Positions 1 through 44,863 of a stretch of DNA of 44,863 bases are shown piece after piece. The notes under the pieces are model-generated. The model was not told the origin of the DNA. It did not search any database and worked only from the letters and a program-made list of their open reading frames with translations. Position numbers and translations under genes: made by a program. This DNA is from Minisyncoccota bacterium (GTDB lineage Bacteria > Patescibacteriota > Minisyncoccia > Phycocordibacterales > UBA5272), in assembly GCA_018061825.1 (NCBI GenBank), contig JAGOTK010000001.1, forward strand, positions 12,837-57,699, read 5' to 3'. Position 1 is the stretch's first letter; every line of letters starts with the position of its first letter.

Positions 1-3000
1 ATTTTGCAAAACTATTTCTTCTTTTTCTGATTCTGTAAATTTTATTTCTGAAAGTTTACAATCTTTTTTTAGATCTTCTTCAAAAGATTTTACAAAATCA
101 ATCCTGTTTTTATTTGTCTCAAAATTTAAAGACACTAAATCATTTGGAGTTAGATTATTTTCTTTTCTTATATCTTTTATTTTGCGTACAAGCTCTCTAT
201 AGTCACCTTCCCTTTTTAAAGTTGGAGTTATTTCTTTATCTATAATAATAGAAGAACATGTGTTCTCTTTATCAAATTTGTGAAATAGCCACTTAGCTCC
301 TTCTTCATATTTATTTTCAGCTATATCTTCATCTATTTCTACAGCTTTAAAATTTACCTCATCTATAAGAATTCTAAGATTATCTTCTGAAAGAGTTTTA
401 TAATCTTTGCCTAATATGAGTCTACCCATAGGCTGACGAACATTTATTTTTAAATTTTGTCTAATAAATAATATTTTTTGTACTAATTCACGGATAATTT
501 CCATTTCTTTTAATATGTCTTGATCTATTTTTAGAAATTCTGTAGGCCAAGACTCCAAATGTACAGATTCTCTTTTTTTAGCATTTTCTATATTTATCCC
601 TTGATAAACCCTTTCTGCTATAAAAGGCATAAAAGGAGCAATGATTCTTGATAAATCATTTAATGTAGTATGAAGTATATATTGTGATATTATTTTATTA
701 TTCAATTTCTCTTCTTCTGTATTCCCATATTCGCCTTTCAACCTTTCTCTACTTCTTCTTAGCCACCATGTAGATAAATCATCTATAAATTTTTCAAAAG
801 ATCGTGTAGCTGTATCCAGTCTGTAGTTATTCATAGCTTTTGTGGTAGATACTAAAATCTCATTCAATCTAGTGAGTATCCAAATATCAATATCATTTGT
901 GATGTCTTTTTTATTTGTAGATAACACTTTAGCAAAAATAGATTTATCATTAATCATCTCAAAAAAACTAAAAACATTTTCTAACTTAGAAATAATTTTC
1001 TTATAAGATTCTTCTACATTACTATCAGAAAAAGGAATATTTTCAGCACACATCACAGATGAAGAAAGTAAAGAATGTCTAAATGCATCGGCTCCAAATT
1101 TTTCAACTAAAACCATAGGATCTGTATAATTATTTTTACTCTTACTCATTTTCTCACCATCAGCAGCAAGAAGAAGTCCATTTACTATCACATTTTTATA
1201 TGCAGATTTATCAAATAGACCTACAGAAATATTTAACAATGAATAAAACCATCCTCTAGTCTGATCAAGACCTTCAGCAATAAAATCTGCAGGAAAATTC
1301 TTTTCAAATAATTCTTTATTCTCAAAAGGATAATGAAATTGTCCATAAGGCATAGAACCTGACTCAAACCAGCAATCAAACACATATTCTACTCTTTCCA
1401 TTTCTTTTCCAGAAGAGCTCAATATTTTTACATTATCTATATAAGGTCTATGTAGGTTTATCTTTCCTTTCTCATCTCTTGGTATTATTTTTATATCAAG
1501 TTTTCTAATTTCTGCGTTTCTTGGATAAAGAATAATATTATTTGATAATTCATCTTTAATTAAATTTTCTTCTGTCAAAAGCTTGGCTCCTGTCTGAGCC
1601 ATTCTCATTGGTGCACCATGAGTCACTATTAGAATCTTTTTATTTACATATTTTTCTTCTAAATTATAAATACCTCTCATCATTCTATTCATGACGTCTC
1701 CATGACTTTCACCTCCACCGATCTTTGTATTAAATTTAAGATAGCTTATACCAAGATCCTCAAAGATTTTTGATCCTTTTTGTTTATTATAAATTCCAAG
1801 TTCTATTTCTCTAAAATTCTCATCTATGATAATTTCTTGTCCATTAGACATTAGCTCAGCTGTTTCAATTGTTCTTAAATATGGAGAAGATACTATCAAA
1901 TCAAAATCAACATTTGTTCTTTTTTTAGTATCCATCACCTGAGTCTTTCCAAGCTCTGTAAGATGATTATTTGGATCCATTTCTGTATCTTCTATACCTT
2001 CTACATTATGTCCAGCTTCTCCATGGCGGATAATATAATATTCATTTTTTTGTTTGTTAATATTTAAATCAGCCAGCTCTTTTATAGATCCTATAACTTT
2101 TATCTCCTCACCCCCTATCTCTTTCCATATTGGAATTGGAGCTCCCCAATATCTACTTCTAGACACTGCCCATTCTCTTGCTCCTTCGAGCCATTTTCCA
2201 AATCTTCCATCACGTATATTTTCTGGGATCCATTCTATATTTTTATTTTCAGATAAAAGTTTGTCTTTTATCTTTGGCACATCTATAAACCAAGAGCTTG
2301 TAGCATAATTAAGTAATGGGGTCTCACATCTCCAACAAGTAGGATATGAGTGTATTATTTTTTCTTTTGAAAAAAGCAGACCTCTCTTTGCTAAATATTT
2401 AATCATTAAAATATCAGCTCCCTGATTATCATCTTTTGTCTTTACAAATATTTTTTTAATTTCTTTTAACTGTGTAGACTCATCAGCTTTTACAAAAATA
2501 CCTCTATCTTTATCGTAAAGCTCATCTATCACGTCTCTATCAAATGATCCATCCATATTTACATGACGTAGTCTGGGAAGATTGTATTTTTTTGCAAGAT
2601 TGTTGTCATCTTCACCAAACATTGGAGCAATATGTACAACACCTGTACCTGTATCGAGAGTCACAAATTCAGCATCCCAGATTTTATAAAAATTAAAATC
2701 TGCATCACCTACTATCTTATTGGCTTCCAATATACTTCTAACAAAAAAAGGTGCCTTGTATTTTTTACCAATTAGTTTTTCTCCAGAAAATGTATCTATC
2801 ACTCTTATATCTTCAAAATCATCTTTAAAAACTTCAAACACTTTTTCAAATCTGTCTTTTGCAAGAATAAAAGACTCTGTCTTTTTATTTTCTTTTTTTG
2901 TCGCTTCCACTTTCACATATTCAAATTCTTTATTTATAGCAAGAGCCACATTGCCAGGTATCGTCCATGGAGTAGTAGTCCAAGCAAGTACAAAAGTATT

Positions 3001-3648
3001 TGGCTCATCTTCAAGCTCAAATTTTACAGTTATAGAAATATCTGTAAGATCTTTATAAGCGAGAGAAACTTCAGATTGAGCAAGAGTAGTCTCACATCTT
3101 GGACAAATATGCATACTCTTTTTTCCTTCGTATACTAAACCTTTTTTAAATAATTCACTAAAAGCCCACCATACAGACTCTGTATAATTTGCATCCATGG
3201 TCTTGTAAGAATTTTCCATATCCACCCATCTTCCAAATCTTGGTACTATTTCTTTCCATTCTTTTTCATAAGTAAACACACTTTCTTCTGCTGCTTTATT
3301 GAATTTTTCAATACCAAATTCTTCAATATCTTTTTTTGAATTTAAATTAAATTTCTTTTCTATCAAATTTTCAATTGGAAGACCGTGACAATCCCAACCC
3401 CATACTCTACGCACATGCTTTCCATTCATAGTATGAAATCTTGGAATAGTGTCTTTGATTGTCCCAGCAAGAAGATGTCCATGATGTGGCATACCTGTAG
3501 CAAAAGGAGGGCCATCATAAAATGTAAAACTTTCATCAAAACTTTCCCCTGCTGGCTTTTCTAAACTTTTTTGAAAAATTTTGTTGTCATTCCAGAATTT
3601 TAATACTTCAAGTTCTTTTTCATTTATTGATTTTGCTTTTTCGTTCAT
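1..3648 (-). CDS. ileS: Isoleucyl-tRNA synthetase with inserted histidine-phosphatase domain (C-terminus cut by window edge)
   Basis: Class Ia synthetase that charges tRNA-Ile in the cytoplasm. About 1216 codons are visible and no stop is reached at the left edge. The HIGH-type motif PHHGH is at residues 54-58, followed by GWDCHGLPIE, the CPRC and CWRC zinc-knuckle pairs and KMSKS at 833-837. Between the WGAPIPIW segment and LHRPYID, where other IleRS have a short linker, about 190 residues are inserted. They contain RHG (His542), SSPYLRT (Arg592), GGGES (Glu647) and THG (His677), which is the full catalytic set of the histidine phosphatase (phosphoglycerate mutase-like) superfamily. The frame is unbroken across the insert; I checked it codon by codon. 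Start ATG 3648 follows a T-box leader. The synthetase identity is certain; the role of the insert is unknown. Confidence 0.97.
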   Translation of the reverse strand, partial: MNEKAKSINEKELEVLKFWNDNKIFQKSLEKPAGESFDESFTFYDGPPFATGMPHHGHLLAGTIKDTIPRFHTMNGKHVRRVWGWDCHGLPIENLIEKKFNLNSKKDIEEFGIEKFNKAAEESVFTYEKEWKEIVPRFGRWVDMENSYKTMDANYTESVWWAFSELFKKGLVYEGKKSMHICPRCETTLAQSEVSLAYKDLTDISITVKFELEDEPNTFVLAWTTTPWTIPGNVALAINKEFEYVKVEATKKENKKTESFILAKDRFEKVFEVFKDDFEDIRVIDTFSGEKLIGKKYKAPFFVRSILEANKIVGDADFNFYKIWDAEFVTLDTGTGVVHIAPMFGEDDNNLAKKYNLPRLRHVNMDGSFDRDVIDELYDKDRGIFVKADESTQLKEIKKIFVKTKDDNQGADILMIKYLAKRGLLFSKEKIIHSYPTCWRCETPLLNYATSSWFIDVPKIKDKLLSENKNIEWIPENIRDGRFGKWLEGAREWAVSRSRYWGAPIPIWKEIGGEEIKVIGSIKELADLNINKQKNEYYIIRHGEAGHNVEGIEDTEMDPNNHLTELGKTQVMDTKKRTNVDFDLIVSSPYLRTIETAELMSNGQEIIIDENFREIELGIYNKQKGSKIFEDLGISYLKFNTKIGGGESHGDVMNRMMRGIYNLEEKYVNKKILIVTHGAPMRMAQTGAKLLTEENLIKDELSNNIILYPRNAEIRKLDIKIIPRDEKGKINLHRPYIDNVKILSSSGKEMERVEYVFDCWFESGSMPYGQFHYPFENKELFEKNFPADFIAEGLDQTRGWFYSLLNISVGLFDKSAYKNVIVNGLLLAADGEKMSKSKNNYTDPMVLVEKFGADAFRHSLLSSSVMCAENIPFSDSNVEESYKKIISKLENVFSFFEMINDKSIFAKVLSTNKKDITNDIDIWILTRLNEILVSTTKAMNNYRLDTATRSFEKFIDDLSTWWLRRSRERLKGEYGNTEEEKLNNKIISQYILHTTLNDLSRIIAPFMPFIAERVYQGINIENAKKRESVHLESWPTEFLKIDQDILKEMEIIRELVQKILFIRQNLKINVRQPMGRLILGKDYKTLSEDNLRILIDEVNFKAVEIDEDIAENKYEEGAKWLFHKFDKENTCSSIIIDKEITPTLKREGDYRELVRKIKDIRKENNLTPNDLVSLNFETNKNRIDFVKSFEEDLKKDCKLSEIKFTESEKEEIVLQN
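1500..2040 (-). other. Histidine-phosphatase domain embedded in IleRS
   Basis: Domain within ileS, roughly residues 537-715. It starts with YYIIRHGEAGHN and continues through LTELGKTQ, LIVSSPYLRTIETAELM, the GGGESHGDV loop and ILIVTHGAPMRM. Both catalytic histidines, the conserved arginine and the acidic residue are kept, so the sequence predicts an active phosphatase or mutase fold rather than a relic. The flanking IleRS sequence (WGAPIPIWKEIGGEEIKVIG before, INLHRPYID after) joins as in ordinary IleRS. Confidence 0.9.
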
Positions 3649-3673
3649 AATTTTAATTTGATATTGATATTGA

Positions 3674-3710
3674 TAAAAAAACCACCCAAAACTCTTTCGA
3701 GTCAAGGGCG
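3674..3710 (-). terminator. Attenuator terminator of the ileS T-box
   Basis: Minus-strand stem CGCCC...ACTC-GAAA-GAGT...GGGTG followed by a run of T. It competes with the antiterminator that contains the T-box core. Confidence 0.88.
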
Positions 3711-3851
3711 ATTTTAAAATAAAATATTTTTCTTCGCGGTACCACCTTGTTCACTAAATAATTACTTATTTAGCCTTGTTGATTGGGCTCTACTTATCTT
3801 TCGACTTTCTTCCCATAGCTCCAGAGTGATTAGATCCTTCAACGCTTTTAT
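3674..3851 (-). promoter_or_regulatory. T-box riboswitch leader of ileS
   Basis: On the minus strand the leader contains the T-box core AAGGTGGTACCGCG (3735-3748), whose UGGN bulge pairs with the 3' end of uncharged tRNA. Just before it is a hairpin CTAAATAA/TTATTTAG (stem III position), and after it a terminator with U-run (3674-3710). CGCCCTT can pair either with AAGGTGG (antiterminator) or with GGGTG (terminator). Two AUC isoleucine codons followed by A, at 3828-3830 and 3781-3783, are specifier candidates. I did not resolve stem I, which looks short. Known T-boxes raise synthetase expression when the cognate tRNA is uncharged; the ileS context fits exactly. Confidence 0.9.
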
Positions 3852-3857
3852 GTAGAT

Positions 3858-3884
3858 ATTATATCAGAAAATATTAAAATTCAA
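3858..3884 (-). promoter_or_regulatory. Promoter of ileS T-box transcript
   Basis: -35 TTGAAT (3879-3884), 15-nt spacer, -10 TATAAT (3858-3863). Transcription would begin near 3851, just upstream of the T-box leader. Confidence 0.65.
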
Positions 3885-3886
3885 AA

Positions 3887-4306
3887 TTAAAACTCTTTTA
3901 CATGCTCATAAACTTTTGAGTATTTAGAAGTGATAAATCCATGCTTTTTATAAAAGTTTAAAGAGTCTTCAGTAGCATTTAAGAAAATCCATTTTAATCC
4001 TTCACTTTTTACAACTTCTTCAAAATATTCTAATAATTTTCCTCCATATCCGAGACTTCTTTTTTCAGGATCAGTTGCTATATACCAGAGAATGCAGCCT
4101 TTATGAATTAATTTTTCTGAAAGCAATACTGACACTAAAACATTTTCTTCAAATAACCCAAAAGCAAAACATCTTTCTTTATTTTCTATCATATCTCCTA
4201 CCCATCCAGGACCAGGATAATCTCCATCTGCATATCTGAGTGTGTCTTGATGTAAAATTTTTAAAGTATCTTCTAAATTTTCTTTTTCTAATTTTCTTAT
4301 TTCCAT
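3887..4306 (-). CDS. GNAT-family N-acetyltransferase
   Basis: 139 residues, the normal size for a single GNAT domain, which moves an acetyl group from acetyl-CoA to an amine. The acetyl-CoA loop is seen at residues 83-90 (RSLGYGGK) after the beta-strand CILWYIATDP, and the C-terminal motif LNFYKKHGF is typical (N...FY...GF). The substrate cannot be told from sequence. The start lies 4 bp after the argS stop, so the two are probably cotranscribed from argS. Its stop overlaps the region of the ileS promoter. Confidence 0.85.
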   Translation of the reverse strand: MEIRKLEKENLEDTLKILHQDTLRYADGDYPGPGWVGDMIENKERCFAFGLFEENVLVSVLLSEKLIHKGCILWYIATDPEKRSLGYGGKLLEYFEEVVKSEGLKWIFLNATEDSLNFYKKHGFITSKYSKVYEHVKEF

Positions 4307-4310
4307 AATT

Positions 4311-6149
4311 TTACATTCTTTCCACTTCTTTAATTCCTATTATGTTCATTGTGAATTTTAATGTATTTTTAAATCTATCCACTAAAAACAGATTTGCTTC
4401 TGTCTTTTCTTTATCTTCACTTAAAATCTTTTCTTTTCCATAAAAAGTATTGAAGCTTTGAGCTAATTCAAAAAGATATTTTACTATTAATTGTGGAGCT
4501 ATATCTTCTATGCCTTTTTTAGCAATAGCTTCCAATTCTGTTATTTTTTTAATTAAAGGAAGATTATTTTCTGATATAAAAGAAGTATTGAAATTTTTAA
4601 GAGATCCAATTTCTCCTTTTTCCAAAATAGAATTTGCCCTTGCATATGTATAAAGAAGATATGGACCAGTCGCTCCTTCAAAATTAAGTGAAGTTTCAAA
4701 ATCAAAATCTATATTAAGACCAGGTTTTGATTTTAAAATTGCAATCTTTAATGCAGAAAGAGAAATATTTTTTATTAAATTATTTTCTAAATCTTTTGTC
4801 TTTTCTGAAAGTCTTTCTACTACTTTCACATTAACTAAATGCAAAGTATCCTCGACACTTAAAACATTTCCAAGCCTGCTAGACATTCTACCTCCTTTTA
4901 GATTGAGTCTTCCATGAGGGATATGCTCACTTTTTTCTGCTATCTTTTTCCATTCATTATTATTCATTTTTTGACCAAGCTCTCTTGCTGCTTGAATCAC
5001 AACATCAAAATGTGGGATCTGTTCAGTATCTGTAATAAAAAAATTGTAATCAAAATCAAAATATTCTTGCTTTAATTTAAAAAGCCCTATATCTTTTGCT
5101 TCATATGTAGGATGTCCTTCACTATTTATAAATACACTCTTTATGGTCTCATCACTTTCATTATTTTTCTTTCTTTTTGTATCAAAGACTATTGCGCCAC
5201 CTTCTCCAATTTCAAACACTTCTTCATTATTTTCTAGATTCAAATTTTCTTTTACTATTCTTTCTCCACTTATTCCTGCTTCAGATTCATAAATGAGTTT
5301 ATCAAAACTAGATCCCAAAAAATCTAATATTTTTTCAAAATATTCTACATTTATTTTTCTAGCTTTTTCAAAGATCTTCCAATCTTCTGTATTTATATTT
5401 TTTTCAAAAAGATTTTTGGCTATGGCTTTTATTTCGTTTTGCTTATCTAAATTTTCATCATAAAATTTAACCCCACGAACATATGTATCACCTAAATAGG
5501 AAACTATTTTTTCAATAAAATCACTGTCGTTAAAAGAGTTTAAATTTTCTACAGCATTTTTTAAATCCAACTTTATAATATAAATCGCCTTTGCAATACC
5601 AATAGAAATATCAGAAGGAAAAGATACTGTTTTTAGATCTGCATTTGTATATTTCATCATCTGCACAATACTCTCACCTATTGTATTGTTCATAAGATGC
5701 CCAATATGAAATGGTTTAAAAAGATTTGGAGACGAATGCTCTACTAATACTTTTTTGTTTGTAAATTTTGTATCTATAAATTTTAAATTAGAAATCCTTT
5801 CTACTTCATTTATTAAAAATTCTTCTTTCAAAAATAAATTTACAAATCCATTTGCAGCTAAATTCGCTTCTTTTATTATTTTGGATAAATCTTTTTCACT
5901 CTCAATATTAAAATTAATCTCTTTTATTATTTCACTTCCTATTTCTTTTGGAGTTTTCCCTGTCTTTTTTGCGAGTACTAAAGATATATTTGTAGAAATA
6001 TCTCCAAACTTACTATTTACAGTGTCTATAAAAGACACATCAAATTTAAATTTTTCGTTTTCTAAACCATCAGCTTCACTACTAGATAAATAATTTAATC
6101 TGTATGATATGTGTGCTATTTCTTTTTTTAATAAGTCTAGTATTGTCAT
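4311..6149 (-). CDS. argS: Arginyl-tRNA synthetase
   Basis: Class Ia synthetase for tRNA-Arg. I chose ATG 6149 (612 residues, MTILDLLKK). The open frame extends to an ATG at 6197, but a -10-like TAAAAT lies between the two, which would leave only a very short leader before 6149. Visible parts are the N-terminal additional domain (about 1-110), EHSSPNLFKPFHIGHL with HIGH at 148-151, the catalytic Rossmann fold with EAKDIGL, the KMSKS-equivalent GRMSSRLGN, and the C-terminal DALR-type anticodon domain beginning near GATGPYLLYTYARANSIL. The GNAT gene follows 4 bp after the stop. Confidence 0.95.
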   Translation of the reverse strand: MTILDLLKKEIAHISYRLNYLSSSEADGLENEKFKFDVSFIDTVNSKFGDISTNISLVLAKKTGKTPKEIGSEIIKEINFNIESEKDLSKIIKEANLAANGFVNLFLKEEFLINEVERISNLKFIDTKFTNKKVLVEHSSPNLFKPFHIGHLMNNTIGESIVQMMKYTNADLKTVSFPSDISIGIAKAIYIIKLDLKNAVENLNSFNDSDFIEKIVSYLGDTYVRGVKFYDENLDKQNEIKAIAKNLFEKNINTEDWKIFEKARKINVEYFEKILDFLGSSFDKLIYESEAGISGERIVKENLNLENNEEVFEIGEGGAIVFDTKRKKNNESDETIKSVFINSEGHPTYEAKDIGLFKLKQEYFDFDYNFFITDTEQIPHFDVVIQAARELGQKMNNNEWKKIAEKSEHIPHGRLNLKGGRMSSRLGNVLSVEDTLHLVNVKVVERLSEKTKDLENNLIKNISLSALKIAILKSKPGLNIDFDFETSLNFEGATGPYLLYTYARANSILEKGEIGSLKNFNTSFISENNLPLIKKITELEAIAKKGIEDIAPQLIVKYLFELAQSFNTFYGKEKILSEDKEKTEANLFLVDRFKNTLKFTMNIIGIKEVERM

Positions 6150-6216
6150 AATCTTTATTGAGTTTATTTTAACAGAAAATCGAGAAAATAAAAACAAGCA
6201 AATAAAATAATATATT

Positions 6217-7233
6217 CTATTTGCTTGTCAGAGCATTTCCCAAATCTTTTCCTTTTTGCAAAACTACTTTACCAATAAATCTAGCTTTTTTAGTTAGCCT
6301 TCTAGCTATAGGTTCTACAGCATTTAAATAACTATCCACTCTAGACACATCTAAAGTGACTCTAGTGCGTAATTCTCTTAATGTGCTGCTATTAATCTCT
6401 TCACTTTTTAGCTCAAATAAAAGTTGTTGACCAAAAAGCTCTTGCTTTCTACACTCTATAAACTCTTTCACTTTTGAAAGATTATATTTATGAGTCACAC
6501 ATTGACTTACTAAAGATAATAATAAATCTTCATCTAAAGGTTTTTCTTTTTTAATAGACAATTCATAAAATTTTGCAAATTCTATCATTGTCGAATAATT
6601 GATACCTTTAGAAATCTCAGATTCATTGATCAGAGCTTGAATACTTAATGGTAAACTTGTAAACTTTAATGCATTTGAAAGCCAACTAGTACTTTTGTGA
6701 ATACTTTTTGCAAAAGATTTAAGAGTTAATTTTTCATCTTCAGTCTTAGACATAACCCAGAAAAATGATGCAAAATTTACAAGATCATACAAAGGAATTT
6801 CCTCATGAAAATTTTCTTCATATTGAGCAGTTATAGCTTCTTTAAATGTCTTACCAAAATAAATATTAGCTAAATATTTTTGCTCTGCGATCTTTACAGC
6901 TTCAAGTCTTCTATGGCCAGCCACTAAAAATAAATAATAATCATTTTGCTTTTCTTGTATATAAACAATTTCAAAATCCTCTAGTTTATATTGTCTATGC
7001 CATAATTTATTTATATTATCTAAATATTTTTTGGCATGGTTTCTTGAAAAAGCAAAGATTATACCTGGATTTTGTTGTCCATTGTTTTTAATTGAAGAAG
7101 CTAAAGACTGAATTCCTTCAAAAGACATCATAGTCCTTGTTTGTTTTAAAACAATAATAAAAAGACAATCTATCAACACTTGAAAAGACTCTTGGGAAAT
7201 GAATTCATTTTCTTTTAGAGAAAAAGTCTTCAT
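6217..7233 (-). CDS. ParB/Srx-fold (ParB-like) DNA-binding protein
   Basis: 338 residues. The ParB N-terminal domain is recognised by GIQSLASSIKNNGQQNPG (about 40-57) and LVAGHRRLEAVKIA (103-116, with the GHRR box that binds CTP in ParB proteins). A central helix-turn-helix region follows (LTLKSFAKSIHKSTSWLSNALK). No parA is in the window, so a role in chromosome partition is not shown; it could equally be an orphan nucleoid or plasmid-type ParB. The N-terminal 35 residues are hydrophobic and unusual for ParB, so a downstream ATG (MMSFEG) may be the true start. Transcribed divergently from the DHFR gene. Confidence 0.8.
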   Translation of the reverse strand: MKTFSLKENEFISQESFQVLIDCLFIIVLKQTRTMMSFEGIQSLASSIKNNGQQNPGIIFAFSRNHAKKYLDNINKLWHRQYKLEDFEIVYIQEKQNDYYLFLVAGHRRLEAVKIAEQKYLANIYFGKTFKEAITAQYEENFHEEIPLYDLVNFASFFWVMSKTEDEKLTLKSFAKSIHKSTSWLSNALKFTSLPLSIQALINESEISKGINYSTMIEFAKFYELSIKKEKPLDEDLLLSLVSQCVTHKYNLSKVKEFIECRKQELFGQQLLFELKSEEINSSTLRELRTRVTLDVSRVDSYLNAVEPIARRLTKKARFIGKVVLQKGKDLGNALTSK

Positions 7234-7388
7234 TCTTAAAAATTTTAAATTTAAAAAATAACGAAACTGGTCTAATCATATTAAAAAGAATTTTTAAAAT
7301 CAATATTGCGAAATAATACAAAAATGGTAATATGAGATTAGTAATTATAAAAAATAAAAAATATTGTTCATTATTAAATTGTAAAAAA

Positions 7389-7955
7389 ATGAAAATTGGA
7401 ATTATTGCAGCGATAAACCAAGATGGTGTATATGCTGTGGAATCAAAAAGTGATCTATCACCTAGAAAAAATGGTATACCCTGGGATATACCTAAAGACT
7501 TTAAAAACTTTAAAGCTATCACTTTAAAAAATGGCAAAAATGCCGTTGTGATGGGATTTACAACAAAAGAAAATATCCCGTCTTTTTTAAAAGGAAGAAT
7601 AAATAGTGTAATTACAAGTAAAGAGACAGTTTATCAAGATGGTACAATAACATCTAAAAGTATTCAAGATGCTATTAATGATATTAAAAAAATAAATCCA
7701 GATACAGAAGAAATCTGGTTTATTGGAGGTAAAGGTATATGGGAAGAAGCATTAAAAATAGCAGACATTGTAATGTTGACTACAGTAGAAAAAGAAATCC
7801 CTGAAAATGAAATTGTTTTTAAATGTAAGGCCTTACTTTCAATAAATCTTGAAAAAGATTTCAAAATAAAAGAAGGACCTTTCACTGATTTTTTAAATGA
7901 TCCAAATTATTCTATTACTTTTTATGAAAAAAGAGAGAAAGAAAACTCTCTTTAA
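7389..7955 (+). CDS. folA: Dihydrofolate reductase
   Basis: 188 residues from ATG 7389; an ATG at 7332 in the same frame would add a 19-residue extension with no family match. NADPH-dependent reduction of dihydrofolate to tetrahydrofolate. Family signatures in order: MKIGIIAAINQDG, GIPWDIPKDFKNFK (substrate-binding W and acidic D), NAVVMGFTTKENIP (NADPH strand, where the usual GRxTW arginine is a phenylalanine), VITSK, and WFIGGKGIWEEAL (GG diphosphate loop). No thymidylate synthase lies beside it. It converges on rplK and shares a terminator with it. Confidence 0.9.
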   Translation: MKIGIIAAINQDGVYAVESKSDLSPRKNGIPWDIPKDFKNFKAITLKNGKNAVVMGFTTKENIPSFLKGRINSVITSKETVYQDGTITSKSIQDAINDIKKINPDTEEIWFIGGKGIWEEALKIADIVMLTTVEKEIPENEIVFKCKALLSINLEKDFKIKEGPFTDFLNDPNYSITFYEKREKENSL

Positions 7956-7973
7956 AGTCTAAAACAGTAATAT

Positions 7974-8007
7974 AAAAAAACCTGACAAAATTTGTCAGGT
8001 TTTTTAT
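7974..8007. terminator. Bidirectional terminator between folA and rplK
   Basis: Hairpin ACCTGACAAA/TTTGTCAGGT flanked by A-run and T-run, usable on both strands between convergent genes. Confidence 0.88.
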
Positions 8008-8036
8008 TTTTAAAGCTATTTATAAATATTTTATAT

Positions 8037-8465
8037 TTATTTCTCTACCTCAAGACCCATACTTCTTGCAGATCCTTCTATAATCTTCATTGCTTCCTCT
8101 ACTGTATTTGCTGTAAGATCTTTCATTTTTGCTTCTGCTATTTCACGAACCTTTTCTTTACTGATTGATCCAGCACGAGAAACTTTGTTTTTTCCAGATC
8201 CTTTTTTGATTCCAGCTCCTTCTTTTAAAAGATATGTTGCTGTTGGAGACTTGATAACAAAATCATAAGTTCTATCTTCATAAACATAAATCTTAACAGG
8301 AAGAATACCTTTCATATCTTTTGTGGCTGTATTAAATTTATTCACAAAATCTCCTATTTGTACTCCAGCCTGTCCAAGAGCAGGACCAAGCGGAGGAGCT
8401 GGCATAGCTTTACCAGCCTCAATCTCAACCTTTACGTATTTTAGTATTTTTTTTGCTTTAGCCAT
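8037..8465 (-). CDS. rplK: 50S ribosomal protein L11
   Basis: 142 residues from ATG 8465 (MAKAKKILKYVKVEIEAG); an upstream in-frame ATG at 8489 would add eight unlikely residues. Binds the GTPase-associated region of 23S rRNA. The N-terminal domain has AMPAPPLGPALGQAGVQIGDFVNKFN; the C-terminal RNA-binding domain has KGSGKNKVSRAGSISKEKVREIAE. It follows nusG by about 60 bp, as in most bacteria, but rplA does not follow: the next gene is the convergent folA. Confidence 0.97.
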   Translation of the reverse strand: MAKAKKILKYVKVEIEAGKAMPAPPLGPALGQAGVQIGDFVNKFNTATKDMKGILPVKIYVYEDRTYDFVIKSPTATYLLKEGAGIKKGSGKNKVSRAGSISKEKVREIAEAKMKDLTANTVEEAMKIIEGSARSMGLEVEK

Positions 8466-8524
8466 AGTTTTAATTCTTAATTTGTGCATTCTAACACAAT
8501 TTTATAATTTTTCAAATATAATTA

Positions 8525-9070
8525 TTATAATTTCTTTACCTGTAAAAAGTCTAATTCAAGAGGTGTCTCTCTTCCAAACATAGATACCAATACTTTTAAT
8601 TTTCCTCTTGATCTGTCTACTTCGTCCACTTTTCCTTCGTAATCCTTAAACGGACCATCGATTATTGAGACCATTTCTCCTGGCTCAACAGAAATATCGT
8701 GTATAGTGTCAGACTCCTTCATTCTTGAAAAGATATAATCTAATTCTTTTTGTGCAAGAGGTACTGGAGTTGTGCCACTACCAACAAATCCTGTGACACG
8801 TGGAGTATTTCTTACTTGATACCATGAATCATCATCTACAATCATATCAACCAATACATATCCTGGATAAATCTTTTCCTCTATTTCCACTCTTTTACTT
8901 CCTTTTACTTTAATTTTTTTTTCTACAGGGACAATAACGCTAAAAATCTTCTCCTGAAGATCTTGAGATATTATTTTTTGTTTTAGATTACGCAACACTG
9001 CATTTTCATAACCACTATAAGTGTGTATCGCATACCAATGTCTTTCTCCACCAAGTTCTTGTTTTGCCAT
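8525..9070 (-). CDS. nusG: Transcription elongation/antitermination factor NusG
   Basis: 181 residues, a normal size. The NGN domain (about 10-115) begins HWYAIHTYSGYENAVLRNLKQ and includes YPGYVLVDM and TPRVTGFVGSG. The KOW domain at the C-terminus reads VSIIDGPFKDYEGKVDEV. NusG binds RNA polymerase and couples it to Rho or the ribosome. Lies between secE and rplK in the usual order. Confidence 0.97.
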   Translation of the reverse strand: MAKQELGGERHWYAIHTYSGYENAVLRNLKQKIISQDLQEKIFSVIVPVEKKIKVKGSKRVEIEEKIYPGYVLVDMIVDDDSWYQVRNTPRVTGFVGSGTTPVPLAQKELDYIFSRMKESDTIHDISVEPGEMVSIIDGPFKDYEGKVDEVDRSRGKLKVLVSMFGRETPLELDFLQVKKL

Positions 9071-9097
9071 ATATTTGTTTTAAAAAAATACTTAAAC

Positions 9098-9280
9098 TTA
9101 TTTAATAAAAAGACCCAAAATAAAAGCAAAAATATTATCCAATTCAAAAAGAAATATTGCTACAAAAACAGAAATCAAAATCACAAGTATAGTGTGATTA
9201 ATGGTTGCTTTTTTTGTTGGCCATACAACATGAACCAACTCTGCTTTTACTGATTTTAAATAATTTATAATACTATTCAT
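9098..9280 (-). CDS. secE: Preprotein translocase subunit SecE
   Basis: 60 residues, the short single-pass form. The amphipathic N-terminal part ends with LVHVVWPTKKATINHT, the most conserved SecE stretch, followed by one membrane segment (ILVILISVFVAIFLFEL). It supports SecY in the SecYEG channel. The gene is 27 bp from nusG and starts that cluster. Confidence 0.95.
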   Translation of the reverse strand: MNSIINYLKSVKAELVHVVWPTKKATINHTILVILISVFVAIFLFELDNIFAFILGLFIK

Positions 9281-9345
9281 AATTTTTTCATTTTTAAAAC
9301 GCCTTTCCGGCGTCTTAAAATTATATATACAATATACTCTCTTTT

Positions 9346-9385
9346 AAAATAGAAGTCAAATATAAACCACTTCTATTTCTTTATT
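9346..9385 (-). terminator. Possible terminator of the 229-codon gene
   Basis: Minus-strand hairpin AATAGAAGT/ACTTCTATT followed by TTTTAAAA. A second hairpin (ACGCC/GGCGT) at about 9299-9315 lies just upstream of secE and may belong to its leader. Confidence 0.45.
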
Positions 9386-9388
9386 CTA

Positions 9389-10078
9389 TTATTTATCAAG
9401 ATTAGCTTTAGTAGACTTATAATCTCCTGCTTGGACAGCTTGTATATTATATTTTTTACGTCCTTTTTCGATCCTGTTAAAAAGTTTATCAGTATCGAGA
9501 TTAATAGCAAATTTAATTACTTGATGAAAGAATTTTTTATATTCATCTTTATTTCTAATATTATCAGCTCCTAGATATTTTTTAAGAACTGTCCTGACTC
9601 TTTTTTCTAGAGGTTCTTCCTCAGAAGCTTGTGAATAAACTAGATCTTTTACCTCATCATGCAATTTTGGCCATTTATTTTTAATATATCTATTAGGAAA
9701 TTCAAATTCTCCAAATATTATAGGTCCTGATTCTTTTTCGAGTTTGCTAGCAAATTTTTCTTTTTTGATTTTATTTATATTTTTTAATTCTCCCACTATT
9801 TCTGAAGAAGCCTCATCTATAGATTCTTTTGCAGCTTTACCACTACGATAAAGAGACTTGGTTTTTATTTTTTCTTCTTCTTTTTTATCTTTTTCAATAA
9901 ATTCATCAGCATCAATTTTATTTTCTATCTCCTTGTCTATTTCTTCTTTAGACTTTTTATATATATCTTGAGAATCATCTAAACCTAAAAGAGTCTTGAG
10001 ATGCTTTTCTGCAAAAGTTCTAATTTTATTTTCTACTTTTAATGCTTCTTTTTTATTTTTTAATTCTTCCACATCCAT
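9389..10078 (-). CDS. Uncharacterised charged protein, paralog of the 109-codon island ORF
   Basis: 229 residues, rich in Lys and Glu, no signal peptide or membrane segment. The first 130 residues look helical and coiled. The C-terminal part (from KWPKLHDEVKDL) contains EKRVRTVLKKYLGADNIR, the stretch KFAINLDTDKLFNRIEKGR and KKY. The same features, in the same order and spacing, occur in the ORF at 15139-15468 (EKRVREILKKHLGGELIR, RLAINLQTDKILYKIEKGR, AKY). I do not recognise the family. Lies 13 bp after the SIMPL gene, so probably in one operon with it. Confidence 0.75.
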   Translation of the reverse strand: MDVEELKNKKEALKVENKIRTFAEKHLKTLLGLDDSQDIYKKSKEEIDKEIENKIDADEFIEKDKKEEEKIKTKSLYRSGKAAKESIDEASSEIVGELKNINKIKKEKFASKLEKESGPIIFGEFEFPNRYIKNKWPKLHDEVKDLVYSQASEEEPLEKRVRTVLKKYLGADNIRNKDEYKKFFHQVIKFAINLDTDKLFNRIEKGRKKYNIQAVQAGDYKSTKANLDK

Positions 10079-10091
10079 GTATTTTTAAATA

Positions 10092-10925
10092 TTAATTATC
10101 AATTTCAAAAGTAATATATACATTTGAAGTTATCTTTTGCTCCCCTGCTGCTATATTTGGAGATGGAGATGCTTCAGAAACTCCAGAATCAAAAGATGTG
10201 GCCTTTAGCATCATCATAGGATACCCTCCTCCATTATCTTCAGAAAAAGAAATAATTTTATTTATTTTTACTCCTAAGGATTTCCCTAGAGATTTGGCTT
10301 TTTCTTTTGCATCTATTATAGCCTTATCTCTTGCTTCATCTTTTAATTTGTCTATATTGTCTAATTCAAAATTTGGACCAGAGACTTCTGTTATTTTTGA
10401 ATCAGCAATAATAGATAATACTTCAGATATATTTTTTGTATCTCTCACTTTTACATTTACAGATTCACTAGCCTCATATCCGGTGACAACATTTGTATTA
10501 CAAGATACTGCTGGATAAGTCATTGTCTGTACTTTTGAAGAGCAAGATTGTGTGCCGTATTTTGGATTTACCTGATAATTTGTAGTTTCTATATCTTTTT
10601 CTTCTACACCTAGAGATTTTAATTTAGAAAATACATTTCCTGTTACTGCAGCAATGTCTGATTGCATTTTCTGAGTATCTCCTGCTGTATCAGCTGAGCG
10701 TACTGTAAAAGTTATCACTCCTATATTTGGTACAGCTGAGATCTCTCCTTTACCTGATACAGTGATTGTGTGAGGATTAGTAGAGTTAGTATATATTTTT
10801 GTAGCATTAATTATGCCAAAATATATTGCTAAAAATATTATTAATAAAAAGATCAACTTTTTTCCTTTTCTTTTACAATTGCAATTTTTAGAATCTTGAT
10901 TGCATATTGGACATTTATTTTCCAT
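10092..10925 (-). CDS. SIMPL-domain membrane-anchored protein
   Basis: 277 residues. A short Cys-rich head CPICNQDSKNCNCKRKGKK (residues 5-23) comes before one membrane segment (LIFLLIIFLAIYFGIINA). The extracytoplasmic SIMPL domain (PF04402, formerly DUF541) follows: TITVSGKGEISAVPNIGVITFTV, later YEASESVNVKVRDT, and DEARDKAIIDAKEKAKSLGKSLGVKINKI. SIMPL proteins are common but poorly understood envelope proteins. The cysteine pairs at the cytoplasmic head suggest a small zinc ribbon; that is an inference. Confidence 0.88.
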   Translation of the reverse strand: MENKCPICNQDSKNCNCKRKGKKLIFLLIIFLAIYFGIINATKIYTNSTNPHTITVSGKGEISAVPNIGVITFTVRSADTAGDTQKMQSDIAAVTGNVFSKLKSLGVEEKDIETTNYQVNPKYGTQSCSSKVQTMTYPAVSCNTNVVTGYEASESVNVKVRDTKNISEVLSIIADSKITEVSGPNFELDNIDKLKDEARDKAIIDAKEKAKSLGKSLGVKINKIISFSEDNGGGYPMMMLKATSFDSGVSEASPSPNIAAGEQKITSNVYITFEIDN

Positions 10926-10999
10926 ATTTTTTAAGATTAATTTATTTTTGATAATATATATATTGTATCATGCAATAAATACTTCCTTAACATTTGAAC

Positions 11000-12010
11000 T
11001 TAATGAGAGATACTAGAAGACGCTATCAATTTTGATACAGCTTCACGATTTAAACATATATCATTTATAGCTGGAAAAGTAGATGAAGAGACATCTCTAA
11101 AACATACAGAATTTGAATTTATAATATTTAAAATAGTAGTAGTAGAGTAAGGTATCACGGTAGTAGTATTATCTGTATAATTAATTATAAATCCCGTAGA
11201 TGTAGCAGATACTGAGACTATTCCTCTACCATTTTTTCCAGCTGCTCCTTTTTGAGAAATATATTTTACTATTGTCTTACTAGATTGAGATGCTTCTTTA
11301 TAACTATTCAACTCACTTCTCAGACTTGATACTTCTTTCAATAAATTATCTAAAGTTGTAGAGGATAAATTATCAGAAATTGTGTCTGTCGATGATGAAA
11401 AATCATTTTCTGTAATTTTTTGTTTTGTATTTGGAATATTTTGTGTCTGGATGTTTACAGTTTGAGATTGTATATTTTCTTTTTCAAAAGAATTAAAAAC
11501 TTTACTAAAAAGATTTGGATACATATAAAGTACAGACAACACTATGAGTATTAAAATTAATATTATAGTAAAAATCTTTGCAGGTAATGTCTTTTTTGGT
11601 TTTTTATCTAAATCTTCTTCTATAATTGGAGTTGGAAGTGATATATTTTCTTTTTTGACGTCTTTTGTCTCTGGTACTATCAAGGAAGGCTCTTTTATTT
11701 CTGACACTATCAAAGGAGCTTCTTCTACTTTTTCTTCTTCTTTTGGTTTAATATTAAAAGAATAATTTTCCTGTTGAATTATTGGTTGAGTTTCTATTTT
11801 TACACTTTGATCGGGAGAAGGTGTATTTACTATAGGTGAAAATGCATTTGTCATACCACCAGCTCTTACTTTAAAAATTCTTATTCCTTCTATTATGTCC
11901 CCTTTATCCCAACCACTTGCAGACAAAAGAGTGCGAAGAGATTCTTCGTTTAAATTCCTATTTAAGCTCATGATACGATCCATTACATCTTCAATATTCT
12001 GAATAGTCAT
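11000..12010 (-). CDS. Membrane protein with UBA-like head and coiled-coil/collagen-like tail
   Basis: 336 residues, function not recognised. The head (about 1-50) is a compact helical segment, ESLRTLLSASGWDKGDIIEGIR, that resembles UBA/CUE-type three-helix folds. A Pro/Glu-rich linker leads to one membrane segment (IFTIILILILIVLSVLYMYP, about 147-166). The outer part has a coiled coil (LLKEVSSLRSELNSYKEA), a single collagen-like GAAGKNGRG stretch followed by VSVSATSTGFIINYTDNTTTVIPY, and a tail with two cysteines (CFRD...CLN). This is a surface-protein plan; the partner is unknown. About 75 bp separate it from the downstream SIMPL gene. Confidence 0.7.
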   Translation of the reverse strand: MTIQNIEDVMDRIMSLNRNLNEESLRTLLSASGWDKGDIIEGIRIFKVRAGGMTNAFSPIVNTPSPDQSVKIETQPIIQQENYSFNIKPKEEEKVEEAPLIVSEIKEPSLIVPETKDVKKENISLPTPIIEEDLDKKPKKTLPAKIFTIILILILIVLSVLYMYPNLFSKVFNSFEKENIQSQTVNIQTQNIPNTKQKITENDFSSSTDTISDNLSSTTLDNLLKEVSSLRSELNSYKEASQSSKTIVKYISQKGAAGKNGRGIVSVSATSTGFIINYTDNTTTVIPYSTTTILNIINSNSVCFRDVSSSTFPAINDICLNREAVSKLIASSSISH

Positions 12011-12138
12011 AGAATTAAGTGTATATTACACTTATCATTATATATCAAAGACCTTATAAATTCATAAAAATGTCATTATACTGTTGTGGAAAAATATTGA
12101 ATTATTCATACTTTTTATCTAAAAAGTAAAAATAAATT

Positions 12139-12166
12139 TTGTAATAAATAATATTTCTATTATAAT
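12139..12166 (+). promoter_or_regulatory. Promoter of the histidine phosphatase gene
   Basis: TTGTAA (12139-12144), 16-nt spacer, TATAAT (12161-12166), 17 bp before the ATG, so the leader is very short. Confidence 0.6.
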
Positions 12167-12183
12167 TAAAAAAATAAAAAAAT

Positions 12184-12957
12184 ATGTTTATAAAATACTA
12201 CTATCTAGTAAGACATGGTGAGACCATAATGAATAAAGAACACAAAAGACAAGGAGAAGAAGGAGCACTTTCTCCTAATGGGATAGCAGAAGTGGAAGAA
12301 GTAGCAAAAAGAATAGCTGGAATGAGAATTGATAAAATGTTTGTATCCCCTTTTGAAAGAACCAGAGAAACTGCAGGCATAATAAATTCACATATAAAAT
12401 TAAGTGAAGATAAAATAATCATAACCCCACTTTTAGGAGAAAGAAAAAATCCTACTAGTATAGTAGGTAAAACTTATGACGATCCAGAAGCTAAATCTTT
12501 TGTGGATATGATGGACAAAAGTATTCATGAGCCAGATCTTCGTATATCAGATGAGGAAAATTTTCAAGACCTAAAAAATAGAGCAATAGCTGCACAAAAA
12601 TATTTAATTGAAAATGGAGTAAAACGTAATCTGTGTGTTACTCATGGTATATTTTTAAAAATGTTTTTATCAACACTACTATATGGTGAGACTTTGACAG
12701 TAAGACAGTACGCAGAAATGGGTCTTTACAATTCTGCTGATAACGCTGCTTTAACCTTAATAAAATACGATCCAAAGAAAAAAATTCTTGGACCTATAAA
12801 AAAATTCTTTGATAATATTTTAGATGATAAAGAAGATTTAGATGAAGAAGAGCAAATAAAAAATATGAATAAGCCAATATTGGATAAGTATTCTCCTTGG
12901 GAGATCTTAGCCTACAATGACTATACTAGAGATGGACTTTCTAGATTAAAAATCTAA
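12184..12957 (+). CDS. Histidine phosphatase family protein
   Basis: 257 residues. The phosphatase domain begins at once: YYLVRHGETIMNKEH (nucleophile His in RHG), LSPNGIAEVEEVAKRI, MFVSPFERTRETAGII (conserved Arg), an acidic ENFQDLKNRA region and NLCVTHGIFLKMFL (second His in THG). The last 60 residues, acidic and ending SPWEILAYNDYTRDGLSRLKI, are outside the core fold. The substrate is unknown. It is the free-standing counterpart of the domain inserted into IleRS in this window. A hairpin terminator follows. Confidence 0.88.
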   Translation: MFIKYYYLVRHGETIMNKEHKRQGEEGALSPNGIAEVEEVAKRIAGMRIDKMFVSPFERTRETAGIINSHIKLSEDKIIITPLLGERKNPTSIVGKTYDDPEAKSFVDMMDKSIHEPDLRISDEENFQDLKNRAIAAQKYLIENGVKRNLCVTHGIFLKMFLSTLLYGETLTVRQYAEMGLYNSADNAALTLIKYDPKKKILGPIKKFFDNILDDKEDLDEEEQIKNMNKPILDKYSPWEILAYNDYTRDGLSRLKI

Positions 12958-12973
12958 TCTTTAAAATATTAAA

Positions 12974-12999
12974 ACTATCAAATATTTGATAGTTTTTTA
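12974..12999 (+). terminator. Terminator after the histidine phosphatase gene
   Basis: Perfect hairpin ACTATCAAAT/ATTTGATAGT followed by six T. Confidence 0.88.
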
Positions 13000-13015
13000 T
13001 TATGTTAAAAAGGTA

Positions 13016-13041
13016 TTGCTTTTTCTTTATTTTATGTTATA
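13016..13041 (+). promoter_or_regulatory. Promoter of the small basic protein gene
   Basis: Extended -10 TGTTATACT (TATACT at 13036-13041) with a weak TTGCTT at 13016-13021, spaced 14 nt. Confidence 0.5.
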
Positions 13042-13080
13042 CTGACAACAGATAGTTTTTTTATTTTTAATCTAAAAAAA

Positions 13081-13236
13081 ATGTTTATGTCTAGTTTTGC
13101 AAGAGAATTAACAAGAGAAAAAAAAGTTAAAAAAGGTGTATCTAGAAAAAAAAGAGAGACCCCTCGTAAACCTAAAAAACAAGATGTTTTGATTCCAAAA
13201 AAAGTGACTGAAAAGAAAATTAGAAAAGCTGCTTAA
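13081..13236 (+). CDS. Small, very basic hypothetical protein (51 residues)
   Basis: The ORF begins MFMSSFARELTREKKVKK and ends KKVTEKKIRKAA; ATG 13087 is an alternative start. About 40% of residues are Lys or Arg, and there is no hydrophobic segment. It has its own promoter and terminator between two unrelated genes, which supports a real gene. Composition suggests nucleic-acid or ribosome binding, as for small basic ribosome-associated proteins, but I recognise no family. Confidence 0.65.
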   Translation: MFMSSFARELTREKKVKKGVSRKKRETPRKPKKQDVLIPKKVTEKKIRKAA

Positions 13237-13250
13237 AAACTATTTTTGGA

Positions 13251-13283
13251 AAAAATCCCTGTATTGATCTACAGGGATTTTTT
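13251..13283. terminator. Bidirectional terminator
   Basis: AAAATCCCTGTA/TACAGGGATTTT hairpin with A-run and T-run between the convergent small basic gene and msrA. Confidence 0.88.
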
Positions 13284-13285
13284 AT

Positions 13286-13774
13286 TTATTTTAAATAACT
13301 ATCAAAATAAATAGCATGACAAGTATATCCATTTGGATTTTTTAATAAATAATCTTGATGATAATCTTCAGCTTTATAAAATTTTACAAATGGCTCAAGA
13401 GTAGTGACTACTGGATTCTGCCAACGCTTAGATTTATTTACTATATTTATAAATTCTTCTGCTTCTTTTTTTTCTTCTTCATTTTGATAAAAAATAGCAG
13501 ATCTATAAGAGTTTCCTATATCACCCCCTTGCTGATTTAAAGTTGTAGGATTATGGATCTGAAAGAAAAAGTCTAAAAGATTTTTACATGAAGTCTTTTC
13601 TGTATCGTATTCTATTTCTAATGCTTCTGCATGGCCTGTATGATTTTCATATGTTGGATTTCCTACTTTTCCTCCTGTATATCCCACTTCAGTATTTACT
13701 ACTCCATTTTGCTTTCTTATTAAATCTTCTAATCCCCAAAAACATCCTCCAGCTAAAATTATTTTTTTGATCAT
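13286..13774 (-). CDS. msrA: Peptide methionine (S)-S-oxide reductase MsrA
   Basis: 162 residues, full length. Repairs the S epimer of methionine sulfoxide in proteins. The active site GGCFWG has catalytic Cys11; conserved GYTGGKVGNPTYENHTGHAEALEIEYD and the late YHQDYLLKNPNGY are present. msrB lies 34 bp upstream on the same strand, so the pair handles both epimers. Confidence 0.96.
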   Translation of the reverse strand: MIKKIILAGGCFWGLEDLIRKQNGVVNTEVGYTGGKVGNPTYENHTGHAEALEIEYDTEKTSCKNLLDFFFQIHNPTTLNQQGGDIGNSYRSAIFYQNEEEKKEAEEFINIVNKSKRWQNPVVTTLEPFVKFYKAEDYHQDYLLKNPNGYTCHAIYFDSYLK

Positions 13775-13808
13775 AAATTTGTATCCAAGTTTTTTAAATT
13801 ATTATTTA

Positions 13809-14177
13809 TCAATATTTTTTATTTACCTGGTATAAATTCATTGAAATAGAATTTACACAATGACGAATATTTTTATCTGTAAAATTTTCGCCTACAAATA
13901 TATGTCCTAGATGTCCATCACATTTTGCGCAAGCTATCTCTTGGCCATACATAGAATCAATATATGAATCTCTTTTAATAGCATCTTCTATCTCAGCATC
14001 AAAGCTTGGCCAGCCACAAGTAGATTCAAATTTATCTTTTGAATTATAAAGTGGAGCATTACATTGTCTGCAGACATACACTCCTGTCTCTTTATTATTT
14101 ACATATTCACCAATAAAAGGTGCTTCTGTACCTTTATCTATTATTACTTTTTTTTCTTCTTGATTTAATTGATTCAT
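13809..14177 (-). CDS. msrB: Peptide methionine (R)-S-oxide reductase MsrB
   Basis: 122 residues. Zinc site Cys36/Cys39 (CRQC) and Cys83/Cys86 (CAKC); catalytic Cys107 in RHCVNS, with FESTCGWPSFD carrying Cys54, the position of the resolving cysteine. Reduces the R epimer of methionine sulfoxide. First gene of the msrB-msrA pair, divergent from the CHC2 protein gene. Confidence 0.96.
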   Translation of the reverse strand: MNQLNQEEKKVIIDKGTEAPFIGEYVNNKETGVYVCRQCNAPLYNSKDKFESTCGWPSFDAEIEDAIKRDSYIDSMYGQEIACAKCDGHLGHIFVGENFTDKNIRHCVNSISMNLYQVNKKY

Positions 14178-14261
14178 ATTTTAATTTTAACATTTAATGT
14201 ATTTATTAGAAAATAAATTAAAATAAAATATCGATTTGCAAAATAAAAATTATTTACTATA

Positions 14262-14678
14262 ATGAACCCAGTTAAAAATAGTACTATGATAAAAAAGTGG
14301 TCATCTAGATGGACAGATACCAGTATATACAAGACAAAAGAAATTATACTTTCAGTTGTTGGGAGCAGAGTAAGAGATTTAAAGCCTTCAAATAAAGCCT
14401 GTACATACTATGTGTGCACTTGCCCTTTTCATAAAGAAAAGACACCTTCTTTTAATCTTTATTATAATAAATTTTTAAAAGGATGGGGCTATAAATGTCT
14501 TGGTTGTGGGACCTCTGGTGACGTATTTACATTTTTAATGAAGCTTGATAGATGTGAATTTTGGGATGTGTTAAAATTTATTAAAAAAAATTTTACAAAA
14601 CAAAATCCAAAATATTTTCCCTGTTCATTCTCTTCATTAAGATATACACAACTAGAAATACCTTTTCCTCCTTGTTAA
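14262..14678 (+). CDS. Stand-alone CHC2 zinc-finger (DnaG N-terminal-like) protein
   Basis: 138 residues. The core CPFHKEKTPSFNLYYNKFLKGWGYKCLGCGTSGDVFTFLM is the zinc-binding domain of bacterial DnaG primases, with ligands Cys54, His57, Cys79 and Cys82. No Toprim or helicase-binding domain follows; after about residue 112 a short tail ends CSFSSLRYTQLEIPFPPC. In DnaG this domain reads template DNA. Alone it could be a primase accessory, a phage or plasmid type factor, or a remnant. It has its own terminator and adjoins the accessory island. MIKKW (residue 9) is an alternative start. Confidence 0.85.
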   Translation: MNPVKNSTMIKKWSSRWTDTSIYKTKEIILSVVGSRVRDLKPSNKACTYYVCTCPFHKEKTPSFNLYYNKFLKGWGYKCLGCGTSGDVFTFLMKLDRCEFWDVLKFIKKNFTKQNPKYFPCSFSSLRYTQLEIPFPPC

Positions 14679-14699
14679 CTTCTTTGATACTGAGTAACA

Positions 14700-14728
14700 A
14701 AATCCTGCCTTTTTGGCAGGATTTTTTC
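14700..14728 (+). terminator. Terminator of the CHC2 gene
   Basis: AATCCTGCC/GGCAGGATT hairpin followed by six T. Confidence 0.88.
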
Positions 14729-14806
14729 ATTTAATCTTCAGTTTATGCTTTCGCAAATTTTGTCGATTAATTATTTAATATCATATTGTGCTAGATAATA
14801 CAAATA

Positions 14807-14831
14807 AAAAAACCCTTCAAAGAAGGATTTT
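14807..14831 (-). terminator. Terminator of the minus-strand accessory island
   Basis: Minus-strand CCTTC-TTT-GAAGG followed by GTTTTTTT. It closes the transcript arriving from 15139 and beyond. Confidence 0.75.
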
Positions 14832-14834
14832 TAA

Positions 14835-15138
14835 TAACACTAATTTTTTAAAATCTCTAGCTCAAAAAGTAACTACGACTTTTTGGACTACAGATTTTTA
14901 AGGAAAATTCAATACTGATCAGATATCTAAAACCTTACCAGAGGATAATCTACTGTACTTCAATTATCTTTACTTGGGTTTTTTCTTATACTTTTATAAG
15001 CAAATACGATCACGAGGTCTTCTCATGTATATTTTTTTGAATGAGCAAATATTTTTCACTATCAATCTACAAATTTTATGAATTTATAAACTGAATAATG
15101 TGGACGAATTTATAATTAGGCTTCGTCCTTTCTCCTTT
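14835..15138 (-). other. Structured 3' region of the island transcript without a clear gene
   Basis: No ORF longer than ten codons. Seen on the minus strand: the first copy of the duplicated module (15033-15135), a ten-codon ORF MRRPRDRICL starting at ATG 15026, the hairpin CTTATA/TATAAG, and a nested hairpin in which AAAATCT/AGATTTT encloses CAAAAAGT/ACTTTTTG (about 14838-14890). Might be a decayed gene downstream of a duplicated leader, or a structured 3' UTR. Confidence 0.5.
15033..15135. repeat. Duplicated ~95-bp module, copy 1
   Basis: Shares with copy 2 (16229-16325) an identical 37-bp core (15092-15128) and then diverged flanks with indels: TTGATAGTGAA, TTTGCTCATT and an ATG at matching distance. 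The core holds the inverted repeat GGACGAA/TTCGTCC (15102-15128). Confidence 0.85.
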
Positions 15139-15468
15139 CTAATCCTCTGACTCTCTAGAAATTCTCCCTTTCGAATGTCTAGCTTCACCATATTTTGCTC
15201 GACCTTTTTCGATTTTATACAAAATCTTATCTGTCTGCAAATTTATAGCTAATCTGAGAGCATCTTTGAAAAACTTCGTGTATTCAGGATTAGTTCTAAT
15301 CAGCTCACCTCCCAAATGCTTTTTTAGAATCTCTCTAACTCTTTTTTCAAAAGGTTTTTCTAATTCGACTGGCTCTTTAACTTCGGCTTGGATATCCTTA
15401 TAAATTTCAGGCCAGAGATTTTTTATTGCAACAGGTACTGCTATTTGATCACTATTACTGTTATACAT
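15139..15468 (-). CDS. Uncharacterised 109-residue protein, paralog of the 229-residue protein
   Basis: It shares with the gene at 9389-10078 the stretch from LWPEIYKD to the C-terminus: EKRVREILKKHLGGELIR, EYTKFFKDALRLAINLQTDK, YKIEKGRAKYG. It lacks that protein's N-terminal 130 residues. No family is recognised. The leader contains TTGTTCATT 21 nt before the ATG, a motif repeated ahead of other ORFs of this island, and a hammerhead ribozyme ends 33 nt before the ATG. The same frame continues after its TAG stop into the conserved part of the duplicated module. Confidence 0.7.
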   Translation of the reverse strand: MYNSNSDQIAVPVAIKNLWPEIYKDIQAEVKEPVELEKPFEKRVREILKKHLGGELIRTNPEYTKFFKDALRLAINLQTDKILYKIEKGRAKYGEARHSKGRISRESED

Positions 15469-15500
15469 ATAATAAGTTTTAATTTTTCAATGAACAATTT

Positions 15501-15551
15501 TCTGTTTCGTCTTTTTAGACTCATCAGTCGAAATACACATCTCGAGACAGA
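15501..15551 (-). ncRNA. Type III hammerhead ribozyme
   Basis: The minus strand carries the whole core. Stem III is 5 bp, TCTGT with ACAGA (closing A-U pair next to the core). The cleavage triplet is GTC, with the cut after C at 15546. Stem I is TCGA/TCGA around a 10-nt loop. The core CTGATGA is followed by stem II GTCT-AAAA-AGAC, then GAAA. Every invariant core nucleotide of the hammerhead consensus is present. Self-cleavage would separate the upstream message from the 109-residue ORF mRNA, leaving a 5'-hydroxyl. Stem III is short; many natural type III forms share this. Activity is predicted, not shown. Confidence 0.9.
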
Positions 15552-15666
15552 TAGAGAATTAAAAAATTCTCTGATTTTTTTCAGTTTCAAGATGTTTACT
15601 CATCTTAGCCAGCAGGATATTACTTACTATTGTTCAGTTCACCTTGTTTGGACTTTTCCTAGACGT

Positions 15667-15945
15667 TTAGACTACTCTGACATTGACACCTAATGCTTCT
15701 TGAAGATACACATCTATTGTGATACCTTCTTTTGGCATTGGTAATCCTATGTCAGCCACGGTCCTACTATCATTCACGATAACGTCATTATTGATTCCTC
15801 TGCGATGCAAAGTCTCACTAACGAACCTTATGCGTGACTGACAGATAGGGCAGTCAATGTGTCCGGCAGAAACTTGGAGAAATAATTTCCCGTCCTTCTC
15901 ATACACACTTCGTGGATTAGCCCAGTCTGCGATATACACTCTCAT
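15667..15945 (-). CDS. Uncharacterised 92-residue protein with a CPIC motif
   Basis: The ORF begins MRVYIADWANPRSVYEKDG and has HIDCPICQSRIRFVSETLHRRGI at about 34-56. The CxxC followed by a helix and RGI faintly resembles thioredoxin- or glutaredoxin-fold proteins, or a zinc knuckle missing its second half, but the match is weak and I name no family. It ends in a beta-like stretch GVNVRVV. Lies between the 74-residue ORF and the hammerhead on the island transcript. Its leader lacks the TTGTTCATT motif seen before its neighbours. Confidence 0.55.
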   Translation of the reverse strand: MRVYIADWANPRSVYEKDGKLFLQVSAGHIDCPICQSRIRFVSETLHRRGINNDVIVNDSRTVADIGLPMPKEGITIDVYLQEALGVNVRVV

Positions 15946-15997
15946 AGTTGGAAAGCTTTGTTGACGATTTTACTATTAGGCACGTCTTCTCCTTTGT

Positions 15998-16222
15998 TTA
16001 TTTTTTTAAATTCTCTGGAGTTTTACATCCAGCAAAGTTAAACAAAACTTTGTTACCGCCTGTTGTTTGGCTAGGTAATATTGCACCAAGCAATACTTTC
16101 ATACCTTCGATGAAATTTTCAACTTCTTCTTCTGAAGCTTTTTCTATTTCATCCCCTGATACAGAAAGTACAACTGTCTTACCATAGCGATCTGCTTTTT
16201 CGCTATCAAATGTATATTGCAT
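15998..16222 (-). CDS. Uncharacterised 74-residue protein
   Basis: I start at ATG 16222 (MQYTFDSEKADRYGK). A TTG at 16261 is in frame, but the TTGTTCATT leader motif lies 13 nt before the ATG, at the same distance as in the duplicate copy. The product is acidic in the middle (DEIEKASEEEVENFIEGMKVLL) with a beta-like end GGNKVLFNFAGCKTPENLKK. No membrane segment or family recognised. First clear ORF of the island transcript after the structured region; the 92-codon ORF follows 52 bp after its stop. Confidence 0.55.
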   Translation of the reverse strand: MQYTFDSEKADRYGKTVVLSVSGDEIEKASEEEVENFIEGMKVLLGAILPSQTTGGNKVLFNFAGCKTPENLKK

Positions 16223-16228
16223 ATTCTT

Positions 16229-16325
16229 AATTTTAAATGAACAAATTTTCTTCACTATCAATCCACAAACTTCTTTATGAATTGAATAATGTGGACGAAT
16301 TTATAATTAGGCTTCGTCCATTCTC
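16229..16325. repeat. Duplicated ~95-bp module, copy 2
   Basis: Identical 37-bp core at 16283-16319, inverted repeat GGACGAA/TTCGTCC at 16293-16319. Read on the minus strand it ends with TTTGTTCATT and the ATG of the 74-residue ORF, so it acts as that gene's leader. Confidence 0.85.
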
Positions 16326-16429
16326 CCTCCCTGGCTTTCATCTGCAGATGTGGGTATACCAGAACCCTATTATATGTACTACAGCTTTTACAAAAGCTTC
16401 TCCTTATAAATTTTTCTACGACTTGATAA

Positions 16430-16492
16430 TTATTTATAAAACACTATCAAATTTTCTTGAACCAAAATATTAAAATTCCAAGTATGGTACAT
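16430..16492 (-). CDS. Possible 20-residue peptide behind the island leader motif
   Basis: ATG 16492 begins MYHTWNFNILVQENLIVFYK and stops at TAA. It would be ignored except that TTGTTCATT (16511-16519) and AAAATTAA precede it as before the 74- and 109-residue ORFs. Low confidence. Confidence 0.25.
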   Translation of the reverse strand: MYHTWNFNILVQENLIVFYK

Positions 16493-16559
16493 ATTTTATT
16501 TAATTTTAATAATGAACAATTCTCTACAAAATCTCAAATAATATTTAAGACCTTGATAA

Positions 16560-16990
16560 AGAGGAGAAGCTATGTGCACATAGCTTCTCCTAAACATATT
16601 CTCCTTGTTACCAAGAAGACGCACTCAACGAACTCTTTTTTTTTGGCAAAAAAAAGTTCTTCTCGTAAGACATTTCTTAGAGGAGTTATGTATTGCGTGC
16701 CTGTTTTAAGTAGAAACTTATTTTGCCATAAAATAAATTTCTTATCTTGGAGAGAATATCTCCAAGAAATGTTTTTCGCATGCTGCGAACAAACATTCTC
16801 TCATCTCACCTTTTTTTTAGGTGTGATACGGTTGGTCACCGCCCCTACTTCAACTTTAGAAAATTGAAAGTAGATACTATTTTTATCCAAAACATTTTAA
16901 AGGTTAATATTTTTGTCACCACAATGTTATTAAACCTTTAAAATGTTTTGGAAGTATTTCAAAGAACTTTTATCTAGAGCTAACTAGATG
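16560..16990 (-). ncRNA. Candidate large structured RNA or leader: back-to-back hairpin array
   Basis: No credible ORF. Inverted repeats occupy nearly the whole stretch: a perfect 30-bp palindrome (16562-16591, AGGAGAAGCTATG arms), GAACT...AGTTC with A/T runs (about 16630-16658), TTATTTT/AAAATAA (16718-16736), CTTGGAGA/TCTCCAAG (16746-16766), AATGTTTTTCGCA with its partner (16768-16797), CACCT/AGGTG (about 16807-16823), CTACTT-CAA/TTGAAAGTAG (16845-16873), a 23-bp arm pair (16886-16952, one bulge) and ATCTAG/CTAGAT (16972-16989). It starts just downstream of the promoter at 16996-17024, so it would be the 5' part of the island transcript. Group I and II intron cores were not seen. Confidence 0.55.
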
Positions 16991-16995
16991 TAAAG

Positions 16996-17024
16996 AATTT
17001 AACAGATTATTAATAATCTGTCAA
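16996..17024 (-). promoter_or_regulatory. Island promoter with palindromic operator in the spacer
   Basis: Minus-strand TTGACA (17019-17024), 17-nt spacer, TAAATT (16996-17001). A perfect 20-bp palindrome, ACAGATTATT/AATAATCTGT (17002-17021), overlaps the -35 and fills the spacer, the classic place for a repressor operator. Confidence 0.65.
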
Positions 17025-17136
17025 TTATTTTTGACATATTTTTACATTTTCTAAATTTTTAGACAAAATAATCTTTATTTTAAAGGATAAATATTAGATA
17101 TGTCAGAAAGTCACTACAAACAAACTTAATCAATAT
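17025..17136. other. AT-rich divergent intergenic stretch
   Basis: Lies between the island promoter (minus) and the promoter of the 270-nt RNA (plus). No ORF; I see nothing else in it. Confidence 0.5.
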
Positions 17137-17165
17137 TTGACAAACAAATTTTAATTTGCTACTAT
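17137..17165 (+). promoter_or_regulatory. Promoter of the ~270-nt RNA
   Basis: Consensus -35 TTGACA (17137-17142), ideal 17-nt spacer, -10 TACTAT (17160-17165). Confidence 0.8.
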
Positions 17166-17171
17166 ATACAT

Positions 17172-17445
17172 AGTAATTTTATTATTAACTTAAAAAAATC
17201 ACCATGGGAGACGTATGGTAAAAAGCTCTTTTAAATCCTGTTTAAGTTTTCTTGAAATCAAAAGAAAAAAGATTAAAAAATTTTCAATCTTTCGAATTGT
17301 TCTTAGCTAAAATCTTTAGCTTAAAGTTGGACTATCTGTAATACAAGAAAACTAAAAAACCTATTTAAACTATGCAAGATTAAAAGACGCTTTTATTCAG
17401 CAAAGCCTAATTAGGCAAAACAACCCTTTACGGGTTGTTTTTTTA
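17172..17445 (+). ncRNA. Candidate novel structured RNA, about 270 nt
   Basis: A strong promoter upstream, a terminator at the end, no ORF inside (only MGDVW). Structure seen: ACCAT/ATGGT near the 5' end (about 17201-17219), a 9-bp long-range stem GTTTTCTTG (17246-17254) with CAAGAAAAC (17344-17352), hairpins AAGATT/AATCTT (about 17269-17290) and AGCTAAA/TTTAGCT (17305-17321), palindrome GCCTAATTAGGC (17405-17416), then the terminator. It does not show tmRNA, RNase P, SRP or 6S signatures. Divergent from the island promoter. Confidence 0.7.
17419..17445. terminator. Terminator of the ~270-nt RNA and of the TrmB-type gene
   Basis: AACAACCC/GGGTTGTT with a T-run on plus; the minus-strand gene ends at 17443, so it may serve both. 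Confidence 0.85.
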
Positions 17446-18201
17446 TTTCTTTTTAATTTTGTATTTTTTATATACTTCTTCAAATAAGAATTTTAAAGTG
17501 TCAGCCACATCCTTGTTTCTAATATATATAGCAGAAAGAGAATTTCCTAGTGTTATAAATCTTACCTTATCTTTATATATCATAACATCACACTTTATAG
17601 GGTCATCTTCTCCTATATATCCCACCCTTACTCTTTCAGACAATAAGTCAGATTCTCTTATATTTTTTGATGTATAGATAACTTGACCTTTTATATTCTT
17701 TTTTGTTCTATTTTTTTTTGATGGTTCTAATTCTTTTTTTGAAAAAAGATTACTTATTATATCTAAAGGATACACAAAATACGCAGTACCTTCTGACTCT
17801 TCTATTTCAAAAAAATCTTTTAAAGAATTTAAAACCCCTTCTCTTCCTTCATAATATTTTAAAACTGGAGCTTGCCCAGATTCTTTTGATATACTTTTTA
17901 TTTGAGGAATGATATCTTTTAATCTCATTTGTTGCTCTTCTAATTTCAAAGACTGTTCTGATAAAAATGTATTTAATCTTTCTGGAGATTCTGCAAAATA
18001 TTTTACTTTTAAATTTTCTTTCTTTTCTGAAATAAATCCTTTCTTCTTTAGGTTTTCAATAATAGGATAAATTGTAGTTCTACTTATTTTTGTTTTTTTA
18101 GATAATTCTAAAACTGAATACGAATCTACTGATACGAGAGCTAGATATATCTTTATTTCTTTATCATTGAATCCTACATCATTTAAAAATTCTTGTATCA
18201 T
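17443..18201 (-). CDS. TrmB-family transcriptional regulator
   Basis: 252 residues. The N-terminal winged helix (about 1-75) reads GFNDKEIKIYLALVSVDSYSVLELSKKTKISRTTIYPIIENLKKKGFI, the TrmB HTH pattern. A coiled segment (LEEQQMRLKDIIPQI) follows, then a C-terminal domain with YYEGREGVLNSLKDFFE, as in TrmB-like proteins that have a phospholipase-D-like effector region. Known members sense sugars or act as global regulators; this one's ligand is not evident. It neighbours the island and could act on it, but no sequence evidence links them. Confidence 0.85.
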   Translation of the reverse strand: MIQEFLNDVGFNDKEIKIYLALVSVDSYSVLELSKKTKISRTTIYPIIENLKKKGFISEKKENLKVKYFAESPERLNTFLSEQSLKLEEQQMRLKDIIPQIKSISKESGQAPVLKYYEGREGVLNSLKDFFEIEESEGTAYFVYPLDIISNLFSKKELEPSKKNRTKKNIKGQVIYTSKNIRESDLLSERVRVGYIGEDDPIKCDVMIYKDKVRFITLGNSLSAIYIRNKDVADTLKFLFEEVYKKYKIKKK

Positions 18202-18291
18202 AAAATATAGTTTTTATTTATGTCAAAATTATATCAAATTAGATATAAAAAGTCATCTGGAAATTATTAATATTTATAAGAATCTTACTAG

Positions 18292-18364
18292 TGTGCCTAT
18301 CCGGATTTGAACCGGAACTGAGGGTTCCACAAACCCTAGTGCTAACCATTACACTATAGGCACC
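18292..18364 (-). tRNA. tRNA-His (GUG)
   Basis: Cloverleaf with acceptor GTGCCTA/TAGGCAC, anticodon loop TTGTGGA (GTG), T-loop TTCAAAT. A G is encoded at position -1, as expected for tRNA-His, but the discriminator is A rather than the usual bacterial C. No encoded CCA. Confidence 0.95.
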
Positions 18365-18430
18365 ATACAAAAATAATTTTAAAGTCTTTTTAAAATTATT
18401 TAAACAAACTTGATGGAATCATCCACCGTG

Positions 18431-18512
18431 TGCCCGAGACTGGACTTGAACCAGCACGCCTTTCGGCACTACCACCTCAAGGTAGCTTGTCTACCAATTT
18501 CAACACCCGGGC
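18431..18512 (-). tRNA. tRNA-Leu (GAG)
   Basis: Acceptor GCCCGGG/CTCGGGC, long class II variable arm, anticodon loop TTGAGGT (GAG), discriminator A. Confidence 0.94.
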
Positions 18513-18521
18513 AAAAAATTA

Positions 18522-18593
18522 GTGTAATGTTGAAAGAATTTCTTCTCTAAAGGTATGCAAGCTACTTTGCTGTTTACCACCTCAACATTACAC
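18522..18593. ncRNA. 72-bp three-way-junction element of unknown kind
   Basis: A perfect 12-bp terminal stem GTGTAATGTTGA/TCAACATTACAC encloses two smaller hairpins (GGTA..GCAA/TTGC..TACC and AAGA/TCTT on the minus strand). It lies 9 bp from tRNA-Leu, between it and rplS. No ORF. Strand undetermined. Could be a small structured RNA or a MITE-like repeat; I see no second copy and no target duplication. Confidence 0.5.
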
Positions 18594-18695
18594 TCTCGAG
18601 AGATCTAAATAAATTAGTTTATTCATTATTTATTATCTTTTAAATAATCTCTTTGAGATTTATATAATAACAGAAATTCTTAATTTTATCAATAA

Positions 18696-18732
18696 TAAAA
18701 ATCCCTCGAAAATTTTCGAGGGATTTTTATTA
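18696..18732. terminator. Terminator of rplS
   Basis: AAAAATCCCTCGAAAA/TTTTCGAGGGATTTTT, symmetric and usable in both directions. Confidence 0.88.
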
Positions 18733-18737
18733 TTGAT

Positions 18738-19163
18738 TTATTCTGTACCTTCTTCTACATTTTCATTTTTTAATTCTGCTGTAGTGATACCGTCTTTTTT
18801 GACAAATCTTGTGTCAGTCTTTAACTTTCTTCTAACATCTCTTAAAGCTTTTTCTCTCACATAATAAAGCTTACTTCTTCTTGTCTTTGCTCTTCTCATT
18901 ATTTCTATTCTATCTATGTTTGAAGAATATAGAGGGTAAATTTTTTCTACCCCTACTCCACTTGTTACTTTTCTTACTGTAAAAGTTGCTGAAATATCTT
19001 TTCCGTGCTTTCTTGCTAAAACTAATCCTTCGAATGCTTGAAGGCGAACCTTTCCATCTTTATCTTTAAGTTTATTCCAGACTTTTACTGTATCACCAGA
19101 AGAAAAATCTAATGCTTTTCTTTCTTCTATATTTGCTTGTGAAAATTTAATTGTTGTTTTCAT
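18738..19163 (-). CDS. rplS: 50S ribosomal protein L19
   Basis: 141 residues; the conserved core ends near residue 115 and an acidic tail (ELKNENVEEGTE) follows. Family marks: FSSGDTVKVWNKLKDKDGKVRLQAFEGLVLARK, TFTVRKVTSGVGVEKIYPLYSSNIDRIEI and AKTRRSKLYYVREKALRDVR. Lies at the 30S-50S interface. Monocistronic here: the tRNAs follow beyond the terminator, and trmD/rpsP are not adjacent. Confidence 0.97.
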   Translation of the reverse strand: MKTTIKFSQANIEERKALDFSSGDTVKVWNKLKDKDGKVRLQAFEGLVLARKHGKDISATFTVRKVTSGVGVEKIYPLYSSNIDRIEIMRRAKTRRSKLYYVREKALRDVRRKLKTDTRFVKKDGITTAELKNENVEEGTE

Positions 19164-19339
19164 GTTGTTGATATATAAGAAGCTTTTACAAAATTTAATT
19201 TTGTGAGAAACTACCGCGAAAAATAATTTTATTTATTTTTTAATATTAATAAGACGGTCTAAACTCAGCTTTTTATCTTAAATATTATCTATTTAATTTA
19301 TAAATATTAACACAAAAATCAAATAAAAACAAATTGAGA
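19164..19339. other. Intergenic region upstream of rplS
   Basis: 176 bp, AT-rich. On the minus strand it presumably holds the rplS promoter; I saw no confident consensus or ORF. Confidence 0.4.
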
Positions 19340-20140
19340 TTATTTCAATTCTTCTAAAACTTTTATCATGTCAGTATGCTCTTTTGCATAAAAAGTCTTT
19401 TCTAATTTTTTATTATTATCATCTAAAATCTTTAGAGTTAAAGAATAAGCATGCAGAAGCGGTCTGTCTAATTTTGTCTTAAATTCTTTTTGTAATTTTT
19501 CCCTTTCCAAATCCCCTACACCATACAGATTGTCACCAAGTATTGGATGACGAATTGATTTTAAATGAACTCTAATTTGATGTGTCCTACCTGTCTCTGG
19601 ATAACATTCAACAAAAGAAAAAGGTGTGCCACTTTTATTTTTAAATCTTGCAAGGACTTTATACCTTGTCACAGCCTCTCTTTCTTTTCCTTTTACATCG
19701 CCTTGTCCATCATATGTGAAAACATCTTTTGTATTTTTCTTTCTAAAATCTGATCTACTTCTTGAAATAGCAGCATCTATTATACCTGTATCATTTTTAA
19801 TATGCCCCACTACAAGCGCATGATAAACTTTCTTAATTGTGTGAGATGAAAATTGATTTTTTAAAACTGCAAAAGCTTTTTTATTAAGAGCAAAGATCAT
19901 CACACCAGTAGTACCTGTATCAAGTCTATGTACAACACCCTCTCTTCCTTCATCTCCTATACCACTCAAAACATCTTCCCATTTTTTCTTTTTAAATTTT
20001 GATTTAACAAAATCTTTTAACCAATCAGCTAAAGTATATTCTTCTTTTCTACCATCAGGATGAGACATGATACCAGCTGGTTTATCAATAATAACCTCAT
20101 TATCATTTTCATAAATAATTTTTATTTTTGGAATTTTCAT
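19340..20140 (-). CDS. RluA-family 23S rRNA pseudouridine synthase
   Basis: 266 residues. Catalytic motif VVHRLDTGTTGVMIFA with Asp74, the RluA/RluD signature; later VECYPETGRTHQIRVHLKSIRHPILGDNLYG is the second family box. No N-terminal S4 domain: the protein begins directly with IKIIYENDNEVIIDKPAGIMSHP, so it is closer to RluA or RluC core than full RluD. Converts uridine to pseudouridine in rRNA; target position unknown. Confidence 0.9.
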   Translation of the reverse strand: MKIPKIKIIYENDNEVIIDKPAGIMSHPDGRKEEYTLADWLKDFVKSKFKKKKWEDVLSGIGDEGREGVVHRLDTGTTGVMIFALNKKAFAVLKNQFSSHTIKKVYHALVVGHIKNDTGIIDAAISRSRSDFRKKNTKDVFTYDGQGDVKGKEREAVTRYKVLARFKNKSGTPFSFVECYPETGRTHQIRVHLKSIRHPILGDNLYGVGDLEREKLQKEFKTKLDRPLLHAYSLTLKILDDNNKKLEKTFYAKEHTDMIKVLEELK

Positions 20141-20312
20141 AGTATTTTTAAGATTTTTATAGAAAATAGACTTTTAGTATTTTATACTAATACTTTAAGC
20201 TAAATATAGTCAAAAAGACTGATTTGTTTATAAAGGATTTGCGAAAAATCTAATTTTGAGTTATTATATCACAATGAGTTAAAAAGTCAGTTTTGGCTCA
20301 AAATAAAATAAT

Positions 20313-20385
20313 GGGAGATTAGCTCAGTTGGTAGAGCAACTCGTTTACACCGAGAAGGTCAGAGGTTCGAGTCCTCTATCTCCCA
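20313..20385 (+). tRNA. tRNA-Val (UAC)
   Basis: Acceptor GGGAGAT/ATCTCCC, D arm GCTC/GAGC, anticodon loop TTTACAC (TAC), T-loop TTCGAGT. The first anticodon-stem pair is A-A. No encoded CCA. Confidence 0.95.
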
Positions 20386-20505
20386 CAAAAATCAAACTGG
20401 CTACTATAAAAATTTAATGACAGAAAGACATGCTTAAAAGGAAAAATAGAACACTTTATTTTTTTGTCAAAATCTGTTATATTACTTTTACTTTATCTAA
20501 AAGAT

Positions 20506-20577
20506 GATCTCATAGTTCAATGGATAGAACGAGAGCCTTCTAAGCTCTAGATGATGGTCCGATTCCATCTGAGATCA
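20506..20577 (+). tRNA. tRNA-Arg (UCU)
   Basis: Acceptor GATCTCA/TGAGATC, anticodon stem AGAGC/GCTCT, loop CTTCTAA (TCT), discriminator A. No encoded CCA. Confidence 0.94.
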
Positions 20578-20587
20578 CAAATAAAAA

Positions 20588-20622
20588 AAATAAAAAGCGA
20601 ATAATTTCGCTTTTTATTTTTT
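20588..20622. terminator. Bidirectional terminator
   Basis: AAAAAGCGAA/TTCGCTTTTT hairpin between tRNA-Arg (plus) and proS (minus). Confidence 0.88.
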
Positions 20623-20631
20623 GAAAACTTT

Positions 20632-22107
20632 CTAATACGCCTTTGCAAATAAAGCTTTTCTATTTGTCTCATTTTTACAAAAAACACATTCACCTTTTTC
20701 TATTTTTTGATCAAATGGGATACATCTCGTAGTAGCTCCTGTCTCTTCTTTTATTTTTTCTTCACAAGCCTCATTTTCACAAAGATATGCGTACGCAAAC
20801 CCTTTTTTAGTTTCTAAATTATTTTTTAATTCTTCGTATGAATTTACTTCTCTTGTGTTTTCTGATCTAAAGTTTTTATTATTTTCAAATAATTTATCTT
20901 GTATTTCTTTTAATTTATTTGAAACAAAATCTAAAAGATTTACTTCTTCTATAAATTCTTTTTTACCTGAAAGTCTATCGACTACGACTACAGATTTATT
21001 TATTAAATCTTTTGGACCAATTTCAACTCTAAGTGGCACACCTTTTCTTTCCCATTCAAAATATTTAAATCCTGGACGGCCTTCTCTGTTGTCTACTTTT
21101 GTACGAATATTATTTTCTTTAAAAGTTTTATTTAATTCTTCTACCTTATTCATCACATTTATTTGATCTTCTTCATTTACATAAATAGGTATAATCACTA
21201 CTTGAATAGGAGCAATCCTTGGAGGAAGGATTAGACCTTTATCGTCAGAGTGAGACATGATGAGTGCTCCAATTATTCTAGTTGAAAGACCCCAGCTTGT
21301 CTGCCAAGCATATTCTTTTTCTTGCTTTTCATTTAAAAAAGATACATCAAATGATTTAGAGAAATTTTGTCCCAACATGTGAGAAGTACAAGTCTGTAAA
21401 GCTTTTCCGTCCTGCATAAGAGCTTCTAGAGTGATTGTATAATCAGCACCTGCAAATTTCTCACTATTTGTCTTTTTACCAAGTACAGGAGATATCGCCA
21501 ACTCTTCTTCAATTAGTTTTTTATAAACTCCAGACATCTTAAAAGCTTCTTCCTCAGCTTCTTCCTTGGAAGCGTGAGCAGTATGTCCTTCTTGCCATAA
21601 AAATTCAGACGTGCGAAGAAATGGTCTTGTACGCATCTCCCAACGCATCACATTTGCCCATTGATTTATAAGTAATGGTAAATCTCTATATGAGCGTACC
21701 CATTTTGAAAATGCATCATAAATTATAGTCTCAGAAGTTGGACGAATTACATAAGGTTCTTCAAGCTCACCTGCTGGTACGAGCTTTCCATCTTTTTCTT
21801 CAAGTCTGTGATGGGTGACCACGGCACACTCTTTAGCAAAGCCTTCTACATGCTCTGCTTCTTTTTCTAGAAAACTTTTTGGAATTAAAAGAGGAAAATA
21901 TGCATTTTGTACATCAAGCTTTTTAAATTCATTATCTAAAAATTTTTGAACATTTTCCCAAATAGCATATCCATATGGCTTGATGACCATACTTCCTCTC
22001 ACTGGAGAATTTTCAGCAAGATCAGCGACTCTTATAATATCTAAATACCACTGTGAAAAATCTATCTCTCTTGTTGTAATTTTGTCTTCGTATTCTTTTG
22101 TTTCCAT
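20632..22107 (-). CDS. proS: Prolyl-tRNA synthetase, archaeal/eukaryal-like type
   Basis: 491 residues, class II. Motif 2 region: MRWEMRTRPFLRTSEFLWQEGHTAHA; motif 1 area: GSMVIKPYGYAIWENVQ. Motif 3: GLSTRIIGALIMSHSDDKGLILPPRIAP. No editing (INS) domain is present between motifs 2 and 3. The anticodon domain is followed by a C-terminal zinc-type domain (CENEACEEKI..., CVFCKNE). This plan and size are those of the archaeal/eukaryal ProRS rather than the 570-residue E. coli type. Charges tRNA-Pro in the cytoplasm. Confidence 0.96.
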   Translation of the reverse strand: METKEYEDKITTREIDFSQWYLDIIRVADLAENSPVRGSMVIKPYGYAIWENVQKFLDNEFKKLDVQNAYFPLLIPKSFLEKEAEHVEGFAKECAVVTHHRLEEKDGKLVPAGELEEPYVIRPTSETIIYDAFSKWVRSYRDLPLLINQWANVMRWEMRTRPFLRTSEFLWQEGHTAHASKEEAEEEAFKMSGVYKKLIEEELAISPVLGKKTNSEKFAGADYTITLEALMQDGKALQTCTSHMLGQNFSKSFDVSFLNEKQEKEYAWQTSWGLSTRIIGALIMSHSDDKGLILPPRIAPIQVVIIPIYVNEEDQINVMNKVEELNKTFKENNIRTKVDNREGRPGFKYFEWERKGVPLRVEIGPKDLINKSVVVVDRLSGKKEFIEEVNLLDFVSNKLKEIQDKLFENNKNFRSENTREVNSYEELKNNLETKKGFAYAYLCENEACEEKIKEETGATTRCIPFDQKIEKGECVFCKNETNRKALFAKAY

Positions 22108-22160
22108 ATTTTAATATAATAACACAAAGATTTTATATAGAAAATAAGAGTATTATTTTC

Positions 22161-22874
22161 TTAAAATGATACTATTTTTAATTTTTGACTTGAAACTCTA
22201 ATAAATAACTCATCGCCTTTATCGAGCTTCCAGCTATCTTTTTGATTATCAGCAAAAACTTCTGCTATTCCTCTTGTAATTTCAATTTTTATCTCTCTTT
22301 CTTTTTTAAGAACAATGTGATTTATCTGGTCAATAGAATTATTGAAAGCAAGACCAATATTTTCATCACTTTCAAAGTAGCTCCTAGTGATAGATTTATA
22401 ATATCCAGTAGATCCAAGTTGTGTGGCTACTAATAGTCCATCACCTATCACTTCTTCTTTTTGTATCAGGCTGTCATTTATATACACTTTCATTCTTATT
22501 GCAGTATGAAGATCTTTATTGTGAATTAAAATATCCCCCATCGCAATCTTTTTTTTATTTTTATAAAAAACTTCGAGCTTTGTCTTTTCTGTAATTTGAA
22601 AATTACTTTTTATAATATGAGAAATAATTTCTTCATTTGTTTTTCCAAATGCCAATTTTCCTATTCTGCTATTTTTTAAATAAATTTTTGGAAGATTTGG
22701 ATATAAAAATTCTGATTTAAAAAAAGTACCATCTCCACCAAAAGAGACTACAAAATCTGGATCTTTTTTTACTATTTCTATATGCTTTTTGTATTTATTA
22801 AAAAATTTATCAGCAAGATCTTTATAATCTGTGACTATTATTATTTTAATTTTTTTATCTATGACTTTCTTCAT
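22161..22874 (-). CDS. nadK: NAD(+) kinase-like protein
   Basis: 237 residues. FVVSFGGDGTFFKSE has the GGDGT motif (46-50) that binds ATP in NAD kinases; VIGDGLLVATQLGSTGYYKSITRSYF is the second conserved block (usually D-G-x-x-x-x-T-P-T-G-S-T). Here TPTGST reads TQLGST, a small deviation in the NAD-binding loop. Predicted to make NADP from NAD. Starts 8 bp after the stop of the 106-residue ORF, so cotranscribed. Confidence 0.87.
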   Translation of the reverse strand: MKKVIDKKIKIIIVTDYKDLADKFFNKYKKHIEIVKKDPDFVVSFGGDGTFFKSEFLYPNLPKIYLKNSRIGKLAFGKTNEEIISHIIKSNFQITEKTKLEVFYKNKKKIAMGDILIHNKDLHTAIRMKVYINDSLIQKEEVIGDGLLVATQLGSTGYYKSITRSYFESDENIGLAFNNSIDQINHIVLKKEREIKIEITRGIAEVFADNQKDSWKLDKGDELFIRVSSQKLKIVSF

Positions 22875-22882
22875 ATCTTATT

Positions 22883-23203
22883 TTAATAACTTATTTCTCT
22901 TCTTAATCTATCTTCTAGCTTTCTTCCAAATATTCTTTTTACTTTAGGAGTACTACAGATTATTATTTCTTTATTTTTATTTTCCTCACTCATCAATATA
23001 TGAATAATATTATGTAAAATCTCATCTATTATAAAAGTTTCTTTTTCTTCTATTTCTTTAGATCCAAAAGGTAATAAAATATCATTAAAAATAGTTGAAT
23101 CTTCTTGAATACATATATGATTTACCAATACAAAATCCTTTTTTAAAGATTCTGATTTTTTATGATGATCTAGTCCGATTTTATTTATTAAAACATGCTT
23201 CAT
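22883..23203 (-). CDS. Uncharacterised 106-residue protein upstream of nadK
   Basis: Begins MKHVLINKIGLDHHKKSESL. No signal peptide or membrane segment; an alternating alpha/beta pattern (FVLVNHICI, EIIICSTPKVKRIFG). I recognise no family. The 8-bp gap to nadK suggests translational coupling, and with nadK it follows the membrane protein at 23246-23821. It is real by context and codon pattern only. Confidence 0.6.
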   Translation of the reverse strand: MKHVLINKIGLDHHKKSESLKKDFVLVNHICIQEDSTIFNDILLPFGSKEIEEKETFIIDEILHNIIHILMSEENKNKEIIICSTPKVKRIFGRKLEDRLRREISY

Positions 23204-23245
23204 AAATTTACTCTTGTAAATATTTTACCATATTAAGTAAATTAT

Positions 23246-23821
23246 CTAAAAAAGAAAATAAAACATTGATATACAAACTAATATAAAAATAATTAAAGAT
23301 AGTAAAATGTTATCTTGTAAGGATTCTTTTATTTTTACTCCATATTTTTGAGTAAAAAATGATACCAAAATAAATTTTAAGCTTCTACCGAGAATGGAAG
23401 TAAATAAAAATAAAAGAAAATTTACAGAAAGTAGTCCTGAAGCTATTGCTGTGATTTTAAAAGGGATAGGCATCATTGACGCTAAAAGTAAAATCAAAAA
23501 TTCACTCCCTCTTAATTTATTTTCAAAATTTATAAGATCATTTCCTAAATTATAAAAATCTATTATCGAAGAACCTATATACTTAAAAAAGAAAAATCCA
23601 ATAAAATATCCAATTATTCCACCCAAAACAGATCCTAGAGTGGCTATAAAGGCTACCTTTTTCCAATTATACTTTATTTTGTGAGCAAGCATAAATAACA
23701 CTAAAAAATAAGCTGGAAATGGAGATATGGAAGATTCAGCAAAAGAAACCCAAAATAAAGTTTTAAGTGCATTTTTGTGATTTGCTACATTTTCAGACCA
23801 TCTTATAAATTTTTCTTTCAT
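23246..23821 (-). CDS. YqaA/DedA-like (VTT domain) membrane protein
   Basis: 191 residues with about five hydrophobic segments. Marks of the YqaA branch of the VTT (SNARE-associated) superfamily: SFAESSISPFPAYFLVLFMLAH, VAFIATLGSVLGGIIGYFIGFF and the SMMPIPFKITAIASGLLSVNFLLFLFTSILGRSLKF stretch with the conserved PxP-G pattern. Some superfamily members move phospholipids across membranes; a similar job here is an inference. Confidence 0.85.
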   Translation of the reverse strand: MKEKFIRWSENVANHKNALKTLFWVSFAESSISPFPAYFLVLFMLAHKIKYNWKKVAFIATLGSVLGGIIGYFIGFFFFKYIGSSIIDFYNLGNDLINFENKLRGSEFLILLLASMMPIPFKITAIASGLLSVNFLLFLFTSILGRSLKFILVSFFTQKYGVKIKESLQDNILLSLIIFILVCISMFYFLF

Positions 23822-23900
23822 GATTTTATAATTGAATTTTAATTTTATTTTTTAAGTTTCGATTGCAATGGTGTAAAAAATAAGTTTAAAATTTTTACTC

Positions 23901-24221
23901 CTATCTCATCTGTGATCCATTTTTAACTTCTATAGTTGGAGAAAGTAATGCTAACGACCCTTCTCCAGTTGCAAGTATCATTGCTTGCGACTCAAAGCCC
24001 ATCATTTTTCTTGGCTCAAGATTTGTAATAAAAGTAAATTGTTTTCCAATCAAAAAATCTTTTTCAAAAAATTTTCTTATTCCAGATAGTACTATTCTAT
24101 TATTTTCTTCTCCAAAATCAACTTCTAATCTATAAAGCTTTTCACTCCCTTCTATTTCTTCAATACTGATAATTTTTCCAATTTTTATTTCTACTTTTTG
24201 TAAATCTTCTATAGTGATCAT
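23901..24221 (-). CDS. tRNA-binding OB-fold protein (MetRS C-terminal domain / Trbp111-like)
   Basis: 106 residues, a single domain. DLQKVEIKIGKIISIEEIEGSEKLYRLEVDFGEENNRIVLSGI is the typical start of the domain that follows the catalytic part of MetRS; GKQFTFITNLEPRKMMGFESQAMILA is its end. As a free dimer (Trbp111) or MetRS subunit it binds tRNA at the elbow. metG itself is not in the window. Confidence 0.9.
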   Translation of the reverse strand: MITIEDLQKVEIKIGKIISIEEIEGSEKLYRLEVDFGEENNRIVLSGIRKFFEKDFLIGKQFTFITNLEPRKMMGFESQAMILATGEGSLALLSPTIEVKNGSQMR

Positions 24222-24266
24222 ATTAATTAGTACAATATTTTTATAAATTTATTTCGATTATAGCAT

Positions 24267-24536
24267 TTATATTTTTAAAATAAAAAACCTCTCATGGCAA
24301 GCATGAAAGGCTCTCTTTAAAAATAGGCTCAGATCGCTGTCAGGATCCTCATTCCTGTGCGAAAGTACTGTGTTCAATAATTGGTTTTTATAATCCTTCT
24401 GAACCTTTATTACAGTTTTACACTTTACAAAAAATCCTAAAATAAGATTTTCTAAAAAATAAAAATCTATAAAGATTATTAAAGTCATTAAAAATTCTCC
24501 AATTATTACAAAAAACATACCCTTCTTCATAAACAA
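24267..24536 (-). CDS. Possible small membrane protein whose end overlaps a terminator
   Basis: The 89-codon frame begins MFMKKGMFFVIIGEFLMTLIIFIDFYFLENLILGFF, one or two membrane segments, then KCKTVIKVQKDYKNQLL. The last 30 codons are more GC-rich and coincide with a hairpin (CAGGA/TCCTG, enclosed by CGC/GCG) and a terminator stem, so the 3' half may act as RNA rather than code. ATG at 24530 (MKKG) is an alternative start. A good promoter lies 19 nt upstream. Confidence 0.4.
   Translation of the reverse strand: MFMKKGMFFVIIGEFLMTLIIFIDFYFLENLILGFFVKCKTVIKVQKDYKNQLLNTVLSHRNEDPDSDLSLFLKRAFHACHERFFILKI
24281..24310 (-). terminator. Terminator inside the end of the small membrane ORF
   Basis: Minus-strand CCTTTCATG-CTTGC-CATGAGAGG then TTTTTT. 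Confidence 0.85.
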
Positions 24537-24554
24537 ATAATTTAAGAGGTTTTA

Positions 24555-24582
24555 AATATAGCAAAAATAAAAAATATTGCAA
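24555..24582 (-). promoter_or_regulatory. Promoter of the ~270-nt minus-strand transcript
   Basis: TTGCAA (24577-24582), 16-nt spacer, TATATT (24555-24560); the transcript would run to the terminator at 24281. Confidence 0.65.
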
Positions 24583-24592
24583 GTCTTAAAAT

Positions 24593-24985
24593 TTAAATCT
24601 TTCTAGCTTCTTTATCTAAAAATCTTTGTAAGATTATAGCAGCAGCACTGTCGTCTGCATTTTTTCTATCCTGAAATCTTCTAGCTTCTATAGTGGAAAG
24701 CCATTCTTTTTCAAAGAAAATATCAAGACCCGATTTTTCTTTTAGCTGATTTGCAAAAATTTTAGCTTCCTTTAATATCTTATTTTCCTCACCTTTTAAA
24801 TTTAAACTTTCACCTATTACTATCCTTTCTATTTTCTTATCTTCAATAATTTTTAATATTTTTTCTACAGAATCCTCTTTTGAAATATTTGAAAAAATTA
24901 AAAAAGGAAAAGCAAAACTTCCACCTTCATCAGATGTTGCAAGTCCTATCTTTTTACTTCCATAATCTATACCAATATATTTCAT
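24593..24985 (-). CDS. ruvX: Putative Holliday-junction resolvase RuvX/YqgF
   Basis: 130 residues, an RNase H-like fold. MKYIGIDYGSKKIGLATSDEGGSFAFPF carries the first catalytic Asp7; ERIVIGESLNLKGEENK holds the second acidic site, and KNADDSAAAIILQRFLD the last. Members resolve Holliday junctions or help 16S rRNA 5' end maturation. The gap to the upstream MurE-like gene is 2 bp. Confidence 0.93.
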   Translation of the reverse strand: MKYIGIDYGSKKIGLATSDEGGSFAFPFLIFSNISKEDSVEKILKIIEDKKIERIVIGESLNLKGEENKILKEAKIFANQLKEKSGLDIFFEKEWLSTIEARRFQDRKNADDSAAAIILQRFLDKEARKI

Positions 24986-24987
24986 AA

Positions 24988-26304
24988 TTATATATTTTTA
25001 TTTCTTAAAATATTTAAAATCTCCTCTTTTGCTATCTCTCTATCGTCACTTGGGATATTTTGACCTTTGATACTCATAGTATCTAGTGAGCCACGAGTTG
25101 CTAGTAATACCACATCCCCTTCTCTAGCTATAGAAATAGCTTTTCTGATAGCCTCTACTCTATCAAGAATAATAAATAAATTTTTATCTTTTATTTTTCC
25201 AAACTTTTCTGCTTCTCTTGCAATTTTTTCTGCAAGTATAAATTCATCATCAAAATATGGATCAGAATTTGATACTATTACTGTGTCAGCTTTTTTGCCT
25301 ACAGCTTCTCCCATATCAAAAAGTCTCTGCTCATCTCTTCCTCCCCCATCTCCACCTAATACTATTATTATTTTGTTACCTATTGGATTCTTTTTTAAAT
25401 TAGCAGCTGAATCAAGAAGGCTATTTATACTTAATTTTTCATGTGCATAATCAACTATAACCTTAAAATTTTGTCCCTCTTCTATCAGCTCCATTCTTCC
25501 TGGTATTAAATTTAATTTTAAAAGTCCTGACTTTATCTGATCAGTACTAAGGCCATATTTTCTGCCAAGCAAAATTGCTGGCAAAGCATTATAAATATTA
25601 AATTTTCCTAGAATGTTTAACTTATAATCTTGTTTTTCAAATTCAAAAGAAATACCTGACTCGTCTTCTTTAAATTCTGAGATTCTACCGATCGAAAAAT
25701 TTAATTTTTCTAATGTATCTTTTGGGGCTTCTAAAAAGTAATTAGAATTCTCATCATCAGCATTTACTATTATTAATTTTAGTTTATCAAAGATATATCT
25801 TTTAAAAATTCTCATTTTTGTCTCTCTATATTTTACAAAAGATCCTCCATGAGAAGCCAAGTGCTCTGGAGATAGATTTGTAAAAATAGCCACATCTAAA
25901 AATAATCCTAAATGTCTAAATTGCTTTATACCTTCACTAGTCACTTCAAGTACAACATATTTACACCCAGCGTTTTTCATTTCTCTCAAAAATTTTTGTA
26001 AAATAAATCTTCCCGGCATACTCATGTGATATTTGTTTGGAAAATCTTTTTCTCCAATTTTAATGTTTGCTGTAGAAATAAGACCCACCTTTTGCCCTCC
26101 TTCACTTAATACAGAATGAATAAAATTTACAGTAGAAGTTTTACCCTTAGTCCCTGTCACACCGATTATAATCATCTTTCTTGCTGGAGCTTTGTAGATA
26201 AACACTCCTAAAATAGCTAATATAAAATGATACACAGGTTGACCTGTTTTAAATATTTTCTTTGGAATTAAACTTCTAAAAAAAGATAGTGTTTTTTCTA
26301 GCAT
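24988..26304 (-). CDS. murE: MurE-like Mur ligase with shortened N-terminus
   Basis: 438 residues. P-loop GVTGTKGKTSTVNF at 48-61, central Mur domain with EVTSEGIKQFRHLGLFLDVAIFTNLSPEHLASHG, and C-terminal domain with VDYAHEKLSINSLLDSAANLK and GGGRDEQRLFDMGEAVGKKADTVIVSNSDPYFDDE. ATP-dependent addition of an amino acid to a muropeptide precursor. Two oddities: only 47 residues precede the P-loop, so the UDP-binding domain (about 90 residues in MurE) is nearly absent, and the DNPR motif of meso-DAP MurE reads SDPYFDDE. The murE symbol follows overall similarity; the substrate may differ. Confidence 0.82.
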   Translation of the reverse strand: MLEKTLSFFRSLIPKKIFKTGQPVYHFILAILGVFIYKAPARKMIIIGVTGTKGKTSTVNFIHSVLSEGGQKVGLISTANIKIGEKDFPNKYHMSMPGRFILQKFLREMKNAGCKYVVLEVTSEGIKQFRHLGLFLDVAIFTNLSPEHLASHGGSFVKYRETKMRIFKRYIFDKLKLIIVNADDENSNYFLEAPKDTLEKLNFSIGRISEFKEDESGISFEFEKQDYKLNILGKFNIYNALPAILLGRKYGLSTDQIKSGLLKLNLIPGRMELIEEGQNFKVIVDYAHEKLSINSLLDSAANLKKNPIGNKIIIVLGGDGGGRDEQRLFDMGEAVGKKADTVIVSNSDPYFDDEFILAEKIAREAEKFGKIKDKNLFIILDRVEAIRKAISIAREGDVVLLATRGSLDTMSIKGQNIPSDDREIAKEEILNILRNKNI

Positions 26305-26364
26305 GTCTTTATTTAATCTTATTTTAACATGTTAAAACTTTTCCACAAATGTTAAGAAAGGTAT

Positions 26365-26392
26365 TTGCATTTTTGAATACATCGTATATAAT
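26365..26392 (+). promoter_or_regulatory. Promoter of the small RNA at 26.4 kb
   Basis: TTGCAT (26365-26370), 16-nt spacer, consensus TATAAT (26387-26392). Confidence 0.75.
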
Positions 26393-26397
26393 TATCT

Positions 26398-26465
26398 ATG
26401 TAAACTTAAATACCAGAGAAGTTTACGTAAGTTAAAAACCCCCGACTAATCGGGGGTTTTTAACG
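26398..26465 (+). ncRNA. Candidate ~66-nt small RNA
   Basis: Starts about 6 nt after the -10. Hairpin GTAAACTT (26400-26407)/AAGTTTAC (26419-26426) with loop AAATACCAGAG, a short single-stranded link, then terminator hairpin AACCCCCGA/TCGGGGGTT with T-run. No ORF (the only ATG is followed by TAA). Layout is that of a trans-acting sRNA; targets unknown. Confidence 0.7.
26434..26465. terminator. Terminator of the small RNA
   Basis: TTAAAAACCCCCGA/TCGGGGGTTTTTAA, symmetric, so it may also serve as a barrier for minus-strand transcription. Confidence 0.9.
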
Positions 26466-26536
26466 TCTATACATTTTTTGTTTTTAGATACTTTTTTAAG
26501 GCTTATTTTAAAATATTTTTTCAGTAATTAATATTT

Positions 26537-27523
26537 TTAGTTTTTAAATAAACTTTTAAAGAAATCATAATCTTCTCCTAATAAATATCTCCTTAAATTC
26601 CAAATATCTTTTTCTTCTTTATTTTTTACACCAAGCACTCCTATAGCTCCTTCATAATCAAAACTTTTTACTATATCTTTAATTCTTTGATCTGTGGCTC
26701 CATAAGGATAAACAAAAATATTTTCTACAGATGACGTTCCTACTAAATTAATGATTTTTTGTTTATTAATTAATATTTCATCTCTTATTATTTTGTCACT
26801 ATATTTTGGAAGATACGCATGATGAGTAGTGTGATTTCCAATTTTCATATTATTTGCAGCCAAATCTTTTATTTGAACAGATGACATACATGCTGGATAT
26901 TTATCTATACAATCATAATATATAAAAAATGTACCAGTAAATCCATATTTTTTTAAGATAGGAAAAGCGTTTATATATTGAGATTCGTACCCATCATCAA
27001 AAGTTATTATAAAAGATTTGTTTATATTAAAATCAGATTTTCCAGTTTTTAGATAATTTATATATTCAGTAGTAGAAATAGAATGAAAATCATTGTCGTA
27101 TAAAAATTTCATTTCTTTTTCAAAGATATCTGGTGTTGTTATAAACACTTTAGTTTTTGGACCATCTGTTGGTTTGATTTCTCTAATTTGATGATAACCA
27201 AAAGTTAAAACTCTTATAATACTTTTCTTATATAAACCAAAATCTTTAATATATTCTTTATTAGAATCTTTTGTCTTTAAATCTATATTATTATCAAGTT
27301 GATGCAATTCCTCTGCTTTTATAGCTTCTTCTATTCCTTTTATTTCATCATCTATAGATATAGAAGAATTACTCATAATGCTTTTATTTAATAAAGCATC
27401 TTTGTTAAATACAATAACAGAAGAAGAAAATAAAGGAAACAAAAAAAGGATAGGTAAAATAAAAGAATGTAAAAAATAATTTCTTTTTAAAGCTATATTT
27501 TTTTTAATATAAAAAAACGACAT
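26537..27523 (-). CDS. Membrane-anchored polysaccharide deacetylase (NodB domain)
   Basis: 328 residues. One N-terminal membrane segment or signal anchor (FILPILFLFPLFSSSVIVF, about 21-40), a charged linker, then the carbohydrate esterase 4 domain: TFGYHQI, SFIITFDDGYESQY (catalytic base and metal Asp in TFDDGY, 174-179), GFTGTFF, and GNHTTHH with metal ligands His231 and His235. Such enzymes remove acetyl groups from peptidoglycan or surface glycans outside the membrane. Monocistronic, following the export system on the same strand after a terminator. Confidence 0.92.
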   Translation of the reverse strand: MSFFYIKKNIALKRNYFLHSFILPILFLFPLFSSSVIVFNKDALLNKSIMSNSSISIDDEIKGIEEAIKAEELHQLDNNIDLKTKDSNKEYIKDFGLYKKSIIRVLTFGYHQIREIKPTDGPKTKVFITTPDIFEKEMKFLYDNDFHSISTTEYINYLKTGKSDFNINKSFIITFDDGYESQYINAFPILKKYGFTGTFFIYYDCIDKYPACMSSVQIKDLAANNMKIGNHTTHHAYLPKYSDKIIRDEILINKQKIINLVGTSSVENIFVYPYGATDQRIKDIVKSFDYEGAIGVLGVKNKEEKDIWNLRRYLLGEDYDFFKSLFKN

Positions 27524-27561
27524 ATTTTATCTTTATTAAAGAATATTATAAATTATAATAA

Positions 27562-27598
27562 ACAAAAAACAAAGCTTAAAAACTTTGTTTTTTGTTTA
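27562..27598. terminator. Terminator between the DUF5666-like gene and the deacetylase gene
   Basis: AACAAAAAACAAAG/CTTTGTTTTTTGTT, long symmetric hairpin with A/T arms. Confidence 0.75.
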
Positions 27599-27620
27599 TT
27601 ATTTAATCTAACTAAAAATA

Positions 27621-28040
27621 TTAATTTTTTGGCTTAAATTCAAAATTTTGATCTGTAAAGATTTGAATAGACTCAGCCAATACAGAGCCATCTGTATTTG
27701 CTTTTCCACGGATCATAACATTTAAACCATCTACTAAATCTGAAGAAATCATAGTTGTTGATTTTGATATCGTAGTAGAACTTGATAATAGTATTATTTT
27801 TGAAGTCCCATCTTGATCTTTAATTACAAGTCCTTGATCATCAACAGAGCCTATTACTCCTCTTATCATTCCTCCAAAATTTTCGACCTTCATTCTTGCT
27901 TGGGAAGAATTACCCTTTTGAAAATTTTGTGAAGGTGTACTATTTTTACCGACACTCCATCTCCCAATAAAGAAAGAAATTAATACAAGTACAACGCACA
28001 TAATAATATCTTTTGATTTTTTTGTTTTTAAAGTTTCCAT
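27621..28040 (-). CDS. Membrane-anchored DUF5666-like protein
   Basis: 139 residues. One N-terminal membrane segment (IIMCVVLVLISFFIGRWSVG). The outer domain IRGVIGSVDDQGLVIKDQDGTSKIILLSSSTTISKS...VDGLNVMIRGKANTDGSVLAESIQIF has the small beta-barrel pattern (G-x-V-x-S-V, then D-G-S-x-x-A-x-x-I) of DUF5666 proteins. These often sit beside export genes; function unknown. Last gene of the block that contains the MacAB-like transporter, 80 bp after the permease. Confidence 0.75.
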   Translation of the reverse strand: METLKTKKSKDIIMCVVLVLISFFIGRWSVGKNSTPSQNFQKGNSSQARMKVENFGGMIRGVIGSVDDQGLVIKDQDGTSKIILLSSSTTISKSTTMISSDLVDGLNVMIRGKANTDGSVLAESIQIFTDQNFEFKPKN

Positions 28041-28120
28041 TTTGTTTTTAAATAAATAATTTATTAAATTTATATATTGATTATTACAATAATAATTAAA
28101 GATTATTACACACCTTAAAA

Positions 28121-29353
28121 TTACTCATATCTTAAAGCGTCTATAGGGTTTAATTTTGAAGCTCTTTTAGCTGGATAATATCCGAAAATAATCCCAATTA
28201 AAGAAGACACTCCAAAAGAGAGCATTACTGAAGAAGTGGTCACAGTAGTCTGCATAATACCAGCAGAGTTTACAAGATAAGAAATTCCAAATCCTAATAT
28301 TATTCCTATAATTCCACCAGAAGAAGTGAGGATTATAGACTCTATCAAAAACTGTCTTGATATGTCTCCAGCCTTTGCTCCTATAGCCTTACGAAGCCCT
28401 ATTTCTCTAGTCCTTTCTGTGACAGTGGTTAGCATCATATTCATGATACCTATACCTCCCACTATAAGTGATATGCCTGCAATAGCTGCAAGAAGATACG
28501 TAAAAGTGCTAGTCATACTCGTAGCGGAAGATAAAATGTCACTCTGGCTCATTGTACTAAAGTCTAAAGCTGCACCATCTTTAATACGATGCCTTTCTGA
28601 TAAAAGAGAGACTATATCATCCTGGACTTGTGTCGTAGCTTCTGAATTTATTGCTGAAATAGAAATTGATGATAAATATTGATTACCTGAAAAATATTTT
28701 TGTGCTGTAGAAATAGGTATATAAATATTGTTATCAGAAGATCCAATTCCACTACCTCCTTTAGATTTAGTAACTCCTATTATTTTAAATTGATAAGCTT
28801 TTATTTTAATAACTGTACCTATAATATCAGAGGTTTCAATGTTTTCACCAAAAAGAGTGGTTACTAAATTTGGACCTATTATTGCAACTTTTGCAGAAGA
28901 AGAATTGTCCCCATCAGAAAGAATTGAACCATTATCTATTACAATATTTCTAACAGAAAAATAATTTGAAGTGACACCGTATATTGAAACATTTGCATTG
29001 TTTGATTTGTATACAACTTGACCTTTAGAATCAACCTCTCCTGCTGCGTTAGAAATATTTTGAATACTTGTCTGTATAGCTTCCAAATCTTGTAATGTCA
29101 AAGATTTAGCATCTCCACTTACACCTTTTGGTGCAGCACCAAAAGTACGAGTGGCTCCAGGCATTACAAAAACTAAATTTGATCCTATTGATTCAATTGA
29201 ATTTTGTATAGATTGTGAAGCGCCATTTCCAATGGCCATGAGAGCTATTACAGATGCTATACCTATAACTATACCTAACATAGTTAAAAAAGTTCTTGCT
29301 TTATTTGCAAGTAATGCTATAAATGTCTCTTCTAAAATATCTTTGTAAAACAT
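28121..29353 (-). CDS. MacB-like ABC transporter permease
   Basis: 410 residues. MacB/FtsX plan: first membrane segment in ALLANKARTFLTMLGIVIGIASVIALMAIGNGASQSI, a large extracytoplasmic domain (about 50-270, starting SIESIGSNLVFVMPG), then three segments beginning LLAAIAGISLIVGGIGIMNMMLTTVTERTREIGLRKAIGAK. Ends PAKRASKLNPIDALRYE, the usual family end. Works with the ATPase (5 bp upstream) and the adaptor protein; exports an unknown substrate, often a peptide, toxin or lipid. Confidence 0.94.
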   Translation of the reverse strand: MFYKDILEETFIALLANKARTFLTMLGIVIGIASVIALMAIGNGASQSIQNSIESIGSNLVFVMPGATRTFGAAPKGVSGDAKSLTLQDLEAIQTSIQNISNAAGEVDSKGQVVYKSNNANVSIYGVTSNYFSVRNIVIDNGSILSDGDNSSSAKVAIIGPNLVTTLFGENIETSDIIGTVIKIKAYQFKIIGVTKSKGGSGIGSSDNNIYIPISTAQKYFSGNQYLSSISISAINSEATTQVQDDIVSLLSERHRIKDGAALDFSTMSQSDILSSATSMTSTFTYLLAAIAGISLIVGGIGIMNMMLTTVTERTREIGLRKAIGAKAGDISRQFLIESIILTSSGGIIGIILGFGISYLVNSAGIMQTTVTTSSVMLSFGVSSLIGIIFGYYPAKRASKLNPIDALRYE

Positions 29354-29358
29354 ATAAA

Positions 29359-30048
29359 TTATTTATTATTAATTCTATCTTCTACTATTATTCCATCTCG
29401 TATCATTATCACTCTGTCTGCATGCTCTGCCACTTCAAGCTCATGTGTAATTAATATTATAGTATTTTTATTTTCTCTGTTTAATTTTTTAAATGTAGCA
29501 AGTACAATCTCTCCTGTCTTACTATCCAAATTGCCAGTTGGCTCATCTGCCAAGATGATAGCTGGATTATTTACCAACGCTCTAGCAATAGCAACTCTTT
29601 GAATCTGTCCTCCAGAAAGCTGATTTGAAAGATGATTTATATGTGTCATAGAAAAACCAGAATCATTCAAAGCTTTTTTGGCTAAAATATTTCTCTCTTC
29701 TTCTTTAACTTTTGCATAGACAAGTGGTAAAGAAACATTTCTTAAAACTGTAGTCCTTGGTAAAAGATTGAAAGATTGAAATACAAATCCAATTTTATCT
29801 CTTCTTATATTTGCAAGCTCATCTTCATTTAATTTTGAAACATCTTTATTGTCTAAAAAATATTCACCACTAGAAGCCTGATCCAAGCATCCTAAAATAT
29901 GCATAAGTGTAGATTTCCCAGATCCTGATGGACCCATAATAGCGACAAATTCACCATCTTCAATTTTAAAAGATATACCTTTTAATGCTGTATATGGATC
30001 TTCAGAATTTGGATTATATGTTTTTATAACATTTTTTATTTCTATCAT
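29359..30048 (-). CDS. ABC transporter ATPase, MacB/LolD type
   Basis: 229 residues. Walker A GPSGSGKST, Q-loop VFQSFNLLPRTTVLRNV, signature LSGGQIQRVAIARAL, Walker B IILADEPTGNLDS and H-loop ILITHELEVAEHADR. Matches the MacB/LolD/FtsE-type subfamily. The ATG is 4 bp after the adaptor stop and its stop is 5 bp from the permease start. Confidence 0.95.
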   Translation of the reverse strand: MIEIKNVIKTYNPNSEDPYTALKGISFKIEDGEFVAIMGPSGSGKSTLMHILGCLDQASSGEYFLDNKDVSKLNEDELANIRRDKIGFVFQSFNLLPRTTVLRNVSLPLVYAKVKEEERNILAKKALNDSGFSMTHINHLSNQLSGGQIQRVAIARALVNNPAIILADEPTGNLDSKTGEIVLATFKKLNRENKNTIILITHELEVAEHADRVIMIRDGIIVEDRINNK

Positions 30049-30052
30049 TTTT

Positions 30053-31825
30053 TTAAAATTTTATACCGCCTATACTTGACCCTCCTCTAGAAGATCCTCC
30101 ACTTGTTGGGATGGTGACTGTAGTAGATTTTGCTCCAGAATTTGTTTTAGTTACAATGAAGTCATTTTCATTTAATCCTGTTATTATTTCTGTATAAGAA
30201 TCACCAACTAAGCCTGTAGTGACAGTTTTTCTTGTTGGAGTAGCATTGGATGTATAAGTATTTAAGCTAACTTGAGTCAGTGCTGAAGTAGAATTAAAAG
30301 TATCTATATAATTTATAGAAATACTACTTTTTATTGCAGAATTTGGTACTGCTAGTACATCATTTGCTATTCCTGTCACAATATTTGCTGTAGCACTCAT
30401 TCCAGGTCTAATTTGATTTTGAAAATCTTTAAAAGCTATTTTGACATTGTAAGAAACAATACCTGAGCTAACAGTTCCTGATTGATTAATCTGAGAAACT
30501 GTACCCACTAAAGACAAATCATCTATTGCATCAAATGTTATTGTAGCTTTTTGTCCTAGTTTTATTTTTACAACATCATTTTCAGAGACAGAGACATCTA
30601 CAAATTTAGAATCTGTTATTATCGTAGCTATAACTACACCATTAGCATCTCCTCCTAAAGTAGCAGATACGGACGCTATCTTTCCATCAATTGGAGAAGT
30701 TATAAAGTAATTATTGTAATTGTTAAGTGAAATATTATAATTCAATTTTGCTTGATTTAGAGCTATTTCAGCAGATTCCAAATCTAATCCACTTGCCCCA
30801 TTTTCTAAATCATTTAAATTTATTTGTTGTTGCAAAATAGAAAGCTTTAAACTGTCAATGTTTGTCTTTACTGAATTTAAAGATGCCATATCAGAATTAA
30901 TAGTGTTTTGATAACTTTTTAAATTATTAAGATAGGTTGTTGATTTTGGATTTACAATTAAACTATATTTATTATTTAGATCTTGATAATATTGAATCAA
31001 GTTTATAGCACTTTTAATAGCATTGCTTAATTCTCCAGTTATGACACTCGTCTTTTCAAGACTATTACGCAACTCTTCTGGAGTAGAAGAATTTGACAAT
31101 GCTTGATAACTAACAAAAGCAGAATCATAATTAGATTTTATTAAATTAAATTTAGTATTAACATCGCTTAGATAAGTATTTGCATTTGGTACAAGAGAAT
31201 ACATATTTTCTATAGCTCTTTCTGTATCAGCATAATAAAACATATTATATTGACTTGAATTTATATCAGAAAGATAAAGAGCATCATGTAAATAAGAAAT
31301 AACAGTAGACATATCAGAATAAGATAGAGAAATACTATTCAAAGCATCTATATAAGACTTGACTAAAGACGAACTTGAATTTTGTAGATTATTCTTAACA
31401 GTAAGAATAGAGCTCATTGACGCTGGAGAAGTCGCTTTCTTGTAAGACACTTTTGCATTTTCATAAGATAGTCTAGCTGACTCTAGAGATGTATAAGCGT
31501 TTGTACTTTCTATTGTGGCTATCACTTGTCCAGCTTTTACATCATCTCCTGGGCTAAATTTTAATGAGTTGATTTTACCAGATACTGAACTTTTTATATC
31601 AATACTTCCATTTGACATTACTTGCCCTGTCTCAGATACGTAAGACACTATAGTTTCTCTTGATACCTTGTCTACAGAATAGATAATTTGAGTCTTTGGG
31701 GTAGAAGAAAAAAATATTTTATATACAAATATAGTTAGCGTTATTAATATAATTACTGATAATAATTTTCTTTTAAATACAAATACGTATATTTTCTTGT
31801 ACAGATTGGTTAATTTTTCTTTCAT
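30053..31825 (-). CDS. Membrane-fusion/periplasmic adaptor protein (MacA/HlyD-like)
   Basis: 590 residues, larger than MacA (about 370). One N-terminal membrane anchor (LLSVIILITLTIFVYKIFF). The lipoyl half-motif SGKINSLKFSPGDDVKAGQVIATIES lies near 90, followed by a long alpha-helical section (about 120-370) that is longer than usual. The second lipoyl half ITSPIDGKIASVSATLGGDANGVVIATI comes next, then a beta-barrel domain and a Ser/Gly-rich end (GGSSRGGSSIGGIKF). CPR cells have no outer membrane channel partner in view, so it probably extends into the wall. Confidence 0.92.
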   Translation of the reverse strand: MKEKLTNLYKKIYVFVFKRKLLSVIILITLTIFVYKIFFSSTPKTQIIYSVDKVSRETIVSYVSETGQVMSNGSIDIKSSVSGKINSLKFSPGDDVKAGQVIATIESTNAYTSLESARLSYENAKVSYKKATSPASMSSILTVKNNLQNSSSSLVKSYIDALNSISLSYSDMSTVISYLHDALYLSDINSSQYNMFYYADTERAIENMYSLVPNANTYLSDVNTKFNLIKSNYDSAFVSYQALSNSSTPEELRNSLEKTSVITGELSNAIKSAINLIQYYQDLNNKYSLIVNPKSTTYLNNLKSYQNTINSDMASLNSVKTNIDSLKLSILQQQINLNDLENGASGLDLESAEIALNQAKLNYNISLNNYNNYFITSPIDGKIASVSATLGGDANGVVIATIITDSKFVDVSVSENDVVKIKLGQKATITFDAIDDLSLVGTVSQINQSGTVSSGIVSYNVKIAFKDFQNQIRPGMSATANIVTGIANDVLAVPNSAIKSSISINYIDTFNSTSALTQVSLNTYTSNATPTRKTVTTGLVGDSYTEIITGLNENDFIVTKTNSGAKSTTVTIPTSGGSSRGGSSIGGIKF

Positions 31826-31908
31826 ACTTTTAATTATATAAATTTTATCTTATAAATAAAATCTACTTATAAGACATAATACAGTTTTATTTTAAAAATA
31901 TTACATTT

Positions 31909-32475
31909 TTAGTTATCATATAACATTGCCCTATTATTAATATTTCTTTCTTTTGGGTTTTTAATAGTACTAGACGAATGTTCTCTCTTATAATAAATAT
32001 GTAAATATTTAATTGGTAGAAAACTCTTGTCTCCGCGAAATTTTATCTTATTAAAATCTTTATCCAAAAAAAGATGAATATTTATCACAGCAGCTATTAA
32101 AAATATAAACAAAGCAAAAATTATATATAATCTACTTTTTCTATAAACAAAAGAATGCTCTTTTATTAACTTATAAAAAGAAAAAACAAAAATAATAAAA
32201 AAAATAATCAATAACCCTGGAATCATTTTTAAAAAATTAAGAAATTTATAAAAATCAAATTTACTTATATTAAGATCATTTACAACGTCTCGATATTCAT
32301 GGAAAATTAATAATATAAAATTACCTATGTATATAGCCGCTAAAAAAAAGATTAAAAGAAAAGAAGTTAAAAGAAAGCCTTTTAATATAAAAAAAATCTT
32401 TGGTTTCATTTTAATTTTATTTTCTTTTATTTTTTTATTGATTTTATTTATCAAATCCTCTTTTAAATTTTGCAT
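31909..32475 (-). CDS. Membrane protein after the ECF sigma gene (possible anti-sigma factor)
   Basis: 188 residues with three hydrophobic segments: FFILKGFLLTSFLLIFFLAAIYIGNF, MIPGLLIIFFIIFVFSFYKLI and LYIIFALFIFLIAAVINIHLF. The N-terminal 25 residues are charged (MQNLKEDLINKINKKIKENKIK), the cytoplasmic part expected to hold a sigma factor. It begins 7 bp after the sigma gene. No ZAS zinc motif or RskA-like sequence is seen, so anti-sigma is inferred from position and layout only. Confidence 0.6.
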   Translation of the reverse strand: MQNLKEDLINKINKKIKENKIKMKPKIFFILKGFLLTSFLLIFFLAAIYIGNFILLIFHEYRDVVNDLNISKFDFYKFLNFLKMIPGLLIIFFIIFVFSFYKLIKEHSFVYRKSRLYIIFALFIFLIAAVINIHLFLDKDFNKIKFRGDKSFLPIKYLHIYYKREHSSSTIKNPKERNINNRAMLYDN

Positions 32476-32482
32476 AAATTTG

Positions 32483-33076
32483 TTATTTAATTTTTCTTTC
32501 TTCTAAAATCTTTCTAATTTCTTTTTTACCTCTCTGTATTCTGACCCCTACTAAAGATATTGGTATCTTTAAGACATCAGAGATATCTTTATATGAAAGA
32601 TCTTCATAAAAATAAAGAATTATGATTTCTTTATATTTAATACTTATGTCTTCAAGGATACTGTCTAAATATTTTTTTATTAAAATTCTCTCACTGTCAC
32701 TTTCACTATCTTCTTTTGCTTTTGGATGAGTAAAAGAAAAAGCTTCATCAAAAATATCAAAACTAAAAGGTCTATTAGAATTTTTCTTTAAAAGATTTAT
32801 AGCTTCATTATGAGAAATTCGATATATCCAAGGAGAAAATTTTTGATCAGTATCAAAACTATTTATATTTATAAAGCATTTTATAAATATATTTTGTAAT
32901 AAATCTTCCTGATCTTCTTTATTTGAAAGAAACTTTTTTAGATATCTTTCAATTTTATCTGTATATCTGTCTATTATCAGATCAAAAATATCTTTATTTC
33001 CTTTTTGTATTAAAAGTACTATTTCTTCATCTTTTAGATCTATATAATCTTTTTTATCGTTTTTATTCTTAGACAT
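32483..33076 (-). CDS. ECF-type RNA polymerase sigma factor
   Basis: 197 residues. Region 2: LIQKGNKDIFDLIIDRYTDKIERYLKKFLSNKEDQEDLLQNIFIKCFININSFDTDQKFSPWIYRISHNEAINLL (ending in the W-I-Y-R-I-S-H-N element that contacts the -10). Region 4: YKEIIILYFYEDLSYKDISDVLKIPISLVGVRIQRGKKEI. Typical two-domain ECF plan with an acidic linker. Upstream of the membrane protein and export genes; probably activates them in response to an envelope signal. Confidence 0.93.
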   Translation of the reverse strand: MSKNKNDKKDYIDLKDEEIVLLIQKGNKDIFDLIIDRYTDKIERYLKKFLSNKEDQEDLLQNIFIKCFININSFDTDQKFSPWIYRISHNEAINLLKKNSNRPFSFDIFDEAFSFTHPKAKEDSESDSERILIKKYLDSILEDISIKYKEIIILYFYEDLSYKDISDVLKIPISLVGVRIQRGKKEIRKILEERKIK

Positions 33077-33120
33077 AATATTAGACCCTCAATATATAAT
33101 ACAAAAAAGTATTTTAAAAA

Positions 33121-33744
33121 TTACAGATGAGATCTCAAAAGCATCTCATATTCCCCTTTAAAGATTCTTTTTGAAAAAATAAATACTACATAAACTATAA
33201 AATATGCAGAAAATACATCTATAGAGTAGTGAAGATGTCCTAAAAGGACAAGTCCTGCCATCACTATAGATAAAGCGATAAATAATATTTTAAAAAATCT
33301 ATTCCTCCAAAATAAAAGAGCTAATAAAAAAGCATATCCGACATGACCAGAGAAAAACAAATCTGTACCAGTACTAAAGCCAGCATAATATTGTATATTT
33401 GGAGGAGAGAGATGTGTCAGTATTAAAAAGAAAGCACGTACAGCAAAAAATATACCTGTAGCGATTAATATAAAAGGTGCTCTTCTAGGATTCAATAATG
33501 ACAAAATAATAGCTATGCCACCCATAAAAAATATGGCAAAGAAAAACCAAAAACTAACTTCTAAAGTTGGTAAATTACTCAAAAATAAATCTTCTGCTAC
33601 TGGGCCTTTTATTGTAGTAGTGTATGCATAAGCAAAATATGTGACAAAAAGACCAAAAGCAAACAGTAATGTCCCTATTAGCATATTTTGTAATGTTTTT
33701 TTATGTGTAAAAACTTGTTTGTAGCTTCTCAATAATTCTTTCAT
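33121..33744 (-). CDS. PAP2-like (sphingomyelin-synthase-type) membrane phosphatase
   Basis: 207 residues, about six hydrophobic segments. The catalytic pair lies in DLFFSGHVGYAFLLALLFWRN (SGH) and LGHLHYSIDVFSAYF (H-x3-D), the pattern of the PAP2_C branch, whose best-known members are sphingomyelin synthases. In bacteria these move or hydrolyse phospho-head groups of lipids; the substrate is unknown. Confidence 0.8.
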   Translation of the reverse strand: MKELLRSYKQVFTHKKTLQNMLIGTLLFAFGLFVTYFAYAYTTTIKGPVAEDLFLSNLPTLEVSFWFFFAIFFMGGIAIILSLLNPRRAPFILIATGIFFAVRAFFLILTHLSPPNIQYYAGFSTGTDLFFSGHVGYAFLLALLFWRNRFFKILFIALSIVMAGLVLLGHLHYSIDVFSAYFIVYVVFIFSKRIFKGEYEMLLRSHL

Positions 33745-33784
33745 ATTTTTATATTTAATATAATTTTAACACATTTTTAAATTA

Positions 33785-33818
33785 AAAATAAAAAACCTAT
33801 AGAAATATAGGTTTTTTA
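33785..33818. terminator. Terminator near tRNA-Ser
   Basis: AAAAAACCTATA/TATAGGTTTTTT hairpin, symmetric. Confidence 0.85.
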
Positions 33819-33826
33819 TTTATTTG

Positions 33827-33911
33827 CGGAAGTGGTGAGATTCGAACTCACGATGAGTTTCCCCATGCCGGTTTTCAAGACCGGTGCCTTCAACCACTCG
33901 GCCACACTTCC
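33827..33911 (-). tRNA. tRNA-Ser (UGA)
   Basis: 85 nt with long variable arm. Acceptor GGAAGTG/CACTTCC, anticodon loop CTTGAAA (TGA), T-loop TTCGAAT, discriminator G as in other tRNA-Ser. Confidence 0.96.
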
Positions 33912-33967
33912 TTATTTGTCAGAATAATATATCACATTTTTTATTTTGATGCTATACTTTCAAAATT

Positions 33968-34465
33968 ATGAAAATAGTGATACTTGATAATACAAGAAGC
34001 TCTTTAAATGTAGGCTCTATATTTAGAACCAGCTCTGGGATTGGTGTAGATAAAATATATCTATGCGGTATCACTCCTACCCCATTTGAAACTGGTAAAA
34101 AATTTGAAGGACAAAATAAAAAAAGAAAAGATTTTGTAAAAACTTCACTCGGCTCTGAAGATGAAATATCTTGGGAATATAGAGAAAATATTTTGGATCT
34201 CATAAAAGAATTAAAAGAAAAAAATAAAGATGTAGATTTTGAAATAATAGCTCTAGAGCAAGATGAAAAAAGTGTAGATTATAAAAACCTTAAAATAAAA
34301 AATCAAAATATTGCTGTAATAATAGGTAGCGAAACAGATGGAATACAAAAAGAAGTTCTTGATCTATGTGATCAGATCACTGAAATACCAATGCTAGGAC
34401 TCAAAGAAAGCTTAAATGTTACAATCGCCTACGCTATTTTGGCTTACAAAATCTGGGATAAATAA
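33968..34465 (+). CDS. SpoU/TrmH-family RNA 2'-O-methyltransferase
   Basis: 165 residues, one SPOUT domain. Motif 1: LDNTRSSLNVGSIFRTSSGIGVDKIYLCG (N and R typical). Motif 2: AVIIGSETDGIQKEVLDLC (G-x-E-x-x-G-I). Motif 3: EIPMLGLKESLNVTIAYAILAYKI (S-L-N-V). Binds S-adenosylmethionine in a trefoil knot and methylates a ribose in tRNA or rRNA; target unknown. No N-terminal RNA-binding domain. Between tRNA-Ser and a small charged ORF. Confidence 0.92.
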   Translation: MKIVILDNTRSSLNVGSIFRTSSGIGVDKIYLCGITPTPFETGKKFEGQNKKRKDFVKTSLGSEDEISWEYRENILDLIKELKEKNKDVDFEIIALEQDEKSVDYKNLKIKNQNIAVIIGSETDGIQKEVLDLCDQITEIPMLGLKESLNVTIAYAILAYKIWDK

Positions 34466-34482
34466 AAGCAAAGTAATCGTGT

Positions 34483-34511
34483 TTGTTAAATATTTCTTTA
34501 TACAGTATAAT
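34483..34511 (+). promoter_or_regulatory. Promoter of the small charged protein gene
   Basis: TTGTTA (34483-34488), 17-nt spacer, consensus TATAAT (34506-34511). Confidence 0.7.
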
Positions 34512-34536
34512 TTAGACAGCTTTAAATTAGTACATA

Positions 34537-34713
34537 ATGGAAAATGAATTGAAAAACAAATCTACCCCATCTTCTGGAAAAGATTCTACTGAATCAAATA
34601 TAGACACTAAAAAAGAATCTAAAATTATAGATTTAGAAGAATTTAAAAAAGAAAAGGAAAGAAAAAAAAGATCAGAAATTTATAAAAAAATTCTAAACAG
34701 AAAGATGGAATAA
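34537..34713 (+). CDS. Small highly charged protein (58 residues)
   Basis: ORF MENELKNKSTPSSGKDSTES...KIIDLEEFKKEKERKKRSEIYKKILNRKME. The N-terminal half looks disordered; the second half is one long charged helix. A consensus promoter lies just before it and a terminator just after, so it is very likely expressed. No family recognised. Confidence 0.7.
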   Translation: MENELKNKSTPSSGKDSTESNIDTKKESKIIDLEEFKKEKERKKRSEIYKKILNRKME

Positions 34714-34736
34714 AGAGGTTAACCCCTCTTTTTTTT
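34714..34736 (+). terminator. Terminator of the small charged protein gene
   Basis: AGAGG/CCTCT-type hairpin (AGAGGTTAACCCCTCT) followed by T-run. Confidence 0.8.
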
Positions 34737-34737
34737 G

Positions 34738-34809
34738 TGCTCTCGCGGGGAATCGAACCTCGATCACAGGTACCGCAAACCTGCATTCTATCCGTTGAAC
34801 TACGAGAGC
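34738..34809 (-). tRNA. tRNA-Arg (GCG)
   Basis: Acceptor GCTCTCG/CGAGAGC, anticodon stem CAGGT/ACCTG, loop TTGCGGT (GCG), T-loop TTCGATT. Position 34 is G, not the A (inosine) of the usual bacterial tRNA-Arg(ACG). Confidence 0.93.
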
Positions 34810-34847
34810 TAAAGTCCCTCCATAAATAAAGGAGGGATCTAGGAATA

Positions 34848-35114
34848 TTATTTTTCTAGTTTAGCAATTGCTCTTACTAATCTAGATTTTTTTCTATCTG
34901 CTGTACCTTTTTTAATTATCCCTCTTTTTGCTGCTTTATCAAGTGCTGCAAAAGTTTTTGGTAAATTATTTTCTGCTTCTTTTTTCTTATTTCCAACAAT
35001 TAAAGAGCGAGTAGTCTTAACCTCCTCTTTCATTATCTTTTTTCTCTTATCATTCACCACTTTTCTTTTCTCTGCAGAGCGAAAGGCTCTTTTAGCTGTT
35101 TTTGTTACTGCCAT
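34848..35114 (-). CDS. rpsT: 30S ribosomal protein S20
   Basis: 88 residues, all basic helices, a normal size. Begins MAVTKTAKRAFRSAEKRKVVNDKRKKIMKEEVK and ends with the conserved DKAAKRGIIKKGTADRKKSRLVRAIAKL. Binds 16S rRNA early in 30S assembly. Monocistronic. Confidence 0.95.
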   Translation of the reverse strand: MAVTKTAKRAFRSAEKRKVVNDKRKKIMKEEVKTTRSLIVGNKKKEAENNLPKTFAALDKAAKRGIIKKGTADRKKSRLVRAIAKLEK

Positions 35115-35193
35115 AAAATTTTATAATTCTTTTTTATATTTTAAATTAATTTAAATAAATTATTAGTATATATGATACTACATTATAGAAAAA

Positions 35194-35226
35194 AAATAAA
35201 GCCAATATTTTGATCGGCTTTATTTG
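35194..35226. terminator. Terminator between the guanylate-kinase-like gene and rpsT
   Basis: AATAAAGCC...GGCTTTATT hairpin. Confidence 0.75.
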
Positions 35227-35239
35227 AAAAAAAGTATAT

Positions 35240-35863
35240 TTATCTATAAAAAGTTGGAGTATATTTATCTTTAAAATTTTGTGTAAAAGATAATAAATTA
35301 TTATTTACATTTTCTATAAAAATAAACGACTTTTCATTCTCTTTAGCTAAAAAATACTCCTCGACAGCTGTATACTGTCTTTTAAATAATTCTTTTCCTT
35401 CAATTTTTTGTCTGGATTTGATATTATTTTCTACTGACAAAAATAAATCTTTAATACTAAAATCACTTAAAGGATTTATATCTCTCCAAACAAAAAATGA
35501 AATTACTTTAAATTCATACTCAAGATCTTTATTATTTTTTATAAATAAAGCACCTTTTAAGTCTATATCTAAGACAATATCTTTCTCTTCAATAAAAGCT
35601 TGTCTTAGACATGATTTTGGAGTTCCGTAATAATCATTATGAACTTTTTGAAATTCTAAAAAGAAATCTTCATCAATCTTTTTAAGAAAGTCTTCACTTG
35701 AAAGACTGATGTACTTTTTCGCAGAAAGTAAATCTCTTTCTGAGAGAGCTTTAGTCGTCAAAGATGTTGGATAAAAAATTGAAATGTAATCTTTCTTAAT
35801 AAATTCTAATAATGTTGTTTTTCCAGATCCTGATACTCCAGAGATTGTTACTATTTGGGACAT
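35240..35863 (-). CDS. Guanylate-kinase-like protein
   Basis: 207 residues. P-loop SGVSGSGKTTLLEFI at 8-22. GMP-site landmarks are present but altered: TSLTTKALSERD in place of S-x-T-T-R-x-x-R, then FQKVHNDYYGTPKSCLRQAFIEEKDIVLDIDLKGALFIK with Y-Y-G-T-P and D-I-D. The lid arginines are not clear. Canonical Gmk makes GDP from GMP; with these changes the substrate is uncertain, so I give no symbol. Unlike nearly all other genes here, it has a full Shine-Dalgarno sequence (AGGAGG) 5 nt before ATG 35863. Confidence 0.8.
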   Translation of the reverse strand: MSQIVTISGVSGSGKTTLLEFIKKDYISIFYPTSLTTKALSERDLLSAKKYISLSSEDFLKKIDEDFFLEFQKVHNDYYGTPKSCLRQAFIEEKDIVLDIDLKGALFIKNNKDLEYEFKVISFFVWRDINPLSDFSIKDLFLSVENNIKSRQKIEGKELFKRQYTAVEEYFLAKENEKSFIFIENVNNNLLSFTQNFKDKYTPTFYR

Positions 35864-35868
35864 TTTTC

Positions 35869-35874
35869 CTCCTT
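35869..35874 (-). promoter_or_regulatory. Strong Shine-Dalgarno of the guanylate-kinase-like gene
   Basis: Minus strand AAAAGGAGGAAAAATG: AGGAGG with 5-nt spacing. Other genes in the window rarely show any. Confidence 0.75.
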
Positions 35875-35994
35875 TTGTTTTAAAATGTTTTTTGAATTAA
35901 TTTTTACTGAATTTAAATTAACATAAAAGTCTCTTTTTAGCAATATTTATATTTTAGGTTATAATGCTTAAATGGGTGCTTAAATATAAACAAT

Positions 35995-36564
35995 ATGAAA
36001 AACAAATTAAATAAATTAGCAATCAGTTCTTTACTTGCAATTATGCTTGTAGGAGGTCTAGCTTCAGCACAGACAGCCACAGACACTAAAGTATCTACTG
36101 AAGCAAGTAGTGCGCCTATCGTATCCCCTTTTAATAAGAGCTATCGTGATGGCAATATGATGGATAATGGTAATTGGAACAACAAAAATGGAAATAGAAT
36201 GTTTAATAATGAAGAAGGATGGAGATCTATGATGCCAGCATTTGTAGCAGGTATGATAGGCGTAAGTATTTTCTTCAGTATTATAGGTCTTTTATTACTC
36301 GCCTTTTGGATTTGGATGCTTGTACATGCGACTACACATGACATAAAACATAAACCTCTATGGTTATTAGTTATTTGGTTTATGCATATAATAGGAGCTG
36401 TAATCTATTTCTTTGCTGTTAAAAAAAGATACGAAGCAGAAATGCAAGAAGATTGTGGTTGTGATTCATGTACTTGTACAGATGAAGAAAGCGCAGCTTT
36501 TTGTGAAAGTGAAGAAATTAAATGTGCTTGTGGAAAAGGAGAAGTATGCGTGTGCAATAAATAA
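35995..36564 (+). CDS. Secreted/membrane PLDc_N-like protein with Cys-rich tail
   Basis: 189 residues. Signal peptide MKNKLNKLAISSLLAIMLVGGLASA, an Asn/Met-rich spacer (DGNMMDNGNWNNKNGNRM), then two membrane segments, the second pair reading FWIWMLVHATTHDIKHKPLWLLVIWFMHIIGAVIYFFAVKK, the pattern of the PLDc_N (phospholipase D-nuclease N-terminal) family. The last 36 residues have nine cysteines (CGCDSC, CTC... C... CAC... CVC), a metallothionein-like metal or redox tail. With signal removal and two membrane passes the tail would lie outside the cell. Terminator follows. Confidence 0.75.
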   Translation: MKNKLNKLAISSLLAIMLVGGLASAQTATDTKVSTEASSAPIVSPFNKSYRDGNMMDNGNWNNKNGNRMFNNEEGWRSMMPAFVAGMIGVSIFFSIIGLLLLAFWIWMLVHATTHDIKHKPLWLLVIWFMHIIGAVIYFFAVKKRYEAEMQEDCGCDSCTCTDEESAAFCESEEIKCACGKGEVCVCNK

Positions 36565-36587
36565 TCTATTTTAAAAGATTTAGAAAG

Positions 36588-36616
36588 AAAAACACTATAG
36601 ATATAGTGTTTTTCTT
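36588..36616 (+). terminator. Terminator of the PLDc_N-like gene
   Basis: AAAAACACTATA/TATAGTGTTTTT hairpin. Confidence 0.87.
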
Positions 36617-36679
36617 TTTATAAAAAACTATTTTAAAAAATTATCCCCTTTTTAATAAAAATGTTAAAATATAAAAATT

Positions 36680-37276
36680 ATGATCTCATATCTTTCTGGA
36701 AAAATAAAAAATATAAATGAAAAGTCTTTGACATTACTTACTCAATCAGGTGTTGGATACTCTGTCTTTCTTACAATAAATACACTTTTTTCTTTAAAAG
36801 AAGGAGAGGAGCTAGATATATTGATACACACAGTAGTAAAAGATGACGCAATAAATCTTTATGGATTTACAAAAGAAGAAGAGCTTTTTATGTTTGAAAA
36901 ATTAATCACCGTATCTGGAGTTGGTCCAAGATCGGCTTTAAATATTTTATCTGTGAGCAGTATTCAAAATATAGCAATAGCAGTAGAAAATGGAGATGCA
37001 AATCTTTTAAATGGGGTTCCTGGAGTAGGTAAAAAAAGTTGTGAAAAAATTGTCATAGAACTAAAAGGTAAGCTTTCTAAGTTTATAAAAGAAAATATAA
37101 ATTCAACAGACCATCTTCATATAGGTGAAGAAAGTGATGCTCGCCTTGCTCTTATAAGTCTTGGATATTCTGAAAAAGAAGTTAATAATGCAATAAAAGA
37201 AACCAAAGAAAATAAAGATTTATCAAAAAAGAAAGCAAATGAAATAATTAAAGATGTTTTAAAATATTTAAGATAG
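36680..37276 (+). CDS. ruvA: Holliday junction branch migration subunit RuvA
   Basis: 198 residues, normal size. N-terminal OB domain MISYLSGKIKNINEKSLTLLTQSGVGYSVFL; tandem helix-hairpin-helix LITVSGVGPRSALNIL and LLNGVPGVGKKSCEKIVIELKGKL; C-terminal domain III (DARLALISLGYSEKEVNNAIKE) that docks RuvB. Tetramer that holds the junction open. ruvX lies elsewhere in the window; ruvB and ruvC are not seen. mutM follows 82 bp later on the same strand. Confidence 0.96.
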   Translation: MISYLSGKIKNINEKSLTLLTQSGVGYSVFLTINTLFSLKEGEELDILIHTVVKDDAINLYGFTKEEELFMFEKLITVSGVGPRSALNILSVSSIQNIAIAVENGDANLLNGVPGVGKKSCEKIVIELKGKLSKFIKENINSTDHLHIGEESDARLALISLGYSEKEVNNAIKETKENKDLSKKKANEIIKDVLKYLR

Positions 37277-37357
37277 CTCTCAAAAGCTATACTTTTATTT
37301 TTTTTAATTATAGTAAAAAGTTTTTAAATAACCTGATTTTATAACTAAAATAAATAT

Positions 37358-38257
37358 ATGCCAGAATTACCAGAAGTAGAATCCTTACGATTAGGTTTAA
37401 AAAGAAAAATCATCAAAAGTAAGATAATCGATGTAAAGATAATAAAGCCAAAATTAGTTTCTGGAAATAGTACTTTAAGAAAGATAAATAATAAGAAAAC
37501 AATAGAATTTAAAAAAGAAATTTTAAATGAAATAATAATAGATATAAAAAGAATTGCTAAAAATTTAATATTAGAATTAAGTAATGAAAAAATTTTAATC
37601 ATTCATTTAAAAATGACAGGACAGCTTGTATTTGTAGATAATAAAAAAGAAAAAACACTCGGTGGTCATCCTATAATAAAAAGCTTCACTGATGATTTGC
37701 CAAACAAACATACTGCTATAATATTTAATTTAGATAATGGAACTCTTTTTTATAACGATGTACGTATGTTTGGATATGTACTTTATTTTAAAAATATTTT
37801 AGAGGCCAAAAAGCATGGATTATTTAAAAATATAGGCCTTGACCCATTTGATAAAAACTTCACTTTAGAATATTTTAAAAAAGAAATAATAAAGAAAAAT
37901 AAAAACTTAAAATCAGTACTTCTTGAGCAAAAAATAGTCACAGGCTGTGGAAATATTTATACAGACGAAGTATGCTTTGCTTCAAAAGTATTACCAGAAA
38001 GAAATTGTAAAAATTTAAAAGATAAAGAAATAAAAGATCTCTATAAATACATAAAAAGTATTTTAAATACCGCTATAGAAAATGGAGGCTCATCTGTGTC
38101 AGATTATCTTTTAGCTGATGGAAGTAAAGGTAACTATGCAAGATTTCATAAAGTATATGGAAAAGGAGGAAAGGAATGCAAAGTCTGTAAAAATATTTTA
38201 GAAAAGAAAATCATATCAGGAAGAGCGACTGTGTTTTGTAGATATTGCCAAAAATAA
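37358..38257 (+). CDS. mutM: Formamidopyrimidine-DNA glycosylase (Fpg/MutM)
   Basis: 299 residues. Starts PELPEVESLRLGLKRKI with catalytic Pro2 and Glu3; HLKMTGQLVF with catalytic Lys; the helix-two-turn-helix LLEQKIVTGCGNIYTDEVCFASKVLPER; and a C-terminal zinc finger CKVCKNILEKKIISGRATVFCRYC. Removes oxidised purines and nicks DNA by beta/delta elimination. In a row with ruvA, so both belong to repair. Confidence 0.97.
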   Translation: MPELPEVESLRLGLKRKIIKSKIIDVKIIKPKLVSGNSTLRKINNKKTIEFKKEILNEIIIDIKRIAKNLILELSNEKILIIHLKMTGQLVFVDNKKEKTLGGHPIIKSFTDDLPNKHTAIIFNLDNGTLFYNDVRMFGYVLYFKNILEAKKHGLFKNIGLDPFDKNFTLEYFKKEIIKKNKNLKSVLLEQKIVTGCGNIYTDEVCFASKVLPERNCKNLKDKEIKDLYKYIKSILNTAIENGGSSVSDYLLADGSKGNYARFHKVYGKGGKECKVCKNILEKKIISGRATVFCRYCQK

Positions 38258-38262
38258 ATTTT

Positions 38263-38529
38263 CTAATAATCTAGCTTGATAGTATTTGCTTTTGGAAAAG
38301 ATGAAAAGGATTTTTCTTTTTCATCTTTTTGATCTTGCGAAGATTCTTCTAAAGAAGTATCGACAGTAGATTGATTATCTAGATTAGTCTTATCTTCTTT
38401 ATTGTTAATAACATCAAATGATCTTATGGGATTATTTTCATTTACATTCACTCTTTGTGGACCACCAGTCAAATACCATATAAAAAAAATAATCCAAAAA
38501 ACTCCAAAAATTTTCCAAAATGTAGACAT
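38263..38529 (-). CDS. Small single-pass membrane protein
   Basis: 88 residues. One N-terminal membrane segment (WKIFGVFWIIFFIWYLTG), then an acidic, Ser/Asp-rich outer tail (NNKEDKTNLDNQSTVDTSLEESSQDQKDEKEKS). No family recognised. Converges on mutM with 5 bp between stops. Confidence 0.6.
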   Translation of the reverse strand: MSTFWKIFGVFWIIFFIWYLTGGPQRVNVNENNPIRSFDVINNKEDKTNLDNQSTVDTSLEESSQDQKDEKEKSFSSFPKANTIKLDY

Positions 38530-38572
38530 GCTTTTATCTAAAAATTATATCACAGTGAAATAACTAAATTTG

Positions 38573-38645
38573 TGCCCCCGGCAGGGATCGAACCTGCGAC
38601 CTTCTGCTTAAAAGGCAGCTGCTCTACCGACTGAGCTACAAGGGC
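38573..38645 (-). tRNA. tRNA-Lys (UUU)
   Basis: Acceptor GCCCTTG with CGGGGGC (two G-U pairs), D arm GCTC/GAGC, anticodon loop CTTTTAA (TTT), T-loop TTCGATC, discriminator A. Confidence 0.95.
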
Positions 38646-38734
38646 ATCGGTAATTAATCTTAAAATACTATAGAAATAATTTTTAATACTAATCGTGGAA
38701 ATAATATATCATTTTTTTAAACAAAAGTCTATAA

Positions 38735-38768
38735 ATAAAAAGCAGTCAATAATGACTGCTTTTTATTT
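38735..38768. terminator. Terminator between the GYN-rich gene and tRNA-Lys
   Basis: AAAAAGCAGTCA/TGACTGCTTTTT hairpin. Confidence 0.86.
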
Positions 38769-38784
38769 GAGATGTTTATTAAAT

Positions 38785-39228
38785 TTATTTACCAAATATA
38801 AATCCTAGATTTATAGAAAAACCAGATCCGTACCCTTGACCATATGGATATCCATAGCTATATGGATAATATGAGCCCTGAGTGTATACGGGATAATATG
38901 TTGTGGCTTGTGTATAGTAATTATTATTACCACATCCATTATAGCCAGTATTCCAAGAAGATCCACAACCAGAATTACATCCATAAGAATAAGAACATCC
39001 AGAATTATAACCACTGTATGAGTTATAACCATAATTATTATTGTATCCAGTATTATAATTGTAGCCATATCCAGAATTATAGTTATTACCATAATTGCTG
39101 TAACCACTATTGTATTGATTGTTGTATCCATTTCCTGTCGTATACCACATTTGAGCATTTGCTTTTGAAGACAAAGCACCCATAAAAACAACTGTGAAAA
39201 TAAACATTACAAATAAAGCTTTTTTCAT
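38785..39228 (-). CDS. Secreted Gly/Tyr/Asn-rich low-complexity protein
   Basis: 147 residues. Signal peptide MKKALFVMFIFTVVFMGALSSKANA. The mature part is made of imperfect NSGY/NYGY/NTGYN repeats, with a short Cys cluster (CSYSYGCNSGCG) and then QGSYYPYSYGYPYGQGYG, and ends GFSINLGFIFGK, an amphipathic strand. This resembles adhesive or amyloid-like surface polymers more than an enzyme. Other reading frames over the same bases are shadows of the repeat. Confidence 0.75.
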   Translation of the reverse strand: MKKALFVMFIFTVVFMGALSSKANAQMWYTTGNGYNNQYNSGYSNYGNNYNSGYGYNYNTGYNNNYGYNSYSGYNSGCSYSYGCNSGCGSSWNTGYNGCGNNNYYTQATTYYPVYTQGSYYPYSYGYPYGQGYGSGFSINLGFIFGK

Positions 39229-39320
39229 ATTTTTTTTAATAATAAATTTAATAAAACTTAATAATATATATATTATATACTTCTATTAAATCCTTGTCAA
39301 GTGCTTAATTTTCTTAAAAA

Positions 39321-40049
39321 TTACAACTCTAATATGAATTTTTCAATTGATCGCATCAGATTTATCTCTCCACTATTTGCTTTCATTGCCATTAATGATA
39401 ATTCAAATCCAAATTTCTCTATTTCTTCTTTTGTATATTTTATGTCTTTTTCTTTTAACTTATAAAATCTATAATAATTATTCTTATCACCATCCAGATA
39501 TGCTGACCATATCATTTTCCATTTCCACCAGACTGCTCCATGAAGTGCTTGAGCTTCGGCGTCTTCCCATTCTAAATATATATTTTGAAATTCTTTCCAA
39601 GCTCCCTTTTTATCTCTTTTTTCTATAAGATCACAAAAATAAAATGGTTCTATATCTTTTTTTAAAATATCCTCTTTACAATTAAAAATATTTTTTAAAA
39701 GATTTTCTTTTTCTAAAATTTTTTCTATTTTTAAAACAGAAGGAGGTAAAGCAAAAGCTTCATTTAAAATGAATACATTATCACTTTCTAAAATGCTTTT
39801 TATATTTTTATACAAAAATTCGCGAGACTCTTCTTTAAATAGAAGATCATCTAATTGTATCAATATTTTTTCACCAAAAAGAGATACACTTTCAAAATAA
39901 CTAGGAAGTATAGAAATATTTTCCAAAGAAATATTTTCTACTTTTAATAAAGTATCAAAATCAATTTGTTCTTCTTTTAAAAGAAACTTAATTTCTTTTT
40001 TTGCAAATTCTCTTTTTTTTACATTTGTACCAAAAATAAAATAAAGCAT
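39321..40049 (-). CDS. holA: DNA polymerase III delta subunit-like protein
   Basis: 242 residues, shorter than E. coli HolA (343). Begins MLYFIFGTNVKKREFAKKEI (altered nucleotide-binding fold); LFGEKILIQLDDLLFKEESREFLYKNI matches the delta domain where the clamp is bound; the C-terminal helical collar is shortened (AQALHGAVWWKWKMIWSAYLDG). Loads the beta clamp with delta-prime and tau. It starts 4 bp after polA's stop. Confidence 0.8.
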   Translation of the reverse strand: MLYFIFGTNVKKREFAKKEIKFLLKEEQIDFDTLLKVENISLENISILPSYFESVSLFGEKILIQLDDLLFKEESREFLYKNIKSILESDNVFILNEAFALPPSVLKIEKILEKENLLKNIFNCKEDILKKDIEPFYFCDLIEKRDKKGAWKEFQNIYLEWEDAEAQALHGAVWWKWKMIWSAYLDGDKNNYYRFYKLKEKDIKYTKEEIEKFGFELSLMAMKANSGEINLMRSIEKFILEL

Positions 40050-40053
40050 AAAA

Positions 40054-42570
40054 TTATTTTAACTCATATAAATTATCACCTATCTCTAAGCTAGATCTCA
40101 TCGGTATTTCTTTTATAGCAGTATCAAGCACAAATAAATCTTTCCATTTTTTATCTTCTATTCTTTTTATTAAAACTTCTTCTAAAATACTTTTAAAAAT
40201 ATTTTTTTCCCTCTCTGAGATACTCTCATCTACCTCGAGTATAAGTTCATCGTGGATCTGCAAAAGGATTTTTACTTTATTTTCTAATTTATTTTCTTTT
40301 ATATATTGATCTATGTCTATCATAGCAAGCTTTAATATGTCAGCTGTAGTTCCCTGTATCGGTGCATTTATAGCTATTCTTTCTCCTTGCGCTCTTAGAA
40401 AAGGAAGCTTTGATTTAAGTAATGGTATTTGTCTTCTTCTGCCTAATAAAGTCTCTGTGTATCCATTTCTTCTAGCTTCTTCTTTTAATTTTTCTAAATA
40501 TTCACTTAAAGTAGAGAAAGTTTTTTTGTATTCATCATAAAATTCTTGAGCTTCCTTTCTACCTACTTTCATAGAGTCTTTTAATGCTGATACTCCCATC
40601 CCATAAAGAATTCCAAAATTAATAGCTTTGGCTTTTCTACGCATATCACTATCAACTTCATTTTCAGAAACTTTAAAGACTCTAGCAGCTACTCCCGTAT
40701 GTACATCTACCCCATTTTTAAATATATCGATAAGATTTTCATCTTTTGATAATATTGCAGCACTTCTTAAATCTATCTGAGAATAATCAAGAGAAAAAAG
40801 TTTTTTACCTTTCTCTGCAATAAAAGCTTTTCTGACCAATATACCTACTCCACTTCTTGCTGGTAAATTTTGAAGGTTAGGATTCTCAGAAGAAAATCTT
40901 CCCGTCGTAGTACCTGTCTGAATAAAATCAGAATGTATTCTTCCATCTTCTTTTGTAAAATTTCCAAGAGTATCTACATAAGTAGATAAAAGCTTAGTCA
41001 ACTCTCTATATTCTAATACTAAATTAATTATCGGATGAGAATTTTTTAGCTTTTCAAGTTCTGTAGCATTTGTAGAAAGTGCTCCACCAGCAGTCTTTTT
41101 AATCTTTTCACCAAGCTTTAATTTTTCATACAAAATTATACCAAGCTGCTTTGGAGAAGAAATATTAAAATCTTCTTTTGCATGATCAAAAATTTCTTTT
41201 TCTATTTCTTTTACTCTTGTGTGTAGACTTTTACTTTGCTCTGTTAAAATATTTTTATCAAGTAATATTCCATTATTATTCATCTCTTTTAAAAGAGATA
41301 TTATTGGCTTTTCAACAAGAGTAAAAAGGCTGTAAAGATTTTCTTTTTCCAAATTTTCTTTCAAAATATTTTTTGCCTCTTGTAAATCATCAACTTTTGT
41401 GAAATTTAAAATTTGTTCTTCATCTGGATTTGTGATTTCGCTATTTAAAAGATTAAGCATTACTTTCATTTCTAAAAATTCATCTCTTGAAATATTTATT
41501 TCTTTTTTTTCTTCAATTATTTTGCTTCTAGTTTCTAAAGATTCATTTAGATCTAGACCTCCTATATTTAAAACAGGATCATTTAAAGATATTTTTTTAA
41601 ATGAAGATTTTTGACCTTGATTTTCAATACTTTTTTGATTAAATATGTTTTTAAAACTTCTAAATTCAAACTCATTACAAATTTTTGAAAATTCTGTATC
41701 ATCAAAATCTTTGAGCCATTCTTTTTCTGGAAGAGAAAAATCCATTGGAGCATCTCTCCTAATTGTCGCAAGAGTCTTTGAAAAAATAGCTTCTTCTTCT
41801 CCTCCTATTATCAAATTAATAATCCTATCTGTAATTTTATTTGCTTTATCTTTTTTACAAATTTCTAAAAACTTTTCTTTATCTTTATGAACCAAATCAT
41901 ACATTTTTTCAATAGATTCAAATAAATTTATTAGAGTTGTAGCTGTTTTTTCACCAATTCCTTTTATTCCAATAATATTGTCAGAAGTATCACCTCTTAA
42001 TCCTTTATAATCAGGTATTTGCTCTGGAGTAAAATTGAATCTTTTTTTTACATCTTCATATTTATAAACTATAGTTTCACCAATTCCTTTTTTAAGAGTA
42101 TAGACTTTCACACTATTTTTTTTATCTATAAGTTGCATTGTATCCATATCCCCAGAGGCAATAAAAACTTCCAAGTCTTCATCTTTGACTTTAAAATTAA
42201 CTTTACTGAGCTCCTCTACTATCGTTCCAAGTAAATCGTCAGCTTCAAAACCGACTAAAGAATAAACTGGAATATCTAAAGTCTCACAAATTTTTGGAGC
42301 AAGCTTTATTTGAGAAATAAGCTCATCGTCAGATTTGGCTCTATGTGCTTTATAATTTTCATAGACCTCATGACGAAATGTTGCTTCTTTTCTATCAAAA
42401 CAAGCAATCATATAATCAGGCTTTAACTCATCTTTTATTTTTAAGATCATTTTTATAAATCCAAAAAGAGCTCCTGTTGGTACTCCTCCATGAGTAGAGA
42501 AACCTACCATTGCATGATAAGCCCTATGAAGAAGTGCGTGAGAATCTAGTAAAACTAGTCTTTTTTTCAT
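40054..42570 (-). CDS. polA: DNA polymerase I without a 3'-5' exonuclease domain
   Basis: 838 residues. The 5'-nuclease domain (about 1-290) begins RLVLLDSHALLHRAYHAM and has YMIACFDRKEATFRHE and the helix-hairpin-helix LRGDTSDNIIGIKGIGEKTATTLI. From 300 to about 425 there is only a reduced domain without the exonuclease DxE motif. The polymerase domain has motif A LFSLDYSQIDLR (Asp595), motif B RRKAKAINFGILYGMG and motif C LLQIHDELILEV. A gap-filling polymerase that does not proofread. Placed in tsaE-polA-holA with gaps of 23 and 4 bp. Confidence 0.96.
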   Translation of the reverse strand: MKKRLVLLDSHALLHRAYHAMVGFSTHGGVPTGALFGFIKMILKIKDELKPDYMIACFDRKEATFRHEVYENYKAHRAKSDDELISQIKLAPKICETLDIPVYSLVGFEADDLLGTIVEELSKVNFKVKDEDLEVFIASGDMDTMQLIDKKNSVKVYTLKKGIGETIVYKYEDVKKRFNFTPEQIPDYKGLRGDTSDNIIGIKGIGEKTATTLINLFESIEKMYDLVHKDKEKFLEICKKDKANKITDRIINLIIGGEEEAIFSKTLATIRRDAPMDFSLPEKEWLKDFDDTEFSKICNEFEFRSFKNIFNQKSIENQGQKSSFKKISLNDPVLNIGGLDLNESLETRSKIIEEKKEINISRDEFLEMKVMLNLLNSEITNPDEEQILNFTKVDDLQEAKNILKENLEKENLYSLFTLVEKPIISLLKEMNNNGILLDKNILTEQSKSLHTRVKEIEKEIFDHAKEDFNISSPKQLGIILYEKLKLGEKIKKTAGGALSTNATELEKLKNSHPIINLVLEYRELTKLLSTYVDTLGNFTKEDGRIHSDFIQTGTTTGRFSSENPNLQNLPARSGVGILVRKAFIAEKGKKLFSLDYSQIDLRSAAILSKDENLIDIFKNGVDVHTGVAARVFKVSENEVDSDMRRKAKAINFGILYGMGVSALKDSMKVGRKEAQEFYDEYKKTFSTLSEYLEKLKEEARRNGYTETLLGRRRQIPLLKSKLPFLRAQGERIAINAPIQGTTADILKLAMIDIDQYIKENKLENKVKILLQIHDELILEVDESISEREKNIFKSILEEVLIKRIEDKKWKDLFVLDTAIKEIPMRSSLEIGDNLYELK

Positions 42571-42593
42571 ACTATATATCTATATTTTATCAC

Positions 42594-43031
42594 TTAAAAC
42601 TTAATTATAGAAATATCCCTCTCTTTATCATTTAAATGTCTAAAATCAACTGTAAAATCTGGATTTATACCTACTTCTTTTACAAATCTTTCTGGCCATT
42701 CTATAAAAATAATTTTTCCCGTATGATTTAGTTCTCTATTTAATTCTAAAGAATGACCTTCTTCTTCTATTTCGAACCTATATCCATCTATATGAATCAA
42801 ATTTTTATAATCTTTTCTTAAAACAAAAGTTGGAGAAATAATGTCTTCTTCTATTCCAAAAATTTTTGCAAAATATTTTGTAAAAGTAGTTTTTCCAGCT
42901 CCAAGATCACCTTTCAAAAAAATAACACAAGATCTATTTTCTTTTTGAAAGAAAAATTCTACTTCTGATAAAAGCTTTTTCGCTATATCTTTAAGATTTT
43001 CTTCTTTGATATTTTTAAATTCCAATTTCAT
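42594..43031 (-). CDS. tsaE: tRNA threonylcarbamoyladenosine biosynthesis ATPase TsaE
   Basis: 145 residues. P-loop LKGDLGAGKTTFTKYFAKIFG (Walker A at 41-49), then ISPTFVLRKDY and LIHIDGYRFE (Walker B-type IDxYR), and FIEWPERF. Helps TsaB/TsaD make t6A37 in tRNAs reading ANN codons. First gene of the tsaE-polA-holA cluster. Confidence 0.95.
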   Translation of the reverse strand: MKLEFKNIKEENLKDIAKKLLSEVEFFFQKENRSCVIFLKGDLGAGKTTFTKYFAKIFGIEEDIISPTFVLRKDYKNLIHIDGYRFEIEEEGHSLELNRELNHTGKIIFIEWPERFVKEVGINPDFTVDFRHLNDKERDISIIKF

Positions 43032-43079
43032 ATATAAATATGTATTTATTAATAAAATAATAACACAGTATAAATAAAA

Positions 43080-43118
43080 AATAAATCGCCTATTTTATAG
43101 ACGATTTATTTTTTATTT
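43080..43118. terminator. Terminator between the wall protein gene and tsaE
   Basis: AATAAATCG...CGATTTATT hairpin with T-run, symmetric. Confidence 0.8.
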
Positions 43119-43122
43119 ATCT

Positions 43123-44863
43123 TTAAGATCTATGATGATGAATAGTCTCTTCTTTTTCTAATTTTCTTTCTGCGATCCATCTACGAATATTCATAATCAA
43201 CACAACTATTATTAGTATAACTGCAAATAATACCAACCATCCTAATAGACTTTGTGGAAACAACATTGCTGCCACAGAAGAGCTTTTTGCTACTGTGTCT
43301 TTTGATCCAGAGCTTGCTACTATATTTGCTGTCATATATGCCGACACTTCATCTTTTACAATCTTTGATCCAGATACTGGTAAATTGTATGAAGCATACA
43401 CTGTAGTGACTACTGCTTTTCCAATTTCAGCTGTATTTGATACTTTTGCTGGAAGAATAAATGTTTTCACTTCTTTAGAATTTATATTTCCAATTGGTAC
43501 AGTCATCACATTATCTTTTACAATCACTCCAGCTGTAGTCGTAGCATCTAGGAATATAATTTCTGAAGGTAAGACTATTTTAGTTTCTGCTCCACTTACA
43601 GCAGTATCAGAATCATTCGTTATACTAATCCTATAATTTATAGTACTACCTTGTACTAAATCTGGAGAATTTCTTTCTATTTTAATAGATAATAATTTTC
43701 CACCTGCATTTATAGTGTCTGCTATTGATACAGTCTTTGCTACCGCAATAGATCCATCAGAACATACAAATTCTGTCTTTGTCTTTGGTTTTACTTTTAC
43801 TACTGTGCTTGGTGATGCATAAACTACATGAGATTTTGTAGCTGCTAATGTCTTAAAAGATACTATTTTTCCTCTATATGTACCGTCTCTATTTGCCATC
43901 ACAGCTCTACAATAATATGTAGTACTTGCTTTCAATCCTGAAATAACATTTGAATAAAATGATTGTGAATTATTTCCAATATCTGCAGAATTTGTAACTT
44001 TTCCTAAACTCTCAGAAGTTCCAAATTCAAACCAACCTACAGACCCTACTCCACTTGAAATAAGTCCTACACCATTACATTCTGCAGAAGTCTGACTAAC
44101 TTTTGTGGGTATATTTGTAAGTACTGAATGACTTGTTATTGTGACTGTTTTCACGACAACATTTGTGATTGTTTTTACTGGACACATTGCACCTACAGAA
44201 ATTACAGAACCGTCCCAACATGTCTGATATTGAGAAGGACAAGACTGACTAACAGATATAGTCACTCCATTCCAACATGTGTGAGTCTGCGCTGGACATA
44301 CTTGAGTCATTGGTAATGACTGCCCATTAGGACATATATGAAACTGTGGAGGACAAGCTTGATTTATTGATATCACTGTCCCATTCCAACATGTCTGTGT
44401 CTGTGGAGGACAAGCTTGATTTATTGATATCACTTGTCCATTAGGACATGTCTGTGTCTGTGCTGGACATTGAGATTGATTGTATACATATGTACCGTTC
44501 CAACATTGAAACATCTGTGGTTGTTGTTGCTGTTGTGTATAGTAAGAATATGATTGTTGCTGTTGATACACTGGATAATTGTATGATGGTTGATTGTAAA
44601 CTACTGGTTGATACACAGGAGGAATGTAGGGGTTTGGATTATAAACACAAGTCCAAGTATTAGAATCATAGGTTGTTCCTGCTGGACATGAAGATGATGC
44701 AGAACTCACACAACTCCATCCATCTGCTGATGGTACTGTTCCTGCTGGACATGAAGATGATGCAGAACTCACACAACTCCATCCATCTGCTGATGGTACT
44801 GTTCCTGCTGGACATGAAGATGATGCAGAACTCACACAACTCCATCCATCTGCTGATGGTACT
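43123..44863 (-). CDS. Repeat-rich wall-anchored surface protein (N-terminus cut by window edge)
   Basis: At least 580 residues; the frame is open to the right edge, so the true start is outside. In order: perfect 21-residue repeats (SCPAGTVPSADGWSCVSSASS), a Tyr/Pro/Gln-rich linker, six units of about 19 residues of the form CWNGT..SINQACPPQTQT, then a fibronectin-like domain (LTNIPTKVSQTSAECNGVGL...STTYYCRAVMANRDGTYRGKIVSF). A DUF11 domain follows (IKIERNSPDLVQGSTINYRISITNDSD...VKTFILPAKVSNTAEI). One membrane segment (LLGWLVLFAVILIIVVLIMNI) and a basic tail end the protein. Cys pairs suggest disulfide-bonded repeats. Displayed outside the membrane. Confidence 0.88.
   Translation of the reverse strand, partial: VPSADGWSCVSSASSSCPAGTVPSADGWSCVSSASSSCPAGTVPSADGWSCVSSASSSCPAGTTYDSNTWTCVYNPNPYIPPVYQPVVYNQPSYNYPVYQQQQSYSYYTQQQQQPQMFQCWNGTYVYNQSQCPAQTQTCPNGQVISINQACPPQTQTCWNGTVISINQACPPQFHICPNGQSLPMTQVCPAQTHTCWNGVTISVSQSCPSQYQTCWDGSVISVGAMCPVKTITNVVVKTVTITSHSVLTNIPTKVSQTSAECNGVGLISSGVGSVGWFEFGTSESLGKVTNSADIGNNSQSFYSNVISGLKASTTYYCRAVMANRDGTYRGKIVSFKTLAATKSHVVYASPSTVVKVKPKTKTEFVCSDGSIAVAKTVSIADTINAGGKLLSIKIERNSPDLVQGSTINYRISITNDSDTAVSGAETKIVLPSEIIFLDATTTAGVIVKDNVMTVPIGNINSKEVKTFILPAKVSNTAEIGKAVVTTVYASYNLPVSGSKIVKDEVSAYMTANIVASSGSKDTVAKSSSVAAMLFPQSLLGWLVLFAVILIIVVLIMNIRRWIAERKLEKEETIHHHRS
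44675..44863 (-). repeat. Three perfect 63-bp tandem repeats
   Basis: Three copies of one 63-nt unit (starting CTGATGGTACTG on plus), identical at nucleotide level and running off the window edge. Each unit encodes 21 residues of the surface protein. Identity including third positions points to recent expansion. Confidence 0.9.

Follow-up and report, generated by a model that had tools for sequence, protein, structure and literature searches.

A histidine phosphatase nested in the CP3 loop of isoleucyl-tRNA synthetase in Patescibacteria

The isoleucyl-tRNA synthetases (IleRSs) of Priestia (IleRS2, 8c8v) and Saccharomyces (8wnd) contain the whole synthetase, including the CP1 editing domain, the HIGH and KMSKS motifs and the C-terminal domain. 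All of these are shared by the IleRS encoded at one end of a 44,863-nucleotide stretch of a Minisyncoccota genome (contig JAGOTK010000001.1), hereafter called the window. However, neither solved enzyme has a phosphatase, whereas the window IleRS has ~200 extra residues in its CP3 loop. These residues hold a histidine phosphatase (HP) with the same fold and the same RHG/R/E/H set as PhoE (1ebb/1h2e), PspA (4ij5) and CobC (6nru). Those three enzymes are free-standing, unlike the nested HP, which also falls below the cut-offs of the dPGM, CobC and PspA families. The window protein scored 67 against an equivalog cut-off of 225 for dPGM, to whose models it has weak similarity, 64 against 163 for CobC, and 48 against 350 for PspA.

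An IleRS with an added enzyme domain is not without precedent, as the NCBIfam model NF040702 (ileS_w_GNAT) describes one, although with a different domain. The window protein scored 265 against the cut-off of 1999 for this model and has no GNAT domain. An HP joined to another enzyme is also found in mycobacterial MutT1, which acts on diadenosine polyphosphates and 8-oxo-dGTP and in which mutation of the RHG His left the phosphatase activities tested unaffected (PMC11784022). MutT1 consists of an N-terminal Nudix and a C-terminal HP without a synthetase, unlike the fusion described here (IleRS-HP). The preliminary description of this locus held that no function had been described for such a fusion, and our searches agree. 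No description of IleRS-HP was found in the literature searched, which largely excluded subscription papers and preprints, and neither the AARS Online paper nor an RNA 2020 review mentions a synthetase phosphatase. HPs and type-2 IleRSs are themselves known families.

The synthetase gene and its surroundings have the following features:

1..3648, minus strand: ileS, type-2-like isoleucyl-tRNA synthetase with nested phosphatase (ORF, translation, TIGR00392, AlphaFold2 model)
3475..3489, minus strand: PHHGH (HIGH motif), residues 54-58 (translated sequence)
1138..1152, minus strand: KMSKS, residues 833-837 (translated sequence; K833 and K836 invariant in 59 sequences)
3701..3851, minus strand: candidate T-box leader 5' of ileS (Rfam RF00230 match)
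4311..6197, minus strand: argS (ORF list; argS and ileS are commonly arranged in this way, with a free HP gene between them in relatives)

The ileS ORF (3648..1, minus strand) comprises 1216 stop-free amino acids in the window, and its 3' end lies just past the window edge. The protein scored 824.4 bits with TIGR00392 (ileS), above the curated cut-off of 621.4, and the HIGH and KMSKS motifs, CP1 and the anticodon domain are all present. From its sequence, the gene product is an isoleucyl-tRNA synthetase, predicted to charge tRNAIle. The match to RF00230 upstream is weak (E 1.2e-4; 29.7 bits against a gathering score of 93), with the conserved core GGUGGUACCGCG present. Through this T-box-like leader, expression of IleRS and its nested HP may respond to uncharged tRNA. 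A GNAT acetyltransferase gene (3887-4306, minus strand) lies between argS and ileS, in the slot that a free HP gene occupies in relatives. Elsewhere in the window, positions 12184-12957 (plus strand) encode a free-standing 257-aa PF00300 protein, the only other PF00300 protein found in the window genome.

The insert and its catalytic residues are located as follows:

1462..2073, minus strand: inserted segment, residues 526-729, between SIKEL and INLHRPYID (break in the alignment with IleRS structures)
1561..2037, minus strand: HP domain (PF00300), residues 538-696 (profile match, core model)
2023..2028, minus strand: Arg541-His542, catalytic RHG motif with His542 as nucleophile (in 151/151 complete site-A inserts)
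1873..1875, minus strand: Arg592, phosphate pocket (in 151/151 complete site-A inserts)
1807..1809, minus strand: Glu614, likely general acid (149 Glu, 1 Asp and 2 Ser among 152; PhoE alignment)
1708..1710, minus strand: Glu647 of the GES motif (in 148/152 inserts; distinct from the acid position)
1618..1620, minus strand: His677, second catalytic histidine (THG; in 152/152 inserts)

The alignment with solved IleRSs is unbroken to about residue 525 and picks up again at residue 729. The insert is bounded by SRSRYWGAP (496) and HRPYID (733) and thus lies downstream of the CP1 editing domain. A CxxC-type pair before the HP and a C-C pair after it were found in 85 of 152 inserts at this position (site A), which places the HP within the CP3 zinc ribbon; the window IleRS itself lacks these zinc-ribbon cysteine pairs. 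The insertion had earlier been placed near the CP1 editing domain, and this location must be corrected to the CP3 zinc-ribbon loop after CP1. AlphaFold2 modelled residues 1-1196 of the window IleRS with a pLDDT of 90 and a pTM of 0.85, with ten-residue means of ~84-97 over the HP. The nearest solved folds to this whole-protein model are Priestia IleRS2 and yeast IleRS. Modelled alone, the HP core reached a pLDDT of 89.5 and a pTM of 0.87, and its nearest folds are phosphoserine phosphatase (4ij5/4ij6), a riboflavin-pathway HP phosphatase (9mmh) and PhoE.

PF00300 matched residues 538-696 with 95.6 bits (E 3.8e-27; gathering score 21.7), and the branch-1 HP catalytic set is complete (R541, H542, R592, E614 and H677). 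With the TIGR00392 score and with PHHGH and KMSKS in place, this bears out the original proposal of an intact HP inside an intact IleRS. The proposal named four catalytic marks, His542, Arg592, Glu647 and His677. All four residues occur where they were placed; however, Glu647 is not the acid. The REIELG of the window aligns over the REIHLG of solved PhoE, which puts Glu614 at the general-acid position and leaves Glu647 as a separate conserved glutamate of the GES motif. Moreover, Glu614 is invariant across a 30-sequence alignment of inserts. The invariant positions in this alignment resemble those of the HP family in general, so that a substrate-specific pocket is not visible.

Apart from that of its nearest relative, the other inserts are just 24-50% identical to the HP of the window. 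Purifying selection acts on the HP as it does on the host IleRS, with dN/dS values in three close pairs of 0.11, 0.06 and 0.17 for the HP and 0.12, 0.13 and 0.16 for the host, at a dS near saturation. Since the catalytic residues would hardly be retained in a spacer or a dead domain, the HP in IleRS is probably catalytically active.

A search for PF00300 inside IleRS homologs had been proposed at the outset, together with two ways in which the observation could fail, namely an assembly chimera or the loss of catalytic residues in relatives. The fusion proved to be widespread in Patescibacteria. Within the class, IleRS-HP with the same insertion site was found in ~178 of 286 genomes (best matches below 1e-60), and an IleRS-HP was counted in ~59 of 380 genomes sampled across the phylum. 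IleRS was extracted for 29 relatives among the 40 nearest genomes, and each of the 29 carries the insert; one genome of the same order as that of the window (G040) has an IleRS without it. The same insert is also present in dozens of named public MAGs, and a scan of GTDB contigs returned, among the matches listed, Nomurabacteria, Zambryskibacteria, Taylorbacteria, Yanofskybacteria, Colwellbacteria, Liptonbacteria, Wolfebacteria and others. With the insert in many independent assemblies and the catalytic residues kept, neither mode of failure applies. One contig with a fused IleRS (L049) was binned as Spirochaetia, yet it was placed within the Patescibacteria IleRS tree and is probably a misbinned Patescibacteria contig.

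Further analysis was carried out on 55 genomes of the class picked for a weak site-A profile. In 11 of these, a related HP gene immediately precedes ileS in the same orientation (G453, G432, G530, G632, G389, G493, G547, G619, G314, G639 and G588), and in six more it lies 0.6-2 kb upstream of ileS (G635, G650, G601, G608, G372 and G470). Four others have a fused-looking IleRS on broken or unusual contigs (G538, G503, G539 and G550). Most of the operonic HP cases have argS just upstream, and argS also accompanies the fused gene at 54 of the 76 loci with sufficient sequence. In G598, the free HP still adjoins argS although ileS is on another contig, and some IleRSs of the class have an HP neither in cis nor nearby. 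The simplest reading is an argS-HP-ileS operon in which the HP was absorbed into ileS or released from it. A quick tree of the IleRS host requires the insert to have been gained or lost at least 10 times on well-supported branches, and a tree of the HPs places the operonic ones with most of those at site A. A single clade for the HPs was rejected (p 8e-8) when the free HP set included Patescibacteria HPs, and a single origin was not rejected (p 0.75) against non-Patescibacteria HPs only.

HPs also occur at two other IleRS sites, after WFESG and before KMSKS (site B) and after KMSKS (site C). A 1572-aa IleRS (L143; G283, 1167-5882) has HPs at sites A, B and C, with three PF00300 stretches, and family f103 carries two HPs in tandem. 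At only 28-36% identity to one another, HPs that share a protein are not recent duplicates. In ValRS, HPs were found at the site corresponding to A and at site B. Other enzymes are nested as well, including GNAT alongside HP in one IleRS (L156), Nudix and a serine hydrolase with HP in a second (L161, G321; the Nudix-HP pairing recalls MutT1), HAD and a serine hydrolase with HP in a ValRS (L154, G269), and HAD, an alpha/beta hydrolase and Nudix in a ValRS-like protein (L274, G048). Three LeuRS-type enzymes have ~200 extra residues. In two of them (L271 and L276) a serine (alpha/beta) hydrolase is nested in CP1, and the third (L277) has a GxSxG motif after the editing domain with no Pfam hydrolase match above threshold. 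A CP1 insert of ~195 residues in another IleRS (L160, G413; residues ~246-440) gave no convincing Pfam match; by eye it is perhaps CYTH-like.

Our preferred reading, to which we tentatively give a probability of about 0.42, is that the HP is a tethered accessory phosphatase in a permissive IleRS loop, acting on a small diffusible phosphate. A complete, predicted catalytically competent phosphomonoesterase would be nested in a surface loop of the CP3 zinc ribbon, and from its residues we infer phosphatase activity. His542 would accept the phosphate from a small diffusible compound with the assistance of Arg541, Arg592, Glu614 and His677, and water would then free the phosphate from the enzyme. 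Tethering to IleRS would provide co-expression and proximity rather than channelling to the tRNA end. As HPs occur at several sites and in trans, they probably do not keep a constant position with respect to the tRNA, which makes a diffusible substrate likelier than channelling. The best structural matches of the HP are small-metabolite phosphatases, and the HP is retained in genomes lacking enolase and phosphoglycerate mutase. The likely substrate would be a small phosphate, nucleotide-type or other, that is generated in aminoacylation or limits it (AMP or a by-product, for instance), although this link between the substrate and aminoacylation is speculative.

Nearly as likely as a phosphatase linked to aminoacylation is a selected passenger, that is, a generic housekeeping phosphatase unrelated to aminoacylation that was swallowed by its operon neighbour ileS. 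The loop would accept any small domain with close ends, and the essential synthetase would merely guarantee expression. The nesting of unrelated enzymes (GNAT, Nudix, HAD and serine hydrolase) in similar loops of the same host class agrees with this, as do the HPs at three IleRS sites and the free HP that remains by argS in G598. However, HP has remained linked to ileS, either nested in it or next to it, over great divergence, and it also occurs in a second synthetase, which is more than would be expected for a neutral partner. The fusion represents either a so far undescribed dephosphorylation step tied to Ile/Val tRNA charging, or genome reduction absorbing operon neighbours into the loops of essential proteins. 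Both meanings are testable because the same HP is nested, operonic and absent among relatives. In some of the bacteria with the smallest genomes, an essential universal enzyme has absorbed another enzyme in its entirety.

A broader but rather unlikely extension of the aminoacylation-linked reading is that the nested small hydrolases of Patescibacteria class Ia synthetases (IleRS, ValRS and LeuRS) jointly clear toxic or inhibitory by-products of aminoacylation. If so, the HP of IleRS, the commonest nested hydrolase seen here, would be a new synthetase-coupled clean-up activity.

A regulatory role, in which the HP is a protein phosphatase (e.g. SixA-like) or a sensor domain controlling IleRS, appears improbable. 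The T-box-like leader on ileS is compatible with regulation, and there is precedent in E. coli SixA, a phosphohistidine phosphatase that dephosphorylates Ndk (PMC12934123). However, no partner protein was identified, and the strict retention of catalytic residues argues against a purely structural sensor.

Still less probable is an action on the tRNA 3' end or the aminoacyl-adenylate, geometrically coupled to the synthetic or editing site. The CP3 zinc ribbon, which holds site A, lies close to the synthetic site in class Ia enzymes. However, the HP is also found at two further IleRS sites, at two ValRS sites and in trans, which weakens the adenylate and tRNA-terminus ideas of the preliminary description. 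Moreover, the usual substrates of HP enzymes are terminal phosphomonoesters, and an aminoacyl-adenylate is not one.

We consider it very unlikely that the HP is a (p)ppGpp hydrolase or the phosphoglycerate mutase of the cell. A RelA_SpoT protein was found in 15 of 18 genomes tested. It is absent from three genomes of at least 98% completeness, one with a fused HP (G363) and two with an operonic HP (G314 and G632), and hydrolysis of ppGpp is therefore disfavoured. The weak similarity to dPGM models would fit a mutase, but the dPGM, CobC and PspA cut-offs were not reached, and a glycolytic role is rejected in this lineage as the window genome and the family members tested lack both enolase and iPGM. 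An assembly artefact is ruled out by the identical junction in dozens of independent assemblies and, with the catalytic set intact, the chance of a chimera or dead insert is negligible.

Outside the synthetases, an HP was also seen at the C-terminus of a membrane protein of 437-446 aa that is DedA-like by eye (L151 and L152, in G216 and G265).
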